Positions 1-64,000 of a stretch of 64,000 nucleotides of DNA are shown one piece after another. Numbering within the stretch: position 1 is the first letter of the stretch; each line of letters begins with the position of its first letter. Under the pieces are notes generated by a model. It was not told the origin of the DNA. It made no database searches and saw only the letters and a program-made list of their open reading frames with translations. This DNA comes from Croceibacterium aestuarii. Lineage in GTDB: Bacteria; Pseudomonadota; Alphaproteobacteria; Sphingomonadales; Sphingomonadaceae. Position numbers and translations under genes: made by a program. The stretch lies in NCBI RefSeq assembly GCF_030657335.1, contig NZ_CP131039.1:2062501-2126500 (forward strand), in the 5' to 3' direction.

Positions 1-2
1 TT

Positions 3-482
3 CGCATCGCAGAGAGCCGGGTGCCGAACGCTGATTTTATGACGGTCGATCCCCGCCGGCGGCACGCAGGTTCGTTTCTCGCGCCGAGCTCGCCAGAGGT
101 CACTCTTTTCGCGTTCCGCGCATTTCCGAAGCAAGCAGTGGCGCTTGAAGCGGCGAACGAACAGTTTGGACGAAATGCGGTCCAGTCCCTTATCGCTCTT
201 GGATTGCTAGAGCGGGCGCAGGGTGGATTTCGGCGGGCTGATTTAGAAATCAACGAGGAAGAGGCCTTAAAGGCGGCGGCGCGAAGGCAAGCAACCATAC
301 AGTTAGCGAAGCACTTCCTGGACGGAAATGAAGACCTGAGCGGTTCTGATCTGGGTGATCTCATAGCGCGATTCTTGGATGCAGATTGGAAGGATGCTTC
401 TAAGTCTAGGTACGGGAACGCGATCGCGCGTTGGGCTAGATGGGCATTTGGCATGCAGCAAAAGAGGCGCCCTCGGAATTGA
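3..482 (+). CDS. C-terminal part of an unidentified protein (cut by window start)
   Basis: The reading frame is open through the left window edge, so this is probably the tail of a longer protein; a GTG at 21 is possible but has no convincing ribosome site. The visible ~160 residues look soluble and mixed alpha/beta. The first half resembles a winged-helix fold, and the last ~45 residues are rich in Trp and Arg (a W-x4-S-x2-R-Y-x3-I-x2-W-x2-W pattern). This is reminiscent of C-terminal domains found on restriction or defence proteins, but that is only an impression. Base composition is visibly more AT-rich than the housekeeping genes, suggesting acquired DNA. An HNH endonuclease follows 70 bp downstream on the same strand. 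No function is assigned. Confidence 0.5.
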   Translation, partial: RIAESRVPNADFMTVDPRRRHAGSFLAPSSPEVTLFAFRAFPKQAVALEAANEQFGRNAVQSLIALGLLERAQGGFRRADLEINEEEALKAAARRQATIQLAKHFLDGNEDLSGSDLGDLIARFLDADWKDASKSRYGNAIARWARWAFGMQQKRRPRN

Positions 483-552
483 CGAATCGAGCCGAGCTTC
501 TCCTCCGACGCGGAGGTTCTGTTATCTGAGGGCCACAGCAAAGGGGGGTGGC

Positions 553-1443
553 ATGCCGCACTGCCTCTTCATGCACAAAGCGGACTCGATCTACGACGAC
601 ATCCCGGCTGAGCGCTATCAATTCCCCGCGCAGTACTTCACCCGCGCCGAGCCCTGCATCGCGGACTGGATCGTCTATCTCGAGCCGCGCAAGGTCAGGA
701 ATTCGCGCGGGTACTTTGCCGTCGCCCGGGTCGAAAAGATCATCCCCGATCCCACCGCGCCGGGCATGTTCCTCGCGCTGATCGAGCCGGGGACTTATCT
801 CGACTTCGTCGATCCCGTTCCCTTCAGCGGCTCCGAGGGGCCGATCGAGCGCGGGGTGCTCAACGAGGCGGGTGCGATCTCGGGCCGGGCGCAGGCGGCG
901 GTTCGGCCGCTGTCGCGGCTGGACTTCGCGCGGATCGTCAACGCCGGGCTGCCCGAGGATGACACGCTGCCGCGTGTGGGCGACTTGGCTCCGCTGGACC
1001 GCGTGCAGGACCCGCAGGTGTCGTTCGAGATTGAGCGGCCCATCATTCAATCGCTGGTCAATCGCCCGTTCCGCGACCGGGCGTTCCGCCGCGCGGTGCT
1101 GCAGGCCTACGACGCGCGCTGCGCGGTCACCGGGTGGAAGCTCATCAACGGCGGGGGCCGGGCGGAGGCCGAGGCGGCGCATATCCGCCCGGTGGAGCGC
1201 GGCGGACCGGACTCGGTGCGCAACGGGCTGGCGCTGTCGGGCACCGCGCACTGGATGTTCGACCGGGGGCTGATCGGCCTTTCGGATGATCTCGACATCA
1301 TGATCTCGCGGCAGGTGAACGACTATCCCAGCGTGGAGGCGATCATCAACAAGACGGGCAGGGCGCTCGCCCCCGAGCGGGCCGCGCTGCGGCCGCATCC
1401 GGCGTTCCTGGGGTGGCACCGGGAGAATTGCTTCAAGCATTGA
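553..1443 (+). CDS. HNH endonuclease domain protein
   Basis: Predicted soluble 296-residue nuclease-like protein. The C-terminal third carries an HNH_2-type core: CAVTGW, then AEAAHIRP, then GLALSGTAHWMFDRGLIGL. This gives the zinc-associated Cys, the metal-binding His and the late Asn/His positions of the fold. The N-terminal ~150 residues resemble the uncharacterised domain that precedes HNH_2 in many bacterial proteins. The ATG at 553 is chosen because AAGGGGGG lies 5 bases upstream; longer in-frame starts run into the upstream gene. Family members are often found in restriction or mobile contexts, and the truncated neighbour upstream fits that. The substrate is unknown. It could be an orphan HNH protein rather than a working restriction enzyme. 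Confidence 0.85.
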   Translation: MPHCLFMHKADSIYDDIPAERYQFPAQYFTRAEPCIADWIVYLEPRKVRNSRGYFAVARVEKIIPDPTAPGMFLALIEPGTYLDFVDPVPFSGSEGPIERGVLNEAGAISGRAQAAVRPLSRLDFARIVNAGLPEDDTLPRVGDLAPLDRVQDPQVSFEIERPIIQSLVNRPFRDRAFRRAVLQAYDARCAVTGWKLINGGGRAEAEAAHIRPVERGGPDSVRNGLALSGTAHWMFDRGLIGLSDDLDIMISRQVNDYPSVEAIINKTGRALAPERAALRPHPAFLGWHRENCFKH

Positions 1444-1752
1444 TGGAGGAAGCCGCGATTTAGCTTCGCCCGGCCATCCACTCTTGGCCATTCGCGCGCG
1501 AGCGCGACTCCGGATTGCGCATTGGCCTGGCTGGATCCCCGCCTGCGCGGGGATGACGAGGAGCGGCGGGGATGACGAGGGAGCGGCGGGGATGACGAGG
1601 GGGTGGGCGGGGCGGGACGTTGCCGGGATGGGGGCGGGCAGGGTGAGGCGCTGCCGGGATGGGGCGGGCGGGGTGAGGCGCCGCCGGGGTGGCGGCCCCT
1701 CTCGCGGCCCGCTGTGGTTGTGCCCCATCCACGTCGCCCCTGAAGGGCGGTG
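1444..1752. repeat. Gene-free gap filled with palindrome fragments and GC-rich tandem repeats
   Basis: No credible gene lies here. At 1535-1554 there is a hairpin with arms ATCCCCGC and GCGGGGAT and a CTGC loop, matching the style of the dispersed palindromes common in proteobacteria. Its right arm plus GACGAGG is then repeated three times with a period of about 19-20 bases (1547-1603). A different unit of about 30 bases, beginning TGCCGGGATGGGG, is repeated at 1621-1651 and 1652-1681. The block sits between the HNH gene and the converging gene at 1753-2724. Confidence 0.7.
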
Positions 1753-2724
1753 CTAGGCGGCCTCCTCCCCTTCATTCCCATCGTCCGCCCAATCCAGATC
1801 CCGCCAGTGGTCCTCGTCTTCGTTGAACTGCTCGAGCTCGTCCTCGACCTCGACCAGCCCTTCGAGCTCGCCGGCTTCCTTCCAGTCGCTGCTGCGCAGT
1901 TCGAGGAAGGCGGTGTCTTCGTTGTGTTCGGGCGGGCCGTCGAGCTCGGCGCGCTTGCGGGCGGCGATTTCCGCGAGCTGGGCCTGCATCGTCTCGATCT
2001 CCGCCAGGCTCATGTCGACCGGCGCGAAGTGTTCGACGATCGCGGCGTTCATGTCGTCCTTCTCGGCGCGGGTGAGGGCGGGGATGGTGTAGGTTTGTCC
2101 TACCGCTACGCTGCTTGAGGGCATGCTTGTCTGTCCTATCACTTCGTTGCTTGAGGACGTTATTGTCCGTCCTACCGCTACGCTGCTTGAGGACGTTTTT
2201 GTCAGTCCTACCACTTCGTTGCTTGAGGAGGGGTAGACCACATCCCCCGTGCCGCCGTGGAGGCGGGAGGCGCCCGGATCGAAGTAGCTCGCGGCGAGGC
2301 GTTTGCCGCGTTCGTCGCGGGCGTTCATCCTGAGGCAGAACATCAGCAGCCGGTCATTCCGCACGCGGCGGAAGCCCCTGAGCTTGCCGGCGACGAACAC
2401 CGGCGAGAGCTGGCCGTCGATGGCGCGTTCGTAGGCGATGTCCTTGAGGCGCTGGACGCCGAGATCGAGCGCGGCCTCCCACGCGCGGCGGAAGCCTTCC
2501 GCACCCGGGCGGCGGCGCAGGTAGTATGCGCCCTCGGGGCTCATGTTGACGTAGCGCGCGGCGCGGCTGACGCTGCCGGTGTCGGCCAGCGCGCCGATGA
2601 AGGCCTTCTGGCGCGCCGGGGTCCAGCCGTCGTGCCGCGGCTTGACCGGCACGGGGGTGAAGGCGGGGAGGTCTTCGGGCCCGACGGGGACGCGGGTTTC
2701 GGCGGGGTCTTTGCGGCGAGTCAT
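1753..2724 (-). CDS. Helix-turn-helix (terminase-small-subunit-like) protein with internal 36-bp repeat array
   Basis: Predicted 323-residue protein. Residues ~25-150 contain a homeodomain-like segment (W-T-P-x-R-Q-x-A-F, G-S-V-x2-A-A-x-Y-V, A-Y-Y-L-R-R-R). This kind of domain is seen in sphingomonad proteins related to phage terminase small subunits, so DNA binding is likely but unproven. A low-complexity stretch follows, made of four 12-residue units of the type SSS-N/S-E/V-V-V/A-G. An acidic C-terminus rich in Glu, Asp and Trp ends the protein. The ATG at 2724 is chosen because longer frames run antisense through the neighbouring methyltransferase gene. No phage genes are nearby, so this is probably a domesticated or stand-alone protein. 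Function unknown. Confidence 0.7.
   Translation of the reverse strand: MTRRKDPAETRVPVGPEDLPAFTPVPVKPRHDGWTPARQKAFIGALADTGSVSRAARYVNMSPEGAYYLRRRPGAEGFRRAWEAALDLGVQRLKDIAYERAIDGQLSPVFVAGKLRGFRRVRNDRLLMFCLRMNARDERGKRLAASYFDPGASRLHGGTGDVVYPSSSNEVVGLTKTSSSSVAVGRTITSSSNEVIGQTSMPSSSVAVGQTYTIPALTRAEKDDMNAAIVEHFAPVDMSLAEIETMQAQLAEIAARKRAELDGPPEHNEDTAFLELRSSDWKEAGELEGLVEVEDELEQFNEDEDHWRDLDWADDGNEGEEAA
2097..2228. repeat. Four 36-bp tandem units with palindromic ends inside a coding sequence
   Basis: A 24-base core starts at 2097, 2133, 2169 and 2205, exactly 36 bases apart. Cores 1 and 3 are identical; cores 2 and 4 differ at one base, so the array is a duplicated 72-bp pair. Each core begins GTCCT; in units 2 and 3 it ends in AGGAC, giving short inverted ends. 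The period is a multiple of three, so the host gene (1753-2724, minus strand) stays open and gains 48 residues. Confidence 0.85.
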
Positions 2725-2795
2725 GGGGCGAGTCCTTGATCGGTGAACGGGACTCGCCCCGGTGAAACACATCGGGCGCTGTAGGAAAGTTGTTT

Positions 2796-3821
2796 CTACG
2801 GTTTGCGGGCGGAAACGAGGCTGTAATAGCCGCCGCCGGTGCGCTGCGCGGCGACCTCGGTGAAGCCGGCGGCTTCGAGGATCGCGGCGAATTCGGCGAG
2901 GCTGTACTGCTTGCCGAGCGTGCCGGTGAGCATGAGCAGGCTGAACGCGGCGGCGTGGTAGGGGCCGGTGTAATCGTCGTGCATGAGGATCTCGTTGAGG
3001 AAGATCCGCCCGCCCGAGGGCAGCGCCGCGAAGCTGCGTCTGGCGAGGTCGAGGCAGGTCGCGTCGCTCCAGTCGTGGAACACGTTGGAGAAGAAGTGCG
3101 CGTCGGGGCCGGAGGGCCATTCCTCGGTGAACATGTTGACGCTGGCCGTGCCGACCCGCTCGCCGACGCCGGCCCTGGCGACGTACTTGCCGGCCTCGTG
3201 CGCGACCTCCTTGAGGTCCATCAGCGTGACCGTGAGGTGCGGGTGGGCCCTGGCGATCTCGATGCCGTAGACCCCGCTGCCGCAGCCCACGTCCATCAGG
3301 TGCTCGACCTCGCCCCACACCGGCATGCGCGCGGCGCCGAGCGCGGGGGCCTGGCTGTGCGCCTGCATGAAGCGGGCGATGTTCTCGGCCACCTCCTGCG
3401 GCATCGTGCCGTCTTCCCACCCGGCGGGGCGCCGGTCGGTGCCGCTCTCGGGCCGCTTGCCGGTGCGCAGCGATTCGAGCAGGCGGCCGCGAAGGTGCTC
3501 GTTGCGGTCCATGGCGTCGAAGAAGTGGCTCCAGTTGCCCTGGCCCTCGGGGTGGAACCAGGTCCGCGCCAGGCTCGTCGCCCGCCACGTGCCGAGCCGC
3601 TTCTCGACGTAGCCCATGGCGCACAGCGCGGCGAGGTGCATGGCGAGAGCGCGGGCGTCGACCTTGAGCTCGGCCGCGAGGTCGTCGGTCGTCAGGCCCC
3701 TGTCGGAAATCGCCGGGAACAGCCCCACCGCCAGCGCGGTGTTGAGAATCGGCAGCTTGAACATGGACAGCCAGGTGTCCCAGATCTCGCGGTCGTCGAC
3801 GGTCGGCGGCAGTGCGCTCAT
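2796..3821 (-). CDS. SAM-dependent O-methyltransferase (Methyltransf_2 type)
   Basis: Predicted 341-residue cytoplasmic methyltransferase. It has an N-terminal winged-helix dimerisation domain (~1-100: SMFKLPILNTALAVGLF, then GLTTDDLAAELKV) followed by a Rossmann-like catalytic domain. The SAM motif I reads DVGCGSGVYGIEIAR, with the acidic loop VTLMDL after it. This architecture is shared by acetylserotonin, plant phenolic and hydroxyneurosporene O-methyltransferases. The true substrate, probably a small hydroxylated metabolite, cannot be read from sequence. The ATG at 3821 is supported by a GGGGAGAG ribosome site. No carotenoid or photosynthesis genes are visible nearby, so a pigment role is only one option. 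Confidence 0.85.
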   Translation of the reverse strand: MSALPPTVDDREIWDTWLSMFKLPILNTALAVGLFPAISDRGLTTDDLAAELKVDARALAMHLAALCAMGYVEKRLGTWRATSLARTWFHPEGQGNWSHFFDAMDRNEHLRGRLLESLRTGKRPESGTDRRPAGWEDGTMPQEVAENIARFMQAHSQAPALGAARMPVWGEVEHLMDVGCGSGVYGIEIARAHPHLTVTLMDLKEVAHEAGKYVARAGVGERVGTASVNMFTEEWPSGPDAHFFSNVFHDWSDATCLDLARRSFAALPSGGRIFLNEILMHDDYTGPYHAAAFSLLMLTGTLGKQYSLAEFAAILEAAGFTEVAAQRTGGGYYSLVSARKP

Positions 3822-3944
3822 GCAGATTCTCTCCCCTGTTGCGCCGGCGGAGATAACCGCGCCCGCGGCGCTGCGCCAGCCCCGGGTTGACGAAATCAAA
3901 TAGCGCGGGGGGCGCGGCGGCGTCGCGCCCGCGCCGGCCGCCGG

Positions 3945-6900
3945 TCAGCGGCCGCCCGCGACCAGCCGCAGCGCCTTGCGCGCGGACGCGCTCCAGCTCT
4001 GCGACCCGGCCGATTGCCAGTGCGAGACGAGCGCGGGCACGCGCTTGGCGGGGACGGCCTTGGAGAACAGGAAGCCCTGGCCGTAGTCGCAGCCGAGCGA
4101 GAGCAGGCGCTCTGCCTGGCTAGGCGATTCGATCCCCTCGGCGACGACGTGGATGCCGAGGCTGCGGCCGAGGTTGATGACGGCGCGCACGATGGCCTCG
4201 TCGCCCGGATCGATTTCCATGTCGCGCACGAAGCTCTGGTCGATCTTGATGATGTCGACCGGGAACTGCTTGAGGTGGCGCAGCGAGGCATAGCCGGTGC
4301 CGAAGTCGTCGAGCGCGATCCGCACGCCCTGGGTGTTGAGCAGCGCCAGCGCCCGGTGCACGTATTCGGCGCCGCGGCCGAGGAACACGGTTTCGGTGAC
4401 CTCGATCTGGAAGCAGCGGGTGGGGATCGCGTGGCGTCGCAGGCTCTCGAGAATGCGCTCGGCGAAATTGTCGCGCCGGAATTCCGCCGCCGAGGCGTTC
4501 ACCGCGACGTGATGGAAGTCGATGCCGCGGTCGAGCCACCCGCGCATGTCGGTGATGGCGCGCTCGATCATGCGATCGCTGATGGCGGCGGCGACCTCGA
4601 GGTCTTCGAACGCGGCGGCGAGCATGGCCGGCTGTCCGATGCGCCCGGCCGGCGTCCGCCAGCGCAACAGCGCCTCGAACCCGCGCACCGCGCCGGTGAC
4701 CAGGTCGAGCTTGGGCTGATAGTAGGGGATGATGCGATCCTCGGCGACCGCGTCGCGCGCGAGGCTGACCATGTTGAGCTGGCGCTGCAGATCCTGCCGC
4801 ATGGCCGGTTCGTAGATCGTCAGCCGCGAACGCCCGCCGCTTTTGGCGGCGTAGAGCGCCAGATCGGCATTCTTGAGCACTTCGTGGGCCGACTGTCCGT
4901 GCGCGGGATATATCGCCGCGCCCGCGCTGACCCGGCAATCGAGCATTCGGCCGCCGTGCACGAAGGGGGCGCGCATTCTTTCCTGGACGGTCTGCGAGAG
5001 GGCCACGAGGTCCTGCGCGTCGGCGAGATGCGGGACCACGATGGCGAATTCGTCGCCGCCGAGCCGCGCGACGGTGTCGCTCTTGCGCAGGCTTTCGCGC
5101 AGCCGCTCGGCGATCATCTTGAGCAAGGCATCGCCCACGTCATGGCCGAGCGAATCGTTGATCTGCTTGAAGTGATCGAGATCGAGCAGCAGCACGCCGG
5201 CCTGCATGTCGTTCGCGCGCGCTGCGCGTATCGCGTTGTCGAGTTCCTCCTGGAATAGGGCTCTGTTGCCGAGACGTGTCAGCGGATCGTGCAGCGCGCT
5301 CCAGCGGATCCGTGCCTCGGCGGTCTTCTCGTCGGTTGCATCGCGCACGGTGGCGATGATGCGCGAGGAGGAGCTGTCGCCCTTGCGCGCGCGCCAGCCG
5401 TTGAAGGTTACCCAGCGCTCGCGCCCGTCGTCGGCGCGCGTGATCCGAAAGGTGTCTTCGAACCGCTCCTGGCGGCCGGACATCAGGCTCTCGAGGCGGT
5501 CCGCAAACCGGTCGCGGTCGGCGGGGAAAATGCACTCCATCGCCGTTTCCCGGAGCGACGGCGCATCTGGCGCAATGCCGAAGATTTCACGCAGCCGGTC
5601 CGACCATTCGCGCTGGTCGCGCGCGGCATCGTAATCCCATACGCCCAGGCCGGCGGCCTCCGCGGCGAGGCGGAAACGCTCTTCACTTTCGCGCAGGGCC
5701 TCTTCGGCCAGCTTGCGGTCGGTGATGTCGAGGTGGACGCAGATCGTACGCAGGGTCCGGCCCTCGGCGTTTCTTTCCTGCATCGTACGGCTGTGGATCC
5801 AGCGCATCTCGCCGGTGACGCCGTGGTGGATGCGGAATTCGCGTTCGAAAGTATCGCTCTTGTCCAGACTCGAAACGAAGGCCGACGTGAGTTCCTCGCG
5901 GTCGTCGGGGTGAACATATTGGTTCAGTTCCGGGTACGACAGGCGTTCGGTACCGGGCGGCAGGCCGAGCTGATCGATCAATGCCTGCGAGATATGGACG
6001 ACCCCTTCCAGGCCGGCTTCGAAGTCGGCCAGGCCGGAGACTTCCTTGACGAGCTGCAGGCGCTCTTCGCTCAGGCGCAGCGCTTCGTGGCTGCGTTCCT
6101 GCTCGGTAATATCGCGGTGCGAACCGATTGTCCGGATAGCCGTGCCGTTCTCGTCACGAAGGAGCTTGGTGCGGCACGCGATCCAACGCACCTCTCCATT
6201 GTCGGGGCGGATGATGCGGTAGGTGTTTTCGAAGGCATCGGCATTGTCGCGCGCTTCTTCCATTTCGCGCTTCAGCCTGTCGCGATCTTCGGGATGGACC
6301 AGATCGAGCCATTGCCAGATGGAGATAGTGCCGTCGCCCACCGGCAGCCCGACCTGTTCGAAGAACAGATCGGAGCAGTGGGTGATTTCGCCGCAATCGT
6401 TCTCGAAATCGGCGAGGCCGGCGCCGTCCTGGATCAGCCGCAAGCGTTCCTCGTTGCGACGCAACGCCACATCCGCCTCGTGCCGCTCGGTCATGTCGCG
6501 AGTGATGGAGAGGTGCGCGCGCGATCCGTCGGGCAAGTGGAAGGGCACCGCTCGCGCCTCGCAAAGATAGCGCGTGCCCTTCATGCCCAGTATCTCGTAA
6601 GTCCAGATAACCGTCTCGCCGGCCATTACGCGGGTATGTACGTCAATCGCCTCCGCAAGATAGTCGGGCGAGATGGGCAGGTGGTCCGAAGCCTTCAGGG
6701 CTTCGAGGTCGCTGGCCTCGATGAGCTCGAGGCCCTTGGGATTGATGTAGGTAAGGATTCCCTGCGCGTCGAAGATCTTTACGCAATCGGGTAACGCTTC
6801 GAGTATCGCGCTCAGCCGCGCTTCGCTTTGCCGGGTCGCCGCCTCGGCCGCCTCCTGGGCGGTGACGTCCTCGAATGTCGCAACGAGATTGCCACTCGCG

Positions 6901-7304
6901 GTACGGCCCGGATGCACCACATAAGTGCGGCCGTTGCGGCGGATTCTCCCCCGGTCGGGGCCATCATCGGCCAGATTGCGCCAGAATTCCTCCTCGATTT
7001 CCTCGACCGTGCGGCTTGGATCGTAGTAGCCGGCCTCCATGGCCATGCCGATCAGCTCGCGAACCGCAAGGCCCGGCCTGATCTTTTCGGCCGGCAGACC
7101 GACGACCTCCGGATAGCGCCGATTGCAATAAGCGATGCGCCCCTCGTGGTCGAACACGCACAGCGCATGGCGCACGTTCTCGAGCGCCTCCTGCAGGCGC
7201 TCGAGTTCCTGGCTCATCCGCGCGTTCTCGGCAGCCAGGCCCTCCAGATGCCCTTCGTGACGCAATCGTTCGGCCTCCGCTCGCAAACCCCTCTTTTGCT
7301 TCAC
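3945..7304 (-). CDS. Multi-PAS sensor with GGDEF and EAL domains
   Basis: Large predicted cyclic-di-GMP signalling protein of 1119 residues with no obvious membrane segment. It starts with a short coiled coil, then has about five PAS/PAC modules (~40-150, 165-280, 285-405, 410-530, 540-665). A diguanylate cyclase domain follows with intact RLGGDEF (GGDEF at 749-753), then a phosphodiesterase domain with intact EAL at 877-879 and DDFGTGYASL. Both active sites look complete, so either activity, or a PAS-gated balance, is possible. The likely signals are small ligands or redox sensed by the PAS domains. The GTG start at 7304 is uncertain; an ATG at 7217 would remove the coiled coil. It is divergent from the CmcJ-like oxidoreductase gene. 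Confidence 0.9.
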   Translation of the reverse strand: MKQKRGLRAEAERLRHEGHLEGLAAENARMSQELERLQEALENVRHALCVFDHEGRIAYCNRRYPEVVGLPAEKIRPGLAVRELIGMAMEAGYYDPSRTVEEIEEEFWRNLADDGPDRGRIRRNGRTYVVHPGRTASGNLVATFEDVTAQEAAEAATRQSEARLSAILEALPDCVKIFDAQGILTYINPKGLELIEASDLEALKASDHLPISPDYLAEAIDVHTRVMAGETVIWTYEILGMKGTRYLCEARAVPFHLPDGSRAHLSITRDMTERHEADVALRRNEERLRLIQDGAGLADFENDCGEITHCSDLFFEQVGLPVGDGTISIWQWLDLVHPEDRDRLKREMEEARDNADAFENTYRIIRPDNGEVRWIACRTKLLRDENGTAIRTIGSHRDITEQERSHEALRLSEERLQLVKEVSGLADFEAGLEGVVHISQALIDQLGLPPGTERLSYPELNQYVHPDDREELTSAFVSSLDKSDTFEREFRIHHGVTGEMRWIHSRTMQERNAEGRTLRTICVHLDITDRKLAEEALRESEERFRLAAEAAGLGVWDYDAARDQREWSDRLREIFGIAPDAPSLRETAMECIFPADRDRFADRLESLMSGRQERFEDTFRITRADDGRERWVTFNGWRARKGDSSSSRIIATVRDATDEKTAEARIRWSALHDPLTRLGNRALFQEELDNAIRAARANDMQAGVLLLDLDHFKQINDSLGHDVGDALLKMIAERLRESLRKSDTVARLGGDEFAIVVPHLADAQDLVALSQTVQERMRAPFVHGGRMLDCRVSAGAAIYPAHGQSAHEVLKNADLALYAAKSGGRSRLTIYEPAMRQDLQRQLNMVSLARDAVAEDRIIPYYQPKLDLVTGAVRGFEALLRWRTPAGRIGQPAMLAAAFEDLEVAAAISDRMIERAITDMRGWLDRGIDFHHVAVNASAAEFRRDNFAERILESLRRHAIPTRCFQIEVTETVFLGRGAEYVHRALALLNTQGVRIALDDFGTGYASLRHLKQFPVDIIKIDQSFVRDMEIDPGDEAIVRAVINLGRSLGIHVVAEGIESPSQAERLLSLGCDYGQGFLFSKAVPAKRVPALVSHWQSAGSQSWSASARKALRLVAGGR

Positions 7305-7427
7305 ACTTCCGCGTTCGAGACGGACTAAGAGCAGACTCGGGAAAAGTACCTAGTGGCTCCGCGGGCCGCAGGGCAGGCGGAGCAAACCCGCCGAGACGGG
7401 TTGCACAACCGAAGCGTCGTGGCATTA

Positions 7428-7445
7428 TCGTAACGAGCGTTATGA
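7428..7445. promoter_or_regulatory. Inverted repeat upstream of the CmcJ-like gene (possible operator)
   Basis: TAACG-AG-CGTTA forms a perfect 5-2-5 palindrome at 7431-7442. The arms extend to 8 bases with one mismatch (TCGTAACG / CGTTATGA). It lies 21 bases before the ATG at 7467 and directly after a weak -10-like CATTAT, in the divergent gap 7305-7466. The regulator is unknown. Confidence 0.4.
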
Positions 7446-7466
7446 ACGTTGGAGAGGACGATAAAC

Positions 7467-8381
7467 ATGGCCACCGCCGCAATCCCGCATGACGACGTCG
7501 AGGACGGTGCGCGCGAGGTGCGCACGACGATCCGCTTCGTCGACGAGGGGGATTTCCTGACCCGGCGCTATGTGAGTGCGGGCAAGGAGATGAACACCGG
7601 AACCTATTCCGACCACGAAGTGACGGTGCGCGACGGCATGCCGATCCGCGACCACTTCGAACTCGACGTGCACGGCTTCCGCATCGCCATTCAGCCAAGC
7701 GCGGTGACCGATTTTCACGACAAAGAAATGGTCGAGCGGCTCTACGAGGCCGAGGTGGAGCGGCATGTGAAAGAGCTGACCGGAGCCGACAAGGTGGTGC
7801 CGCGGGGGTGGATGATCCGCACCTCGGCCGATCTTTCGCAGCAGTCGGCGAAGAAGGTCGAAGGCTACCAGCATCGCGGGGGCATCCAGCCCCCGGCGGG
7901 GGAGGCGCATGTCGATCTCAATACGGCCACGGCGCGGATGATGGCCGAGAACACCTATCGCGACCGGTTTCCCGACGGGCCCGGCTTCAAGCGCTTCCTC
8001 ATCACCAGCTACTGGCGCACCTTCTCGCCTCCGCCGCAGGACGTGCCGCTGGCACTGTGCGACGGACGCACCAGCTTCGGCGGCGAGGAGAAGTCCAACA
8101 CCCTGTTCATCGTCGACGACTTCCCGAGCGAAGAAGAAGCCGTGCGGCCGATCGAGGGCGAGGACAAGATGATCGCGGCCTCGATCTTCAGCTACAATCC
8201 GGCGATGCGCTGGTGGTACTTCTCCAACATGAGCGCCGACGACGCGCTGTTGTTCAAGTTCCACGACAGCGATCATTCGCTGACCTGGCGCTGCCCCCAC
8301 ACGGCCTTCATCGACCCGACCTTTGCGAACGCCAACGTGCGCGAGAGCATCGAGTGCCGCAGCGTGGCGTTCTGGGAATAG
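7467..8381 (+). CDS. CmcJ/NvfI family oxidoreductase
   Basis: Predicted 304-residue cytoplasmic enzyme. The overall pattern fits the CmcJ/NvfI family, related to gibberellin GA4 desaturase and cephamycin CmcJ. Features are an N-terminal Y-V-S-A-G-K-E-M-N-T-G segment, an AHVD motif near residue 150, the SYWRTFSPPPQDVPLALCDGR region, and a late CPHTAF with a nearby Asp/Glu. Family members are 2-oxoglutarate/iron-type hydroxylases or hydroxylase partners acting on small metabolites; the substrate here is unknown. GGAGAGGA lies 7 bases before the ATG at 7467, which decides the start. The gene sits alone between two GGDEF-EAL genes and has a palindrome in its upstream region. Confidence 0.8.
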   Translation: MATAAIPHDDVEDGAREVRTTIRFVDEGDFLTRRYVSAGKEMNTGTYSDHEVTVRDGMPIRDHFELDVHGFRIAIQPSAVTDFHDKEMVERLYEAEVERHVKELTGADKVVPRGWMIRTSADLSQQSAKKVEGYQHRGGIQPPAGEAHVDLNTATARMMAENTYRDRFPDGPGFKRFLITSYWRTFSPPPQDVPLALCDGRTSFGGEEKSNTLFIVDDFPSEEEAVRPIEGEDKMIAASIFSYNPAMRWWYFSNMSADDALLFKFHDSDHSLTWRCPHTAFIDPTFANANVRESIECRSVAFWE

Positions 8382-8521
8382 GGCGGGGAAAGCCGGTGCC
8401 TTCCGGCGCGCTGGTGATCCCTCACCTTACGTACTTTCACCCAAGACGCCATTTTCAAAAGCTTAACCGATTATACACCCCGCCGCCCTAGTTTCCCGGT
8501 GTGGAATCACGGGAGATCGCA

Positions 8522-10126
8522 ATGGTCGGGGGACCGGATACGATCGCACCCGACACCGGGAATTCCAGCGACGGGCGCTGGCTCACGGGCACGGTCGCGA
8601 TGTTTGCCATTGCCGTATTTGCCTACACGGGCGCGCGCATCCTGCCGCTGATCGCGGCCGGGGAGCACGCCGCGAGCGAACTGCGCCCGCACGAGATCAC
8701 CGGCTTTCTGCTCGACATCGCGCTGGTCATCTTCGCCTGGAAGCGCACGACCGACCTGAAGCAGTCCTTTGCAGAGCGTGACGCGGCCCTGTCGCGAGCG
8801 CACGACCTGGCCTACATCGACGAGGTCACGGGCCTCTTCAACCGCCGCTACCTGCGCGAACGGATCGCCGAATGCCAGGCGAACGGGACGCGGTGCGCGC
8901 TGTTCCTTCTCGACCTCGATCGGTTCAAGCGCGTCAACGACCTGTACGGTCATGCTGTCGGCGATGCGGTGCTGACGATCGCGGCGCAGCGGCTGCGCGA
9001 GGTCAGCCCGCCGCACGCCAGCTGCGTGCGTCTCGGAGGCGACGAGTTCGCCGTGTTCTTCGCCGGCTCGGGCATCGACAGGGGCGAGCTTGCCGCCGGG
9101 GCCGAAGCGATCATCGCGGCGTTGCAGGCCCCGGTCAGCGTAAAGGGCATCATTGCAGTGATCGGCGCTTCGATCGGCATCGCCATGCGGACAAGGAGCT
9201 GCCAGGATTCCAGCGAGCTGCTCAAGCGTGCAGATATCGCCATGTACGAAGCCAAGCGGCTCGGGCGCAATCGCCACGTCTTCTTCGACGGCGCCATGGA
9301 GTGCGAGCTGATCCTGCGCAACGAGCTCGAGGCCGACATCCGTCGCGGCGTCCGGGCCGGCGAATTCGTGCCCTATTTTCAGCCGATCCTCGACCTGGCG
9401 AGCGAGGACGTGGTCGGGTTCGAAGTGCTGGCGCGCTGGCTCCATCCCGAAAAAGGCATGCTCGAGCCCAGCGAGTTCATCGCCGTGGCCGAAGACACCA
9501 GCATGATTTCCGACCTGTCGCTGATGGTCATGGAGAAGGCCCTCGAGATCGCCCGCGAATGGCCCGGCGAATACAAGATCGCGGTCAACGTATCGCCGAT
9601 GCAGTTCACCGACCCGATGATCGCTCAGCGCATCCTGCAGGTACTGACGCTGACCGGCTTTCCGGCGGGGCGGCTGGAACTCGAGATCAGCGAACGGTGC
9701 CTGCTCGCCGACCTCGACGCGGCGATGGCGACGATCGCCAGCCTCAAGAACGCCGGGATCGCCATTGCGGTGGACGATTTCGGCAAAGGCTATTTGTCGC
9801 TCACGCAGTTGCAGGCGGTTCCGTTCGACCGCATCAAGATCGATCACCAGTTCATCCTGGCGCTGGAGCAGGGCGGGGCGAGCAATGCGTTGGTCCAGGC
9901 CGTGGCGACGCTGGGCAAGGGATTGAAACTGCCGATTACGGTCGAGGGCGTGGAGACGGCAGCCATTCGCGACCGCCTCGCCGGGCTGGGCTGCGAGAAC
10001 GCGCAAGGCTGGCTCTACAGCAAGGCCCTCACCGCGCGCGAAGTGCGGACCGGGTTCGGTTTCGCCGCGCCGCACCGGAGCCGCGATGAGACGGAAATGC
10101 CGCAGGACAGGGTCGCAGCAGGCTGA
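8522..10126 (+). CDS. Membrane-anchored GGDEF-EAL protein
   Basis: Predicted cyclic-di-GMP enzyme of 534 residues. Two N-terminal membrane helices (~20-45 and ~60-80) anchor it in the inner membrane, with no PAS domain. The GGDEF motif is intact (172-176) after DEVTGLFNRRYL. The EAL signature is EVL at 301-303, a variant still found in active phosphodiesterases. The usual DDFGTGYSSL loop reads DDFGKGYLSL, which could alter activity. ATG 8522 is preferred because GGGAG lies 8 bases upstream; a GTG at 8501 would add seven residues. With the large PAS-GGDEF-EAL protein, this gives two cyclic-di-GMP enzymes around the CmcJ-like gene. Confidence 0.9.
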   Translation: MVGGPDTIAPDTGNSSDGRWLTGTVAMFAIAVFAYTGARILPLIAAGEHAASELRPHEITGFLLDIALVIFAWKRTTDLKQSFAERDAALSRAHDLAYIDEVTGLFNRRYLRERIAECQANGTRCALFLLDLDRFKRVNDLYGHAVGDAVLTIAAQRLREVSPPHASCVRLGGDEFAVFFAGSGIDRGELAAGAEAIIAALQAPVSVKGIIAVIGASIGIAMRTRSCQDSSELLKRADIAMYEAKRLGRNRHVFFDGAMECELILRNELEADIRRGVRAGEFVPYFQPILDLASEDVVGFEVLARWLHPEKGMLEPSEFIAVAEDTSMISDLSLMVMEKALEIAREWPGEYKIAVNVSPMQFTDPMIAQRILQVLTLTGFPAGRLELEISERCLLADLDAAMATIASLKNAGIAIAVDDFGKGYLSLTQLQAVPFDRIKIDHQFILALEQGGASNALVQAVATLGKGLKLPITVEGVETAAIRDRLAGLGCENAQGWLYSKALTAREVRTGFGFAAPHRSRDETEMPQDRVAAG

Positions 10127-10134
10127 CCGCTGGG

Positions 10135-10779
10135 CTACAGGCTGGCGTTACCGGCGCTCCATTTCACCGTGAGCTCGATGCCCTGGCCGACCGGTAGCAA
10201 TGTCGTCTGAAGATCGCCTTTGGCATTGATCGCATCGCGCAGGGCGCGCGCGTTGGGGCGGGCGCCCTCGGGCGCGATCATGTTGTCGGTGCAGACCACC
10301 GCCTCTTCGGACAGTTTGGGGTAGAGCGCCTCGAAACAGGGCACGTAGAGATCCTTCCAGATGTCGAGCAGGGCGAAGTCCCACGGGCCGTCGTCCCGCG
10401 CCAGCAGGTCGAGCGCATCGCCGCAGCGGAAGTCGACGTATTGCGCGAGGCCCGCGCGTTCGAGCTGCGCGCGGGCGTGGGCCTGTTTGTAATCGGCGAG
10501 TTCCATCGTCACGACTTGCGCGCCGACCTGGCGCGCAGCCTCGGCGAGGAACAGGGTCGAATAGCCGTACGACGTGCCGAGTTCGCAGATCCGCCTGGGC
10601 CTGCGGGCGACGATCAGGGCGTGGAGCAGCCATGCCGCCTCCTCGCCGACCGGCAGCAGGAACTCGTCGCGGCGGGCGAACATTTCCGCGCCGATCTCGC
10701 GGGCCTTCTCGTGATCGGCTTCGAGGCGCGCGGCGTAGTCGGCAAAGACGGTTTGCACCGCCGGATCGTCGAATGTCAT
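10135..10779 (-). CDS. Class I SAM-dependent O-methyltransferase
   Basis: Predicted 214-residue cytoplasmic methyltransferase of the O-methyltransferase_3 / catechol-type fold. Motif I reads ICELGTSYGYSTLFLAEAA, followed by VVTMELADYKQAHARAQLERAG and FRCGDALDLL. A Trp-Asp-Phe-Ala-Leu-Leu-Asp segment supplies the acidic residue near the active site, and CTDNMI follows. Such proteins methylate hydroxyls on catechols, caffeoyl-CoA or similar molecules with bound divalent metal. The actual substrate is unknown. It converges with the upstream GGDEF-EAL gene 8 bp away. Downstream of its start lies the terminator of the DUF6152 gene, so it has its own promoter. Confidence 0.85.
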   Translation of the reverse strand: MTFDDPAVQTVFADYAARLEADHEKAREIGAEMFARRDEFLLPVGEEAAWLLHALIVARRPRRICELGTSYGYSTLFLAEAARQVGAQVVTMELADYKQAHARAQLERAGLAQYVDFRCGDALDLLARDDGPWDFALLDIWKDLYVPCFEALYPKLSEEAVVCTDNMIAPEGARPNARALRDAINAKGDLQTTLLPVGQGIELTVKWSAGNASL

Positions 10780-10830
10780 GGGTCCAGGTTCTCCTCGTTC
10801 GCGGCGCTTCCTGACATGGCTCGGACAAGG

Positions 10831-10862
10831 AAAAAAGGCCCGCGAGCCAAAACTCGCGGGCC
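10831..10862 (-). terminator. Rho-independent terminator of the DUF6152 gene
   Basis: A perfect 10-bp stem (GGCCCGCGAG paired with CTCGCGGGCC, 10837-10846 and 10853-10862) with a 6-base loop is followed, on the minus strand, by six T residues (A-run at 10831-10836). It lies 35 bp past the stop of the gene at 10897-11319. Confidence 0.9.
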
Positions 10863-10896
10863 TTCGCTGTCAGGTTCCGTGCGAACCTGAGGGGAT

Positions 10897-11319
10897 TCAG
10901 TTGCCTTCGGCGCGCTTGGCGGCGGCGGCGACCGCTTCGGTCGTCGGGTTGCCGAGCGAGAGTTCGCGGCCGTCGGGGAAGCTGATTTCCGCGGCGCTGG
11001 CCCGGGTGTCGCCGTCGCGGGCCTGGAAGGCCTGGACGATGATCTTGGTGCCGGCGGGCAGCGAGTTGCGGTTCCAGCCGCGGCGCAGCAGCGCCGAGGG
11101 AGCGCCGCCCTCGACGCGCCAGGTCTGGCCGTTGGCAGTCTTGATGTGGATCCACGAGTGCGGGTTGACCCACTCGAACTTGACCACCGAGCCTTCCAGC
11201 TTGATCGGCTTGTTACGGTCGAACTCGGCGGCGAACGAGTGGTGGGCGAGCGCGGCGCTGCCCCCGGCGAGGCCGAGCGCGGCGGCGGAAATGGCGGCGA
11301 TCCTGGTCAAATGGTTCAT
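10897..11319 (-). CDS. DUF6152 family exported protein
   Basis: Predicted 140-residue secreted or periplasmic protein. A signal peptide (MNHLTRIAAISAAALGLAGG...ALA) is followed by HHSFAAEFD, the His-His-Ser-x-Ala hallmark of DUF6152. The rest is a small beta-rich domain (KLEGSVVKFEWVNPHSWIHI) resembling an OB-like fold. Function is unknown; the HH motif and periplasmic location suggest possible metal binding. The ATG at 11319 is fixed by AAAGGAG just upstream and by the signal peptide beginning there. A strong terminator follows the gene, so it is a single-gene unit. Confidence 0.85.
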   Translation of the reverse strand: MNHLTRIAAISAAALGLAGGSAALAHHSFAAEFDRNKPIKLEGSVVKFEWVNPHSWIHIKTANGQTWRVEGGAPSALLRRGWNRNSLPAGTKIIVQAFQARDGDTRASAAEISFPDGRELSLGNPTTEAVAAAAKRAEGN

Positions 11320-11538
11320 GCGAGTGGGCTCCTTTACCTGCCGTTCTCCACCGCAGCGCTCCCCCTGGAGTGCATCGGCGGGGTCAGCGTTCAGGTTTAG
11401 GAGAGGCAATATGAACCGGATTGCAATGAAATCCGTGGGCGCCGTTCATCTGACCGCCAGCACGGGGCAAAAGCGGGCCGGGCAAAGCTGCGCCAACTTC
11501 ACTTGGCGTTCATGGGCGGGCTGGGTATAGGGCGCTCC

Positions 11539-12345
11539 ATGCTCCGCAAGCTTTCCAGCGCGCATCGCGCCGTAATCCTGGTGTCCTTCTCCGCGCTGGC
11601 GCTGTCCGGCTGCTCGATATTCAAGGGCAAGAACAAGGGCGGGGATACCGCCTATGTCGCGCGCGACGTGGAATCGCTTTATTCCGAAGCCAAGGAACGG
11701 CTCGACAAGGGCGACACCAAGGTCGCCGCGGCGCTGTTCGACGAAGTGGAGCGCCAGCATCCCTATTCGCCCTGGGCGCGCCGGGCCCAGTTGATGGGCG
11801 CGTTCACCAATTACGTGCGCAAGGATTACGACAAGGCAATCGAGGGCGCGCAGCGCTTCTTGTCGATCCATCCCGGCAACAAGGATGCACCTTACGCCTA
11901 TTACCTGATCGCGCTCAGCTATTACGAACAGATCAGCGACGTCGATCGCGACCAGCGCATCACACAGCAGGCGCTGACCGCGCTCCAGGAAGTGCAGCGC
12001 CGCTATCCAGCGACCCGCTATGCCGCCGACGCGCGGCTCAAGGTCGACCTCGTCAACGACCACCTGGCGGGCAAGGAAATGGAGATCGGTCGGTTCTACG
12101 AGAACACCGGCAAGTGGATCGCGGCGCAGATCCGCTTCATGAACGTGGTCAAGGACTACCAGACCACCAGCCACGCGCCCGAGGCGCTATACCGCCTGAC
12201 CGAGACGAGCCTGGCGCTCGGCCTGCCCGACGAAGCCAAGAAGTATTCCGCCGTGCTCGGCGCAAACTACCCCGGCAGCAAGTGGTACGACCGCGCCTAC
12301 GCGCTGATCGAGAAGAAGAAGCCCGAGCTGATCGCCGGGGGCTAG
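11539..12345 (+). CDS. bamD: Outer membrane protein assembly factor BamD
   Basis: Essential lipoprotein of the BAM complex that inserts beta-barrel proteins into the outer membrane. The 268-residue product starts with a lipoprotein signal (LALSGC, acylated Cys25). TPR-like helical repeats follow: YSEAKERLDKGDTKVAAALFDEVERQHPYSPWA, FLSIHPGNKDAPYAYYLIALSYY, and the conserved QQALTALQEVQRRYP. Length and repeat layout match the family. ATG 11539 is chosen because the signal peptide begins there; a longer frame adds residues before it. The gene is followed by a converging PilZ gene and precedes recN, an arrangement seen in related alphaproteobacteria. Confidence 0.95.
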   Translation: MLRKLSSAHRAVILVSFSALALSGCSIFKGKNKGGDTAYVARDVESLYSEAKERLDKGDTKVAAALFDEVERQHPYSPWARRAQLMGAFTNYVRKDYDKAIEGAQRFLSIHPGNKDAPYAYYLIALSYYEQISDVDRDQRITQQALTALQEVQRRYPATRYAADARLKVDLVNDHLAGKEMEIGRFYENTGKWIAAQIRFMNVVKDYQTTSHAPEALYRLTETSLALGLPDEAKKYSAVLGANYPGSKWYDRAYALIEKKKPELIAGG

Positions 12346-12355
12346 CTCGCCGCAC

Positions 12356-12682
12356 TCAGGCGACGGCGGCGCGGTATTCGGGCGGACGGCTGACTTCGAG
12401 CAGGCTGGCGAGTTCGTCGCGCCGCAGCGCGCGCGCAAAGCGCACCCCGACGAAGCCATCGTGTGCCCAGCGTACGAAGCCGGGTAAGGTCTCGCCGTCG
12501 TCGAGTTCGACTACGACTTCCTGGTCGATAGTGTAGGCCAGCGAATCCGCATTGGAGATCCGGCAGCCCTCGGTCGAAAGCTCGATCATCAATCCGCCGC
12601 GGCGCTTCGGCGGACCGCCGCGCAGCGTGACCGAGCGGCGAACGGCGAACCGCTTGTGCGTACGAATTACCAGGACTGTCAC
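12356..12682 (-). CDS. PilZ domain protein
   Basis: Small predicted cyclic-di-GMP receptor of about 108 residues. The RFAVRRSV segment corresponds to the RxxxR binding motif in a shortened form (RFAVRR). The second PilZ motif appears as ELSTEGCRIS, in place of D/N-x-S-x-x-G. A beta-barrel tail follows (VVVELDDGETLPGFVRWAHDGFVGVRF). The first motif is imperfect, so nucleotide binding is uncertain. The GTG at 12682 has a GGGG about 9 bases upstream and starts close to the domain; a GTG at 12721 would add 13 residues without a clear ribosome site. It converges with bamD. Confidence 0.8.
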   Translation of the reverse strand: MTVLVIRTHKRFAVRRSVTLRGGPPKRRGGLMIELSTEGCRISNADSLAYTIDQEVVVELDDGETLPGFVRWAHDGFVGVRFARALRRDELASLLEVSRPPEYRAAVA

Positions 12683-12883
12683 TGCCGCGATCCCCAAGTT
12701 CCCACCGGTTATCCACACCACACCAGAGCGGCGTTAAGATTTGGTTTCTTCGCCGGTTTTGTCGCAAGCTAATCCGTGTCTTGCTGCTGGCGGGATCGGT
12801 TTGTCTTCGTCCGCGGGTTCGTTGCGGACTGGCGAGCACACAGCGTTGCGCGCCGCGCTGGCGAGACGTAATGCTTGGCGCGA

Positions 12884-14548
12884 ATGCTGACCCGGCTCGC
12901 CATCCGCAACATCGTATTGATCGAGGCGCTCGACCTGGCCTTCGCCGGCGGGCTCGGCGTGCTCACCGGCGAGACCGGGGCGGGCAAGTCGATTCTGCTC
13001 GATGCACTCGGCCTCGTTCTCGGCAACCGCGCCGAGACCGCGCTGGTCCGCGCCGGCGAAGACAAGGCGGGGGTGACCGCCACCTTCGAATTTTCAAAGC
13101 TGCCCGAAGCGGTTCGGTCGGCGCTCGAAGAGGCGGAGGTCGAGATCGAGCCCGGCGAGCCCCTCATCATCCGCCGCAGCGTGCGCGCCGACGGGGGCAG
13201 CAAGGCCTTCGTCAACGACCAGCCGGTCGGCGTGGCGCTGCTGCGCGAGCTCGCCCCGGCGCTGGTCGAACTGCACGGGCAGCACGACGACCGCGGACTG
13301 GTCAATCCGCGTGGGCATCGGGCGCTGCTCGACCGCTATGCGGCAAGCGATGTGGCCGGGGTCGAGGCGGCGTGGCAGGGCTGGCGCAAGGCCGAAGCGG
13401 CGCTGGACGAGGCGCGCGCGGCAATCGAGCAGGCCAAGGCCGATCAGGATCTGTTGATCGCTCACCTCGCCGAACTCGACGCCATCGAGCCGCAGGAGGG
13501 TGAGGAGGAAGCGCTCGCCGGGGCGCGTGCCGACATGCAGAAGGGCGAACGGCTGTCAGGCGATCTGGAGGACCTGCGCCTGCTATGGGACGGTTCGGAT
13601 TCCGCGCTCGCAACCCTGCGGGGAGCGGCGCGCCGCCTCGACCGGATTGCCGCCGAACATCCCATGCTGGCCGAGGCGCTGGCGGCGCTCGACCGCGCGG
13701 TGATCGAGGCCGGCGAGGCCGAGGACAAGCTCCAGGCCGCCGCCGAGGCGCTGACCCACGACCCGGCCGAACTCGACCGTATCGAGACGCGGCTGTTCGA
13801 ACTTCGCGCGCTGGCCCGCAAGCATCGCTGCGAAGTCGACGAGCTGCCGGCGAAAATGCGCGACATGCGCGCGGCGCTCGACGCGATAGAGGCTGGCGAT
13901 GCCAACATCGCCGAACTCGAGAAAGCCGAGCGGGCGGCCTGCGACGTTTACCGCGCCCGCGCCGCGGCGCTCCACGCGGGCCGCGTTGCCGCCGCGCTGC
14001 GGCTCGACGAGGCGGTGGCCGCCGAACTGGCGCCGCTCAAACTTGATTCCGCGCGTTTCCGCACCGCCGTCACCGAACTGCCCGAGGAGCGCTGGGGCCC
14101 GCACGGAATGGATGCGGTCGAATTCCTCATAGCCACCAACCCCGGGGCCGACTTTGCCCCGCTCGGCAAGATCGCCAGCGGCGGCGAGCTGTCGCGCTTC
14201 ATCCTCGCGCTCAAGGTCGCGCTGGCCGAGCAGGGCGGGGCGGCGACGGTGATCTTCGACGAGATCGACCGCGGGGTCGGCGGCGCGGTGGCCAGCGCCA
14301 TCGGCGAACGCCTGGCGCGGCTGGCCGGCGGCGGGCAATTGCTCGCGGTGACGCACAGCCCGCAGGTCGCGGCGCGCGGCACCACGCATTACATGATCGC
14401 CAAATCGTCGGAGGGCATCGTCACCCGCACCTCGGTCGAACTGCTCGATGCCGCCGGGCGGCAGGAAGAGATCGCCCGGATGCTCTCGGGTGCGGAGATC
14501 ACCAGCGAGGCGCGGGCCCAGGCGGATCGCCTGCTCGAGGGGGTGTGA
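12884..14548 (+). CDS. recN: DNA repair protein RecN
   Basis: SMC-like ATPase that acts in recombinational repair of double-strand breaks. The 554-residue protein has the N-terminal LTRLAIRNIVLIEALDL start, Walker A GETGAGKS (29-36) and an early LHGQHDD Q-loop. A long coiled-coil middle follows, then the C-terminal ATPase half with SGGELSR signature and Walker B VIFDEIDRGVGG, and the switch His in AVTHSPQVA. Length is normal. ATG 12884 is chosen over a TTG 9 bases upstream because homologues start M-L-x-x-L-x-I-x-N. Its stop overlaps the start of the hydrolase gene by 4 bases (GTGA), so the two are translationally coupled. Confidence 0.97.
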   Translation: MLTRLAIRNIVLIEALDLAFAGGLGVLTGETGAGKSILLDALGLVLGNRAETALVRAGEDKAGVTATFEFSKLPEAVRSALEEAEVEIEPGEPLIIRRSVRADGGSKAFVNDQPVGVALLRELAPALVELHGQHDDRGLVNPRGHRALLDRYAASDVAGVEAAWQGWRKAEAALDEARAAIEQAKADQDLLIAHLAELDAIEPQEGEEEALAGARADMQKGERLSGDLEDLRLLWDGSDSALATLRGAARRLDRIAAEHPMLAEALAALDRAVIEAGEAEDKLQAAAEALTHDPAELDRIETRLFELRALARKHRCEVDELPAKMRDMRAALDAIEAGDANIAELEKAERAACDVYRARAAALHAGRVAAALRLDEAVAAELAPLKLDSARFRTAVTELPEERWGPHGMDAVEFLIATNPGADFAPLGKIASGGELSRFILALKVALAEQGGAATVIFDEIDRGVGGAVASAIGERLARLAGGGQLLAVTHSPQVAARGTTHYMIAKSSEGIVTRTSVELLDAAGRQEEIARMLSGAEITSEARAQADRLLEGV

Positions 14549-15432
14549 AGCATGCGCTCGCCCTGCCGGTCCTGTTCGCGGTTGCTTCGTGTGTTGGCGT
14601 GAAGGCGCCCGACACCTACGCCGGCGAGAATCTCTGGGGCGCCGACGCCCATCTCGCGCCCGACACCCCCGATGCAGTGCTGCGCTACGGCGAGGGCAAG
14701 CGTGCCTTTGCCGAGCTGCGCATGCCCGAGGGGGCCGGGCCGTTCCCCTTGGCAGTGCTCTATCACGGAGGCTGCTGGAAAGCGGGCATCGCCACGCAGG
14801 CCTACATGGCGCCGCTGGCGACGCGCTGGCAGCAGCTCGGAATTGCCACGCTCAACGTCGACTACCGCGAGGTCGGCGACGGCGGCGGCTGGCCCGGTTC
14901 GTTCGAGGACTGGCAGGCTTCGGCCGCGTTGATCGATGAGGTCGCGGCCAGGTATCCGATAGACCGCAACCGGGTGACGCTGGTCGGTCACTCGGCTGGG
15001 GCAACCCCCGCGCAGTGGCTCGCGGCGGAACAGGGCGCGGACGGTCCGGTCGGTGCGCGGCCTCCGCTCGAGGCGCGCGCCGCGATCGTATTCGACGGTC
15101 CGGCTGACGTCGGGGCCGAGCGAGGCGCGTTCGATACGCTGTGCCAGTTCGGCGCGGTCGATCCGTTCATGGGCGGCTCGCCCCGCCAGGTGCCCGCGCG
15201 CTATGCCGCGATCGCGCCCGGCAGCCACCCGCCCATGCTGCAAGAGGTTCGTTTCGAAATGGCGAAGATGCCGCCCGCGCCCGAGGCGGCCCAGGCGGCC
15301 GTTCGCGCCGGCGGCGCCCGGCTGACGGTGCACGTCAATGCGGGCGCATCCCACTTCGCGGTCATCACCCCGGGCGACCCGGTCTATCAGGCGAACGAGG
15401 CGGCGCTGCTGAAGATCATGCGTGCCGAGTAG
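14545..15432 (+). CDS. Alpha/beta hydrolase lipoprotein (esterase-like)
   Basis: Predicted 295-residue hydrolase. An N-terminal lipobox-like FAVASC (Cys16) suggests export and lipidation. The fold shows YHGGCWKAG at the oxyanion hole, the nucleophile elbow GHSAGATPA, and a late NAGASHFAVI supplying the catalytic His. This matches the BD-FAE / feruloyl-esterase-like family, which hydrolyses small esters; the substrate is unknown. It starts at GTG 14545, overlapping the recN stop by 4 bases, so it is probably cotranscribed with recN although the functions seem unrelated. Confidence 0.8.
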   Translation: MKHALALPVLFAVASCVGVKAPDTYAGENLWGADAHLAPDTPDAVLRYGEGKRAFAELRMPEGAGPFPLAVLYHGGCWKAGIATQAYMAPLATRWQQLGIATLNVDYREVGDGGGWPGSFEDWQASAALIDEVAARYPIDRNRVTLVGHSAGATPAQWLAAEQGADGPVGARPPLEARAAIVFDGPADVGAERGAFDTLCQFGAVDPFMGGSPRQVPARYAAIAPGSHPPMLQEVRFEMAKMPPAPEAAQAAVRAGGARLTVHVNAGASHFAVITPGDPVYQANEAALLKIMRAE

Positions 15433-15599
15433 GGCCTATTGTTGCTCCTTCAAGAGATTGGGAGCGCCACCGATCTTTCGTGGAGTGCCTTGCGATGGCG
15501 GAGTGGAGGCTATTTGGGTGATGCCAACGTCATGATAATGGAAGAACATTCTCACGCTCTTCCAGTAGTCTGGCGGAGAGATTACCGACGGGGGCAGTC

Positions 15600-16619
15600 G
15601 TGCAAACTGTTTGGAAAATTATGGCGGGGCGTTCCAGCGCCTTCATCGACGATTTTGTTGCAGAAAGCATCGTCGCAATCGGTTGGTCACAGGCGGGCGA
15701 CCACACGCTAGCGAAATCAAAGCGCGAACTGATTGATCACTTCGACAATGTCTTTTCAGATCGTACCCCTCGCCAAAACCAGGTTGGAGCAGGACAAGTT
15801 TGGCGCTTCTTGCACGAGGTCGAGATTGGCGATTTGGTTGTTTGTTACGACCCTTCGAATCGTATCTATCACGTGGGTGAAATAGCTGGCGCACCGCAAT
15901 TCCAGCCGGATCGAATAGAGAGCCTGCCGACTACCCGAAGTGTTAGGTGGCTTGGCGAAGTCGCTCGGGATTCGCTCAGCGCGGGAACCCGGAATTCGCT
16001 GGGCGCAATCATGACGCTCTTCAAGCTTCCCGAGCCGGCAGCAGCGGAGGTCTTGCGAGGCTTGGGGAGCATGCCTTCGAATGGCGATTCAGGCACACAG
16101 GTCGAGAATGCAAGACTGCCGGACGATAATATCGCTCTAGAAACTGCTGACCCGTTTGCGGACATCGAAGACCAAGCTGTCGAGTTGATAAAAGACCGAA
16201 TTCTACGATTAGACTGGGACGAGATGCAGGAACTCGTGGCAGCATTGCTCCGCGCATTGGGCTATCGAACAATGGTGTCTCCGGCCGGCTCAGATCGAGG
16301 AAGAGACATTATAGCGTCCCGGGACGGGTTCGGATTTGAACCACCGAGAATTGTTGTTGAAGTAAAGCACCGTAGAGGTCCGATGGGCGCGCCCGAAGTG
16401 CGAGCTTTTCTCGGTGGCCGACATGCCGATGATCGCGGCCTATACGTAAGCACTGGTGGGTTCACGCGTGAAGCCCAGTACGAGGCCGAGCGTGCAGCCA
16501 CAGTTACTCATCTGATGAATCTCGACGGCTTGGCCCGGGCTCTTATCGAGCAATACGAAGATCTCGATGACAGGGGGCGCACGCTCTTGCCCCTGACAAA
16601 GATCTATTGGCCAAGCTGA
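15600..16619 (+). CDS. Mrr-type restriction endonuclease
   Basis: Predicted 339-residue orphan endonuclease. The N-terminal ~135 residues (RSSAFIDDFVAESIVAIGW, then GAGQVWRFLHEVEIGDLVVCYDP) resemble the PUA/EVE-like sensing domain that precedes some Mrr enzymes. The C-terminal domain (~205-320) has GYRTMVSPAGSDRGRDIIA followed by VVEVKHRRG. This gives the D-(x)n-E-x-K core of the PD-(D/E)xK nuclease fold. Such proteins are type IV-like and cut modified DNA. GTG 15600 has a GGGGG ribosome site. The gene and its 167-bp upstream gap are clearly more AT-rich than the recN and ligA neighbours, and no methylase is adjacent. It therefore looks like a single acquired defence gene. Confidence 0.85.
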   Translation: MQTVWKIMAGRSSAFIDDFVAESIVAIGWSQAGDHTLAKSKRELIDHFDNVFSDRTPRQNQVGAGQVWRFLHEVEIGDLVVCYDPSNRIYHVGEIAGAPQFQPDRIESLPTTRSVRWLGEVARDSLSAGTRNSLGAIMTLFKLPEPAAAEVLRGLGSMPSNGDSGTQVENARLPDDNIALETADPFADIEDQAVELIKDRILRLDWDEMQELVAALLRALGYRTMVSPAGSDRGRDIIASRDGFGFEPPRIVVEVKHRRGPMGAPEVRAFLGGRHADDRGLYVSTGGFTREAQYEAERAATVTHLMNLDGLARALIEQYEDLDDRGRTLLPLTKIYWPS

Positions 16620-16671
16620 GACGGAGAATACAGTAGCGGAACCCCGAGCCGAAAAACCTCGTTGGTGGGCT

Positions 16672-19540
<2,869 letters not shown>

Positions 19541-19563
19541 CGGAGAATTCAGGGGGAAAAGGG

Positions 19564-20934
19564 ATGGAGGGACAGGACCGGCTCGCCGGGTGGGGCTTCG
19601 AAGACGCGACCTACGGCAAGATCGCGCGCCGCGTGCTGCCGCTGCTGTTCGCCGGCTATTTCGTGGCCATCGTCGACCGGGTCAACGTCGGCTTCGCCAA
19701 GCTGCAGATGGCCGGCGAGCTCGGTCTGTCGGACGCGGTCTACGGGTTCGGGGCGGGGGTGTTCTTCTTCGGCTATTTCCTGTTCGAAGTGCCGAGCAAC
19801 CTGGTCCTCGCCCGGGTCGGGGCGCGCAAGTGGATTGCCCGGATCATGCTGACCTGGGGCGCGGTGTCGGCCGCCTTCGTGTTCCTCGGCCACCTGACTT
19901 GGGGGCCGCTGGCGCCGGCTTTAGGGCTGACCGATCCGGAGTTCAGTTTCTACCTGCTGCGCTTCGTGCTCGGGGTCGCAGAGGCGGGCTTCTTTCCCGG
20001 CGTGATCCTCTACCTGACCTACTGGTTCCCGGCGCGGCGACGGGCGCATGCGGTGGCGCTGTTCATTATCGCCATTCCGCTGGCCAGCGCGGTCGGTGCG
20101 CCGGTCTCGGGGCTGATCCTCGAATTCCTCGATGGTTCGGCCGCGCTGCGCGGGTGGCAGTGGCTGTTTCTGCTTGAAGCGCTCCCCGCCATCGCGCTCG
20201 GACTGGTGGTGTTGGCAAAGCTGCCCGACGGCCCGCGTGGCGCGCGCTGGTTGAGCGCTGGTGAGCTCGCTCTGGTCGAAGACCGCCTGGCCGAGGACCA
20301 GGCGGCCAAGGCCGGGGCCGGGGCCGGGCACCGCACCGCGCTCAGGGCGGTCCTGCTCGACTGGCGGATCTGGGCTTTCGCACTGGCCGATTTCCTGCGC
20401 GCGATCATCAACAACACGCTCAACTTCTGGATGCCGACGCTGGTGCAGGAACTGGGGATCGACAAGCGCGCCTATCTCGAGGTCGGTCTCGTCACCGCGA
20501 TCCCGTGGGGCGTGGCAGCGATCGCCATGGTCCTCATCGCGCGCAGCTCCGACCGCACCGGCGAGCGGCGCTGGCACGCGGCATTGTCGATCATGCTGTC
20601 GTTCGCCGGACTGCTAATGCTGAGCTTTGCCGCCCATTCGCCGGTCGTTTCGGTGATTGCGCTGGCGCTGGTGGCCACCGGAGCGATGGCCTGGCTGGCG
20701 ATCTTCTGGACCATGCCGACTGCGATCCTGTCGGGCGCGGCTGCCGCGGCCGGCATCGCCTGGATCAACGCCTTGTCGCAGCTCGGCGGGTTCGTCGGGC
20801 CCGACCTGCTCGGCCGGGTGCGCGAGAGCACGGCGGGGGACAATACTCCGGCGTTCCTGGCCATGGCCGCCTGCGCACTGGCCGTGGCCGGACTGACCCT
20901 GCTGCTCGCCGGGCAGGGGAAGACGCGCGCCTAG
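19564..20934 (+). CDS. MFS transporter (anion:cation symporter-like)
   Basis: Predicted 456-residue inner-membrane carrier with about 12 transmembrane helices. The start (RRVLPLLFAGYFVAIVDRVNVGFAKLQM) is the signature of the ACS family of MFS carriers for organic anions such as tartrate, phthalate or sugar acids. VPSNLVLARVGARKWIARIM is the conserved loop 2-3, and a central hydrophilic loop (~215-245) separates the two halves. ATG 19564 is preceded by GGGGAAAAGGG. It lies 23 bp after ligA and may be read from the same transcript, but no catabolic gene nearby points to a substrate. Confidence 0.9.
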   Translation: MEGQDRLAGWGFEDATYGKIARRVLPLLFAGYFVAIVDRVNVGFAKLQMAGELGLSDAVYGFGAGVFFFGYFLFEVPSNLVLARVGARKWIARIMLTWGAVSAAFVFLGHLTWGPLAPALGLTDPEFSFYLLRFVLGVAEAGFFPGVILYLTYWFPARRRAHAVALFIIAIPLASAVGAPVSGLILEFLDGSAALRGWQWLFLLEALPAIALGLVVLAKLPDGPRGARWLSAGELALVEDRLAEDQAAKAGAGAGHRTALRAVLLDWRIWAFALADFLRAIINNTLNFWMPTLVQELGIDKRAYLEVGLVTAIPWGVAAIAMVLIARSSDRTGERRWHAALSIMLSFAGLLMLSFAAHSPVVSVIALALVATGAMAWLAIFWTMPTAILSGAAAAAGIAWINALSQLGGFVGPDLLGRVRESTAGDNTPAFLAMAACALAVAGLTLLLAGQGKTRA

Positions 20935-20983
20935 CCGCATCGCGGCTTGTGCCGACAGCGCGGGCGGCATATCGGCGCCAGAG

Positions 20984-21400
20984 ATGAGGGAATCGCTGCC
21001 TGTTCGGGCGAAGCGCGGCTTCGCCCTGATGCTGCTGCTGGCGGCCTTGCTGGTGCGCGCGGCGATTCCGCAGGGCTACATGGCCGAAAGCACTGCGCCG
21101 GGCACTTTGGCGATCACCATCTGTCATTCCGGCATGGCCCCGCCAGCCCTGAGTGAGATGCACGTCGACCAGCACGGCCGGATGAATCACGACCGGATGG
21201 GGCACGACAAGAAGGGCCACGGCGAGCCGCAGCCCTGCGCATTTGCCGTGGCGGGTCATGCCACGCCCCCGCCGGAAATCCCGTTCCTGCCGCTATCGCG
21301 GGTGGTGGCCGAAGCGTTCACGCGCAGCGAGGCGCCCTTCGCGCTGGCCAGCGCCACCCGGCAACTCCCGCCGGCGAGGGCGCCTCCCGCGATCGCCTGA
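20984..21400 (+). CDS. DUF2946-like His/Met-rich exported protein
   Basis: Predicted 138-residue protein with one N-terminal hydrophobic helix (LMLLLAALLVRAAIPQGYMA), then CHSGMAP and a His/Met/Asp-rich stretch (MHVDQHGRMNHDRMGHDKKGHGE). This is the pattern of DUF2946 proteins, which recur in copper or cobalt handling clusters and may bind metal in the periplasm. The next gene, 57 bp downstream, encodes a Met/His-rich outer-membrane transporter, supporting a metal role. Direct evidence is lacking. Confidence 0.75.
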   Translation: MRESLPVRAKRGFALMLLLAALLVRAAIPQGYMAESTAPGTLAITICHSGMAPPALSEMHVDQHGRMNHDRMGHDKKGHGEPQPCAFAVAGHATPPPEIPFLPLSRVVAEAFTRSEAPFALASATRQLPPARAPPAIA

Positions 21401-21457
21401 ACACGTCGTCCCGCCGCGTGGTGGGGCACTCCTTCAGACATTTTCGGGAATACCACA

Positions 21458-22540
21458 ATGAACAGACTGCTTTGCGGCAGCGCGCTGGCGCTGACCGCCT
21501 TCACTCCGCTTTCCGCGGCGCTGGCGCAGGACGCCGGCGATGCCGAAAACGAGATTACCGTCGACGCCCCGCTGCTCCATCCTGCGGCCGGCCTGATGGC
21601 CGACCACATGCACGATGGCGGCGAAATCATGGTCGGCCTGCGCTACGAACACGCGAGCAATTCCGGCGCCAACCAGTCGGGTACGCACGAGATCTCCGAC
21701 GCCGATATCCTCGCCGCGGGGTACACCGTTCGGGCCGCGTCGATGGACATGGACATGGTCATGCTCGACCTGATGTACGCGCCCAACGACAAGGTCACCT
21801 TCATGGTGATGCCGATGTACATGTGGCACCGCATGACGATGGTCGGGATCGACCCGATGGCGGGCATGGGCGGCATGGGCGGCCACGCGGGTCACATGAC
21901 GCTCGGCTACGGCGATACGCACACGCACGGCTCGGAAGGGTTCGGCGATACCTTCGTCTCGGCCTCCTATCGCCTCGCCCGCAAGCCTGGTTTCGGAGCG
22001 CATGCGACGCTCGGCGTCTGGGTTCCGACCGGAGCGGTCGACCTCAAGAATCCAGACGGCTCGTTCGTCCATTACGGGATGCAGCCGGGGGGCGGGACCT
22101 GGGATCTCGATCCCTCGCTGACCGTGCACGGACGCGACGCCGCGTTCGGGTGGGGCGCGCAGGCGGCTTATCGCTGGAAGACCGACAAGGAAAACGAGAG
22201 CGGCTTCAGTTTCGGCGACAGCTTCCGCGCCACCGGCTGGGCCAGCTACCGGCTGGCTGCCGACGTTGGCGCGACCTTGCGGCTCGAATACCTGAGCGAA
22301 GGGCCGGTCGAGGGGCACTACAATGCCGGCCACAACCACGCCGCGCCGCCCGACCGCCAGGCCAACTACGGCGGCGACACGGTCACCGCCGGGTTTGGTA
22401 TCAACTGGGTCCTGCCCGTCGGCGGGGCGAGTCCGCCGCAGATCGGCGCCGAAGTTTCGGTGCCGTTGATTCAGGACCTCAACGGCATCCAGTTGCCGCA
22501 GGACTGGAAGCTGGCGGTCAACCTGAACAAGACCTTCTGA
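21458..22540 (+). CDS. Met/His-rich outer-membrane transporter-like protein
   Basis: Predicted 360-residue beta-barrel protein. A signal peptide (MNRLLCGSALALTAFTPLSAALA) is followed by alternating beta segments resembling the MetA-pathway/phenol-degradation transporter family (WVPTGAVDL, TGWASYRLAADVGATLRLEYLSEGPVEG) and ending in NLNKTF with a terminal Phe typical of barrels. Residues ~90-160 are strikingly Met/His-rich (MDMDMVMLDLMY, MGGMGGHAGHM, DTHTHG), suggesting soft-metal contact. Proteins like this often accompany copper-resistance genes. With the DUF2946-like gene upstream it forms a probable two-gene unit. Transport activity is inferred only. Confidence 0.75.
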   Translation: MNRLLCGSALALTAFTPLSAALAQDAGDAENEITVDAPLLHPAAGLMADHMHDGGEIMVGLRYEHASNSGANQSGTHEISDADILAAGYTVRAASMDMDMVMLDLMYAPNDKVTFMVMPMYMWHRMTMVGIDPMAGMGGMGGHAGHMTLGYGDTHTHGSEGFGDTFVSASYRLARKPGFGAHATLGVWVPTGAVDLKNPDGSFVHYGMQPGGGTWDLDPSLTVHGRDAAFGWGAQAAYRWKTDKENESGFSFGDSFRATGWASYRLAADVGATLRLEYLSEGPVEGHYNAGHNHAAPPDRQANYGGDTVTAGFGINWVLPVGGASPPQIGAEVSVPLIQDLNGIQLPQDWKLAVNLNKTF

Positions 22541-22546
22541 CGATCG

Positions 22547-22579
22547 GCGGCGGCGGGCCGTTTCAGGGTTCGCCGCCGC
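22547..22579. terminator. Putative bidirectional terminator hairpin
   Basis: A 9-bp GC stem (GCGGCGGCG at 22547-22555 paired with CGCCGCCGC at 22571-22579) has a loop of about 15 bases and is followed by TTT. It lies between the converging transporter gene and the 77-residue membrane protein gene, overlapping the 3' end of the latter. Confidence 0.45.
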
Positions 22580-22796
22580 TTTCGCCTTCGTCCTCGCCCT
22601 CGGCGTCCTTGCGGCGATCGAGCTCCTCGGTCGCCGCGGCGCGCGCCGGGTCGAAGGCGGAGGCGAAGATCAGGCCGAGCGCCACCATCATGCCCCCGCC
22701 GCCCTTCTTCGTCCCGTCCTTGGCCCGGGCGAGCAGGCGCGGGAGCAGCATCAGGGCGACCACGAAGACCGCGCCGGCGACAATCCATTCGAGCAT
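22563..22796 (-). CDS. Small membrane protein with charged tail
   Basis: Predicted 77-residue protein. One N-terminal helix (LEWIVAGAVFVVALMLLPRLLARA) and a second weaker segment (GGMMVALGLIFASAF) are followed by a highly charged Glu/Asp/Lys tail. Similar small proteins occur in sphingomonads without known function. The ATG at 22796 has an AGGGGGGA-type site upstream. The product is probably inner-membrane with a cytoplasmic acidic tail. Confidence 0.6.
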   Translation of the reverse strand: MLEWIVAGAVFVVALMLLPRLLARAKDGTKKGGGGMMVALGLIFASAFDPARAAATEELDRRKDAEGEDEGESGGEP

Positions 22797-22929
22797 GGCG
22801 ACTCCCCCCTGGAGAAAGATGTGGGGCGCGCTGGGCCTTTTCGCAATCCGGCCTCCGGTCGGACTGAGGCGCAGGAATGCGGAACCGAGGCGAATCGCGC
22901 AAGTTTAGAGCTATGAAAGGAGGCATCAC

Positions 22930-23115
22930 ATGCCAGACGACAAGTCCAACGTGGGAGCGCAGGATCGGGCCCGGGTCGCGGGCGGCGAGGATTACGAAGT
23001 GCGCTTCTTTGCCGAACAGAACGGCATCAGCATCGAACAGGCGCAGCAACTGATCGAGCAGCACGGCAACAGCCGCGAAAAGCTCGAAGCGGCCGTACGG
23101 CAGATGAAAGGCTGA
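22930..23115 (+). CDS. DUF3606 family small protein
   Basis: Predicted 61-residue soluble protein. The sequence fits DUF3606: an N-terminal DD-K-S segment, a central E-V-R-F-F-A-x2-N-G-I-S-x2-Q-A-Q-x-L-I helix pair, and a KLEAAVRQMKG end. The family is widespread in alphaproteobacteria, often several copies per genome, with unknown function (some are linked to stress). AAAGGAGG lies 8 bases before the ATG. Its stop abuts the stop of the converging CE15-like gene with no spacing. Confidence 0.85.
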   Translation: MPDDKSNVGAQDRARVAGGEDYEVRFFAEQNGISIEQAQQLIEQHGNSREKLEAAVRQMKG

Positions 23116-24396
23116 TTAGCGCCCGGTCCCGGCGAAGCGGGCCTCGTGGCGATAGAACGCCTCGTAGGCCGGCCACGGGACATGGCCCTGGTCGTGCTGG
23201 TACCAGCCGAGCGGGAAGTCTTCGTCCGCGCTGCCGAGCGGCGGCGGCATGGCGCCATCGGGCGTGCCTGAGCCGTACAGCGCCCAGGCCGGCCGCGCGG
23301 CCATCGTCGCCAGCCACATGCCACGCGGATCGACCCAGGCATCGCCCTTGTCGGCCCGGCCCGAGGTGACCAACAGCGGGTGCGGTGCCCGCAGGGCGAT
23401 CAGCATATGCGCGTCGACGGGCAGTTCGGCCACGGAATGGCCGGCCTGCGCGTATCGCATGGCCGCCGGGGTCAGCCAGTGAAATTCGCCGCTGCCGACG
23501 AGGTTCTCCCAGCGCTCGCCGAAATCGCGCCGCATGATCTTGGCGCCGCCTGCGCCGCTGCTCGAGACGTGCGCATCGGCGAATTGCGGATCGAACGCGG
23601 CGGCGACGAGCACGGCCTTGCCGAAGCGCGAGTGGCCAGTCAGCGAGATGTGCTTTGCAGCGATGCGCGGGTCATGCGCCAGCTCCTCGCGCAAGCGGCT
23701 CGCGCCCCAGGCCCAGGCCCGCAGCGCGCCCCAGTCGTGTTCGGCACGCGGCCAGCGGGCGAGGCCGATGATCCCGTCCGCCATCGTCGCGGCGGTGTCC
23801 GGCTGAAGCAGTTGCGGGCGATATTCGACATAGGCGAAACCGTGGCGCAGCGCCTGGCTGACGGCGTCGGGCGGCGGCGCTCCGCCGAAATCGGGCACCC
23901 GCCCGCCCGGCCAGATATAGCTGTAGGATATCAGCGCCGGGGCGTGGCCCTTGCCCGGCGGGAAGGTGATCGTCGCATCGACCGTCGGCCCCATCGCGCC
24001 ATCGGGCGCGACGACCTGGCCGATCCATTGTTCGACCGTGCGGTCGCTGCTCCGCGCGACGACTTCCTTGCGCCAGACTAGGCGGAAGCTTGCGACATTC
24101 TCGGGAATGCGACCGGTCCAGTTGTCCTCGACCAGGCGCGCCAGCTCGGCACGGCGAATGGGCCAGCCTGCGGGAGTGCGCTGCGCGTCTGCCGTGAACA
24201 GCGGCGGCAGCGGCAGGTCGCCGACCTCGGCCTCGTCGTAATTGGCCGCGTTGAGTGCATCGGGATTGTTGCCATCGGCACCGGCGCGCAGCTCGCCATA
24301 GCCGAACCGTTCGCGCTCGGCAGCGTGGAGATCGGCTGCCGTCTGCGCCGCCGCCGGGGCCGCGAGCAGCGCCAGCGCCGCGATCAGCGCGCGCAT
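23116..24396 (-). CDS. CE15-like (glucuronoyl-esterase-type) exported hydrolase
   Basis: Predicted 426-residue secreted enzyme. The signal peptide is MRALIAALALLAAPAAAQ. The nucleophile elbow reads GHSRFGKAVLVAAAFDPQF, which matches the G-x-S-R-x-G-K signature of carbohydrate esterase family 15. A late HDQGHVPWPAYEAF gives a candidate catalytic His. CE15 enzymes cleave esters of glucuronic acid in hemicellulose-lignin, but no other polysaccharide-degrading gene is nearby, so the natural substrate is open. It is translationally coupled to the upstream rhodanese gene, with 1 bp between stop and start. Confidence 0.8.
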   Translation of the reverse strand: MRALIAALALLAAPAAAQTAADLHAAERERFGYGELRAGADGNNPDALNAANYDEAEVGDLPLPPLFTADAQRTPAGWPIRRAELARLVEDNWTGRIPENVASFRLVWRKEVVARSSDRTVEQWIGQVVAPDGAMGPTVDATITFPPGKGHAPALISYSYIWPGGRVPDFGGAPPPDAVSQALRHGFAYVEYRPQLLQPDTAATMADGIIGLARWPRAEHDWGALRAWAWGASRLREELAHDPRIAAKHISLTGHSRFGKAVLVAAAFDPQFADAHVSSSGAGGAKIMRRDFGERWENLVGSGEFHWLTPAAMRYAQAGHSVAELPVDAHMLIALRAPHPLLVTSGRADKGDAWVDPRGMWLATMAARPAWALYGSGTPDGAMPPPLGSADEDFPLGWYQHDQGHVPWPAYEAFYRHEARFAGTGR

Positions 24397-24397
24397 C

Positions 24398-24829
24398 TCA
24401 GCGGGCGACCGCCATCCCGCCGTCCCGCCAGGCGGTGATGCCGCCGGCCATGTTGGCGACGTGCCGGAAGCCCATGGTCCGCATTGCCTCCTGTGCCAGG
24501 CTGCTGCGATGGCCGGTGCGGCAATAGACCACGTAGTCCTTGTCCTTGGGCAGCGCGGCGACCTGCGCGGCGAAATCCTCGCTCTTGTAGTCGAGGTTGG
24601 TCGCTCCGGCGATGTGGCCGGCGGCGAATTCCTCGGGCGTGCGCACGTCGAGCACTGCAAGCTGGGGACGCGACATCATCGCCTGCCGGACGTCGTCCGG
24701 GGCCAGCATCGAGGCGAGATGCGGCGTCGGCAGCTCGGCCACCGAATCGTCGGGCTCGTCCTTGCCCTGTTGCTGGCAGCCTGCGAACAACACGAACGCG
24801 GCAAGCGGCAGGATAAATCGTTTGTCCAT
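24398..24829 (-). CDS. Rhodanese domain lipoprotein
   Basis: Predicted 143-residue envelope protein. A lipoprotein signal (LPLAAFVLFAGC, acylated Cys) precedes a single rhodanese domain. VLDVRTPEEFAAGHIAGATNLD is the conserved start and YCRTGHRS the active-site loop with the persulfide-carrying Cys intact. It may transfer sulfur or handle thiols in the periplasm. ATG 24829 has GGAAAGGA upstream. It is the first gene of a two-gene unit with the CE15-like esterase. Confidence 0.88.
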   Translation of the reverse strand: MDKRFILPLAAFVLFAGCQQQGKDEPDDSVAELPTPHLASMLAPDDVRQAMMSRPQLAVLDVRTPEEFAAGHIAGATNLDYKSEDFAAQVAALPKDKDYVVYCRTGHRSSLAQEAMRTMGFRHVANMAGGITAWRDGGMAVAR

Positions 24830-24889
24830 GTCGGCGTCCTTTCCCCTTGATCGCCCGGTTCTAGCGTGCCGCACGCGGCAAAGCCAAGG

Positions 24890-26053
24890 TCACAGGGCGA
24901 GGGTGGCGCCGCCGCTGTCCGCGCTGCGGTACATCGCCTCGATGATGCGGATATCGCGCAGGCCCATCTCGCCCGGGGTGCGGTGCGCCCGGTTGGCCCG
25001 CGCCGCCAGGCTGAAGGCGTCGATCTGCGCGGCGAACTGGCCCCACGGATCGCCTGCGCCGATCGTGCGCTGCGGGCCGTTGCCCTCGAGCACGATGTGG
25101 TTCTCGTCGTACGTCGTCGCCGGCTTCATGAACAGCGAGGCCTGCGAACCCATGTAGCGCTGCGAGGAGATGTACGGGCTCCAGCAGTAGGAAGAGGAGC
25201 CGCTGATCGTGAGGCCCTTGCGCGTGCGCAGGCGGAAGTCGATCCCGCCCTCGACTTCGCGGAACCTCGGGTCGTCTTTGGGATAGGAATATGTCGCGCT
25301 CACTTCGGCCGGCCCATCGTCGCCGATCATCATCAGCGAGGTGTTCAGCCCGTAGATGCCGATGTCGTACATCGAGCCGCCGCCGGCGAGATCCTTCTGC
25401 AGGCGCCAGACGTGCGGCGGCCAGTCGGGATTGGCGTTGAAGCCGTGATCGCACGAAATGAAGCGCAGGTCGCCGAGCTCGCCCGCCTCGATCAGCTGTT
25501 TTGCCCGCAGGTTGGTCGGTTCGAAGTGGATCCGGTAAGCCACGCCGAGCTGGCGGTTCGCCGCCGTCGCGGCCGCGATCATCGCCTCGCATTCCGCGCT
25601 GGTCGAGGCCATCGGCTTTTCGCACAGCACGTGCTTGCCGGCCCTGAGCGCACGGATGGTGTATTCGGCGTGCAGGCCGACGGGCAGGACGATGTAGACG
25701 CAGTCGATTTCCGGATCGTCGGCGATGCGGTCGAAGTCGGCGTAGTTGTAGAACCGCTCGACGCCGTAGCGTGCGCCGAGATCGGCCTGCTTCGCCGGGC
25801 TGCCCGAAACGAATGCGGTCATCCGGGCATGTCGCGATTGGCGGATGCCGGGGATGACTTCGCCGACCGCGAAGTTTCCCAGGCCGACGACGGCCCAGCG
25901 CATTCGCTCCCCGGGTGGATCGGGCAGAGCGAAATCGCCTGCGAGCGGTGTGCCTTTCGCCTGCTGCGCCAGTGCGCGCGTTGCACCTGCCGCCAACGGA
26001 ACCGCGCCTGCCGCGGCTACGATCTGGCGGCGCGAAAACTTGCTGTCGGACAT
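24890..26053 (-). CDS. Gfo/Idh/MocA family oxidoreductase (Tat-exported)
   Basis: Predicted 387-residue NAD(P)-dependent enzyme resembling glucose-fructose oxidoreductase. The N-terminus has a twin-arginine signal, SRRQIVAAAGAVPLAAG (RR at 8-9), so it folds with cofactor before export to the periplasm. The Rossmann motif is WAVVGLGNFAVGEV, and the conserved CEKPMA carries the catalytic-region Lys. The C-terminal domain binds a sugar-like substrate; which one is unknown. ATG 26053 is chosen because it opens directly into the Tat signal and has an AGGGGA site. It lies 60 bp upstream of the rhodanese gene on the same strand. Confidence 0.88.
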   Translation of the reverse strand: MSDSKFSRRQIVAAAGAVPLAAGATRALAQQAKGTPLAGDFALPDPPGERMRWAVVGLGNFAVGEVIPGIRQSRHARMTAFVSGSPAKQADLGARYGVERFYNYADFDRIADDPEIDCVYIVLPVGLHAEYTIRALRAGKHVLCEKPMASTSAECEAMIAAATAANRQLGVAYRIHFEPTNLRAKQLIEAGELGDLRFISCDHGFNANPDWPPHVWRLQKDLAGGGSMYDIGIYGLNTSLMMIGDDGPAEVSATYSYPKDDPRFREVEGGIDFRLRTRKGLTISGSSSYCWSPYISSQRYMGSQASLFMKPATTYDENHIVLEGNGPQRTIGAGDPWGQFAAQIDAFSLAARANRAHRTPGEMGLRDIRIIEAMYRSADSGGATLAL

Positions 26054-26101
26054 CGCTCGCTCCCCTGCGGTAGCGCTACCATGCACGTTTTCGCGCACCT
26101 G

Positions 26102-26791
26102 TCACCTCTCCAGATGCGGCACCCATTTCATCACCCCGCCGGCCATCGGTGTCCACCAGCCGGTCTTCACCCCCGCGGCGGCGAGGGTGTTGCTGGTCCA
26201 CTGATTGCAGGTGTTGCGCACGGTGTAGTGCCCGCCGGTCTCGTAGAAAACGTCCTGCGCGCCGTAGCCGGGGTGGCCTACGCGTTGGCCTTGCGGCACC
26301 ACCCGGTCGATTGCCGCGACGAGGCGGGCGTATTCGCCATGGGTCAGCCGGAGCGGGCGCAGGTCCTCGGAGGGAGCGGGCCGGACGTAGTGTTCGACAT
26401 GGAGCAGCCCCTCACCGCCGATGCCGACGATGCGCAGCACGGTGACGGGCGAAAGGTCCGACCAGGTCGGCGTGTTGAGGAACACCTCGCGCTCTCCCCA
26501 GCTGATGGCGAGGTGGGTGTAGGGCAGGCCGGACAAGGCGACGTCGCCGGCCGGGAAGACCGGCCGCCAGTCGCGCTCGGGCGCGACCAGCGGGACGACG
26601 AGCGCGGTGTGCACGCCGTTGCTCTGGACCATGATCTCGACGCCCTCCCCGGGCTCGCGCCAGCCGGGATTGCGCGGGATCGAGCTGCCGATCCACACGG
26701 TGAGGAAGAACAGCGCGGCGGAGGCGGCCAGCGCGATGGCCGTCCACCTGGCTATGCGCCCGATCAGCCGACGAAGCGGCGGCGCAGCCAC
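26102..26791 (-). CDS. DUF2459 (TIGR02117 family) membrane-anchored protein
   Basis: Predicted 229-residue protein with one N-terminal membrane helix (WTAIALAASAALFFLTVWIG). A periplasmic domain with conserved SNGVHTALVVPL, HLAISWGEREVFLNTPTW and RNTCNQWTSNTL follows. The Cys/His/Asn pattern suggests a papain-like fold, but activity is unproven. It starts at a GTG 28 bp inside the 3' end of prmA, so it is read by coupling. Relatives of this family were first noted near urease regions; no urease genes are visible here. Confidence 0.75.
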   Translation of the reverse strand: MAAPPLRRLIGRIARWTAIALAASAALFFLTVWIGSSIPRNPGWREPGEGVEIMVQSNGVHTALVVPLVAPERDWRPVFPAGDVALSGLPYTHLAISWGEREVFLNTPTWSDLSPVTVLRIVGIGGEGLLHVEHYVRPAPSEDLRPLRLTHGEYARLVAAIDRVVPQGQRVGHPGYGAQDVFYETGGHYTVRNTCNQWTSNTLAAAGVKTGWWTPMAGGVMKWVPHLER

Positions 26792-27669
26792 AAGATCGAC
26801 CAGTCGCCCCTGACCAGTCGCGCGGCGAGCGAGAATCCGGCGCGCAGGTATGCGGCGCGGATTTTCGGCTCCTGCGTCTCGAGCAGGCCGGCGAGCAGCA
26901 GGTTGCCGCGCGGCGGGACGGCCTCGGCGAAGTCGCCTGCCAGTTCGAGCAGCGGCCCGGCGAGGATGTTGGCGATCAGCAGGTCGTATGGCCCGCAGGC
27001 GCGCAGGTCGGGGTCGTCCATCCCGGCCGCTATGGCGACGGCGATCTGCCCCGGTCTTGGGCCGAGTGCAAAGCCGTTGGCTGCTGCGTTTTCGGCCACG
27101 ACAGGACCGCAGACCGGATCGATGTCGGACGCGACCGCATGCGCACCGGGCCACAATTCGAGCGCGGCGAAGGCAAGCAGGCCGGTGCCGGTGCCGATAT
27201 CGGCGATCCGCCGTGCCACCACGCCGCGGCGCTTCATTTCGTCGAGCATGACCAGGCAGCCCGCGGTGGTCTCGTGCTGGCCGGTGCCGAAGGCCTGGCT
27301 GGCGGGGATGACGAACGAACGCTCTCCCGGCTCGTCGCTCGGCGGGTGGTCCGGCGTGTGGACGTAGAACCGCCCGGCGCGGATCGGTTCCATGCCTTGC
27401 TGGCTTTCGGTCACCCAGTCGGTGTCCGGCAGCCGTTCGGCGACCAGGTCGAGCGCTTCATCCGCAAAAAGATTCGCCACTGCCTCGCGGTCGCCCCGGG
27501 TGGGCTTGCGCGGCAGGTAGGCGTCGAGCCGCCATTCGTCCGGCCGGTCGTCTGCCAGCTCGAAGCCCGTCAGGACGATGTCGGGATCCCAGTCGAGCGC
27601 GTCTTCCTGCGCGAGCAGCGCGGACTGGATCGACGCCTTGTCGCCGAACGCAGTCAGCTTCCAGCTCAC
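26764..27669 (-). CDS. prmA: Ribosomal protein L11 methyltransferase PrmA
   Basis: Trimethylates lysines of ribosomal protein L11 using SAM. The 301-residue protein has an N-terminal recognition domain (SWKLTAFGDKASIQSAL) and then the catalytic domain: ASQAFGTGQHETTAGCLVMLDE, IADIGTGTGLLAFAALELWPGA (motif I) and LLIANILAGPLLEL (N-I-L-A signature). Length is normal. The GTG start at 27669 overlaps the stop of the metallo-beta-lactamase gene (GTGA), and its 3' end contains the start of the DUF2459 gene. Confidence 0.93.
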   Translation of the reverse strand: MSWKLTAFGDKASIQSALLAQEDALDWDPDIVLTGFELADDRPDEWRLDAYLPRKPTRGDREAVANLFADEALDLVAERLPDTDWVTESQQGMEPIRAGRFYVHTPDHPPSDEPGERSFVIPASQAFGTGQHETTAGCLVMLDEMKRRGVVARRIADIGTGTGLLAFAALELWPGAHAVASDIDPVCGPVVAENAAANGFALGPRPGQIAVAIAAGMDDPDLRACGPYDLLIANILAGPLLELAGDFAEAVPPRGNLLLAGLLETQEPKIRAAYLRAGFSLAARLVRGDWSILWLRRRFVG

Positions 27670-28586
27670 TTGGAAGATCCACTCTGGCTTGCGAGCAGCT
27701 GTTCGAAGCGCGCTGCCGACGTGTGGGCATAATGCTTGCAGCCGACCGGATCGACGATCGCCATCTTGCCGCCGAAACGCTCGGCCATGTCGCTGGCACC
27801 AGGGTGCGGGGTCATGAGGATGTCGCACGGCAGGTCGGCCACGACCTCGAAGCCCCTGCGGACCTGGGCGACATAGTCCGGGTGGTCGGCGAAGCGGTAT
27901 CCCTCCGCGGCGGGCGTGCTGAGCGAATCCGCGTAGGCAATCGTCAGGCACTTGTCGCCTTCGCAGCTTTGCCAGGTCCAGCTGGTCGAGCCCGGCGTGT
28001 GCGAGGGCGTCGAGTGGCCTGTGAAGGTAAGCGAGCCGAGGCGGAACGTGTCGGCATCTTCGATCACCTTGTCGATCGGGAACCCGTCGAACGGCGGGAT
28101 CATCGCCGCCTGCGGGTCCTGCGGATAGGGCTTGCCGGTCTCCAGCGGCTTGACGGCGCCGCGAAGAGCGACGGTTTCACCGCCGCTCAGGCGCCTAAGT
28201 TCCGCCGTGGCGCCGACATGATCGAGATGCTCGTGGCTCGACAGCAGGGCCTTGACCGAGGTGACGGGATAGCCGAGCCGCTCGATATTGGCGCGCACCA
28301 GAGGTGCCGCTTGGGCCATTCCGGTGTCGAGCAGCACATTGCCATCGGCCGAGGTCACGAGCAGCGCCGCGATGCCGCATGTGCCCACGTAATAGGTGTT
28401 GCCGAAGACGCGGAACGGCGGGGCCGGTGCGGTCCAGGCTTCGCGTCCGCTACCGGCACCGGCGCATTGCGCCTGCCAGTCGGCAAAGCTGGCGAGGCCG
28501 GGAAGCCTTGTCGGGGCGTCTGCGACCGGAGCCGGGGCGCAGCCGGCAAGCGCGAGAACCCCTGCTGCAAAAAGTCTAGCGAACAT
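27666..28586 (-). CDS. Subclass B3 metallo-beta-lactamase fold protein
   Basis: Predicted 306-residue exported zinc hydrolase. The N-terminus has a lipobox (LAGC, Cys16). The B3 pattern is clear: WTAPAPPFRVFGNTYYVGTCG, then the zinc ligands H118-E-H120-L-D122-H123, H196 in SHTPGS and H261 in TPHPGAS. All ligands expected for two zinc ions are present. Such enzymes can open beta-lactam rings, but many chromosomal B3-like proteins act on other substrates, so resistance is not shown. ATG 28586 has GGAG upstream and overlaps the SDR stop; the gene end overlaps prmA. Confidence 0.88.
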   Translation of the reverse strand: MFARLFAAGVLALAGCAPAPVADAPTRLPGLASFADWQAQCAGAGSGREAWTAPAPPFRVFGNTYYVGTCGIAALLVTSADGNVLLDTGMAQAAPLVRANIERLGYPVTSVKALLSSHEHLDHVGATAELRRLSGGETVALRGAVKPLETGKPYPQDPQAAMIPPFDGFPIDKVIEDADTFRLGSLTFTGHSTPSHTPGSTSWTWQSCEGDKCLTIAYADSLSTPAAEGYRFADHPDYVAQVRRGFEVVADLPCDILMTPHPGASDMAERFGGKMAIVDPVGCKHYAHTSAARFEQLLASQSGSSK

Positions 28587-29286
28587 AGCTCGCTCCATTC
28601 GCGTCGAGCGTGGCGCCGGTCAGGCTGGGCGGGGCGTCGAGCGCGCAGAACACCGCGCAGGCGGCGATTTCCTCGGGCCTCGCCACGCGGCCGAGCGGGA
28701 TATCGGCAAGGATGCCATTGCCGCCGCGGCTGTCGAGGTAGTCGCCGGCCATCGCGGTGTCGGTGAAGCCGGGGGCGATGGCGTAGCTGTAGATGCCTTG
28801 CGCGGCGTAGGCGCGGGCGATGGTCTTGTGCAGCGCCAGCATGCCGCCCTTGCTCGCGGCATAGTGCCAATGGTCGGGCGAATCGCCGCGGTGTCCGGCT
28901 CGGCTGGCGATGTGCACGATGCGCCCGCCGCTGCCGCTCTCCAGCCAGTCGCGCACCGCGAAACGGCTGAGTTGCGCGGCGGCGGTGAGATTGATGCGCA
29001 CGGTGTCCTCCCACGCGTCGAGCCATGCGATGTCGGAGGAGTCGAGCGGGTTGGCTGCAAATAACCCGGCATTGTTGATCAACACGTCGATCTGCCCATC
29101 CGCGCGTTCGAGCGCCTCTTGCCACAAGTGCTGCGGGGCGGGGGGATCGAGGAAGTCGGCAGCGACGGTATCCTCGTCGCTTGCCCGGCTGGCGTGGCCG
29201 ATGACCGTGCAGCCGCGCGCGCGCAGGGCCTGCGCAACGGCCTTGCCGATGCCCCGCGAGGAGCCGGTGAGAAGGACGGTAGGCAT
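28576..29286 (-). CDS. Short-chain dehydrogenase/reductase (FabG-like)
   Basis: Predicted 236-residue NAD(P)-dependent oxidoreductase. It has the TGSSRGIGKAVAQAL cofactor motif, NNAG, a catalytic Ser in HIASRAGHRG, and YAASKGG (Tyr-x3-Lys). The substrate is not clear; it resembles 3-oxoacyl-ACP reductases but no fatty-acid genes surround it. ATG 29286 is the start nearest the Rossmann motif. Its 3' end overlaps the metallo-beta-lactamase start by 11 bp, making it the first gene of the overlapping SDR/lactamase/prmA/DUF2459 run. Confidence 0.88.
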   Translation of the reverse strand: MPTVLLTGSSRGIGKAVAQALRARGCTVIGHASRASDEDTVAADFLDPPAPQHLWQEALERADGQIDVLINNAGLFAANPLDSSDIAWLDAWEDTVRINLTAAAQLSRFAVRDWLESGSGGRIVHIASRAGHRGDSPDHWHYAASKGGMLALHKTIARAYAAQGIYSYAIAPGFTDTAMAGDYLDSRGGNGILADIPLGRVARPEEIAACAVFCALDAPPSLTGATLDANGASYVR

Positions 29287-29432
29287 CGCGCCGCCATACC
29301 CGCGGGCCAGCGCGGCGTCACCCCCGCGCGCGTCGCGAGCGGTCTTGCAGATGCTTCGGCCCGACGACCGTTGCATGCCCGGGATGAGGGTCCTAAGAGG
29401 CGGCCACGATTGCCGAAGCATACGGATAACCA

Positions 29433-29828
29433 ATGGCCCAACGCCCGCTCTCGCCGCATCTTTCGATCTGGAAATGGGGACCGCACATGACGGTCTCCAT
29501 CCTCCACCGTGTCACCGGCGATGGCATGGCGCTGGTCGGCCTCCCGGTGCTGCTGTGGTGGCTCGGAGCCCTGGCGAGCGGCGAACAGGCATACGCCGCG
29601 TTCGTGGGCCAGGCTTCCAGCTGGTACGGGCTGGTCGTGCTGGTGGGGCTCAGCTGGGCGTTCTTCAACCACCTCTCCTCCGGCATCCGGCACTTCGTGC
29701 TCGACATCGGCGCGGGTTACGAACTGACCACCAACAAGGCGTTCTCGCTGGTGTGCATCGTGGCGGGGCCGGTGCTCACCGCGGCATTCTGGCTCATCCT
29801 GCTGTGGAAGGGGCTGCTCCATGGGTAA
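29433..29828 (+). CDS. sdhC: Succinate dehydrogenase cytochrome b556 subunit
   Basis: Membrane anchor subunit of complex II, binding haem b and ubiquinone. The 131-residue protein has RPLSPHLSIWKWGPHMTVSILHRVTG, including the conserved S-I-x-H-R-x-T/S-G quinone-site motif, and three transmembrane helices. HLSSGIRHFVLD supplies the haem-ligand His. It is first in sdhCDA and overlaps sdhD by 8 bp. Confidence 0.96.
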   Translation: MAQRPLSPHLSIWKWGPHMTVSILHRVTGDGMALVGLPVLLWWLGALASGEQAYAAFVGQASSWYGLVVLVGLSWAFFNHLSSGIRHFVLDIGAGYELTTNKAFSLVCIVAGPVLTAAFWLILLWKGLLHG

Positions 29829-30207
29829 CGGCACCCCGCTCGGCCGCGTCCGCGGCCTCGGCTCGGCCCGCGAGGGCACCCATCACTGGGTGCTCCAGCG
29901 CATCACCGGCATGGGCAATCTACTTTCTGTCGGCTTCCTGGTCGCCAGCCTGCTGCTCTTGCCCGACCTATCCTACGCGACGCTGCGCGAGTGGATCGCC
30001 GGGCCGATCCCGGCAACCGTGATGGCGCTGCTGGTCGTTTCCACCTTTTGGCATGCCCGCCTCGGGCTGCAGATCATGATCGAGGACTACGTGCACACCC
30101 CCGGCAACAAGACCGCCGTCCTGCTCGCGCTCAATCTCGCCGCGATTGCGGGTGCGGCGTTCGGCCTTTTCTCGATCGCCCGTCTCGCACTGGGAGGAGC
30201 CGCCTGA
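29821..30207 (+). CDS. sdhD: Succinate dehydrogenase membrane anchor subunit
   Basis: Second membrane anchor of complex II, 128 residues with three helices. It shows [20 protein letters not shown] at the start and [22 protein letters not shown], the conserved SdhD motif with haem/quinone-region His and Asp/Tyr residues. Its TGA shares a base with the sdhA ATG (TGATG). Confidence 0.95.
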
Positions 30208-32042
30208 TGGCTACCCAGAACAGCCGCACGGTGGGCAATCAGCCGGCCTACGCAATCGTCGACCATACCTACGACACCGTGGTGGTCGGCGCCGGCGGCT
30301 CGGGCCTGCGCGCGGTCCAGGGCAGCGCCGAGGCGGGGCTGCGCACCGCCTGCATCACCAAGGTCTTCCCGACCCGTAGCCACACCGTCGCAGCACAGGG
30401 CGGCATCGCCGCCAGCCTCGGCAACAACACGCCCGACCACTGGCAGTGGCACATGTACGATACCGTCAAGGGCTCCGACTGGCTCGGCGACCAGGACGCG
30501 ATCGAATACATGGTGCGCGAGGCCCCGCAGGCGGTCTACGAACTCGAGCACGCCGGGGTGCCGTTCAGCCGCAACGACAACGGCACCATCTACCAGCGCC
30601 CGTTCGGCGGGCACATGCAGAACATGGGCGAAGGCCCGCCGGTGCAGCGCACCTGCGCCGCCGCCGACCGCACCGGCCACGCCATGCTCCACGCGCTCTA
30701 CCAGCAGAGCCTGAAGCACGACGCCGACTTCTTCATCGAATACTTCGCCATCGACCTGATCATGGACAAGGGCCGCTGCGTCGGCGTGATCGCGCTGTGC
30801 CTCGACGACGGGTCCATCCACCGCTTCCGCGCCAAGGCCGTGGTGCTGGCGACCGGCGGCTATGGCCGGACCTACTTCACCTGCACCAGCGCTCATACCT
30901 GCACCGGCGACGGCGGCGGGATGGTGCTGCGCGCCGGGCTGCCGCTGCAGGACATGGAGTTCGTCCAGTTCCACCCGACCGGCATCTACGGCGCCGGCGT
31001 TCTCATCACCGAGGGTGCGCGCGGCGAGGGCGGCTATCTGACCAACTCCGAGGGCGAGCGGTTCATGGAGCGCTATGCCCCGAGCGCCAAGGACCTCGCC
31101 AGCCGCGACGTCGTCAGCCGCTCGATGGCGCTGGAAATCCGCGAAGGACGCGGCGTCGGGCCGCACAAGGACCACATCTTCCTGCACCTCGACCACATCG
31201 ATCCCAAGGTGCTCGCCGACCGGCTGCCGGGCATCACCGAGAGCGGCAAGATCTTCGCCGGTGTCGACCTGACGCGCCAGCCGCTGCCGGTGGTGCCCAC
31301 GGTCCACTACAACATGGGCGGCATCCCGACGAACTATCACGGCGAAGTCGTCACCATCGGCGTCGACGGCGATCCGGAAACCGTCGTGCCGGGGCTGTTC
31401 GCGGTGGGCGAGGCGGCCTGCGTCTCGGTTCACGGCGCCAATCGTCTTGGCTCGAATTCGTTGATCGATCTGGTCGTCTTCGGCCGCGCCACGGCGCACC
31501 GCATTGCCGAGCTCAACAAACCGGGCGAGCGGCAGGAAGAACTGCCCAAGGACAGCGCCGATTTCGCGCTGACCCGGCTCGACCATTTCCGCCACGCCAA
31601 GGGCGATAAGCCCACGGCGGAAATCCGCACCGAAATGCAGCGCGCCATGTCGGCCCACGCCGCGGTGTTCCGGACCGACGAACTCATGGCGGAAGGCGTG
31701 GAGATGCTCGGGCAGATCTACCGGTCGATGGAGCATATCTCGGTTACCGACCGCTCGCTGATCTGGAACAGCGATCTCATCGAGACGCTCGAGCTGGACA
31801 ATCTCATCGCCCAGGCGACGGTGACGATGCACTCGGCGCACAACCGCAAGGAATCGCGCGGCGCCCATGCGCACGAGGACTACCCCGAGCGCAACGATGC
31901 CGAGTGGATGAAGCATACCGCGGTGTGGATGAACGGCTGGGGCGGCAAGGGCGGCGAGGTGAAGATCGACTACCGCCCGGTCCACGAATACACCCTCACC
32001 GACGACGCCAAGTACATCGAGCCGAAGAAACGCGTGTACTAG
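30207..32042 (+). CDS. sdhA: Succinate dehydrogenase flavoprotein subunit
   Basis: Catalytic FAD subunit oxidising succinate to fumarate. The 611-residue protein has [12 protein letters not shown] (dinucleotide fold), the flavin-attachment HTVAAQGG segment (His covalently bound to FAD), active-site [10 protein letters not shown] and HPTGIYG, and [19 protein letters not shown] near the end. The C-terminus carries [20 protein letters not shown]. The usual next gene, sdhB for the iron-sulfur subunit, is not here: the next gene is on the opposite strand. Confidence 0.98.
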
Positions 32043-32054
32043 GGAGCGGGGCGA

Positions 32055-32612
32055 TCAACTCGCCTCGCCGGACAACTGCCGGGCCGCCCGCGCGAACAGT
32101 GCGCCGCTGGCGGACCATGTCAAAACGAAGAAGCTGTCGATGACCAGCGCAGGGCTGACCGCGTCGACCAGATGGACGAGCAGGACGAGCGCCTGCGCGC
32201 CCGCCGTTGCCAGCATCGCCCGCGCGAGCCGCGCAGGATCGCGTCCGGCGGTGATCGCGGCGCACGCGGCAATGCCGAGCACGGCGATATAGACCAAGTT
32301 GAGCGGATCGTCCGGCGCGCCGACGATCCCCACGGCCATGATGATCCACAGCGCCAGAAAGGCCGTCAACGCGGCAATGGCCGCCCCGGCGCGATAGGCG
32401 AGATTGGCGCTGCCCCGCGCGGCCAGTTCAAGCACGCCGCCAAGCGCCGCGAGCATCAGCCCGGCGACGGCAAAGTCGCCGAAGGTCCAGTCGACCTCGG
32501 AGGTGAACTGCATGGCGACGGCGGGCAGGGCAAGCAGCAGGGCGGCGAGCGACCAGCCGCCGATTCTCAGACTTCGGGTCGTGGCGGGACTCATTTCAAG
32601 CAGGGCGGGCAT
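32055..32612 (-). CDS. Hypothetical multi-pass membrane protein
   Basis: Predicted 185-residue inner-membrane protein with about six hydrophobic helices and few charged residues. FTSEVDWTFGDFAVAGLML is the most polar conserved-looking stretch. Similar proteins in sphingomonads are unannotated. ATG 32612 has an AGAGGAG ribosome site. It converges with sdhA and lies downstream of the winged-helix regulator on the same strand, 89 bp from it, so coregulation is possible. Confidence 0.7.
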   Translation of the reverse strand: MPALLEMSPATTRSLRIGGWSLAALLLALPAVAMQFTSEVDWTFGDFAVAGLMLAALGGVLELAARGSANLAYRAGAAIAALTAFLALWIIMAVGIVGAPDDPLNLVYIAVLGIAACAAITAGRDPARLARAMLATAGAQALVLLVHLVDAVSPALVIDSFFVLTWSASGALFARAARQLSGEAS

Positions 32613-32701
32613 GGCAAACTCCTCTGATCTGGTGGAGCGCGCTTGTCGCGTGGTGACTCCCTGAGCGTCATGAGTGGCGGCTGAGCAATATGTGAGGATA
32701 C

Positions 32702-33718
32702 TCAGCGCGCGCGCAGCCGGCGAACCAGCGTGAGCGCGCCTGCCACGCTGGCGGCGAACACCGCACCCTCCGCGGCGGTAACCAGCGCCAGGCCGGTCGA
32801 GCCGATAGCACCCTCGTCGCTGAGATGCGTCCCGGGAAACTTTGCCGCCAGCGACACCAGGCTCCCGGCCAGGAGCCGGCCGCCGAGCAGGGCGATGGCG
32901 AGGCCGGCCAGCCCCCCCGCGGCGAAGCCCGGCAGCGTGCGTCGCCACAGCGGCCGGCCGTTGGCGCGCGAGGCAAGCCAGCTGCCGACGCCGGTCGCCG
33001 CACCGAGCGCGAAGCCTTCCGGTGCACCGGTCATCGCGTTCGGAGCGCGGCCGAACAGCAGGTTGAACAGGTCGGTGCCGACCATGTGGGCCACGCCGCC
33101 GACGAGCAGCCCGCCAAGGGCGCCGCCGGCCAAGCTCCAGAGGCCGCGCCGGCTCTTCTGCGCCGCGCCGACCGCGATCCCGAGCCCGACCGCGCCCCCG
33201 GCAACGAGACCGAGGAAGAGCGCGAGACTGATCATGACCAGGAGCGTCGATGCCGCACCGATGCCGGGCGCGACAAGGCCGCTCGAAGCATAGGCGAGGC
33301 CGACCACGGCGCCGGCGGCCCCGGCACCGAGCGATCCGGCAGCTGCCTCGGCCCACGGGGAATGTGCTCGCGGCCGGGCAAGCGGGGCCATCGGTTCGCC
33401 CGCGCGCTCGACCGCCGCGATGAAGCGATAGCCGTGGCGCGGTACGGTCTCGATGAAGCACGGTGCACTTGCGTCGTCGCCGAGCGCGCGGCGCAGCGTG
33501 CGGATGCACTGGGTCAGCGCTTCGTCGGTTACCGGGATTCCGCGCCACACCTCGTCGTGGAATCGGTCCTTGCTAACCAGCCGCCCAGGGGTGGCGAGCA
33601 TCAACAGCAGGGCATCGAGATAGCGTGCGTTGAGCTCGACCGTCTCGCCTTCGCGGGTCAAGCGCCGGTCGGCCGCATCGACTATGAAATCGCCGAAGCA
33701 ATAGCGCGCTGGGTCCAT
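32702..33718 (-). CDS. Winged-helix transcriptional regulator with membrane domain
   Basis: Predicted 338-residue CadC/ToxR-like regulator. The first ~100 residues form an OmpR-type winged helix (YCFGDFIVDAADRRL, VSKDRFHDEVWRGIPVTDEALTQCIRTLRRALGDD, VPRHGYRF). The rest is Gly/Ala-rich with several predicted membrane helices, so DNA binding may be coupled to a membrane signal. No phosphoacceptor receiver domain is present. It diverges from the DUF202 gene and likely controls itself or the membrane protein downstream; the target is unknown. Confidence 0.82.
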   Translation of the reverse strand: MDPARYCFGDFIVDAADRRLTREGETVELNARYLDALLLMLATPGRLVSKDRFHDEVWRGIPVTDEALTQCIRTLRRALGDDASAPCFIETVPRHGYRFIAAVERAGEPMAPLARPRAHSPWAEAAAGSLGAGAAGAVVGLAYASSGLVAPGIGAASTLLVMISLALFLGLVAGGAVGLGIAVGAAQKSRRGLWSLAGGALGGLLVGGVAHMVGTDLFNLLFGRAPNAMTGAPEGFALGAATGVGSWLASRANGRPLWRRTLPGFAAGGLAGLAIALLGGRLLAGSLVSLAAKFPGTHLSDEGAIGSTGLALVTAAEGAVFAASVAGALTLVRRLRAR

Positions 33719-33782
33719 GGGCGCGTACCTAACCGAATCTCGGCCGCTTGCCACCTTTACGGCGCGCGCGCGTTGGGGATGC

Positions 33783-34244
33783 ATGGCCGAGAACGAACTC
33801 AAGCGGGCGACCAAGACGCAGGAAAAGCTCGCGGACAGTGCGGAAATGCTGGCCGACAGCGCGGAAACGCAGGAGACAAGCGCGCTGCGGCAGGAAGACA
33901 GCGCCGAGCGCCGGACCCGGCTCGCCGCCGATCGCTCGCTGCTCGCTGCCGAGCGGACCTATGCTGCCTGGATGCGCACCGGGCTCGCTGCGCTGGCGGC
34001 CGGCATCGGCGGCAAGGCGCTGCTCGACAAGCTGGTCGAGCCGTGGCTGGTGCTGACCGCGTCGATCGTGCTGATCCTGTTCTCGGAATTCTGCTTCGTC
34101 GCCGGCGTCTGGCGCGAACTGAGCGGCAATGCGCTGCGCCCCGATCCGGACACCGCCAAGTTGCCGGGGTGGGTGCTCATCGTCTTCAACGGCTTTCTCA
34201 TCGTGCTCGGCTTCGCCGTGCTCGTCGGCATCGTCACTCGCTAG
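33783..34244 (+). CDS. DUF202 (YidH-like) membrane protein
   Basis: Predicted 153-residue inner-membrane protein. The N-terminal ~50 residues form an Ala/Glu/Ser-rich coiled coil (ADSAEMLADSAETQETSAL). The DUF202 core follows: LAAERTYAAWMRTGLAAL, then two further helices (VLTASIVLILFSEFCFVAG and VLIVFNGFLIVLGFAVLVG). Function of the family is unknown. The ATG follows GGGGATGC. It is transcribed away from the winged-helix regulator, only 64 bp apart, and its stop overlaps the cyclophilin gene by 11 bp. Confidence 0.82.
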   Translation: MAENELKRATKTQEKLADSAEMLADSAETQETSALRQEDSAERRTRLAADRSLLAAERTYAAWMRTGLAALAAGIGGKALLDKLVEPWLVLTASIVLILFSEFCFVAGVWRELSGNALRPDPDTAKLPGWVLIVFNGFLIVLGFAVLVGIVTR

Positions 34245-34854
34245 CGCAGGTCAGGCAGCGGGCGGAAACGATGGTGACCGGTTCGGCGAGCATCTGGCCC
34301 TTCATCCAGCCTTCGCCCTTGTCGGGGTCGGTCGGTGCATCGAAGATCGCTTTCACCACCTCCATCCCCGCGGTGACGTGCCCGAAAGCGGCAAATCCCG
34401 CCCGGGCATCCTCGGTATCGCCGTCGGGATCGGCGTCGAGGCTGGGCATGGCGGAAAGCAGAATCGAGAAATCGCCGGTCGCTGTTCCAGGTGCGTAGCG
34501 CGCCATCGAGATCGTGCCCGCGGTGTGCCTGATCCCGGTCCGGCTCGTCGGCTCGTGCGCGATCGGGTCTCGGATCCGGTCGGGATTCATCTGCGTGCCG
34601 CCTTGGACGAGACCGCTCGGCTGCTCGCCCCAATCGAGCCGCATCGCGCGGTAGAATGCCGTCCCGTCGAAACGCTTTTCGGCGACATAGCGGAGGAAAT
34701 TGGCGGCCGTCACCGGCGCCCGCTCGCTCTCGATCGCCAGCGTGATATCGCCCATCGTGGTTGCGAGAACGACCGTGTCGGTCCTGGCCCCGTCTTGCGC
34801 GGCAAGCGGTGCGGCGAACAACAGGGCGGCGACAGGAACGAATCGCTTCAGCAT
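34234..34854 (-). CDS. Periplasmic cyclophilin-type peptidyl-prolyl isomerase
   Basis: Predicted 206-residue protein-folding enzyme. A signal peptide (MLKRFVPVAALLFAAPLAAQ) is followed by a cyclophilin fold: VLATTMGDITLAIESERAPVTAANFLRYV, FDGTAFYRAM, GTISMARYAPGTATGDFSILLSAMPSLD and GFAAFGHVTAGMEVVKAI. The phenylalanine/methionine core of the active site is partly replaced (TGDFSI), so activity may be reduced. AAGGAGCC lies before ATG 34854. Its 3' end overlaps the DUF202 gene convergently. Confidence 0.9.
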   Translation of the reverse strand: MLKRFVPVAALLFAAPLAAQDGARTDTVVLATTMGDITLAIESERAPVTAANFLRYVAEKRFDGTAFYRAMRLDWGEQPSGLVQGGTQMNPDRIRDPIAHEPTSRTGIRHTAGTISMARYAPGTATGDFSILLSAMPSLDADPDGDTEDARAGFAAFGHVTAGMEVVKAIFDAPTDPDKGEGWMKGQMLAEPVTIVSARCLTCASE

Positions 34855-34959
34855 GGCTCCTTGTGCCCGCAAAGGCGCCCTCCGGACCAGCGTGTTCGAG
34901 CGCAAATCGGAGCTGGTCGTTGTTGGAACGCGGGCTGGAATCGCGCAGTCCCCGGGCGG

Positions 34960-35397
34960 TCAGGCCGCGGCGACGCTTTCGAGGCGCCGCGCAAAGGCGG
35001 CGGCATCGGGGACGAGATCGTCGAGCGTGTAGGCGTCGAGATGGGCCAGAAAGGCCTCGACGGCACCGGACAAGGCTGGCTTCAGCGCACACAGGCCGTT
35101 GACCGCGCAGCCCGACGCAGCAGCAAAGCAGCCGACGAAACTGTCCAGCGTCTCGAGCCGCCGCACGACCTGGCCGACCACGATGTCGCTGGCTGGCCGC
35201 GCAAGGCGCATTCCGCCGCCGCGCCCGCGAAATGTCTCCACGAAGCCCTCCGCCTGAAGACGCTGCGCGACCTTGGCCAGGTGGTTGCGCGAAATGTCGT
35301 AGCGGCGGGCGATTTCGTCGACCGAAAGCTGTCGTTCGGTAGCGGCAAGCGCCATCAGGATGCGTAGCGCGTAGTCGGTGTGAAGGCTCAATTGCAT
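34960..35397 (-). CDS. Rrf2 family regulator, NsrR-like
   Basis: Predicted 145-residue winged-helix regulator. The start MQLSLHTDYALRILMALAA and the DNA-recognition helix region SVDEIARRYDISRNHLAKVAQRL match Rrf2/NsrR. Three Cys (C-x6-C-x5-C in VGCFAAASGCAVNGLCAL) are at the positions that hold the nitric-oxide-sensitive iron-sulfur cluster in NsrR, with slightly different spacing. It is divergent from a truncated haemoglobin gene across a 78-bp gap with a palindrome. A nitric-oxide sensing repressor is therefore the best guess. Confidence 0.85.
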   Translation of the reverse strand: MQLSLHTDYALRILMALAATERQLSVDEIARRYDISRNHLAKVAQRLQAEGFVETFRGRGGGMRLARPASDIVVGQVVRRLETLDSFVGCFAAASGCAVNGLCALKPALSGAVEAFLAHLDAYTLDDLVPDAAAFARRLESVAAA

Positions 35398-35443
35398 AAA
35401 ATAGGCATATCACATGTTGATTTAATCGGCAACGCGACATAAC

Positions 35444-35460
35444 AGGTACTTCAAATACCT
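35444..35460. promoter_or_regulatory. Predicted Rrf2/NsrR operator palindrome
   Basis: AGGTACTT-C-AAATACCT is an 8-1-8 inverted repeat with one mismatch (AGGTA and TACCT perfect). It lies 15 bases before the haemoglobin ATG, overlapping the likely promoter, in the gap divergent from the Rrf2 gene. It resembles NsrR-type half-site symmetry; the site is inferred. Confidence 0.5.
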
Positions 35461-35475
35461 AATAAGTGAGTCGCC

Positions 35476-35976
35476 ATGTCCATTGCCGCAGCCCGTTCCC
35501 GCAAGCCCGATGCCGACAGCAGCGCCTATGCCGCGCAGAAGCGAGCCGAAAAGCGCGCCTCGGCCGAGGCGATCGGCGTCGATGCCGAGTACGTCGATCA
35601 CTTCGTCGAAGCGTTTTACGGCAAGGTTCGCGAGGACGAGCTGCTCGGCCCGACCTTCGCCGAACGCATTGCCGACTGGCCGCGGCATCTCGGCCGAATG
35701 AAGGCCTTCTGGCGCTCGGTGCTGCACAACAGCGGCGAGTTTTCGGGCAACCCCATCCTCAAGCACCTCGCGATTCCCGGCCTCGATATCACTCACTTCA
35801 GCCGCTGGCTCGACCTCTTCTACGCAACGCTGCGCGAAGCCGAGCCCACGTCCGAAGCGACCGCGCTCGTCGGTGAGCGGGCGCGAATGATCGCCGACAG
35901 CCTGCTCACCGCAATCGCCATGCGCCGCGACGGACTTCCCGCGGGGCGCGCCGGAAAGGATCTTCCCCATGTCTGA
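35476..35976 (+). CDS. Group III truncated haemoglobin
   Basis: Predicted 166-residue haem protein. The globin core begins about residue 38 (YVDHFVEAFYGKVREDELLGPTFAERI) and continues with WPRHLGRMKAFWRSVLHNSGEFSGNPILKHL, which contains the conserved FW and the H-L haem-proximal region of group III. TrHb3 proteins bind oxygen or nitric oxide and are often linked to nitrosative stress. It is the first gene of a three-gene unit, overlapping the next by 8 bp, and lies behind the predicted NsrR site. Confidence 0.88.
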   Translation: MSIAAARSRKPDADSSAYAAQKRAEKRASAEAIGVDAEYVDHFVEAFYGKVREDELLGPTFAERIADWPRHLGRMKAFWRSVLHNSGEFSGNPILKHLAIPGLDITHFSRWLDLFYATLREAEPTSEATALVGERARMIADSLLTAIAMRRDGLPAGRAGKDLPHV

Positions 35977-36430
35977 GCCCCTTCGCAAACCCGAAATTGC
36001 TCCGCCCGCACCCGCAGCCTTGAAAGAGTTGCTGCCCGCGCCGCGGCTGGCCGTCGACAACGACAACGATGTTTCGCCGAGGGTGGGCGAACGGACGGGT
36101 TTCGAAATTCCGGTCTGGATCTGGGGCGCGATGGTTGGCTGCTACGCGGCCTTCCTGGTGCTCTTGCTCGCCGCGACCGGCGGCGCCCGGGCCGGCTTCG
36201 CGATTGCCGTTTCGGCGGCCTACGTGGCGATGTTCTTCGGCACGACCCGCGTCATGCTGCGCCAGGCCCCGCTGCAGCCGCGCAGCCCGCTCTCGCGCTC
36301 GGGCGGCAAGCTGGCGACGCTCTACGGTCCGCTCAGTCGGGGTGCAGTCGTGGCGCAGATGCTGGTGGTACCCGGCGCGATCGTCCTGTTCGGCACGGCC
36401 GTGCTGATCATCCGTCTGGCGGTGTTCTGA
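35969..36430 (+). CDS. Hypothetical three-helix membrane protein of the haemoglobin operon
   Basis: Predicted 153-residue inner-membrane protein. A Pro-rich N-terminus (KPEIAPPAPAALKELLPAPRLAV) precedes three hydrophobic helices (VWIWGAMVGCYAAFLVLLLA, GFAIAVSAAYVAMFFGTT, VVAQMLVVPGAIVLFGTAVLII). No known motif is recognised. It overlaps the haemoglobin gene by 8 bp and the DUF1971 gene by one base (TGATG), so it is translated with them and may serve the same nitric-oxide response. Confidence 0.7.
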   Translation: MSEPLRKPEIAPPAPAALKELLPAPRLAVDNDNDVSPRVGERTGFEIPVWIWGAMVGCYAAFLVLLLAATGGARAGFAIAVSAAYVAMFFGTTRVMLRQAPLQPRSPLSRSGGKLATLYGPLSRGAVVAQMLVVPGAIVLFGTAVLIIRLAVF

Positions 36431-36732
36431 TGACGGCGCTGCTTTGCGACCCGCGCGGGAAACTCCCGCGCGAGGCCGAACCCTACCGCACCATCGGGCC
36501 GTTCGATGCCGACAGACTGCCCGGCGGGATTCGCGCCGTGCATCGGCTCAAACCGGGCGCCTGGGGCAAGCTGGCATTGACCGAAGGGGCCTTGCGCTTC
36601 GTCTGGGACGATGCGGTGGGCGGCGTGGAGCACTTGACCGCACCCGCCGAATTGGTGATCCCGCCCCAGACTCCACACCACGTGGAGGGCGAGGGACCCT
36701 TCACGGTCACGATCACCTTCTACGCCGCTTAG
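36430..36732 (+). CDS. DUF1971 family protein
   Basis: Predicted 100-residue single-domain cupin-like protein. LPREAEPYRTIGPFDADRLPGGIRAVHRLKPGAWGKLALTEG and PPQTPHHVEGEGPFTVTITFY match DUF1971, the domain also fused to TehB-like tellurite proteins. The PxxxHHV segment could bind metal. In alphaproteobacteria this family often sits beside Rrf2 regulators and haemoglobins, as here. A function in nitrosative stress is inferred only. Confidence 0.85.
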   Translation: MTALLCDPRGKLPREAEPYRTIGPFDADRLPGGIRAVHRLKPGAWGKLALTEGALRFVWDDAVGGVEHLTAPAELVIPPQTPHHVEGEGPFTVTITFYAA

Positions 36733-37895
36733 CGGAAGCGCAGGTTGTCGGGCGTGAGCTGGGCTAGGCTGGTCTTGCCCATCAGCTTCATGTCGCGGAG
36801 GATCTCGTCGCGCAGCAGGCCGATCGCGCGCTCGACGCCGGGCTGGCCGGCGGCGGCGAGGGCGTAGAGGTAGAGCCGTCCGCCCGATACCGCCTTTGCG
36901 CCGAGGCTGAGCGCCTTGAGCACATGGGTGCCGCGGCGCACTCCGCCGTCGAGGATGACCTCGACCTTGTCGCCGACCGCGTCGACCACCTCGGCCAGCT
37001 GGTCGAAGGGCGCGCGGCTACCGTCGAGCTGGCGGCCGCCGTGGTTGGAGAGGTAGATCGCATCGACTCCCATCGCCGCCGCGCGGCGCGCGTCGCCTAC
37101 CGACATCACCCCCTTCAATGCAAACTTGCCGCCCCAGTCGTCGCGCAGCTTTTCCGCCGCCTTCCAGTCCATCGCCGGATCGAGCATCTCGGTGAAGTAG
37201 CTCTGGATCGAGCTCGACACGTCGCTGCCGGCGGAAACGTGGGCTTCGAGATTGGGAAGGGAGAACTTCTCGCGGAAGAAGTAATCGAGCGCCCAGCGCG
37301 GCTTGCTGGCGTAGCTCCATGCGCTTGCCGGGGTAATCTTGGGCGGACTGGTGAAGCCGGTTGCCTTGCAGCGTTCGCGGTTGCCCCCGACGTTGGCGTC
37401 GACCGTCAGCGTCACCGCATCGAACTTCGCCGTCCGCGCCATCTCCAGCAGCGCCGCATTGAGCCCTTTGTCGCGGTGGTAATAGTACTGCAGCATCTTC
37501 GGACCCGAGAAACGCCGGCCGATCTCCTCGACGCTCACGCTGGCGAGGCTCGATATGCCGAACCACAAGCTGAATTTCTCCGCCACCGCAGCCACCGCGC
37601 GCTCACCCTGCCAGTGGAACAGCCGCTGCAGCGCCGTGGGACTGAGCATCAGCGGCAGCGGGGTCGTCTTGCCGAGCACGGTAACCGAGGTGTCCACGCT
37701 CTCCACGTCGACCAGTACGTCGGGCACAAGGTCGACATCGTCGAAAGCCGCCGTGTTGCGATCCTTGGTCACCTCGTCGTCGCCGCCGCCGTCGATGTAG
37801 TGGAACACCGGGAAGGGCAGCCGGCGCTGCGCCAGCTCGCGAAAGTCCGCGACGTTGCGACAATCTTCCAGCTTGCGGATGGCCCCGATCTTCAT
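36729..37895 (-). CDS. FMN-dependent alpha-hydroxy-acid (L-lactate) dehydrogenase
   Basis: Predicted 388-residue flavoenzyme oxidising L-lactate or a related 2-hydroxy acid. It has the family TIM-barrel markers: FHYIDGGGDDEVT at the FMN site, PLMLSPTALQRLFHWQGE, LTVDANVGGNRERC, and the catalytic His in SNHGGRQLDGS followed by VILDGGVRRGTHVLKALSLGAKAVSGGR. AGAGG precedes ATG 37895. The downstream end overlaps the DUF1971 gene convergently by 4 bp. It could equally be glycolate- or mandelate-type. No lactate permease gene is adjacent. Confidence 0.9.
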   Translation of the reverse strand: MKIGAIRKLEDCRNVADFRELAQRRLPFPVFHYIDGGGDDEVTKDRNTAAFDDVDLVPDVLVDVESVDTSVTVLGKTTPLPLMLSPTALQRLFHWQGERAVAAVAEKFSLWFGISSLASVSVEEIGRRFSGPKMLQYYYHRDKGLNAALLEMARTAKFDAVTLTVDANVGGNRERCKATGFTSPPKITPASAWSYASKPRWALDYFFREKFSLPNLEAHVSAGSDVSSSIQSYFTEMLDPAMDWKAAEKLRDDWGGKFALKGVMSVGDARRAAAMGVDAIYLSNHGGRQLDGSRAPFDQLAEVVDAVGDKVEVILDGGVRRGTHVLKALSLGAKAVSGGRLYLYALAAAGQPGVERAIGLLRDEILRDMKLMGKTSLAQLTPDNLRFR

Positions 37896-37980
37896 CGGCA
37901 AGCCTCTTAACGCCGCCGCCGCGTTCGACAAGCGCATGAGCGGGCCCGACGAACGGCATGGCGTTCACCTGGAATTCAGT

Positions 37981-37998
37981 TTACGAATGTAATCGTAA
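37981..37998. promoter_or_regulatory. Predicted BlaI-type operator
   Basis: TTACGA-N6-TCGTAA is a perfect 6-6-6 inverted repeat in the 136-bp gap before the BlaI-like gene, 34 bases ahead of its start. BlaI/MecI repressors bind such dyads with TAC/GTA half-sites at their own promoters, so autoregulation is likely. Confidence 0.55.
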
Positions 37999-38031
37999 GT
38001 CTCAGGGATATCAGATTGAGGGAGTTTCGCG

Positions 38032-38421
38032 ATGGCCGGCGCCAAGCCCGACCCGGGTGAACGGATTAGCGATGCCGAGCATGCCGTGATGGAGGCGCTG
38101 TGGCGGCAGAGCCCGCGCACCGCCGCGGAAGTGTGCGACGAGGTCTGCGAACAGCGCGGCTGGAGCCTGGCCACGGTCAAGACGCTCCTCAGCCGCCTGG
38201 TCACCAAGGAAGCCATCGCCGCCGAGCCCGATGGCCGCCGGTTCCTCTACTCTCCGCTGGTCGAACGCGCCGAGTACGTCGGGGGCGAATCCCGCCGCCT
38301 GGTCGACCGCCTGTTCGGCGGCCGCGCCGCCCCGCTGTTCGCCCATCTGGCCGAGCAGGAGGCCCTTAGCGAGGACGACATCGCCGCGATCGAAAAGCTG
38401 CTGAAGGAGCTCCGCAAATGA
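38032..38421 (+). CDS. BlaI/MecI/CopY family repressor
   Basis: Predicted 129-residue winged-helix repressor. ISDAEHAVMEALWRQSPRTAAEVCDEV and SLATVKTLLSRLVTKEAIAAEPDGRRFLYSPLVERAEYV give the DNA-binding domain and the site near which BlaR-type proteases cut. ETV-like TV-KTLL in the recognition helix matches the family. It overlaps the M56 peptidase gene by 4 bp (ATGA), so the two form a repressor-protease pair. A predicted operator lies upstream. Confidence 0.9.
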   Translation: MAGAKPDPGERISDAEHAVMEALWRQSPRTAAEVCDEVCEQRGWSLATVKTLLSRLVTKEAIAAEPDGRRFLYSPLVERAEYVGGESRRLVDRLFGGRAAPLFAHLAEQEALSEDDIAAIEKLLKELRK

Positions 38422-39911
38422 GCACCTGGCTGATCGACACCGCGCTCTACACCGGCCTGCTGATCGCCGCCGTGATGCTGCTACGCCGCCCCGTCTCGCG
38501 GATCTTCGGGCCGACCATGGCCTACGCGCTGTGGGCCCTGCCGCTGCTGCGCCTGTTCCTGCCGCCGATCGTTCTGCCCGCCAGCCTGGCGCCGCAGGCC
38601 GAGGCTGCCCCGGCGCTGGCCGCTGCCGCGCCGCAGGCCTCGCCTCTGCTGGCGGAAGCGCTGGCGAACCCGGCTGGGGCCGAGCCCGCTTTTGACTGGC
38701 AGCCGCTGGTGCTGGCCGTGTGGCTGGTCGGCGCCGCGCTGCTGCTTGCCTGGCGGCTGTCGAATTACCGCCGGATGCGCCTGGAAGTGCTGCACCGCGC
38801 CCGCCCCGTCGGCGAGGTCGGCAGGATCAGGCTGGTCGAATCGCCTGCCGTCAACTCGCCGGTCGCCTTCGGGGTGTTCGACAAGGTCGTCGCGCTGCCC
38901 ACCGCGTTCATGGCGATGGAAGACCGCCAGGCGCGCGATCTCGCCATCGCCCACGAGCTGGCGCACCACAGGGGGCACGATATCGCCGCGAACTTCGCCG
39001 CCCAGCCGCTGCTCGCGCTGCACTGGTTCAACCCGATCGCCTGGGCCGGCTGGCGCGCCATGCGGCGCGACCAGGAGGCGGCCTGCGACGCCCGCGTGGT
39101 TGCCGGCCGCGAAGGCTGGGAGCGCGCGCAGTACGCCAATGTCATCGCCGGTTTCGCCACCGGTCCGCGGCTCGCGCTGGCGGCGCCGATGGCTTGCCCG
39201 ATGCTGCGCGAGAAATCGATCATCCACCGTTTGAGGAGCCTGTCCATGTCCGATGTTTCGCGCCGCCGCCGCCTGGCCGGGCGGTTGCTGCTCGGCGCCG
39301 CCGCCGTCGCCCTGCCGCTGACCGCCTCGGTTTCCTACGCCGCCGGTCAGCCCGACGAGATCGAACCGGTCGAACTCGCCCCTTCGCCGCCTCCGGCGCC
39401 GCCCCCTGCGCCGGAGGCCCCCGCGGCCCCCGAAGCTCCGGCTGCGCCCGCCGCTCCGGAAGCGCCCGCGGCGCTCAAGCTCAAGCGCGTCGACGGGTCG
39501 CTGAGCGAGGCTCGGCGCAAGCATTTTGGCGAGATGGCCAGCAAGTTCCAGTCGAAGGACTTGGCCCGGCTCGCCGAGGCGCAGGCGCAGCTCGCCACGA
39601 AGCAGGCCGAGATGGCTCGGCAGATGGCGGAAAAGCAGGCCGCCTGGACCCAGGCGCACATGCCGCTGATCGAGGAGCGCTGCGACGACCAGGGCACCAC
39701 GACCCGCCAATGGACCGACTCGTCGGGCCGGCAGCACATCATGATCTGCGAGCGGGCGATCGAGAAGCTCGCCAGCCGCAGTGCTGCGATGGGCCTGCGC
39801 CAGGCGCGCGAATCGATTGCCAGCAACCGCGAATTGAGCGCCGACATCCGCAACGAAGTGCTCGAGGAGCTCGATTCCGAGATCGAGCGCATCGAACGCG
39901 GCGATAGCTGA
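38418..39911 (+). CDS. M56 (BlaR1-type) membrane metallopeptidase
   Basis: Predicted 497-residue inner-membrane protease. It has N-terminal helices and the zinc motif HELAHHRGHD (HELAH at 179-183), then EAACDARVV (third ligand region) and a further helix near 300. The C-terminal part is a Pro/Ala-rich spacer (~320-355) and a charged helical domain, not a penicillin-binding sensor. It probably inactivates the BlaI-like repressor in response to an unknown envelope signal. Beta-lactam sensing is unlikely without the sensor domain. Confidence 0.88.
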   Translation: MSTWLIDTALYTGLLIAAVMLLRRPVSRIFGPTMAYALWALPLLRLFLPPIVLPASLAPQAEAAPALAAAAPQASPLLAEALANPAGAEPAFDWQPLVLAVWLVGAALLLAWRLSNYRRMRLEVLHRARPVGEVGRIRLVESPAVNSPVAFGVFDKVVALPTAFMAMEDRQARDLAIAHELAHHRGHDIAANFAAQPLLALHWFNPIAWAGWRAMRRDQEAACDARVVAGREGWERAQYANVIAGFATGPRLALAAPMACPMLREKSIIHRLRSLSMSDVSRRRRLAGRLLLGAAAVALPLTASVSYAAGQPDEIEPVELAPSPPPAPPPAPEAPAAPEAPAAPAAPEAPAALKLKRVDGSLSEARRKHFGEMASKFQSKDLARLAEAQAQLATKQAEMARQMAEKQAAWTQAHMPLIEERCDDQGTTTRQWTDSSGRQHIMICERAIEKLASRSAAMGLRQARESIASNRELSADIRNEVLEELDSEIERIERGDS

Positions 39912-39969
39912 TCGAGTCGAGGGGGTAACACCCCCCGAACCGGATCGGCGCGTCCGTTCCGGTCCCTGG

Positions 39970-40003
39970 GCGGCGGGAGAACTTCGGGGTCTCTCGCCGC
40001 TTT
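39970..40003 (+). terminator. Terminator hairpin after the BlaI/M56 unit
   Basis: GCGGCGGGAGA (39970-39980) pairs with TCTCTCGCCGC (39990-40000) over 11 bp with one G-T wobble and a 9-base loop, followed by TTT. It lies 58 bp past the M56 stop, in the gap before the converging metallopeptidase gene. Confidence 0.6.
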
Positions 40004-40025
40004 GCGTAGGGCGGCGAGGGCGGCT

Positions 40026-40883
40026 TCAGCCCTGGATTATGCGATCGCACTGCGTGTCGTCGGCGCTCTCCATGCCCAGCCTGAGCGCTTGCATGCGCTG
40101 CTGGCTGGTGCCGTGGGTGAAGTTTTCGGAGCTCACCTGGCCGTGCGTCAGGGTGTCGTCGCCGATCGCGTTGGCCGCAGTCATGCCTTCCTCGAAGTCG
40201 CCCGGCTCGATCAGGTTGCGGTTCTTGCCCGCCCAGACCCCGGCGTAGCAGTCCGCCTGCAGCTCCATCCGCACCGACAGGGCGTTGGCCTGGCGCGGAT
40301 TGGCCTGCATCGCACTCTGCATCTGCCCGGCCAGCCCGGTGAGGTTCTGGATGTGGTGGCCGTATTCGTGGGCGATGACGTAATAGCGCGCGAAGTCGCC
40401 CCTGGCGCCGAGCTGGCGGTCCATCGTGTCATAGAAGCTGGTATCGATGTAGATGCCTTCGTCGGCCGGGCAGTAGAACGGCCCCATCGAGGCCTGCGCC
40501 GCGCCGCAGCCCGAGCGCGTTCCGCCCTGGTAAAAGACCAGCGTGGGCTGTCGAAAGGCGATCCCGGCGCGTTGGAATGGCGGCGCCCAGGTCTGGTCGA
40601 GCGAGGCGAGGGCGTTGCAGGCCTCGGTGGCGTACTGGTTGTCGTCGCAGATCTGGGCCGCGCTCTCGTCCGAGGGGCCCTGCGTGATCTGCCCGTCCGC
40701 CTGCTGGGTGTTTTCGAGCGTGCCGAGCATCTGCCCCGGGTCGACCCCGAACACCAGCGCGGCGATGAGGACGATGACGATACCGCCGCAGCCGAGGCCG
40801 CCGGCCCCGCCGGGCAGCCCGCCGCCGCCGCCGCCGCCGCGGCGCACGTTGATACTTCCCGGATTGAACGGATTGAGCCGCAC
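40026..40883 (-). CDS. Neutral zinc metallopeptidase (YpfJ family)
   Basis: Predicted 285-residue membrane-anchored protein. A Gly-rich N-terminal linker is followed by one membrane helix (GCGGIVIVLIAALVFG) and the zincin domain: FYCPADEGIYIDTSFY, YVIAHEYGHHIQNLTG (HExxH) and ELQADCYAGVWA with the further ligand region. This matches PF04228 putative neutral zinc metallopeptidases of unknown substrate. The GTG at 40883 has GGGGAAAGG upstream, deciding the start. Confidence 0.9.
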   Translation of the reverse strand: MRLNPFNPGSINVRRGGGGGGGLPGGAGGLGCGGIVIVLIAALVFGVDPGQMLGTLENTQQADGQITQGPSDESAAQICDDNQYATEACNALASLDQTWAPPFQRAGIAFRQPTLVFYQGGTRSGCGAAQASMGPFYCPADEGIYIDTSFYDTMDRQLGARGDFARYYVIAHEYGHHIQNLTGLAGQMQSAMQANPRQANALSVRMELQADCYAGVWAGKNRNLIEPGDFEEGMTAANAIGDDTLTHGQVSSENFTHGTSQQRMQALRLGMESADDTQCDRIIQG

Positions 40884-40987
40884 TGCCTTTCCCCAAACCT
40901 GCCGTGCCGGGTCGAGAAAGGGCTGGACCTGCCCGCCCGTTCGGGCTTTTCCCGCTGCACCGCCAACCAACTCGCAAGGAGTCGATA

Positions 40988-41743
40988 ATGTTCCTCTCAG
41001 GCAAGCGCGCCCTCGTCACCGGATCGACCTCGGGGATCGGCCTGGCGATAGCCCGCGCGCTGCGCGCCGAGGGGGCCGACGTCGTGCTCAACGGCTTCGG
41101 CGACGAGGCCGAAATCGCCGCGCTCTGCGCCGAGCTGGGCGCGCAGCACGTCGGAGCCGACCTGACCACGACGGCGGGCTGCGAAGCCCTGATGGACGAA
41201 GCCGGTCCGGTCGATGTTCTCGTCAACAACGCCGGAATGCAGTTCGTCTCGCCGGTCGAGGACTTTCCGCCCGAGAAGTGGGAAAGGATCATCGCGCTCA
41301 ACCTGTCGGCCGCCTTCCACACCTCCCGCCTCGCCGTGCCGCACATGAAGGCGCAGGGCTGGGGCCGGATCATCAACACCGCCAGCGCGCACTCGAAGGC
41401 GGCGAGCCCGTTCAAGGCCGCTTACGTCGCCGCCAAGCACGGCATCGACGGGCTGACCAAGGTGCTCGCGCTCGAACTGGCCGAACACGGCATCACCGCC
41501 AACTGCATCAGCCCGGGCTACGTCTGGACCCCGCTGGTCGAGAACCAGATCCCCGACACGATGGCGGCGCGGAATATGACCCGCGAGCAGGTGATGAACG
41601 ACGTTCTGCTGGCCGGGCAGCCGACCAAGAAGTTCGTCCAGGTTGAGGAAGTCGCGGCGCTGGCGGTGTTCCTGTGCCGCGACGTGGCGCAGAACATTAC
41701 TGGGGCGAACTACTCGATCGATGGCGGGTGGACGGCGAAGTAG
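40988..41743 (+). CDS. 3-hydroxybutyrate dehydrogenase
   Basis: Predicted 251-residue SDR enzyme oxidising 3-hydroxybutyrate to acetoacetate with NAD+. It has the TGSTSGIGLAIARAL cofactor motif, NNAGMQFVSPVEDFP, SAHSKAASPFKAAYVAAKHG (catalytic Ser, Tyr-x3-Lys) and ANCISPGYVWTPLVENQIPD, whose Q-I-P-D-x-A/M region is typical of HbdH. AAGGAG lies 6 bases before the ATG. No polyhydroxybutyrate gene is adjacent, and a palindrome lies 7 bp after the stop. Confidence 0.92.
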   Translation: MFLSGKRALVTGSTSGIGLAIARALRAEGADVVLNGFGDEAEIAALCAELGAQHVGADLTTTAGCEALMDEAGPVDVLVNNAGMQFVSPVEDFPPEKWERIIALNLSAAFHTSRLAVPHMKAQGWGRIINTASAHSKAASPFKAAYVAAKHGIDGLTKVLALELAEHGITANCISPGYVWTPLVENQIPDTMAARNMTREQVMNDVLLAGQPTKKFVQVEEVAALAVFLCRDVAQNITGANYSIDGGWTAK

Positions 41744-41750
41744 TCTCGAC

Positions 41751-41774
41751 AGTGTATTGGTCATCCAATACACT
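41751..41774. promoter_or_regulatory. Perfect 10-bp inverted repeat (possible operator)
   Basis: Arms AGTGTATTGG (41751-41760) and CCAATACACT (41765-41774) flank a TCAT centre. There is no T-run, so it is not a classical terminator. TTGG-TCAT-CCAA resembles FadR/GntR-type half-sites. It lies directly between the 3-hydroxybutyrate dehydrogenase stop and the zinc-ribbon gene start. Confidence 0.5.
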
Positions 41775-41793
41775 CCTTGCAGGAGGAATTTCG

Positions 41794-42183
41794 ATGGCCG
41801 ACTGCCCCAAATGCCGCACCCTGATGACGCGCGGCTATCTCTATTCGCCCGACACCGGCGGGCGCGTCAAAGTGATGGACGGGGAACCTGGGCTCTGGAA
41901 GACGCTCACCGGAATGGGTGGGAAATCCGCCGACCTGGCGGTTTTGCGTTGCAGCAAATGCGGTTTCGTGGAGCTTTACGCCGATCCGAATGTGAAGCCC
42001 GAAAAGACCCTGGAATCGATCGACGAGGAAAACGAACGGCTTCGCAGTCTCGTCACTCGGCTGCAGGACCGGGTCGAGACGCTCGAAACCATCGCCACGG
42101 ACCCCGCCGAGAGAACCGCGCGCGAAATCGAGGCGCTTCGCCAGCTTCCCGACACGCGGGGCGAAAAGCAAGGCGATTCCTAG
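41794..42183 (+). CDS. Zinc-ribbon and coiled-coil small protein
   Basis: Predicted 129-residue soluble protein. Two Cys pairs (CPKC at 4-7 and CSKC at 53-56) frame a zinc ribbon in its first 60 residues; a helical, Glu/Arg-rich coiled coil (ENERLRSLVTRLQDRVETLETIA) follows. The layout resembles PF20097-type proteins of unknown function. AGGAGGAA precedes the ATG by 7 bases, so it is clearly translated. The palindrome just upstream may regulate it. Confidence 0.75.
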   Translation: MADCPKCRTLMTRGYLYSPDTGGRVKVMDGEPGLWKTLTGMGGKSADLAVLRCSKCGFVELYADPNVKPEKTLESIDEENERLRSLVTRLQDRVETLETIATDPAERTAREIEALRQLPDTRGEKQGDS

Positions 42184-42225
42184 ACGCAGGCGCTGCGCCT
42201 TCGTTCAATCTGTCCGCCCCTCTAG

Positions 42226-43743
<1,518 letters not shown>

Positions 43744-43776
43744 AGGGCGGGAAAGCTGTCAGTCTGATAACGACCC

Positions 43777-44172
43777 TTAGCTGCCGTTTGGCAGGGGAAT
43801 GAAGTTGGGATAGCCTTCTAGGCAAGTGCTGCCGACTGATTGGCAACCGAGCGCTTTTTCCATTTGGTCCCTGACAGCTTCAAGAGTGCGGCAAGGCACC
43901 CCCATTTCGGCCTCCAAATAAACGTCAGGTCGAGGTTCGAGTTTGACAGAAGCCATTAGCAGCCGCTCGAATTCCTGATTGCTAATTTTGCTACCGTTCC
44001 AAAAAATCTCGCCCTTGTGATCCAACGTCACTCTGTCCCAGAGCGTATGTAATCCGGGCCCGAACGTTGGCTTTTGCCAATGGCTTCGCGCCGCTGTGCA
44101 AGCTTGCTGCTCGGCGCGGGAGCAACCCGACTGCAAGAGCGCGGTCAGAGCCAAAGCCAACAGCAACCTCAT
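43777..44172 (-). CDS. ExbD/TolR-like small lipoprotein
   Basis: Predicted 131-residue envelope protein. The lipoprotein signal MRLLLALALTALLQSGC is followed by a Cys-containing domain, including GEIFWNGSKISNQEFERLL and PDVYLEAEMGVPCRTLEAVRDQMEKA, which resembles the periplasmic beta-alpha fold of ExbD/TolR. Four further Cys could form disulfides. Base composition is lower in GC than its neighbours. The ATG at 44172 fits the lipobox; longer frames run through dispersed repeats and are rejected. Function unknown. Confidence 0.7.
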   Translation of the reverse strand: MRLLLALALTALLQSGCSRAEQQACTAARSHWQKPTFGPGLHTLWDRVTLDHKGEIFWNGSKISNQEFERLLMASVKLEPRPDVYLEAEMGVPCRTLEAVRDQMEKALGCQSVGSTCLEGYPNFIPLPNGS

Positions 44173-44707
44173 AACCTGATGGATGACATACCGAATGTCC
44201 GCTTTCCACCCAATTCCGGCCATTCCCCCATCGTCATGCTGAACTTGGTTCAGCATCCATGCGGCTAGGTGACGGCGGATGTGGCGACATGAATCCTCGA
44301 CTTGAGCGGTGCTTGCGTAAACAAGTTCGGGATGACGGTGCCTTGTTGGTGCCGTCCTCCCGAGGTTGCGGTTTAGTCTCTTCCTCGTCACCCCGGGCTT
44401 GGCCCGGGGTCCAGCTTCCTTCCTGCGCGGTGTCGCGCAAGCGGGACCCAGGCCCGGGGGCCGGAGTGACGAAGTTGGCGGGCTCTGGCAGCGCGGGCGA
44501 AAGGCTTTCCTACATGGCCGCAATCTGACAGGGCGACGGCATGCCCGATCTGAACCGCCGCATGACCACCGTGGAAAATATGCAGCAAGCGAAAGCCACA
44601 CTGCGTCGTTTCGGTATGCGCCGTAAGACGTTGATAGAATGGCGCTTCATGTCCAAAAGCCACACATTTCTTCCCCCGCTTTCGCGGTCCACGAGTGGTG
44701 CCGCACA
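44173..44707. repeat. Gene-free gap with two composite palindromic elements
   Basis: No credible gene is present. One element spans about 44236-44337: its left hairpin has 9-bp arms ATGCTGAAC and GTTCAGCAT, and a degenerate partner (AACAAGTTCGGGATGACG) lies near its right end. A second element spans about 44390-44470: arms ACCCCGGGC and GCCCGGGGT (44390-44410), then an inverted companion ending GGCCCGGGGGCC and CGGAGTGAC. Both are of the dispersed REP/BIME-like type seen in many alphaproteobacteria. The rest of the gap (44471-44707) shows nothing else. Confidence 0.75.
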
Positions 44708-45889
44708 ATGACCCCCGCCGCCCGAGTCCAGTCCTCGATCGAGCTGCTCGATTCGGTGATCGAAGCCGCGCGTACGAAGGGCGCGCCGGCCGACCGCATC
44801 CTCGCCGAATGGTTCCGGAACAACCGTTTCGCCGGGTCGAAGGACCGGAGGGCGATCCGTGAACTCGTCTATGGAGCGATCCGTGCCTGCGGGCCGCTTC
44901 CCGAAAACGGGCGCGCCGCGATGTTGCGGCTGGCGCAGGAGGATGCGGCGCTGACGGGGCTGTTCGACGGGTCGAACTATGGCCCGGCGGCGATTGGTCC
45001 GGGCGAGGCGGTCGCGGAGGGCGGCATCGCCCCGGCGTGGCTGGCCGATCGGCTCTCTGCCTCGGACATCGCCGGGCCCGATGCGGAAGCGCTACTCGGC
45101 CGCGCGCCGCTCGACATCCGGGTCAACACGCTTAAGGCGAGCCGCGACGACCTGGAGCTTCCGGCCGAAGCGCGCCCCGTCGAAGCCCCGCAGGGCTTGC
45201 GCCTGCCGCCCGGGACGCCGGTCGAGCAGTGGCCCGCCTATCAGGACGGCCTGATCGAGGTGCAGGACGGGGGCAGCCAGCTCGCTTGCGAGGCGGTCGC
45301 CGCGCGGCCGGGCGAGACGGTGATCGACCTGTGCGCCGGTGCGGGCGGCAAGACCCTCGCGCTGGCCGCGGCCATGGCCAACGGCGGAACCCTGGTGGCG
45401 GCAGACACCGATCGCGGCCGCCTTTCGCACCTCGCCCCGCGGGCCGAGCGCGCCGGGGCGCTGATAGCCGAGACCGTGCTGCTCGATCCGGGCCGCGAAC
45501 TGGCAGCGCTAGAGGCATGGCGCGGCAAGGCCGACGCAGTGCTGGTCGATGCGCCCTGTTCGGGGACCGGGACCTGGCGGCGCAATCCCGAGGCGCGCTG
45601 GCGGCTGACCCCCGACGAGCTGGAGCGATTTGCGAAAACCCAGGCGCACCTGCTTGAAATAACGAGCGAACTGGTCAGACCCGGTGGGCGGCTTGTGTAT
45701 GTCGTCTGTTCGCTGCTCGACGGCGAGGGGACCGACCGCGTCGCCGCCTTTCTCGCGGCGCACGAAGGCTGGCGGGCCGAACCGCCGGAACTGCCGCTCG
45801 GCCGCGCGCGGGGCTCGGGCCTGCGCCTGACACCGTTTCACGACGGCACGGACGGATTTTTCATCGCACGTCTAGAAAAGCCGTGTTAG
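44708..45889 (+). CDS. RsmB-family 16S rRNA m5C methyltransferase
   Basis: Predicted 393-residue SAM-dependent enzyme, probably methylating C967-type cytosines of 16S rRNA. The N-terminal NusB-like helical region (WFRNNRFAGSKDRRAIRELVYG) is followed by the catalytic domain with VIDLCAGAGGKTLALAAAM (SAM site), DAPCSGTGTWRRNPEARW (motif IV Cys) and LVYVVCSLLDGEG (motif VI nucleophile Cys). Both catalytic Cys are intact. ATG 44708 starts the domain directly after the repeat gap; the exact target base is inferred. Confidence 0.9.
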   Translation: MTPAARVQSSIELLDSVIEAARTKGAPADRILAEWFRNNRFAGSKDRRAIRELVYGAIRACGPLPENGRAAMLRLAQEDAALTGLFDGSNYGPAAIGPGEAVAEGGIAPAWLADRLSASDIAGPDAEALLGRAPLDIRVNTLKASRDDLELPAEARPVEAPQGLRLPPGTPVEQWPAYQDGLIEVQDGGSQLACEAVAARPGETVIDLCAGAGGKTLALAAAMANGGTLVAADTDRGRLSHLAPRAERAGALIAETVLLDPGRELAALEAWRGKADAVLVDAPCSGTGTWRRNPEARWRLTPDELERFAKTQAHLLEITSELVRPGGRLVYVVCSLLDGEGTDRVAAFLAAHEGWRAEPPELPLGRARGSGLRLTPFHDGTDGFFIARLEKPC

Positions 45890-45949
45890 CCTTATGACAT
45901 TATGACCGAAGCCGGACCTCCGCCGAAGTTCGCGCTCAAGGAGTTCGCG

Positions 45950-46453
45950 ATGCGTTACACCCCCGCCGCCCTTGCCCTGTCCCTTCTGATCGGAGTGACC
46001 GCCAGCGTCGGCATGGCCGAAGACCTGCAGACGGACCCGCGCTCGGCGGCGCTCGAGGCGCAGGGCCGCAGCCAGTTGCAGGCCGGTCAGCTGCAGATGG
46101 CGGTCGACAGCTTCGAAGCGGCGCTGGTGATCGATCCCGCCAACACCCGCGTCTATCTCGATCTCGCCGCGGCGGCGCGCGCGCAGGGCCTGCAGGGCAA
46201 GGCGATCCACTATTACCGCGAAGCGCTGGAGCGCGACCCGAAAAACTTTGCCGCGCTCTCGGGCGAAGGCGAGGCGATGCTCGAAAAGGGCGCGGTCGAG
46301 AAGGCTCGCCGCAATCTCGCCCAGCTCGAGTCGCTGTGCGGGGCGCAATGCAGCGAGAGCCGCGAGCTTGCCGCGGCGATCGAGCGCGGCCCGGTGACCG
46401 GCACGCTGACCGCCGAGGCGGTCATGCCCGAGCCGGTGGTGACGCAGAACTAG
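45950..46453 (+). CDS. Exported TPR protein
   Basis: Predicted 167-residue periplasmic protein. The signal peptide MRYTPAALALSLLIGVTASVGMA is followed by two or three tetratricopeptide-like repeats (AALEAQGRSQLQAGQLQMAVDSFEAALVIDP, AIHYYREALERDPKNFAALSGEGEAML). Such repeats scaffold protein contacts; the partner is unknown. AAGGAG lies 6 bases before ATG 45950. It follows rsmB by 60 bp and converges with rppH. Confidence 0.82.
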   Translation: MRYTPAALALSLLIGVTASVGMAEDLQTDPRSAALEAQGRSQLQAGQLQMAVDSFEAALVIDPANTRVYLDLAAAARAQGLQGKAIHYYREALERDPKNFAALSGEGEAMLEKGAVEKARRNLAQLESLCGAQCSESRELAAAIERGPVTGTLTAEAVMPEPVVTQN

Positions 46454-46459
46454 GCTGGG

Positions 46460-46942
46460 TCAGACAAGCCCCGCGAATCCCTCGACGATGGTCCGATAGA
46501 CCTCCCGCTTGAAGGGGACGATCAGCTCCGGCAGCAGCCTCGGCTCGATCCACTTCCACTCGCAGAATTCGGGCGGCTCGTGCGCCTCGAGGTCGATGTC
46601 GGCATCGCCGCCGGTGAAGCGGGCCAGGTACCAGGTCTGACGCTGGCCGACGAACTTGCCGCCCCACAGCTTGCCCTTGAGTTCGTCGGGAAGCTCGTAG
46701 AACAGCTCGCGGGGCAGACGGTCGACAACCTCGACGTGCCTGGCTTGCGCGCCGGTCTCTTCCCACAGCTCGCGCAGCACCGCATCGTCGGGGTTCTCGC
46801 CCTCGTCGACGCCCCCCTGCGGCATTTGCCAGAAGTCGCCTTCCTTGTTGTCGATGCGCTTGCCGACGAAGGCGTGGCTGGCCGCATTGACGAGCATCAC
46901 GCCCACACAGGGGCGGTAGAGCGCAGGGTCGGGCGTGGTCAC
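46460..46942 (-). CDS. rppH: RNA pyrophosphohydrolase
   Basis: Nudix hydrolase that removes the 5' triphosphate end of mRNAs, triggering decay. The 160-residue protein has PCVGVMLVNAASHAFVGKRID, WQMPQGGVDEGE and the complete Nudix box (G-x5-E-x7-R-E-L-x-E-E-T-G-A). WYLARFTGGDADIDLEAHEPPEFCEWKWI is typical of RppH. The GTG start at 46942 overlaps the stop of the upstream esterase (GTGA), so the two genes are coupled. Confidence 0.92.
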   Translation of the reverse strand: MTTPDPALYRPCVGVMLVNAASHAFVGKRIDNKEGDFWQMPQGGVDEGENPDDAVLRELWEETGAQARHVEVVDRLPRELFYELPDELKGKLWGGKFVGQRQTWYLARFTGGDADIDLEAHEPPEFCEWKWIEPRLLPELIVPFKREVYRTIVEGFAGLV

Positions 46943-47883
46943 GGCAGCATCGCCGCCAGCGCGCGATAGACTCGCCTGAGGTCCTGCATGCCGCTCGGGA
47001 TCGCCTTGCGCATGGTGATGAAGCCGTGGTTGATCCCGCGCGCTTCCAGGCATGTCACGTCGACGCCCTGGCCGATCAGGTGCGCGGCATATTCACGGCC
47101 CGAGTCGCGTAGCGGGTCGAGCCCGGCGGTCAGCACCACCGTCGGCGGAGTCCTCGAGTGGTCGGCCTTGAGCAGCGGGTACATACGCGGGTCGGTTTCG
47201 TCGCCGGCGTACTGCTCGGTGAACCAGGCCATCAGCTTGGAGGTGAGGAAGAAGCCTTCGGCGAAGGATTTGAAGCTTTCGTGGTGCGAAATCGGGTTGG
47301 TGATCGGATAGATCGGCACCTGGGCCACCACCGGGACTGCCGCCGGCTCTGCAATCAGCGCGGCGGTGGTGACGATGGTCAGGTTGCCGCCGGCGCTGTC
47401 GCCCATCGGCACCAGCCCGGTAACCTTGAAGCCCAGTTCCTGCGGACTTTCGCCGACCCAGCGCGCCGCCGCCTCGCAATCGTCAGGCGCGGCGGGGAAT
47501 GGGTGCTCGGGCGCGAGCCGGTAATCGACCGAAATCACGGGCAGCCCGGTCTCGGCGGCAATCTCGGTACACAGGCTGTGATAGACCTCGATGTCGCCGA
47601 TCACGAACCCGCCGCCGTGGTAGAAGACGATCGCCGGTCCGGAATTGCGCGAGGCTTCGGCGTCGTAGAGCCGCAACGGAATCTCCCCGCCGGGGCCCGG
47701 GCACCTCAGGTCCTTTATGACCGCGAGCTCGCGCGGCTGGACATCGATCAGATCCCTCATCTCGCGCGCGCCCTTGCGGGCGACATCGAGCGGCAGTTCG
47801 TAGAGCATGGGTTGGTTCAGGGACGCCAGGTAATCGAGGAACGCGCGGACATCTTTGCGCACGAAAGGGGTGTCTCCGACCAT
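46939..47883 (-). CDS. HSL-type alpha/beta hydrolase (esterase/lipase)
   Basis: Predicted 314-residue cytoplasmic esterase. It shows IVFYHGGGFVIGDIE (oxyanion HGGG), VDYRLAPEHPFPAAPDDC, the nucleophile GDSAGGN, and late DPLRDSGREYA and NHGFITM supplying catalytic Asp and His. This is the hormone-sensitive-lipase family acting on short-chain esters. CAGGAG lies before ATG 47883. It is transcribed with rppH but divergently from korA. Confidence 0.88.
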   Translation of the reverse strand: MVGDTPFVRKDVRAFLDYLASLNQPMLYELPLDVARKGAREMRDLIDVQPRELAVIKDLRCPGPGGEIPLRLYDAEASRNSGPAIVFYHGGGFVIGDIEVYHSLCTEIAAETGLPVISVDYRLAPEHPFPAAPDDCEAAARWVGESPQELGFKVTGLVPMGDSAGGNLTIVTTAALIAEPAAVPVVAQVPIYPITNPISHHESFKSFAEGFFLTSKLMAWFTEQYAGDETDPRMYPLLKADHSRTPPTVVLTAGLDPLRDSGREYAAHLIGQGVDVTCLEARGINHGFITMRKAIPSGMQDLRRVYRALAAMLP

Positions 47884-48051
47884 GAAGTTCTCCTGCTCTC
47901 TCGCCGCGGACCCTAGCGAAACCCGGGGCAGTTTCCACGGGGCAATTTCCTCATCCGACAGAAAAACTTGATTGCGAGCACGCCCGGTGGGACCTACGTC
48001 CCCGCCATAATCGATTGACGACGCCGCAACCGGCGCGAGCAGGACAGTACA

Positions 48052-50073
48052 ATGGCAACCCAGACGGCCGAACGGCCGGTCGATACAACAACCCCCGAAG
48101 CGGTCGTCGTGCGCTTTGCCGGCGACAGCGGCGATGGCATGCAGCTGACGGGCGGGCAATTCACCCTTTCGACCGCGCTGGCCGGCAACGATCTCGCCAC
48201 GTTCCCCGACTTTCCGGCAGAGATCCGTGCCCCGCAGGGCACGCTGTTCGGCGTCAGCGCGTTCCAGATCAATTTCGGCAGCCGCCAGATCAACACCGCC
48301 GGCGACGCTCCCGACGTGCTGGTGGCGATGAATCCGGCCGCGCTCAAGGTGAACCTCGCGGCGCTCAAGCCCGGCGGCCTGATCATCGCCGACAGCGGCG
48401 AGTTCACCAAGCGCAACCTCGACAAGGCGAAGTACGAGTCCAATCCGCTCGAGGACGGGAGCCTCGCCAAGTGGGATCTGCTGGCCTTCGACATCAGCGC
48501 ACTGACCATCGAGGCGGTCAAGGACTTCGGCCTCGGCAACAAGGATGCGCTGCGTTGCAAGAACATGTGGACGCTCGGGCTGGCGCTGTGGATGTTCGAC
48601 CGCGACCGCCAGCCGCTCGTCGACTGGCTCAACGCCAAGTTCAAGACCAAGCCCGATATCGCCGGCGCGAACATCGCCGCGCTCAACGCCGGGCACGCCT
48701 ATGGCGAGACAGCCGAGATCGGCGGCCACCATCTCAAGCAGTTGCACATCCCCCCGGTGCCAAGCGAGCCGGGCCTCTATCGCACGATCACCGGCGCCGA
48801 AGCCGTCTCGCTGGGGCTGGTCGCCGGGGCGCAGTTGGCCGAGCTGCCGATGTTCTTCGGCGGCTATCCGATCACCCCGGCCTCGGCGATCCTGCATCAC
48901 CTCGCGCGGATGAAGGAATTCGGCGTCACCACCTTCCAGGCGGAAGACGAGATTGCCGCGATCTGCGCAGCGATCGGCGCGAGCTACGCCGGCCAGCTCG
49001 GCGTCACTTCCTCGTCGGGGCCGGGCATCGCGCTCAAGGGCGAGGCGATGGGCCTGGCCATCATGGTCGAGCTGCCGCTGGTGATCGTCAACTCGCAGCG
49101 TGGCGGGCCCTCGACCGGCCTTCCGACCAAGACCGAACAGAGCGATCTCTACCAGGCGGTCTACGGCCGCAACGGCGATGCGCCGCTGCCGGTAATTGCC
49201 GCGAGCAGCCCGGCCGACGCCTTCGAGGTGGCAATCGAGGCCTGCCGCATCGCCACGCGGTATATGACGCCTGTCATCCTCCTGACCGACGGCTACATCG
49301 CCAATGCTGCCGAGCCGTGGAAGGTACCCGATCCGGCGAGCTTCGAGCATTTCCCGGTCCGGTTCCTCGCGGAGAAGAACGACGGCGAAGAGTTGCTGCC
49401 CTACAAGCGCGACGCCAAGGGCGCGCGGCCGTGGATCAAGCCTGGCACGCCCGGGCTGATGCACCGCATCGGCGGGATCGAGAAGCACGAGCTGACCGGC
49501 AACATCGACTATTCCCCGGCCAACCACCAGGCGATGACCGATGCCCGCAAGGCCAAGATGGACAACATCGCGGTGCCCGACCAGGACGTCGCGCTGGGCG
49601 ACGAAACGGGCACCCTGGCCGTGGTCGGCTGGGGCAGCACTTACGGACCGATCCGCCAGGCCGTTCGCCGCTGGCGCGAGAAGGGCAAGGCGGTGAGCCA
49701 CATCCACGTACGCCATGTCTGGCCGCTGCCCAAGAATCTCGGCGCGCTGCTCGCGGGTTTCGACAACGTGCTGGTCCCCGAGATGAACACCGGCCAGTTC
49801 AAGACCGTCCTTCGCGACCAGCTGCTGGTCGACTGCCAAAGCCTGACCAAGACCAGCGGCCAGCCGTTCCAGATTGCCGAGCTCGAAGCCGCGATCGGCA
49901 AATACTTCGACGGAATGTCCGACAACGAGGGCGGCGGGGTGCCGGCCAACCGCCAGCAGCTTCCCGGGGCTGAGCAGGGCCACGACGACGGCACGTATCC
50001 CGACGCTCCGTTCCACGGCGACGGCGCCGCGGCGCCCCACACCGGCAGCGACGACAAGGCGGTGAACCAATGA
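48052..50073 (+). CDS. korA: 2-oxoacid:acceptor oxidoreductase subunit alpha (gamma-alpha fusion)
   Basis: Larger subunit of a 2-oxoacid (probably 2-oxoglutarate):ferredoxin-type oxidoreductase. The 673-residue protein begins with a gamma domain (RFAGDSGDGMQLTGGQFTLSTALAG, ~20-210) and continues as the alpha domain (FFGGYPITPASAILHHLAR, QAEDEIAAICAAIGASYAG, TSSSGPGIALKGEAMGLA, SQRGGPSTGLPTKTEQSDL). The C-terminus is Gly/Asp-rich. It overlaps korB by 4 bp (ATGA). It is the oxygen-tolerant two-subunit type; electron acceptor and substrate are inferred. Confidence 0.92.
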   Translation: MATQTAERPVDTTTPEAVVVRFAGDSGDGMQLTGGQFTLSTALAGNDLATFPDFPAEIRAPQGTLFGVSAFQINFGSRQINTAGDAPDVLVAMNPAALKVNLAALKPGGLIIADSGEFTKRNLDKAKYESNPLEDGSLAKWDLLAFDISALTIEAVKDFGLGNKDALRCKNMWTLGLALWMFDRDRQPLVDWLNAKFKTKPDIAGANIAALNAGHAYGETAEIGGHHLKQLHIPPVPSEPGLYRTITGAEAVSLGLVAGAQLAELPMFFGGYPITPASAILHHLARMKEFGVTTFQAEDEIAAICAAIGASYAGQLGVTSSSGPGIALKGEAMGLAIMVELPLVIVNSQRGGPSTGLPTKTEQSDLYQAVYGRNGDAPLPVIAASSPADAFEVAIEACRIATRYMTPVILLTDGYIANAAEPWKVPDPASFEHFPVRFLAEKNDGEELLPYKRDAKGARPWIKPGTPGLMHRIGGIEKHELTGNIDYSPANHQAMTDARKAKMDNIAVPDQDVALGDETGTLAVVGWGSTYGPIRQAVRRWREKGKAVSHIHVRHVWPLPKNLGALLAGFDNVLVPEMNTGQFKTVLRDQLLVDCQSLTKTSGQPFQIAELEAAIGKYFDGMSDNEGGGVPANRQQLPGAEQGHDDGTYPDAPFHGDGAAAPHTGSDDKAVNQ

Positions 50074-51104
50074 ACGACATGACGCCGGTAACCACCACGC
50101 TCAAGGACTGGGAGACCGACCAGGAGGTCCGCTGGTGCCCCGGTTGCGGCGACTATGCGATCCTCAAGGCAGTGCAGCGCACGCTGCCGCAGCTTGGCAG
50201 CAATCCTGCGAACACGGTGTTCGTCAGCGGCATCGGCTGCTCGAGCCGTTTCCCGTACTACGTCGAGAGCTACGGCTTTCACACGATCCACGGGCGCGCT
50301 CCGGCCTTCGCTACCGGCATCAAGCTGGCCAATCCCGATCTCGACGTATGGATGGTGACCGGCGACGGTGACGGCCTCAGCATCGGCGGCAACCACCTGA
50401 TGCACGTGCTGCGTCGTAACGTGAACCTGCAGATCCTGCTGTTCAACAACGAGATCTACGGCCTGACCAAAGGCCAGTACTCGCCGACCAGCCGGATCGG
50501 CACGAAAAGCCCGTCCACCCCATGGGGCTCGGTCGATCGTCCGGCGCAGCCCTGCGCCTTCGCGCTCGGCGCAGGCGCGCGCTTCGTGGCTCGCGGGTTC
50601 GACGTCAGCAAGCACCTTCCCGAGGTGCTCAAGGCCGCCCACGCCCATCAGGGCGCCGCGTTCGTGGAGATCTTCCAGAACTGCATCGTCTACAACAAGG
50701 ACGTGTTCGACGATTTCGCCGCGCCCAAGGGCGCCGAGGCGCAGCAGCTTTGGCTGCAGGATGGCGAGCCGATGCTCTACGCCGGGGGCGCCAAGGGTAT
50801 CGCGCTCGACCGCGAGGCGCTGTGCCTCAAGGTGGTCGACGTCGTCGATGGCGATTGGCAAGCGGCTGGAGTCATCGTGCACAACGTCAAGAATCGTTCG
50901 ATTGCGCACATGCTGGTCGAGCTGCCGTTCGGAGAGTTTCCCATGGCGCTCGGCGTTCTCTACGACGATCCGCGCCCGACCTTCGAGGAAGGCGTCGATG
51001 CCGAGCGCCACCGGGCAGCGGATGGCAAGGTAGCGAACCTCGCCAAGCTGCTCAGCCAGGGCCAGACCTGGACCGTCGGCGGCACGGCGCAGGATCCGGT
51101 CTAG
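50070..51104 (+). CDS. korB: 2-oxoacid:acceptor oxidoreductase subunit beta
   Basis: Thiamine-diphosphate subunit of the KorAB enzyme. The 344-residue protein has RWCPGCGDYAIL, SGIGCSSRFPYY, GRAPAFATGIKLANPDL and the thiamine-binding GDGDGLSIGGNHLMHVLRRNVNLQILLFNN. Cys residues in CPGC and GCSS may hold a [4Fe-4S] cluster with a further Cys. No ferredoxin gene is adjacent. It follows korA with translational overlap. Confidence 0.92.
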   Translation: MNDMTPVTTTLKDWETDQEVRWCPGCGDYAILKAVQRTLPQLGSNPANTVFVSGIGCSSRFPYYVESYGFHTIHGRAPAFATGIKLANPDLDVWMVTGDGDGLSIGGNHLMHVLRRNVNLQILLFNNEIYGLTKGQYSPTSRIGTKSPSTPWGSVDRPAQPCAFALGAGARFVARGFDVSKHLPEVLKAAHAHQGAAFVEIFQNCIVYNKDVFDDFAAPKGAEAQQLWLQDGEPMLYAGGAKGIALDREALCLKVVDVVDGDWQAAGVIVHNVKNRSIAHMLVELPFGEFPMALGVLYDDPRPTFEEGVDAERHRAADGKVANLAKLLSQGQTWTVGGTAQDPV

Positions 51105-51233
51105 GGGACGACAATCAGCTTTCCTACAGGCTGCCCGCTGTGCCACGAGAGGCACATGGACAAGCGTGGAACGTGGCGGCGATCGGGAGGACTCAAGCCT
51201 TTCGTTCGCGGGCCGGGTTTTTGCCTCTGGACA

Positions 51234-51260
51234 GTGTCACAGGCGGCAACCTGGTGTCAC
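51234..51260. promoter_or_regulatory. Two direct GTGTCAC repeats, 20 bases apart
   Basis: GTGTCAC occurs at 51234-51240 and 51254-51260, spaced two helical turns, in the 216-bp gap 51105-51320 before the YdjM-like gene. A direct-repeat regulator site is possible but no matching family is identified. Nothing else is seen in this gap. Confidence 0.3.
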
Positions 51261-51320
51261 CTTCGCCGCGCTCCGAACGGTCGCCGCCGCCGCGCGCGAT
51301 TCGCACCGGCACGCTGAAGG

Positions 51321-52289
51321 ATGGACAACTTCACCCATTCGCTAGTCGGCTGGGCGCTCGGTCAGACCGGACTCAAGAGGAAGACCCGCAAGGGGCTGGC
51401 AGCGCTGGTCCTCGGGGCCAACGCGCCCGATATCGACGTGTTCTTCGGCTGGGTGCCTTGGGCGCCGCTGGCGATCCACCGCGGAGCGACACATAGCCTC
51501 GTTGCCGGGCTTTGGGTGCTGCCGCCACTGCTGGCCGCGCTGCTCTGGCTTTATGATCGCTGGCAGGTGCGAAGAGGCGACAGTTTCGGGTCCGGACTGG
51601 AGATGCACTTCGGCTGGCTGCTGGCGCTCTCCTTCCTCGGCTGCCTGACTCACCCGCTGCTCGACTGGCAGACCAGTTACGCGGTGCAGCTGCTCTCCCC
51701 GTTTTCCAATCTGTGGTTCCACAACGACTCGCTGTTCATCATCGACGTGTGGATCTGGACCGGTCTGAGTTCTGCTATCTGGCTTTCGCGGCGGCGTGAG
51801 AGGGCGGGCGAGGGAAACTGGCGGCGGCCCCCGATGATCGGGCTGGCCGCGGTGCTGGTGTACATCTGCGGCAATGGCGTGGTGAGCGCGATGGCACGCG
51901 AAGCGCCGCGCAGGGAGATACCTTACGCCAAGCCGGACGTTACGGTCGTCTCACCCCCACCTGTTCTGTTTTGGCGCCGCGAAGTGATTTGGCGGCAGGA
52001 TCACCTGATTTCGCGCGGAAAGGCCCAATTTGCCGCGTTTGCCCTTCAGCCAGATTCCCTGTCGGAACCCGTCCCCGACGGCATGACCGGCCCACTGGCC
52101 CGCAAGGTCCTGCTCGAAACGCCCTCGCTGGCGAGCTTTCGCCGCTGGTCGATCTTGCCGATGGCCTGGGTCAAGCGCGAGCAATGCGCGGTCACGGTGC
52201 AGTACCAGGACGCCCGCTTCGGCGAGCGGCCGGGGGCGGGGCGGCTGGGCACCTCCGCGACGGTGCCGACCGGCGCTGCGGGCTGTTAG
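51321..52289 (+). CDS. Membrane-bound metal-dependent hydrolase (YdjM/DUF457-like)
   Basis: Predicted 322-residue inner-membrane protein. It has MDNFTHSLVGWALGQTG, LGANAPDIDVFFG, IHRGATHSLVAGL and LTHPLLDW, the conserved His/Asp residues of YdjM/DUF457 proteins, plus several helices. These may form a metal site acting on lipids. The C-terminal ~33 codons overlap the opposite-strand PAP2 phosphatase gene by 98 bp, so its exact end is less certain. Confidence 0.82.
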   Translation: MDNFTHSLVGWALGQTGLKRKTRKGLAALVLGANAPDIDVFFGWVPWAPLAIHRGATHSLVAGLWVLPPLLAALLWLYDRWQVRRGDSFGSGLEMHFGWLLALSFLGCLTHPLLDWQTSYAVQLLSPFSNLWFHNDSLFIIDVWIWTGLSSAIWLSRRRERAGEGNWRRPPMIGLAAVLVYICGNGVVSAMAREAPRREIPYAKPDVTVVSPPPVLFWRREVIWRQDHLISRGKAQFAAFALQPDSLSEPVPDGMTGPLARKVLLETPSLASFRRWSILPMAWVKREQCAVTVQYQDARFGERPGAGRLGTSATVPTGAAGC

Positions 52290-53016
52290 CTTTTGTCGGG
52301 TCGAGTTTCTTCGCCTGCTCGCTCTGCGCAGCCTTCTGCGCCGGCCTGAATAGCAATGCGGCCGAGAGGAAGGCCCATCCCGCACCGCCGAGCCACCCGG
52401 CGATGACGTCGCTGGGGAAATGCACGCCGAGCCAGACTCGCGTCCAGGCGATCAGCAGGCTGACCACCAGGGCGGCGCCGATCACGGTGAAGCGGACCGA
52501 CTGCCGCGCGCTGAGTGTCGCGAAGGCAAGCGCCATGGCGATGTAGACCACGGCCGAATTGAAGCTGTGCCCGCTCGGAAAGCTCGCGCCGCCCGCTTCG
52601 GTCAGATGCGGGACGATCTCGGGGCGGGCGCGGCCGACCAGTCCCTTGATGGCGCTTTCGACGAGCCAGGCGCCAACCACGGTGAGCGCGAACAGGATCG
52701 CCTCGCGCCGCAGCCTGAGGAACAGCAGCGCGGTGACCGCGCCGAGTGCGAACAGGTTGCGGAGCAGGATGCCGCCGAGCGAAGTCACGTCGCGTACCGA
52801 TTCGAGCAGGAGCGTGGGGCCGCGCGGCCCAAGCCCGTCGCCCTCGCGCCAGAATAGCAAACCGAAGCGGTCGATCGAGTCCACGTGGCCGGTCTCGACC
52901 AGCCAGACCATGGCCGCGAAGCCGAGCCAGCACAGCGCCGCGACGATCAGCGCCTTGCGCCGGTCAATGCTCCAGCCGCGCGCGGGCATGGTCACGATTT
53001 CGGGGGATTTCGCCAT
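52192..53016 (-). CDS. PAP2 family phosphatase
   Basis: Predicted 274-residue inner-membrane lipid phosphatase. It carries the three PAP2 motifs: KGLVGRARP, SFPSGHS and TRVWLGVHFPSD (catalytic His). About five to six helices surround them. Likely substrates are phosphatidic acid or undecaprenyl diphosphate. The last ~35 residues (Ser/Arg/Pro-rich) lie in the 98-bp overlap with the converging membrane-hydrolase gene and look unlike a normal tail, so the stop may have shifted. Confidence 0.88.
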   Translation of the reverse strand: MAKSPEIVTMPARGWSIDRRKALIVAALCWLGFAAMVWLVETGHVDSIDRFGLLFWREGDGLGPRGPTLLLESVRDVTSLGGILLRNLFALGAVTALLFLRLRREAILFALTVVGAWLVESAIKGLVGRARPEIVPHLTEAGGASFPSGHSFNSAVVYIAMALAFATLSARQSVRFTVIGAALVVSLLIAWTRVWLGVHFPSDVIAGWLGGAGWAFLSAALLFRPAQKAAQSEQAKKLDPTKANSPQRRSAPSRRCPAAPPPAARRSGRPGTAP

Positions 53017-53050
53017 TGGCAGGGCAACGGCACAATGGCAGGCCAGTTCC

Positions 53051-54439
53051 GTGCCTGAAGCCCGTCCGCAGATCGTCTGGTTGCGCCGCGACTTGCGGCT
53101 GAGCGATCAGGAAGCGTTCCGCGCTGCCTCCGCGCGCGGTCCGGTCATCCCGGTCTATGTGCTCGACGACGAAACTCCCAGACACCGCGCGATGGGCGGG
53201 GCGAGCCGTTGGTGGCTGCATCACAGTCTCGCCTCGCTCGCCACCGATCTGCACAAGCACAATGCGCAACTGATCCTGCGGCGGGGCCGGGCGGCCGAGG
53301 TGCTGGCGGCGCTGGTCGAGGAAACGGGTGCGAGTGGGGTCCATGCGCTGAGACATTACGAGCCATGGTGGCGCAATGCCGAGCGGGCGTTGGACAAAGC
53401 CCTGCCGGTGGGGGTCAAGTTCATTCGCCACGGCGGCCTCTACCTGCTGCCGCCAGGCACGGTGACAACCGCGGCGGGCGGGCCGTACAAGATCTTCACG
53501 CCTTTCTATCGCGCGCTCCGCGAACGAATGCCCCCCGGCGATCCTTTGCCGGTGCCGAGCCTGACCCTGCCGGAGAGCTGGCCTGCATCGGATCGGCTCG
53601 AAGACTGGAACCTGCTGCCGGACTCACCCGACTGGTCGGCGGGAATGCGCGCGGCATGGCAGGTGGGCGAGGGTGCGGCACAGGAGCAGCTTTGGGACTT
53701 CGCCGAGCGCGCCGGCAGCTACGAAGAGCAGCGCAACCTGCCATCGGTCGACGGATCCTCGCGGCTGTCGCCCCACCTTCATTTCGGCGAAATTTCCCCG
53801 CGGCAAGTCTGGAATGTCTTCACCCGGCGGAGCGGCGAAGGAGTCGAAAGTTTCCTGCGCGAGCTGGTGTGGCGCGACTACGCGGCCAACGTCCTGCTGC
53901 AGTTTCACGATTACCCCGAGCATTCCTACAAGGAGAGCTTTGCCGCGTTCCTCTGGCGCGACCATGAGAGCGAGGCCGCGGCCGATCTCCAGGCTTGGCA
54001 ACACGGGCGGACCGGCTATCCGATCGTCGATGCCGGAATGCGGCAGCTCTGGGCAACGGGCTGGATGCACAACCGCGTGCGAATGATCGCCGCGAGTTTC
54101 CTCACCAAGCACCTGCTGATCGACTGGCGCGTCGGTGAGCGCTGGTTCTGGGATACGCTGGTCGATGCCGACTATGCCAGCAACGGCACGAACTGGCAGT
54201 GGGTCGCCGGGACCGGCATCGACGCCAGCATGTTCGTGCGCATCATGGCACCGCTGACCCAGAGCCCGAAATTCGAGGCCGCCGGATATATCCGCGAATG
54301 GGTGCCCGAGCTGACGGAGCTGCCTGACGCTGCCATCCACGATCCCTCGGACATCGAGCGTCCGGCGGACTATCCGGCGAAGATCATCGAACATCGGGCC
54401 GGGCGCGAACGGGCTCTCGCCGCATACCGCGAGCTCTAG
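53051..54439 (+). CDS. Class I deoxyribodipyrimidine photolyase (cryptochrome/photolyase family)
   Basis: Light-driven repair enzyme for cyclobutane pyrimidine dimers, binding FAD and an antenna. The 462-residue protein has WLRRDLRLSDQEAF (antenna domain) and the FAD domain: LSPHLHFGEISPRQVW, FLRELVWRDYAANVL, TGYPIVDAGMRQLWATGWMHNRVRMI, WFWDTLVDADYASNGTNWQWVAGTG. These are typical of CPD class I photolyases. The start is GTG 53051 with a weak CAGG site. It precedes the cyclopropane synthase gene closely. Confidence 0.92.
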   Translation: MPEARPQIVWLRRDLRLSDQEAFRAASARGPVIPVYVLDDETPRHRAMGGASRWWLHHSLASLATDLHKHNAQLILRRGRAAEVLAALVEETGASGVHALRHYEPWWRNAERALDKALPVGVKFIRHGGLYLLPPGTVTTAAGGPYKIFTPFYRALRERMPPGDPLPVPSLTLPESWPASDRLEDWNLLPDSPDWSAGMRAAWQVGEGAAQEQLWDFAERAGSYEEQRNLPSVDGSSRLSPHLHFGEISPRQVWNVFTRRSGEGVESFLRELVWRDYAANVLLQFHDYPEHSYKESFAAFLWRDHESEAAADLQAWQHGRTGYPIVDAGMRQLWATGWMHNRVRMIAASFLTKHLLIDWRVGERWFWDTLVDADYASNGTNWQWVAGTGIDASMFVRIMAPLTQSPKFEAAGYIREWVPELTELPDAAIHDPSDIERPADYPAKIIEHRAGRERALAAYREL

Positions 54440-54476
54440 CTTGCCGCGCGGCGCGGCGGGTTGCATATTGCCGCGC

Positions 54477-55712
54477 GTGAACAGGGAGATCGCCAGGGGT
54501 GGGGCGCTGCTACAAGGCGGACGCCGGTTCGGCATTGCGCCGGGATTCTTCGCACGCCTGTTCTTCGGCGGTTTTCACGCGCTGATTGACCGGATCGACG
54601 AGGGTCTTAACGAAGGTTCGATCGTCATACGCTTGCCCGACGGTTCGGTGCGCATGCTCGGTGGGCGCACTCCGGGTTTCGCCGGGGAGATCACGATCCA
54701 TGACTGGCGTGCGCTAATTCGCTTCGCGCTCGGCGGTTCGGTCGGCTTCTACCAGGCGTGGGAAGCGGGCGAGTGGACAAGCCCGGACCCGGTGCCGCTG
54801 TTCGCGCTGTTTTCGGTCAACGGGGAAGCGCTCGGCGAAACCGGCCGCGCCAAGGGCCCCTATCGAGCCGCGGCGCGGTTTGCCCATTGGCTCAACCGCA
54901 ACACGAAGTCGGGCGCGGAAAAGAACATCCACGCCCACTACGACCTCGGCAACGACTTCTACCGCCAGTGGCTCGACCCGACGATGGCCTATTCGAGCGC
55001 CTACCGCGTCGGCGACGACGGGCTCGAGCCGGCGCAGGTGCGCAAATGGGAGCGGCTCGCCGAGCGCATCGGCGACCCCGAAACCGTGCTTGAGATCGGC
55101 TGCGGTTGGGGTGGGCTGTGCAATCACCTCGCCGAGCGGGGGGCCAGCGTGACGGGCATCAGCCTGTCCGAAGAGCAACTGGCCTGGGCGCGCAAACGCT
55201 TTCCCGCGATCGAGTTCCTCAAGCAGGACTATCGCGATACCAGCGGGCAGTTCGATGCGATCGTCAGCGTCGAGATGGTGGAGGCCCTGGGGCGCGAATA
55301 CTGGCCCAAATTCATGGATTGCGTCGCCCGCAACCTGAAACCGGGCGGACGCGCGGCGATCCAGTTCATCGCCATGCACGAAAGCCTCTTCGAGGGTTAC
55401 GCCCGCAACGCCGACTTCATCCAGGCCTACGTCTTTCCCGGCGGGCTGCTGATCAAGGCGAGCGAATTCCGCGCCCTGGCGGAGGAGCGCGGGCTGTCGT
55501 GGCAGGATCAGGAGGACTTCCCGCTCGACTACGCCGAGACACTCAAGGCCTGGCGCGCGAACTTCGATCGGGCCTGCGATGAAGGCCGTCTGCCGCCAGG
55601 TTTCGACGAGCGCTTCCGCAACCTGTGGCGCTTCTACCTGATGTACTGCGAAGGGGGCTTCCGCGGCGGGGGGATTACCGTCAGCCAAGTCACCCTGATT
55701 AAGGACAGTTGA
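54477..55712 (+). CDS. Cyclopropane-fatty-acyl-phospholipid synthase family methyltransferase
   Basis: Predicted 411-residue SAM enzyme adding a methylene bridge to unsaturated membrane acyl chains, or a related lipid methyltransferase. Motifs: AEKNIHAHYDLGNDFYRQWLDPTMAYSSA, VLEIGCGWGGL (SAM site), GISLSEEQLAWA and QDYRDTSGQFDAIVSVEMVEALG. The end FRGGGITVSQVTLIKD matches the family. Start is uncertain: GTG 54477 is chosen for homology, TTG 54441 is possible. The stop overlaps the serine hydrolase ATG (TGATG). Confidence 0.9.
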   Translation: MNREIARGGALLQGGRRFGIAPGFFARLFFGGFHALIDRIDEGLNEGSIVIRLPDGSVRMLGGRTPGFAGEITIHDWRALIRFALGGSVGFYQAWEAGEWTSPDPVPLFALFSVNGEALGETGRAKGPYRAAARFAHWLNRNTKSGAEKNIHAHYDLGNDFYRQWLDPTMAYSSAYRVGDDGLEPAQVRKWERLAERIGDPETVLEIGCGWGGLCNHLAERGASVTGISLSEEQLAWARKRFPAIEFLKQDYRDTSGQFDAIVSVEMVEALGREYWPKFMDCVARNLKPGGRAAIQFIAMHESLFEGYARNADFIQAYVFPGGLLIKASEFRALAEERGLSWQDQEDFPLDYAETLKAWRANFDRACDEGRLPPGFDERFRNLWRFYLMYCEGGFRGGGITVSQVTLIKDS

Positions 55713-56884
55713 TGCATTTCAGATTTGTTCCGGCGTTCGCCGCGGCGGTGCTGGCGGCCTGCACTCTCGCATCCCCGGCGATTGAGCGGACTTCGCCGCC
55801 GGCCACCGCCACGAGCCTGACGCGCGCTTCGACCGAAGTGCTGTTCTGGGACGACGCCACCCGCGCCGACCGCTTCCGCCATATGGAGGACTTATTCCCC
55901 GGCATCGAGGTTGCCCCATCGCCCCATCCGCGCACACTGCCTGCCGGCGCCGCGCTGCCGGCTACGGCATCGGGCGCGCTCGACACGTACCTCGCGCGGG
56001 GCGACATTGCCGGGATCATGGTCCTGCAGGGCGGCAAGGTCCGCTATGAGAAGTACGGTCTCGGCTTCGGCCCCGAACAGCGCTGGACCAGCTTCTCGAT
56101 GGCCAAGAGCCTGACCTCGACGCTCGCCGGGGCGGCAATGAAGGACAGCTACATCAGGAGCTTGGACGACAAGGTTTCGCAGTATGTCCCGGGCCTCGCG
56201 GGTAGCGCTTACGACGATGTGACGCTCGAGCAGCTTCTGACGATGACCTCGGGCGTTGCCTGGAACGAGGATTACGCCGATCCGAACAGCGACGTGGCGC
56301 GAATCTTCGCGGTCGAACCCGACCCGGGGCAATCGCAGGTTGTTACGGTAATGAAGAAGCTGCCGCGCGAGGCCCCGCCGGGCGAGAAATGGGTCTACAA
56401 GACCGGCGAGACCAACCTTGTCGGTGAGCTGGTCGAGAAGGCGACCGGACGGACACTCGCTGAATATGCCAAACAGAAGGTGGTCGATCCCGCCGGACTG
56501 GCGGGCAAGCTATTCTGGCAGACCGAGCTGACCGGCGGCAACGTCGGCGGCTGCTGCATCGAGCTGTCGATGCGCGACTATGCCCGTTTCGGCCAGTTCG
56601 TACTCGAGGGTGGGCACGGCAGCGTGGCGTCCGATTGGCTGGGCCGGGCCGGGGCGCCGCATGTCGATTTGGGTCAGGGTTTCGGCTATGGCTACCAGTG
56701 GTGGACTTATCCCGCCGGGGCGTTTGGCGCAGTCGGTATTTTCGGGCAGTCGATCACGCTTTTTCCCGACGAGGAGTTCGTGGTGGTGATCCTCGGTAAC
56801 TGGCCAAAGGCAACGGGCGCAGACCTCACTGGCCCGCGCACTGCATTGCTGGCGCAGGTCCACGCGGCCTTGGCCGCGGAATAA
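55712..56884 (+). CDS. Serine hydrolase lipoprotein (class C beta-lactamase fold)
   Basis: Predicted 390-residue envelope enzyme. A lipobox (LAAC, Cys17) suggests lipidation. The beta-lactamase/PBP fold is seen with SMAK (129-132; catalytic Ser and Lys), QLLTMTSGVAWNEDY, and YKTGETNLVGELVEKATG at the second motif. The third KTG-like element is not clear. Such proteins are often esterases or peptidases rather than beta-lactamases. It is coupled to the cyclopropane synthase gene by a one-base overlap. Confidence 0.85.
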   Translation: MHFRFVPAFAAAVLAACTLASPAIERTSPPATATSLTRASTEVLFWDDATRADRFRHMEDLFPGIEVAPSPHPRTLPAGAALPATASGALDTYLARGDIAGIMVLQGGKVRYEKYGLGFGPEQRWTSFSMAKSLTSTLAGAAMKDSYIRSLDDKVSQYVPGLAGSAYDDVTLEQLLTMTSGVAWNEDYADPNSDVARIFAVEPDPGQSQVVTVMKKLPREAPPGEKWVYKTGETNLVGELVEKATGRTLAEYAKQKVVDPAGLAGKLFWQTELTGGNVGGCCIELSMRDYARFGQFVLEGGHGSVASDWLGRAGAPHVDLGQGFGYGYQWWTYPAGAFGAVGIFGQSITLFPDEEFVVVILGNWPKATGADLTGPRTALLAQVHAALAAE

Positions 56885-56887
56885 TTG

Positions 56888-57235
56888 TCAGCCGCCGTAC
56901 GTCCCGTCGCCGCGGTAGCGGGCCAGGATGTTGTCGTGAACGATGGGGCTGAGCAGGCTGGCAAAGGCGCAGCCCGCCATATTGTCTTCCCACCAGATCA
57001 CTTCTGCCTGGAGCGATTCCAGACCGGGCAGGGTCAGCCAGCACACGGTGCCGGCGTGTACCCGGCTCACCGCCGTGCAGCAAAAGCCCGACAGCGAAAG
57101 GTCGTGGACCACAGTCTGGAAGGCGCGACCGCCCGACTGGCGAAACTGTGCCGGAATCGAAAGCTTGGTGCGCGGAGCGCTGCGATCTTCCTGCGCAGCG
57201 ATTTCGTAGCGACCAACGACGTTCTGCATGCTCAT
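56888..57235 (-). CDS. PilZ-like domain protein
   Basis: Predicted 115-residue protein. RSAPRTKLSIPAQFR is the start of a PilZ barrel, VVHDLSLSGFCCTAV the D-x-S-x-x-G motif, and LPGLESLQAEVIWWEDNMAGCAF the closing strands. RxxxR is present in altered form (R-x2-R-T-K), so cyclic-di-GMP binding is possible. GGGA lies before ATG 57235. It converges with the serine hydrolase 3 bp away and stands alone. Confidence 0.8.
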   Translation of the reverse strand: MSMQNVVGRYEIAAQEDRSAPRTKLSIPAQFRQSGGRAFQTVVHDLSLSGFCCTAVSRVHAGTVCWLTLPGLESLQAEVIWWEDNMAGCAFASLLSPIVHDNILARYRGDGTYGG

Positions 57236-57330
57236 CGCAAGCGTCCCTTTAGCGATGCCCCCACGGGCCCATCGGGGTCCGCGAAGAGGACTCTTGCCTG
57301 ATTTGCTTACCAGGTTGCTACCAGACGCAG

Positions 57331-58053
57331 TTAACGCGAATTTTCCACCCTGATCCGCACCCCGCTGGAGAAGTCCTCGGCGACGAGAGCCACGATGCGT
57401 TTGGCCACTTCCTCGGGTGGCTTGACCGTCTGCGGATCCTCGCCCGGGTAGGCGCGGGCGCGCATCTGGGTCCGCGTGGCCCCCGGATCGACGATCGCGA
57501 CCCGGGTCTCGGAAATGCGCTCGACCTCATGGGCATAGGCGGACAGCAAGTTGTCGAACGCGGCCTTGGTGGCCCCGTACGCGCCCCAATAGGCCCGCGG
57601 GTCCTTCCCGACCGAACTGGTGAGGCCTATCACCCGCGCCGCCTCGGCACGCTTGAGCAGCGGGTCGAAGTTGGCCAGAAGCGCCTGCGTCGCCAAGACA
57701 TTGAGCGTCAGGGCTTTGTTGAACGCGCTCTGCTCGATCTGCGTCACCGGCGTCAGCTGCGGCAGCAGCGCGGCATTGATCACAAGCACGTCGAGCTGGT
57801 TCCAGCGTTCGGAAATGGCGTTGGCAAGACGGGCGATCGAATCGCTTTCAGCCAGGTCCATCGGCGCGATCGTCGCGGTCCCGCCGGCCTGGTGGATCGA
57901 TTCTTCGACGGCTTCCAGATCGCGTGCGCTGCGTGCGGTGAGGACGACGTGCGCCCCGGCCGCGGCGAGTGCCTGCGCCGTCGCCGCACCAATTCCGCGG
58001 CTCGCGCCGGTGACGAGCGCCACGCGCCCGGAAAGCGGCTTGTCGTCGGCCAT
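57331..58053 (-). CDS. Short-chain dehydrogenase/reductase downstream of purF
   Basis: Predicted 240-residue NAD(P)-dependent enzyme. It has VALVTGASRGIGAATAQAL, a modified N-A-A-L (INAALLP) at the NNAG position, LTSSVGKDPRAYWGAYGATKAAFDNLL (Ser, Tyr-x3-Lys). The substrate is unknown. Its ATG overlaps the purF stop by one base (TGATG), an arrangement common in this order, so it is cotranscribed with purF. Confidence 0.88.
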   Translation of the reverse strand: MADDKPLSGRVALVTGASRGIGAATAQALAAAGAHVVLTARSARDLEAVEESIHQAGGTATIAPMDLAESDSIARLANAISERWNQLDVLVINAALLPQLTPVTQIEQSAFNKALTLNVLATQALLANFDPLLKRAEAARVIGLTSSVGKDPRAYWGAYGATKAAFDNLLSAYAHEVERISETRVAIVDPGATRTQMRARAYPGEDPQTVKPPEEVAKRIVALVAEDFSSGVRIRVENSR

Positions 58054-59525
58054 CAGGCGACCTTGTTGACGGGCAGGGTGAGCTGGGCGGCCTGGCGCCG
58101 GCGCCCGTCGAGATCGGTCAGCGCCGTCGGGTAATCGCCGGTAAAGCAGGCATCGCAGTACTGTGGGCAGGCATCGTTGCGGCCAGCCAGCCCGACGGCC
58201 CGATAGAGCCCGTCGATCGACACGAAGGCGAGGCTGTCGGCCTGGATGAACTCGCACATCGCCTTGATATCCATCCTGCCGGCGAGCAGCTTGGACCGCT
58301 CGGGGGTGTCGACGCCGTAATAGCAACCGTGGCCGGTCGGTGGGCTTGCGACGCGGAAGTGCACTTCGCGGGCGCCGGCGTCGCGCATCATCTGCACGAT
58401 CTTCATGCTGGTCGTGCCGCGCACGATCGAATCGTCGATCAGGACGATGCGCTTGCCTTCCACCAAGGCGCGATTGGCGTTGTGCTTGCGCTTGACGCCG
58501 GCGTTGCGGGCGCCGTCGGAGGGCTGGATGAACGTGCGACCGACATAGTGCGAGCGAATGATCCCGAGCTCGAAAGGAATGCCCGATTCCTGGCTATAAC
58601 CGATCGCCGCGGGCACGCCGCTGTCGGGCACCGGCACGACCAGATCGGCCACGACCGGCTCTTCCTTGGCCAGCTCCACCCCTATCAGCTTGCGCGACTG
58701 GTAGACCGAGCGGTCGTTGAAGATCGAATCCGGGCGGCTGAAATAGACATGCTCGAAGATGCAGGGGCGCGAGGGACGCTCTCCGAATGGACGATGGCTA
58801 CGCACGGCGCCGTCGTGATCGACCTCGATGAACTCTCCGGGTTCGACCTGGCGGACGAACTCCGCACCGATCACGTCGAGCGCCACGGTCTCGCTGGCGA
58901 ATACGGTTGCGTCGCCGAGCTTGCCCATGACCAGCGGGCGAATGCCGAGCGGATCGCGGCACGCGGCCATGCCGCGCGGCGTGCAGATGACCAGGGCATA
59001 GGCGCCTTCGACCTGCAGCAATGCGTCGATCAACTTGTCGAGCATCGTGCGCTGCGTGCTGGTAGCGACGAGGTGAATGATGACCTCGGTGTCCGAGGTC
59101 GACTGGAAGATCGAACCCTTCTGAACCAGGTCCTGCCGCAGCTGGCCGGCGTTCGACAGGTTGCCGTTGTGCGCTACGGCGAAGCCGCCGCTGGCGAGAT
59201 CGGCATAGAGCGGCTGGACGTTGCGCAGACCCGCACCCCCGGTGGTCGAATAGCGGACGTGGCCGACGGCCATCGTGCCGGGCAGCTCGGCAATCGACTC
59301 ACCGCTCGAGAAGTTTTCCGCCACGTGGCCGAGGCCGCGGCGGGTGTAGAACTCGCGCCCGTCGAAACTCGTGATGCCGACGGCTTCCTGACCGCGGTGC
59401 TGCAGCGCGTGGAGGCCGAGCGCGGTCGCGGCTGCCGCCTCGGCACCGCCAATGATGCCGAAAACGCCGCACTCTTCCCGCAGCTTGTCGCCGTCGAGAT
59501 CGTTCAATTGATGCGTGAGGTTCAT
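58053..59525 (-). CDS. purF: Amidophosphoribosyltransferase
   Basis: First committed enzyme of purine synthesis, transferring glutamine amide to PRPP. The 490-residue protein has a propeptide of about 18 residues and catalytic Cys19 (REECGVFGIIGG), glutamine-site VGHVRYSTTGG and AHNGNLSNAG, and the PRPP loop VLIDDSIVRGTTSMKIVQM. Cys in CPQYCDAC and CYYG near the C-terminal half may hold an iron-sulfur cluster. ATG 59525 fits the propeptide. Confidence 0.96.
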   Translation of the reverse strand: MNLTHQLNDLDGDKLREECGVFGIIGGAEAAAATALGLHALQHRGQEAVGITSFDGREFYTRRGLGHVAENFSSGESIAELPGTMAVGHVRYSTTGGAGLRNVQPLYADLASGGFAVAHNGNLSNAGQLRQDLVQKGSIFQSTSDTEVIIHLVATSTQRTMLDKLIDALLQVEGAYALVICTPRGMAACRDPLGIRPLVMGKLGDATVFASETVALDVIGAEFVRQVEPGEFIEVDHDGAVRSHRPFGERPSRPCIFEHVYFSRPDSIFNDRSVYQSRKLIGVELAKEEPVVADLVVPVPDSGVPAAIGYSQESGIPFELGIIRSHYVGRTFIQPSDGARNAGVKRKHNANRALVEGKRIVLIDDSIVRGTTSMKIVQMMRDAGAREVHFRVASPPTGHGCYYGVDTPERSKLLAGRMDIKAMCEFIQADSLAFVSIDGLYRAVGLAGRNDACPQYCDACFTGDYPTALTDLDGRRRQAAQLTLPVNKVA

Positions 59526-59717
59526 CTGTACCCGCAATGGTCGCCAGCCGCGCGCTTCCAATGGCGATTGGACCGTCGCATTACAAGTGCATTGCAATCG
59601 AAAGGTGTGGGGCAAGCGAGGCAATTCTGGGGCGGCTCGCTAACACGGAGCCCCTCGCTTCCGCCGGGGAGTTGTGGCGGAAAGCCGCCCCCCGGGACGG
59701 CTTTCTCCAGCCAAAAC

Positions 59718-59794
59718 TGGTCGGGGAGAGAGGATTCGAACCTCCGGCCCCTGCCTCCCGAAGACAGTGCTCTACCAGGCTGAGCTACTCCCCG
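59718..59794 (-). tRNA. tRNA-Pro (anticodon CGG)
   Basis: A complete 77-base cloverleaf on the minus strand. The acceptor arm CGGGGAG pairs with CTCCCCG, the D-arm is GCTC/GAGC, and the anticodon stem CTGTC/GGCAG encloses loop TTCGGGA with anticodon CGG. The T-arm holds TTCGAAT. Discriminator A and the 3' CCA are encoded. It lies between purF and thyA. Confidence 0.95.
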
Positions 59795-59894
59795 ACCGGT
59801 GCCGCCGGACAGGTCCGGGGCAAGGCAGAGGCGGCCCTATAGGCAGCAGCGGACAGGGTGGCAAGCGGGCAATTGGGGTGGTAGCGCAAAGATC

Positions 59895-60851
59895 ATGGCG
59901 AGCACCCCGCACCCGGCCGATTCTGCCCCTCGCGAGCACTGGGAATGGTCCTACCTCGAACTCATGCGGCGCATCTGGACCGAGGGCGACGAGCGGATCG
60001 ACCGCACCGGTGTCGGCACGCGGGCGCTGTTCGGTACCCAGCTGCGCTGCGACCTCTCGCAAGGCCGCGTCCCGTTGCTGACCACCAAGCGCGTGTTCTG
60101 GAAGGCCGCGGCGCGCGAGACGCTGTGGTTCCTGACCGGCGAGACCAACATCCGCCCGCTGCTCGAACAGGGCGTGACGATTTGGAGCGACTGGCCGCTC
60201 AAGAAATACCGCGAGGCCTCGGGCGAGGATATCGCGCAGGAGGATTTCGAGCGGCGCATCGTCGAGGACGCCGATTTTGCCGCCAGGTGGGGCGATCTCG
60301 GCCCGGTCTACGGCAAGCAGTGGGTCGACTGGCCCACCTTTGAGCCGGCGGGCAACGGGTTGTTTCGGCCAGGTCCCGGCTTTAACCAGGTGGCCCAGGC
60401 GGTCGAGAGCCTGCGCACCAATCCCGGAAGCCGTAGGCACATCATCGAGGGCTGGAACGTTGCCGAACTCGACCGGATGGCCCTGCCGCCTTGTCACAAG
60501 ACCTATCAGTTCCACGTCGCCGGCGACCGGGTCTCCTGCGTGCTCTACCAGCGCAGCTGCGATGTCGCGCTGGGGCTGCCGTTCAACCTGTTCGGCGCGG
60601 CGTTGCTGACACGGATGATCGCCCAGCAGGCCGGCTACGAAGTGGGCGAGCTCGTATGGATGGGCGGGGACACGCACCTCTATCTGAACCATGCCGAGCT
60701 CGTGGAAGAGCAACTTGGCCGGGAACCCTCGGGCGATCCGCGGCTTGCCATAAAGAGGCGACCCACGTCGATTTTCGGCTACCGGTTCGACGACTTCGAG
60801 GTGACGAATTATGCCCCGCAGGGCGCGCTTCGGGCGCCGGTGGCGGTGTGA
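59895..60851 (+). CDS. thyA: Thymidylate synthase
   Basis: Makes dTMP from dUMP with methylene-tetrahydrofolate. The 318-residue protein has DRTGVGTRALFGTQLRCDL, the long insert typical of some ThyA (residues ~100-160), and the catalytic PPCHKTYQFHV (Cys200), RSCDVALGLPFN and GDTHLYLNHAELV. ATG 59895 gives a short leader. Its gene is 100 bp from the tRNA-Pro, in the opposite direction. Confidence 0.96.
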   Translation: MASTPHPADSAPREHWEWSYLELMRRIWTEGDERIDRTGVGTRALFGTQLRCDLSQGRVPLLTTKRVFWKAAARETLWFLTGETNIRPLLEQGVTIWSDWPLKKYREASGEDIAQEDFERRIVEDADFAARWGDLGPVYGKQWVDWPTFEPAGNGLFRPGPGFNQVAQAVESLRTNPGSRRHIIEGWNVAELDRMALPPCHKTYQFHVAGDRVSCVLYQRSCDVALGLPFNLFGAALLTRMIAQQAGYEVGELVWMGGDTHLYLNHAELVEEQLGREPSGDPRLAIKRRPTSIFGYRFDDFEVTNYAPQGALRAPVAV

Positions 60852-60885
60852 ATTCGACGGTCGCGAATCCCATCGGCGAGCGAAG

Positions 60886-60914
60886 TTGACGGTATCGTAC
60901 GAAACTAATATTAT
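60886..60914 (+). promoter_or_regulatory. Sigma70-like promoter of the branched-chain dehydrogenase operon
   Basis: TTGACG (60886-60891), 17 bases, then TATTAT (60909-60914). This is close to consensus and lies 52 bp before the E1 alpha ATG, in an otherwise GC-rich region. An 8-bp self-complementary TCGTACGA sits in the spacer and could bind a regulator. Confidence 0.7.
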
Positions 60915-60966
60915 GTCGCCTCCGTAGAATTTCGTTTCTCGCGTTGGCGAGAGTTGGGAGAGCAGC

Positions 60967-62250
60967 ATGGCGAAGCAGGGTGAAGGCGGCGGCTACAACC
61001 GGCCGCGGCTCGCACTGCACGTTCCGGAACCGAAGTTTCGGCCCGGCGACACGGTCGACTTTTCGCATATCCCGGTGCCCGAGGCGGGCGCTCAGCCGCG
61101 GCCCGACGAGACCTGCGCGGCCAGCGAAACCAACCCGCTGTGCACCGCCCTGGTGCGCGTGCTGGGTGATGACAACAAAGCGCACGGTCCGTGGGATCCG
61201 CGGCTATCCCCCGACAAGCTGCGCGAGATTCTGCGCGACATGGCGCTGGTCCGCGCCTTCGACGAGCGGATGTATCGCGGTCAGCGGCAGGGCAAGACCA
61301 GCTTCTACATGAAATGCACCGGCGAGGAGGCGACCTCGGTCGCCGCCGCGCATGCGCTGGCCAGCGACGATATGGCGTTCCCAAGCTATCGCCAGCAGGG
61401 CGTGCTCATCTCGCGCGGGTATCCGATGGTCGAGATGATCAACCAGATCTACTCCAATCGCGGCGATAAGCTGAAGGGCCGTCAGCTGCCGATCATGTAT
61501 TCGAGCCGCGGCTATTCGTTCTTCACCATCAGCGGCAACCTGGCGACGCAGCTGCCCCAAGCGACGGGTTTCGCGATGGCCAGCGCGATCAAGGGAGACA
61601 GCCGCATCGCCGCCGCGTGGGTGGGCGAGGGGAGCACCGCCGAAGGCGACTTCCACTCCGCGCTGACTTTTGCTGCAGTCTACAACGCGCCCGTCGTGTT
61701 CAACGTCGTCAACAATCAGTGGGCCATCTCGAGCTTTTCCGGCTTTGCCGGTAGCGAGCGCACGACCTTTGCCGCGCGGGCCATCGGTTACGGAATCGCC
61801 GGCCTTCGCGTCGACGGCAACGACCCCCTGGCGGTCTATGCCGCCGAACGCTGGGCTGCCGACCGCGCCCGGTCGAACAACGGCCCGACCCTCATCGAAT
61901 ATTTCACCTACCGCGCCGAGGGCCATTCGACCTCCGACGACCCCAGCCAGTATCGCAGCGCGCAGGAGCGCGAGGAATGGCCGCTCGGCGATCCGATCAT
62001 GCGGCTCAAGCTGCACCTGATCGAACTCGGCGAGTGGTCCGAGGATCAGCAGAAGGCGATGGACCAGGAACTGGCCGAGGCGGTCAAGGCCGCGACCAAG
62101 GAGGCCGAAAAGAACGGCATCCTCGGTCACGGCATGCACCACCCGTTCCACACCATGTTCGAGGACGTGTTCGAGGAATTGCCGTGGCACCTGGAAGAAC
62201 AGGCCGATCAGGCGATCCGCGAGAGGAAGATCAAATGGCCACAGCAGTAA
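60967..62250 (+). CDS. Branched-chain 2-oxoacid dehydrogenase E1 alpha
   Basis: Thiamine-diphosphate subunit decarboxylating 2-oxoacids of Val, Leu and Ile. The 427-residue protein has MALVRAFDERMYRGQRQGKTSFYMKCTGEEATSVA, the thiamine motif in AWVGEGSTAEGDFHSALTFAAVYNAPVVFNVVNNQWAIS, and EYFTYRAEGHSTSDDPSQYRS (phosphorylation-loop equivalent). Overlaps E1 beta by 16 bp. The long N-terminus is typical of bacterial BkdA1. Confidence 0.92.
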   Translation: MAKQGEGGGYNRPRLALHVPEPKFRPGDTVDFSHIPVPEAGAQPRPDETCAASETNPLCTALVRVLGDDNKAHGPWDPRLSPDKLREILRDMALVRAFDERMYRGQRQGKTSFYMKCTGEEATSVAAAHALASDDMAFPSYRQQGVLISRGYPMVEMINQIYSNRGDKLKGRQLPIMYSSRGYSFFTISGNLATQLPQATGFAMASAIKGDSRIAAAWVGEGSTAEGDFHSALTFAAVYNAPVVFNVVNNQWAISSFSGFAGSERTTFAARAIGYGIAGLRVDGNDPLAVYAAERWAADRARSNNGPTLIEYFTYRAEGHSTSDDPSQYRSAQEREEWPLGDPIMRLKLHLIELGEWSEDQQKAMDQELAEAVKAATKEAEKNGILGHGMHHPFHTMFEDVFEELPWHLEEQADQAIRERKIKWPQQ

Positions 62251-63299
62251 GCGGGGACGACGTCGTCAGCCTGTCGGACGCCCCGACCCGGCCGATGAAC
62301 ATGATCGAGGCGATCAACGACGCGCTCGACATCATGCTCGAGCGCGATCCGGATGTCATCGTCATGGGCGAGGACGTAGGCTATTTCGGCGGCGTGTTTC
62401 GCGCCACCGCCGGCCTGCAGGACAAGTACGGCAAGACCCGCGTGTTCGACACGCCGATCTCCGAATGCGGGATCATTGGCGTGGCGGTGGGAATGGGCGC
62501 CTACGGCCTCAGGCCGGTGCCGGAGATCCAGTTCGCCGATTACATCTATCCGGGGCTCGACCAGCTCATCTCCGAGGCGGCACGGCTACGCTATCGCTCG
62601 GCCGGCGAGTTCATCGCCCCGATGACCGTGCGCACGCCCTTCGGCGGCGGCATCTTCGGCGGGCAGACGCACAGCCAGAGCCCTGAGGCGATCTTCACCC
62701 ACGTTTCGGGCCTCAAGACCATCGTCCCGAGCACCCCCCACGATGCCAAGGGCCTGCTGATCGCCGCGATCGAAGACAACGACCCGTGCATCTTCTTCGA
62801 GCCGAAGCGGATCTACAACGGCCCCTTCGACGGATATTACGACAAGCCGACCAAGCCGTGGAAGGATCACCCCGACGCCAAGGTGCCGGAAGGCTACTAC
62901 TCGATCCCGCTCGGCAAGGCGCGAACCGTGCGAAAGGGCGAGGCACTGACCGTGCTGGTCTACGGCACCATGGTCCATGTCGCTGAGGCCGTGTGCCGCG
63001 AAAAGGGCGTCGATGCCGAGATCATCGACCTGCGCACGCTCGTCCCGCTCGACATCGAGGCTGTGGAAAAGTCCGTGGAAAAAACCGGGCGCTGCCTGGT
63101 GATACACGAAGCGACGCGCACATCCGGCTTTGGTGCCGAACTGGTCAGCCTGGTGCAGGAACGCTGCTTCTACCACCTCGAAGCACCGGTCGAACGCGTG
63201 ACCGGCTTCGACACCCCCTATCCCCACAGTCTCGAATGGGCCTATTTCCCCGGTCCGATCCGCATCGGCGAGGCGATCGACAAGCTTCTGGAAGCCTGA
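62235..63299 (+). CDS. Branched-chain 2-oxoacid dehydrogenase E1 beta
   Basis: Second E1 subunit, 354 residues. It has MNMIEAINDALDIMLERDPDVIVMGEDVGYFGGVFRAT, EIQFADYIYPGLDQLISEAARLRYRS, IPSTPHDAKG-like VPSTPHDAKGLL, and the C-terminal EAVEKSVEKTGRCLVIHEATRTSGFGAEL. The ATG at 62235 lies inside the E1 alpha end and ties the two together. It ends 3 bp before E2. Confidence 0.93.
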   Translation: MATAVSGDDVVSLSDAPTRPMNMIEAINDALDIMLERDPDVIVMGEDVGYFGGVFRATAGLQDKYGKTRVFDTPISECGIIGVAVGMGAYGLRPVPEIQFADYIYPGLDQLISEAARLRYRSAGEFIAPMTVRTPFGGGIFGGQTHSQSPEAIFTHVSGLKTIVPSTPHDAKGLLIAAIEDNDPCIFFEPKRIYNGPFDGYYDKPTKPWKDHPDAKVPEGYYSIPLGKARTVRKGEALTVLVYGTMVHVAEAVCREKGVDAEIIDLRTLVPLDIEAVEKSVEKTGRCLVIHEATRTSGFGAELVSLVQERCFYHLEAPVERVTGFDTPYPHSLEWAYFPGPIRIGEAIDKLLEA

Positions 63300-63302
63300 C
63301 GC

Positions 63303-64000
63303 ATGGCACGATTCACTTTCAACCTCCCCGACATCGGTGAAGGCATCGCCGAAGCAGAGATCGTCGCCTGGCACGTGAAGGTCGGCGACATGGTCGAGGA
63401 AGACGGCCGCCTGGCCGACATGATGACCGACAAGGCGACCGTCGAGATGGAGAGCCCGGTCTCCGGCAAGATCGTCGAGGTCGCGGGCGAGGAGGGCGAT
63501 GTGATCGCCATTGGCAGCCCGCTGGTGGTCGTCGAGACCGAAGGCGAAATTCCGGAAGAGGTCGTCGAAGCCAACGAAGCGGTGGCCGAGGAGGCCGATG
63601 CCCCCGCGCCGAAGGCCGAAGCGGTCGAGCAGCGGATCGAGGTCGAGACTTCCGACGCCAGCGATGCCGAGGATGCGATTGCTGCGGAAGCGGCACCGCC
63701 AGAACCCGTTCGTCCTGAGCCTGTCGAAGGACGAAGTGCGGAGCCACAACCGTCGCAAGTTCGCGGTTCGACAGGCTCACCGCGAACGGAGAAGGACAAG
63801 CCTTCTCCGGCAAGCGGACCTTCCTCCGGCGCCAAAGTCCTCGCCAGCCCGGCCGTGCGCCAGCGCGCCGCCGAACTGGGCATCGATCTTGGCGAAGTGC
63901 GCCCGGCCGAGGACGGCCGCGTGCGCCATGCCGACCTCGATGCCTTCCTGTCCTACGGCGCGAGCAAGGGCTTTGCACCGGCGGGCAAGGCGATGCGCGA
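63303..64000 (+). CDS. Branched-chain 2-oxoacid dehydrogenase E2 (partial, cut by window end)
   Basis: Lipoyl-bearing acyltransferase core subunit; only the first 232 codons are in the window. The N-terminal lipoyl domain (FNLPDIGEGIAEAEIVAWHVKVGD, lipoyl-Lys in DKATVEM) is followed by an Ala/Glu/Pro linker and a peripheral-subunit-binding domain (LASPAVRQRAAELGIDLGEVRPAEDGRVRHADLDAF). The linker contains RPEPVEGRSAEP and GSTGSPRTEKD, the translated form of an inserted palindrome pair. The catalytic domain lies beyond the window. Confidence 0.92.
   Translation, partial: MARFTFNLPDIGEGIAEAEIVAWHVKVGDMVEEDGRLADMMTDKATVEMESPVSGKIVEVAGEEGDVIAIGSPLVVVETEGEIPEEVVEANEAVAEEADAPAPKAEAVEQRIEVETSDASDAEDAIAAEAAPPEPVRPEPVEGRSAEPQPSQVRGSTGSPRTEKDKPSPASGPSSGAKVLASPAVRQRAAELGIDLGEVRPAEDGRVRHADLDAFLSYGASKGFAPAGKAMR
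63709..63787. repeat. Inverted pair of dispersed palindromes inside the E2 linker
   Basis: Left hairpin: TTCGTCCT and AGGACGAA (63709-63716, 63728-63735) around an 11-base loop. Right hairpin: GTTCGCGGT and ACCGCGAAC (63759-63767, 63779-63787) around another 11-base loop. The two loops (63717-63727 and 63768-63778) are exact reverse complements. The pair keeps the frame open and adds roughly 27-30 codons. Confidence 0.85.

Follow-up and report, generated by a model that had tools for sequence, protein, structure and literature searches.

What is the pair of palindromes that lies in frame in the E2 gene at this locus, and what could have carried it there? The window, the whole stretch of 64,000 nucleotides that was analysed, ends within a gene for a 2-oxo acid dehydrogenase E2 acyltransferase (63303..64000, + strand; 466 aa in total, extending beyond the window end). 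Upstream of it on the same strand lie the genes for the E1 alpha subunit (60967..62250) and, immediately next to E2, the E1 beta subunit (62295..63299). No NCBIfam curated cut-off was reached that would name the exact substrate type of this E2.

The inserted element, 84 bp long (63706..63789, no strand assigned), consists of two palindromic units arranged head-to-head, and its natural ends are the outer tags CCGTTCG (from 63706) and CGAACGG (up to 63789); this refines the span of 63705-63790 given in a preliminary description of the locus. Unit 1 (63706..63732, + strand) consists of the tag CCGTTCG, the stem TCC, the loop TGAGCCTGTCGAA, the stem GGA and a C, and unit 2 (63763..63789, - strand) of the same tag, the stem CGG, the loop TGAGCCTGTCGAA, the stem CCG and a C. 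Between them is a spacer (63733..63762), a part that varies from genome to genome. The general layout of a unit is CCGTTCG-NNN-TGAGCYTGTCGAA-N'N'N'-C, two units standing head-to-head, and this architecture recurs in dispersed copies elsewhere. The two hairpins that had been described were confirmed, one with an 8 bp stem (arms 63709-63716/63728-63735) and one with a 9 bp stem (arms 63759-63767/63779-63787), each closing a loop of 11 nt; of the two loops, GAGCCTGTCGA and TCGACAGGCTC, each is the exact reverse complement of the other. The element stretch folds better than 200 of 200 shuffles (z -4.45). The predicted insert of about 28 codons and its place in the flexible E2 linker also held: 84 bp is 28 codons, a multiple of three, and the E2 frame is therefore kept. 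The element encodes approximately residues 135-163, between the lipoyl (6-76) and E3-binding (179-212) domains, with the catalytic domain at 233-464.

Within the 64 kb window TGAGCCTGTCGA occurs exactly only in the element's own two copies, with 15 further matches at 1 or 2 mismatches. The whole genome contains 39 matches to the core TGAGCYTGTCGA versus 2 to the same pattern read backwards; the sequence is not unique, and the proposed layout of a mobile REP-type pair is borne out by this dispersal. Nine of the 39 were excluded by hand as chance matches with neither tag nor stem, leaving 30 cores at 19 places. Where dispersed units are picked solely by their core, CCGTTCG precedes a 3-base stem that covaries. 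This 3-bp stem is perfect in 22 of the 39 cores of this genome (all 22 among the 30 retained; maximum of 2000 shuffles 12), in 31 of 32 units of the genome G001 (maximum 17) and in 102 of 121 cross-phylum mates (maximum 41), and CCGTT is present in 29 of the 32 G001 units. The element is hence an intragenic palindrome pair of the REP/REPIN type (short palindromes, dispersed, often as inverted pairs) and known in kind, as shown by its anatomy, dispersal, covariation and in-frame insertion.

Most of the 19 places lie outside genes by rough gene calls, which are approximate in that the codon-usage caller preferred antisense frames; the copies in E2 and in pyruvate phosphate dikinase (PPDK) are clearly intragenic. 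The PPDK copy is a second in-frame pair, tail-to-tail, inside the PEP-binding domain (L018 909-3011, - strand; genome C1 2340928-2340993; insert TLRQAQGARGGDEESGSARPEPVEGLG), and there is possibly a further in-frame copy near the start of a SnoaL-like ORF of this genome (L034). Among 65 cross-phylum head-to-head pairs, lengths modulo 3 number 23, 22 and 20, so about one third of pairs can enter genes in frame by chance; five of six reading frames through the unit are open on inspection by eye.

At least one core was found in 267 of the 296 genomes of the order, with a range of 0-256 per genome. Of 398 genomes of the phylum, 11 contain a stricter 25-base pattern. A scan of species genomes gave at least 120 stretches, from groups that include Chloroflexota, Fibrobacteres, Dadabacteria, Omnitrophota and Nitrospirota together with several proteobacterial classes, and exact copies thus occur in other phyla too. 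Several local arrangements were seen along the way. In G001 (C2 36835-37258, L119-L125) units form a cluster that repeats about every 113 bp and resembles grouped REPs. G210 has nested units (L404-L423, for example L409 and L410), with an outer arm CCGTTCG..CTGAG and an inner TAG-NNNN-TGAGCYTGTCGAA hairpin, which represent a longer variant of the family; an apparent strand bias of single units in G210 was discarded, because not every mate had been counted: L406 contains the beginning of one more. The unit loop is amplified in a Dehalococcoidia genome as a 14-bp tandem array (L309 826-1358; L135 5225-5295), and the L309 array has 39 steps and lies directly upstream of a GIY-YIG gene.

The history of the insertion was followed in E2 orthologues. 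The search covered 78 genomes, and only the 30 loci it returned were examined. A pair of the window's family occupies the E2 linker in four of the 30 (G000, G001, G002 and G020) and a sister palindrome with the loop GAGCGWAGTCGA in three (G031 and G025 as pairs, G037 as a single copy); 23 of the 30 contain neither palindrome family with one mismatch allowed. The near relatives G004, G003 and G017 have E2 orthologues without the segment, a positive outcome for the comparison that the preliminary description had proposed. Its expectation that the insert would be limited to this lineage held in part only: the insert is not limited to the species, being found also in G001, G002 and, in another genus, G020. 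On a tree of linker-free E2 proteins the window-family carriers need 4 changes and the sister-family carriers 3; a single clade for the former is rejected (p 1.6e-8), and they are scattered on the tree. The inserts of G001 and G002 have spacer sequence in common, which argues for one gain before the genus split. It is probable, other histories being possible, that the E2 insertion predates the diversification of the genus and was lost or decayed in G003 and G004, and with the same proviso we read the G020 insert as a separate gain. No clean empty site was found in E2, the linkers of G003 and G004 being too rearranged. The E2 linkers of G032 and G015 (L049, L052) contain the segments PSPSLAGRGE and PLPGGERE, which resemble dispersed repeats of yet another kind.

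The suggestion that the host gene is essential was not supported. In 10 of 47 same-family genomes (own genome included) the best E2 match reached only E 2.5e-28 to 4.2e-35, which is the level of other E2 paralogues. This count was made by us from a table, and at least two of the ten genomes are less than 90% complete.

Among known repeats, the CGTC REPs of Di Nocera, De Gregorio and Rocco (2013; PMC3733652) resemble the CCGTT family in being short palindromes, mostly head-to-head dimers, that are intragenic too. They occur mainly in Alphaproteobacteria and are not associated with transposase genes, and REPs occur inside genes as well, flexible linkers included (PMC3733652). The two units are built differently, however: the CGTC unit has an unpaired tag CGTC, an 8-9 bp stem, a 4-5 nt loop and a 3-bp tail that is mostly CCA (PMC3733652 Table 1), whereas in the CCGTT unit the tag is CCGTT, the stem measures 4-5 bp, the loop is 13 nt long and a CCA tail is lacking, so that it does not fit the structural criterion of the CGTC super-family. 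It is not excluded that the CCGTT family is one of the Sphingomonadales families of PMC3733652. The GTAG REPs/REPINs with their RAYT (TnpA-REP) resemble the CCGTT family in having non-autonomous pairs and a unit-flanked gene as the autonomous form, and repeat copy number is tied to gene presence for RAYTs (PMC8266576), as it is for the nuclease described below. The CCGTT family differs from them in its tag and in its GIY-YIG partner, which is unrelated to the HUH tyrosine transposases, and it does not meet the GTAG REP criteria: the tag is CCGTT, there is no RAYT here, and no exact core was found at 37 loci returned by a Y1 search.

The likeness in principle to the in-gene palindromes of Rickettsia (RPE) that had been proposed was upheld, both being palindromes in frame in protein genes, although sequence and host differ; RPE-4 and RPE-6 are classed under the CGTC REPs (PMC3733652). 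The Rfam family RF02901 (AaHKsRNA41, Aggregatibacter sRNA 41) contains in its consensus two inverted loops almost identical to these, GCUGAgCUUGcCGAAGC and its complement. The window pair matches it below threshold (63708-63787, 23.4 bits), as do 9 of 14 other loci scanned (L137, L128 and L109 among them), but the best score anywhere was 40.2 bits against a gathering score of 97 and membership is not met. RF02901 differs in being annotated as an sRNA, not a repeat, and it is conceivable that this sRNA family is itself a repeat pair of this kind. Neither the unit sequence nor the encoded peptide was found printed in the open-access texts searched, and the Sphingopyxis paper PMC4741004 does not mention such repeats in the passages searched.

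A candidate for the mover came from inspecting units that stand 200-3000 bp apart. At two loci a small gene lies between head-to-head units, 357 bp apart in L149 (one unit with a mismatch) and 358 bp apart in L161. Its product, 95 aa in L149, is a GIY-YIG nuclease domain (PF01541, 67.3 and 54.4 bits, above the curated cut-off of 22.6). L145, seen beside these two, was rejected as having a chance core at one end. The catalytic-type residues of GIY-YIG enzymes are two Tyr, an Arg and a Glu; the Y, Y.G.T, R, H, E and K columns are at least 90% conserved in 47 CCGTT-type domains and nearly as conserved in 22 CGTC-type domains. In L161 (3797-4180, - strand) the GIY-YIG frame was seen to read through the flanking unit, giving the nuclease a repeat-encoded tail (KRASTSSARTEEG).

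A search with the L149 and L161 proteins matched 123 of the 296 genomes of the order at 1e-10, and at 22 of the 30 nuclease loci returned the gene is enclosed by head-to-head cores, counted with up to one mismatch. Inverted-repeat flanks, with a threshold score of 14 or more, were present at 24 of 30, 17 of 20 and 4 of 5 strong nuclease loci, at 8 of 20 weak matches, and at 12 of 27 and 11 of 15 other small GIY-YIG genes, for which some windows were misplaced at contig ends. Similar windows gave none at 34 Y1-search loci (3 of the 37 were left out for short flanks) and none at 30 E2 loci. The fixed flank window was misplaced at contig ends for L287, L294, L297, L300, L307, L310, L366 and about a dozen Y1 controls; these were redone, the nuclease loci in the typing below and the Y1 controls with true coordinates. 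An all-against-all comparison of ORFs within 600 bp of the elements, made for gene families common to their neighbourhoods, gave only overlapping loci and apparently ordinary genes. This genome has no small nuclease gene, its sole GIY-YIG match being a UvrC-sized frame of 660 aa.

For typing, 119 nuclease loci were taken, UvrC-sized matches (L304-L306) having been excluded beforehand; 118 could be located, and short flanks excluded 2 of them, which leaves 116 typed loci. By flank they comprise 36 of type A and 11 of type B, the nuclease gene again lying between units in both, 26 CGTC, 7 other and 36 with none at threshold, and relabelling by motif gave 52 CCGTT, 26 CGTC, 2 other and 36 none. 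The motif rules behind the CGTC label are our own, and they admit some repeats in which CGTC itself does not occur. The 52 CCGTT loci stand in 30 distinct neighbourhoods and the 28 CGTC-or-other loci in 27. On the tree of the 116 loci, which rests on 95 columns and has many open forks, CCGTT (52) and CGTC (26) separate by a single change, against a mean of 22.2 and a minimum of 16 in 300 shuffles, and SH-aLRT support for the branch that sets the CGTC clade apart is 99%. CGTC-looking repeats flank small GIY-YIG genes of a sister clade to the CCGTT-type nucleases. Types A and B separate on the nuclease tree by 3 changes versus 7 or more in shuffles. Dispersed tags were compared in seven genomes, and in 7 of 7 the most frequent one (in G030 a tie) is also a tag beside a local nuclease gene. 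The samples are small, with 5 or 6 distinct dispersed units in each of G210, G201, G030, G005, G280 and G246; the seventh genome is G001. ACCGTAG is the commonest tag in G246, in 2 of 5 dispersed units, and also stands beside its nuclease, and G210 has both CCGCTAG and CCGTTCG dispersed with one nuclease beside each. One nuclease of G280 has CCGTTAG, which is absent from the 5 dispersed units sampled there.

Nuclease presence also tracks the number of repeats. The median is 30.5 cores in 68 genomes with a strong nuclease match (below 1e-20) versus 4.0 in 228 genomes without (p 6e-18), and within eight genera none of 5000 permutations reached the observed rank sum. There are exceptions on both sides. 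Nineteen genomes have 30 or more cores but no strong match, this genome (39) included; among them are G259 (188 cores) and G138 (156), whose small GIY-YIG genes have CGTC-type or other flanks. Six genomes have a strong match yet 2 cores or fewer, and in one of these, G287, the nuclease gene is flanked by the sister family B.

Outside the order, a GIY-YIG gene lies between two units in Solimonas (L285) and in a Dehalococcoidia bacterium (L288, L309), so that a unit was found on both sides of a nuclease in 2 of the 18 out-of-order genomes searched, where not every match became a locus. A phylum-wide sample of small GIY-YIG genes comprised 70 loci, of which 5 were set aside and L460 dropped as a contig-end artefact, leaving 64. 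Inverted-repeat flanks were found at 20 of these 64; among 325 mismatched pairs there were 3, and 125 random places gave none. Sorted by kinship, 25 of the loci belong to Alphaproteobacteria and 16 of these have such flanks, compared with 4 of the 39 from other classes, a skew that in our reading agrees with the CGTC repeats being mainly alphaproteobacterial.

The analysis thus shows that pairs recur in E2 linkers, that a nuclease gene lies between two units, that the nuclease clade matches the unit type and that nuclease presence tracks copy number. That the GIY-YIG nuclease moves the repeats is inferred and not shown, no movement or cleavage having been observed. Also weighing against it are the exceptions in copy number, the 36 of 116 nuclease loci without flanking repeats at threshold, the weak Y1 link given below, and the scarcity of flanked genes outside the order and outside Alphaproteobacteria. 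The window element is most likely a non-autonomous CCGTT-tagged pair whose full-length form is a GIY-YIG gene between head-to-head units. This nuclease partnership is the new part. No earlier report was found in the open-access literature searched, where title and term counts gave none linking GIY-YIG with REPs or miniature inverted repeats in bacteria, and a term search of RepRanger (PMC12306157) gave no GIY.

The rival that survives best, though we consider it unlikely, holds that the GIY-YIG gene is a passenger, the repeat pairs serving as landing sites or terminators while the repeats owe their movement to another agent. REPs are known landing sites of other elements (cf. the title of PMC1525189), a gene inserted into the spacer between paired units would give the same picture, and genomes with many units and no strong nuclease match exist. 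Against it, tag classes follow nuclease clades with one change, and the dispersed tags equal those beside the gene in all seven genomes compared. In addition, some nuclease copies in different surroundings lose their similarity at the tag or a few bases away (right end of L259/L264, left end of L360/L363); in other copy pairs the similarity extends at least a few bases further, and some pairs are clearly orthologous.

A second alternative, which we regard as very improbable, is that a RAYT-type (HUH, Y1) transposase moves the pair, in trans or since lost, as for the GTAG REPs. In its favour, the layout is that of REPINs moved by RAYTs, a Y1 match is present in 55 of the 296 genomes of the order, and inside genera there is a weak association between having Y1 and the number of cores (182 of 5000 permutations, 0.036). 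However, the overall association with copy number gives p 0.18, this genome gave no Y1 match at E 10, and a REP-transposase model gave none at E 1 here or in G001. The 37 Y1-search loci, some of which overlap and three of which (L100-L102) are chance-level matches, contain one-mismatch cores in L070 and L094 only. In wider windows 7 of 34 Y1 loci have inverted repeats of their own, none containing the CCGTT unit; we read several of these as the terminal repeats of RAYT-like genes, which shows that repeats of this sort are visible to the flank test. In L160 (3667-4212) a RAYT-like gene has, by eye, GTAG repeats of its own on either side. It adjoins a CCGTTCG pair in a Nitrosomonadales contig, a neighbourhood that looks accidental. 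With no Y1 gene here and none flanked by the unit, a RAYT/IS200-type partner was rejected as the main mover; Y1 was the sole transposase class tested for flanking by the CCGTT unit, and it is GIY-YIG genes that are flanked. The third alternative, ordinary low-complexity protein that is palindromic by chance, finds support in the E2 linkers of the orthologues examined, which are generally variable and in many cases rich in Pro, Ala and Glu, but is all but ruled out by covarying stems and by dispersal of the unit here and in distant phyla.

Under the preferred reading, in which the GIY-YIG nuclease is the mover, the enzyme would recognise its own units by their tag and hairpin, probably while the DNA is single-stranded and folded, and would cut at the tags, starting the copying or transfer of the DNA between two units. 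This DNA would be the nuclease gene itself or, for action in trans, the short spacer that separates paired units. GIY-YIG enzymes cut DNA and are not known to join strands, and a further host step would therefore be needed. The copy in the window would probably have entered the E2 linker before the genus diversified, the reading frame being kept by chance, with about one third of pairs of suitable length and five of six unit frames open, and would have survived because the linker tolerates additional residues. The copies of this genome look decayed and are best read as fossils, because no such nuclease gene is there now.

REP-type repeats are common in bacteria, and of their two large classes the CGTC repeats still had no known mover in 2013 (PMC3733652). 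The GIY-YIG gene is, by inference from sequence alone, a strong candidate mover for the CGTC repeats, for which no dedicated transposase has been reported. A nuclease gene that lies between matching repeats and tracks their type and number makes the question of the mover testable with one protein and one oligonucleotide. A bolder reading, which we consider probable, is that a stand-alone GIY-YIG nuclease, without an HUH or DDE transposase, spreads hairpin-ended units and serves both the CCGTT and the CGTC families with clade-matched tags. If true, a non-HUH, non-DDE enzyme would join the movers of bacterial miniature elements, and this would explain how palindromes become built into proteins such as E2.
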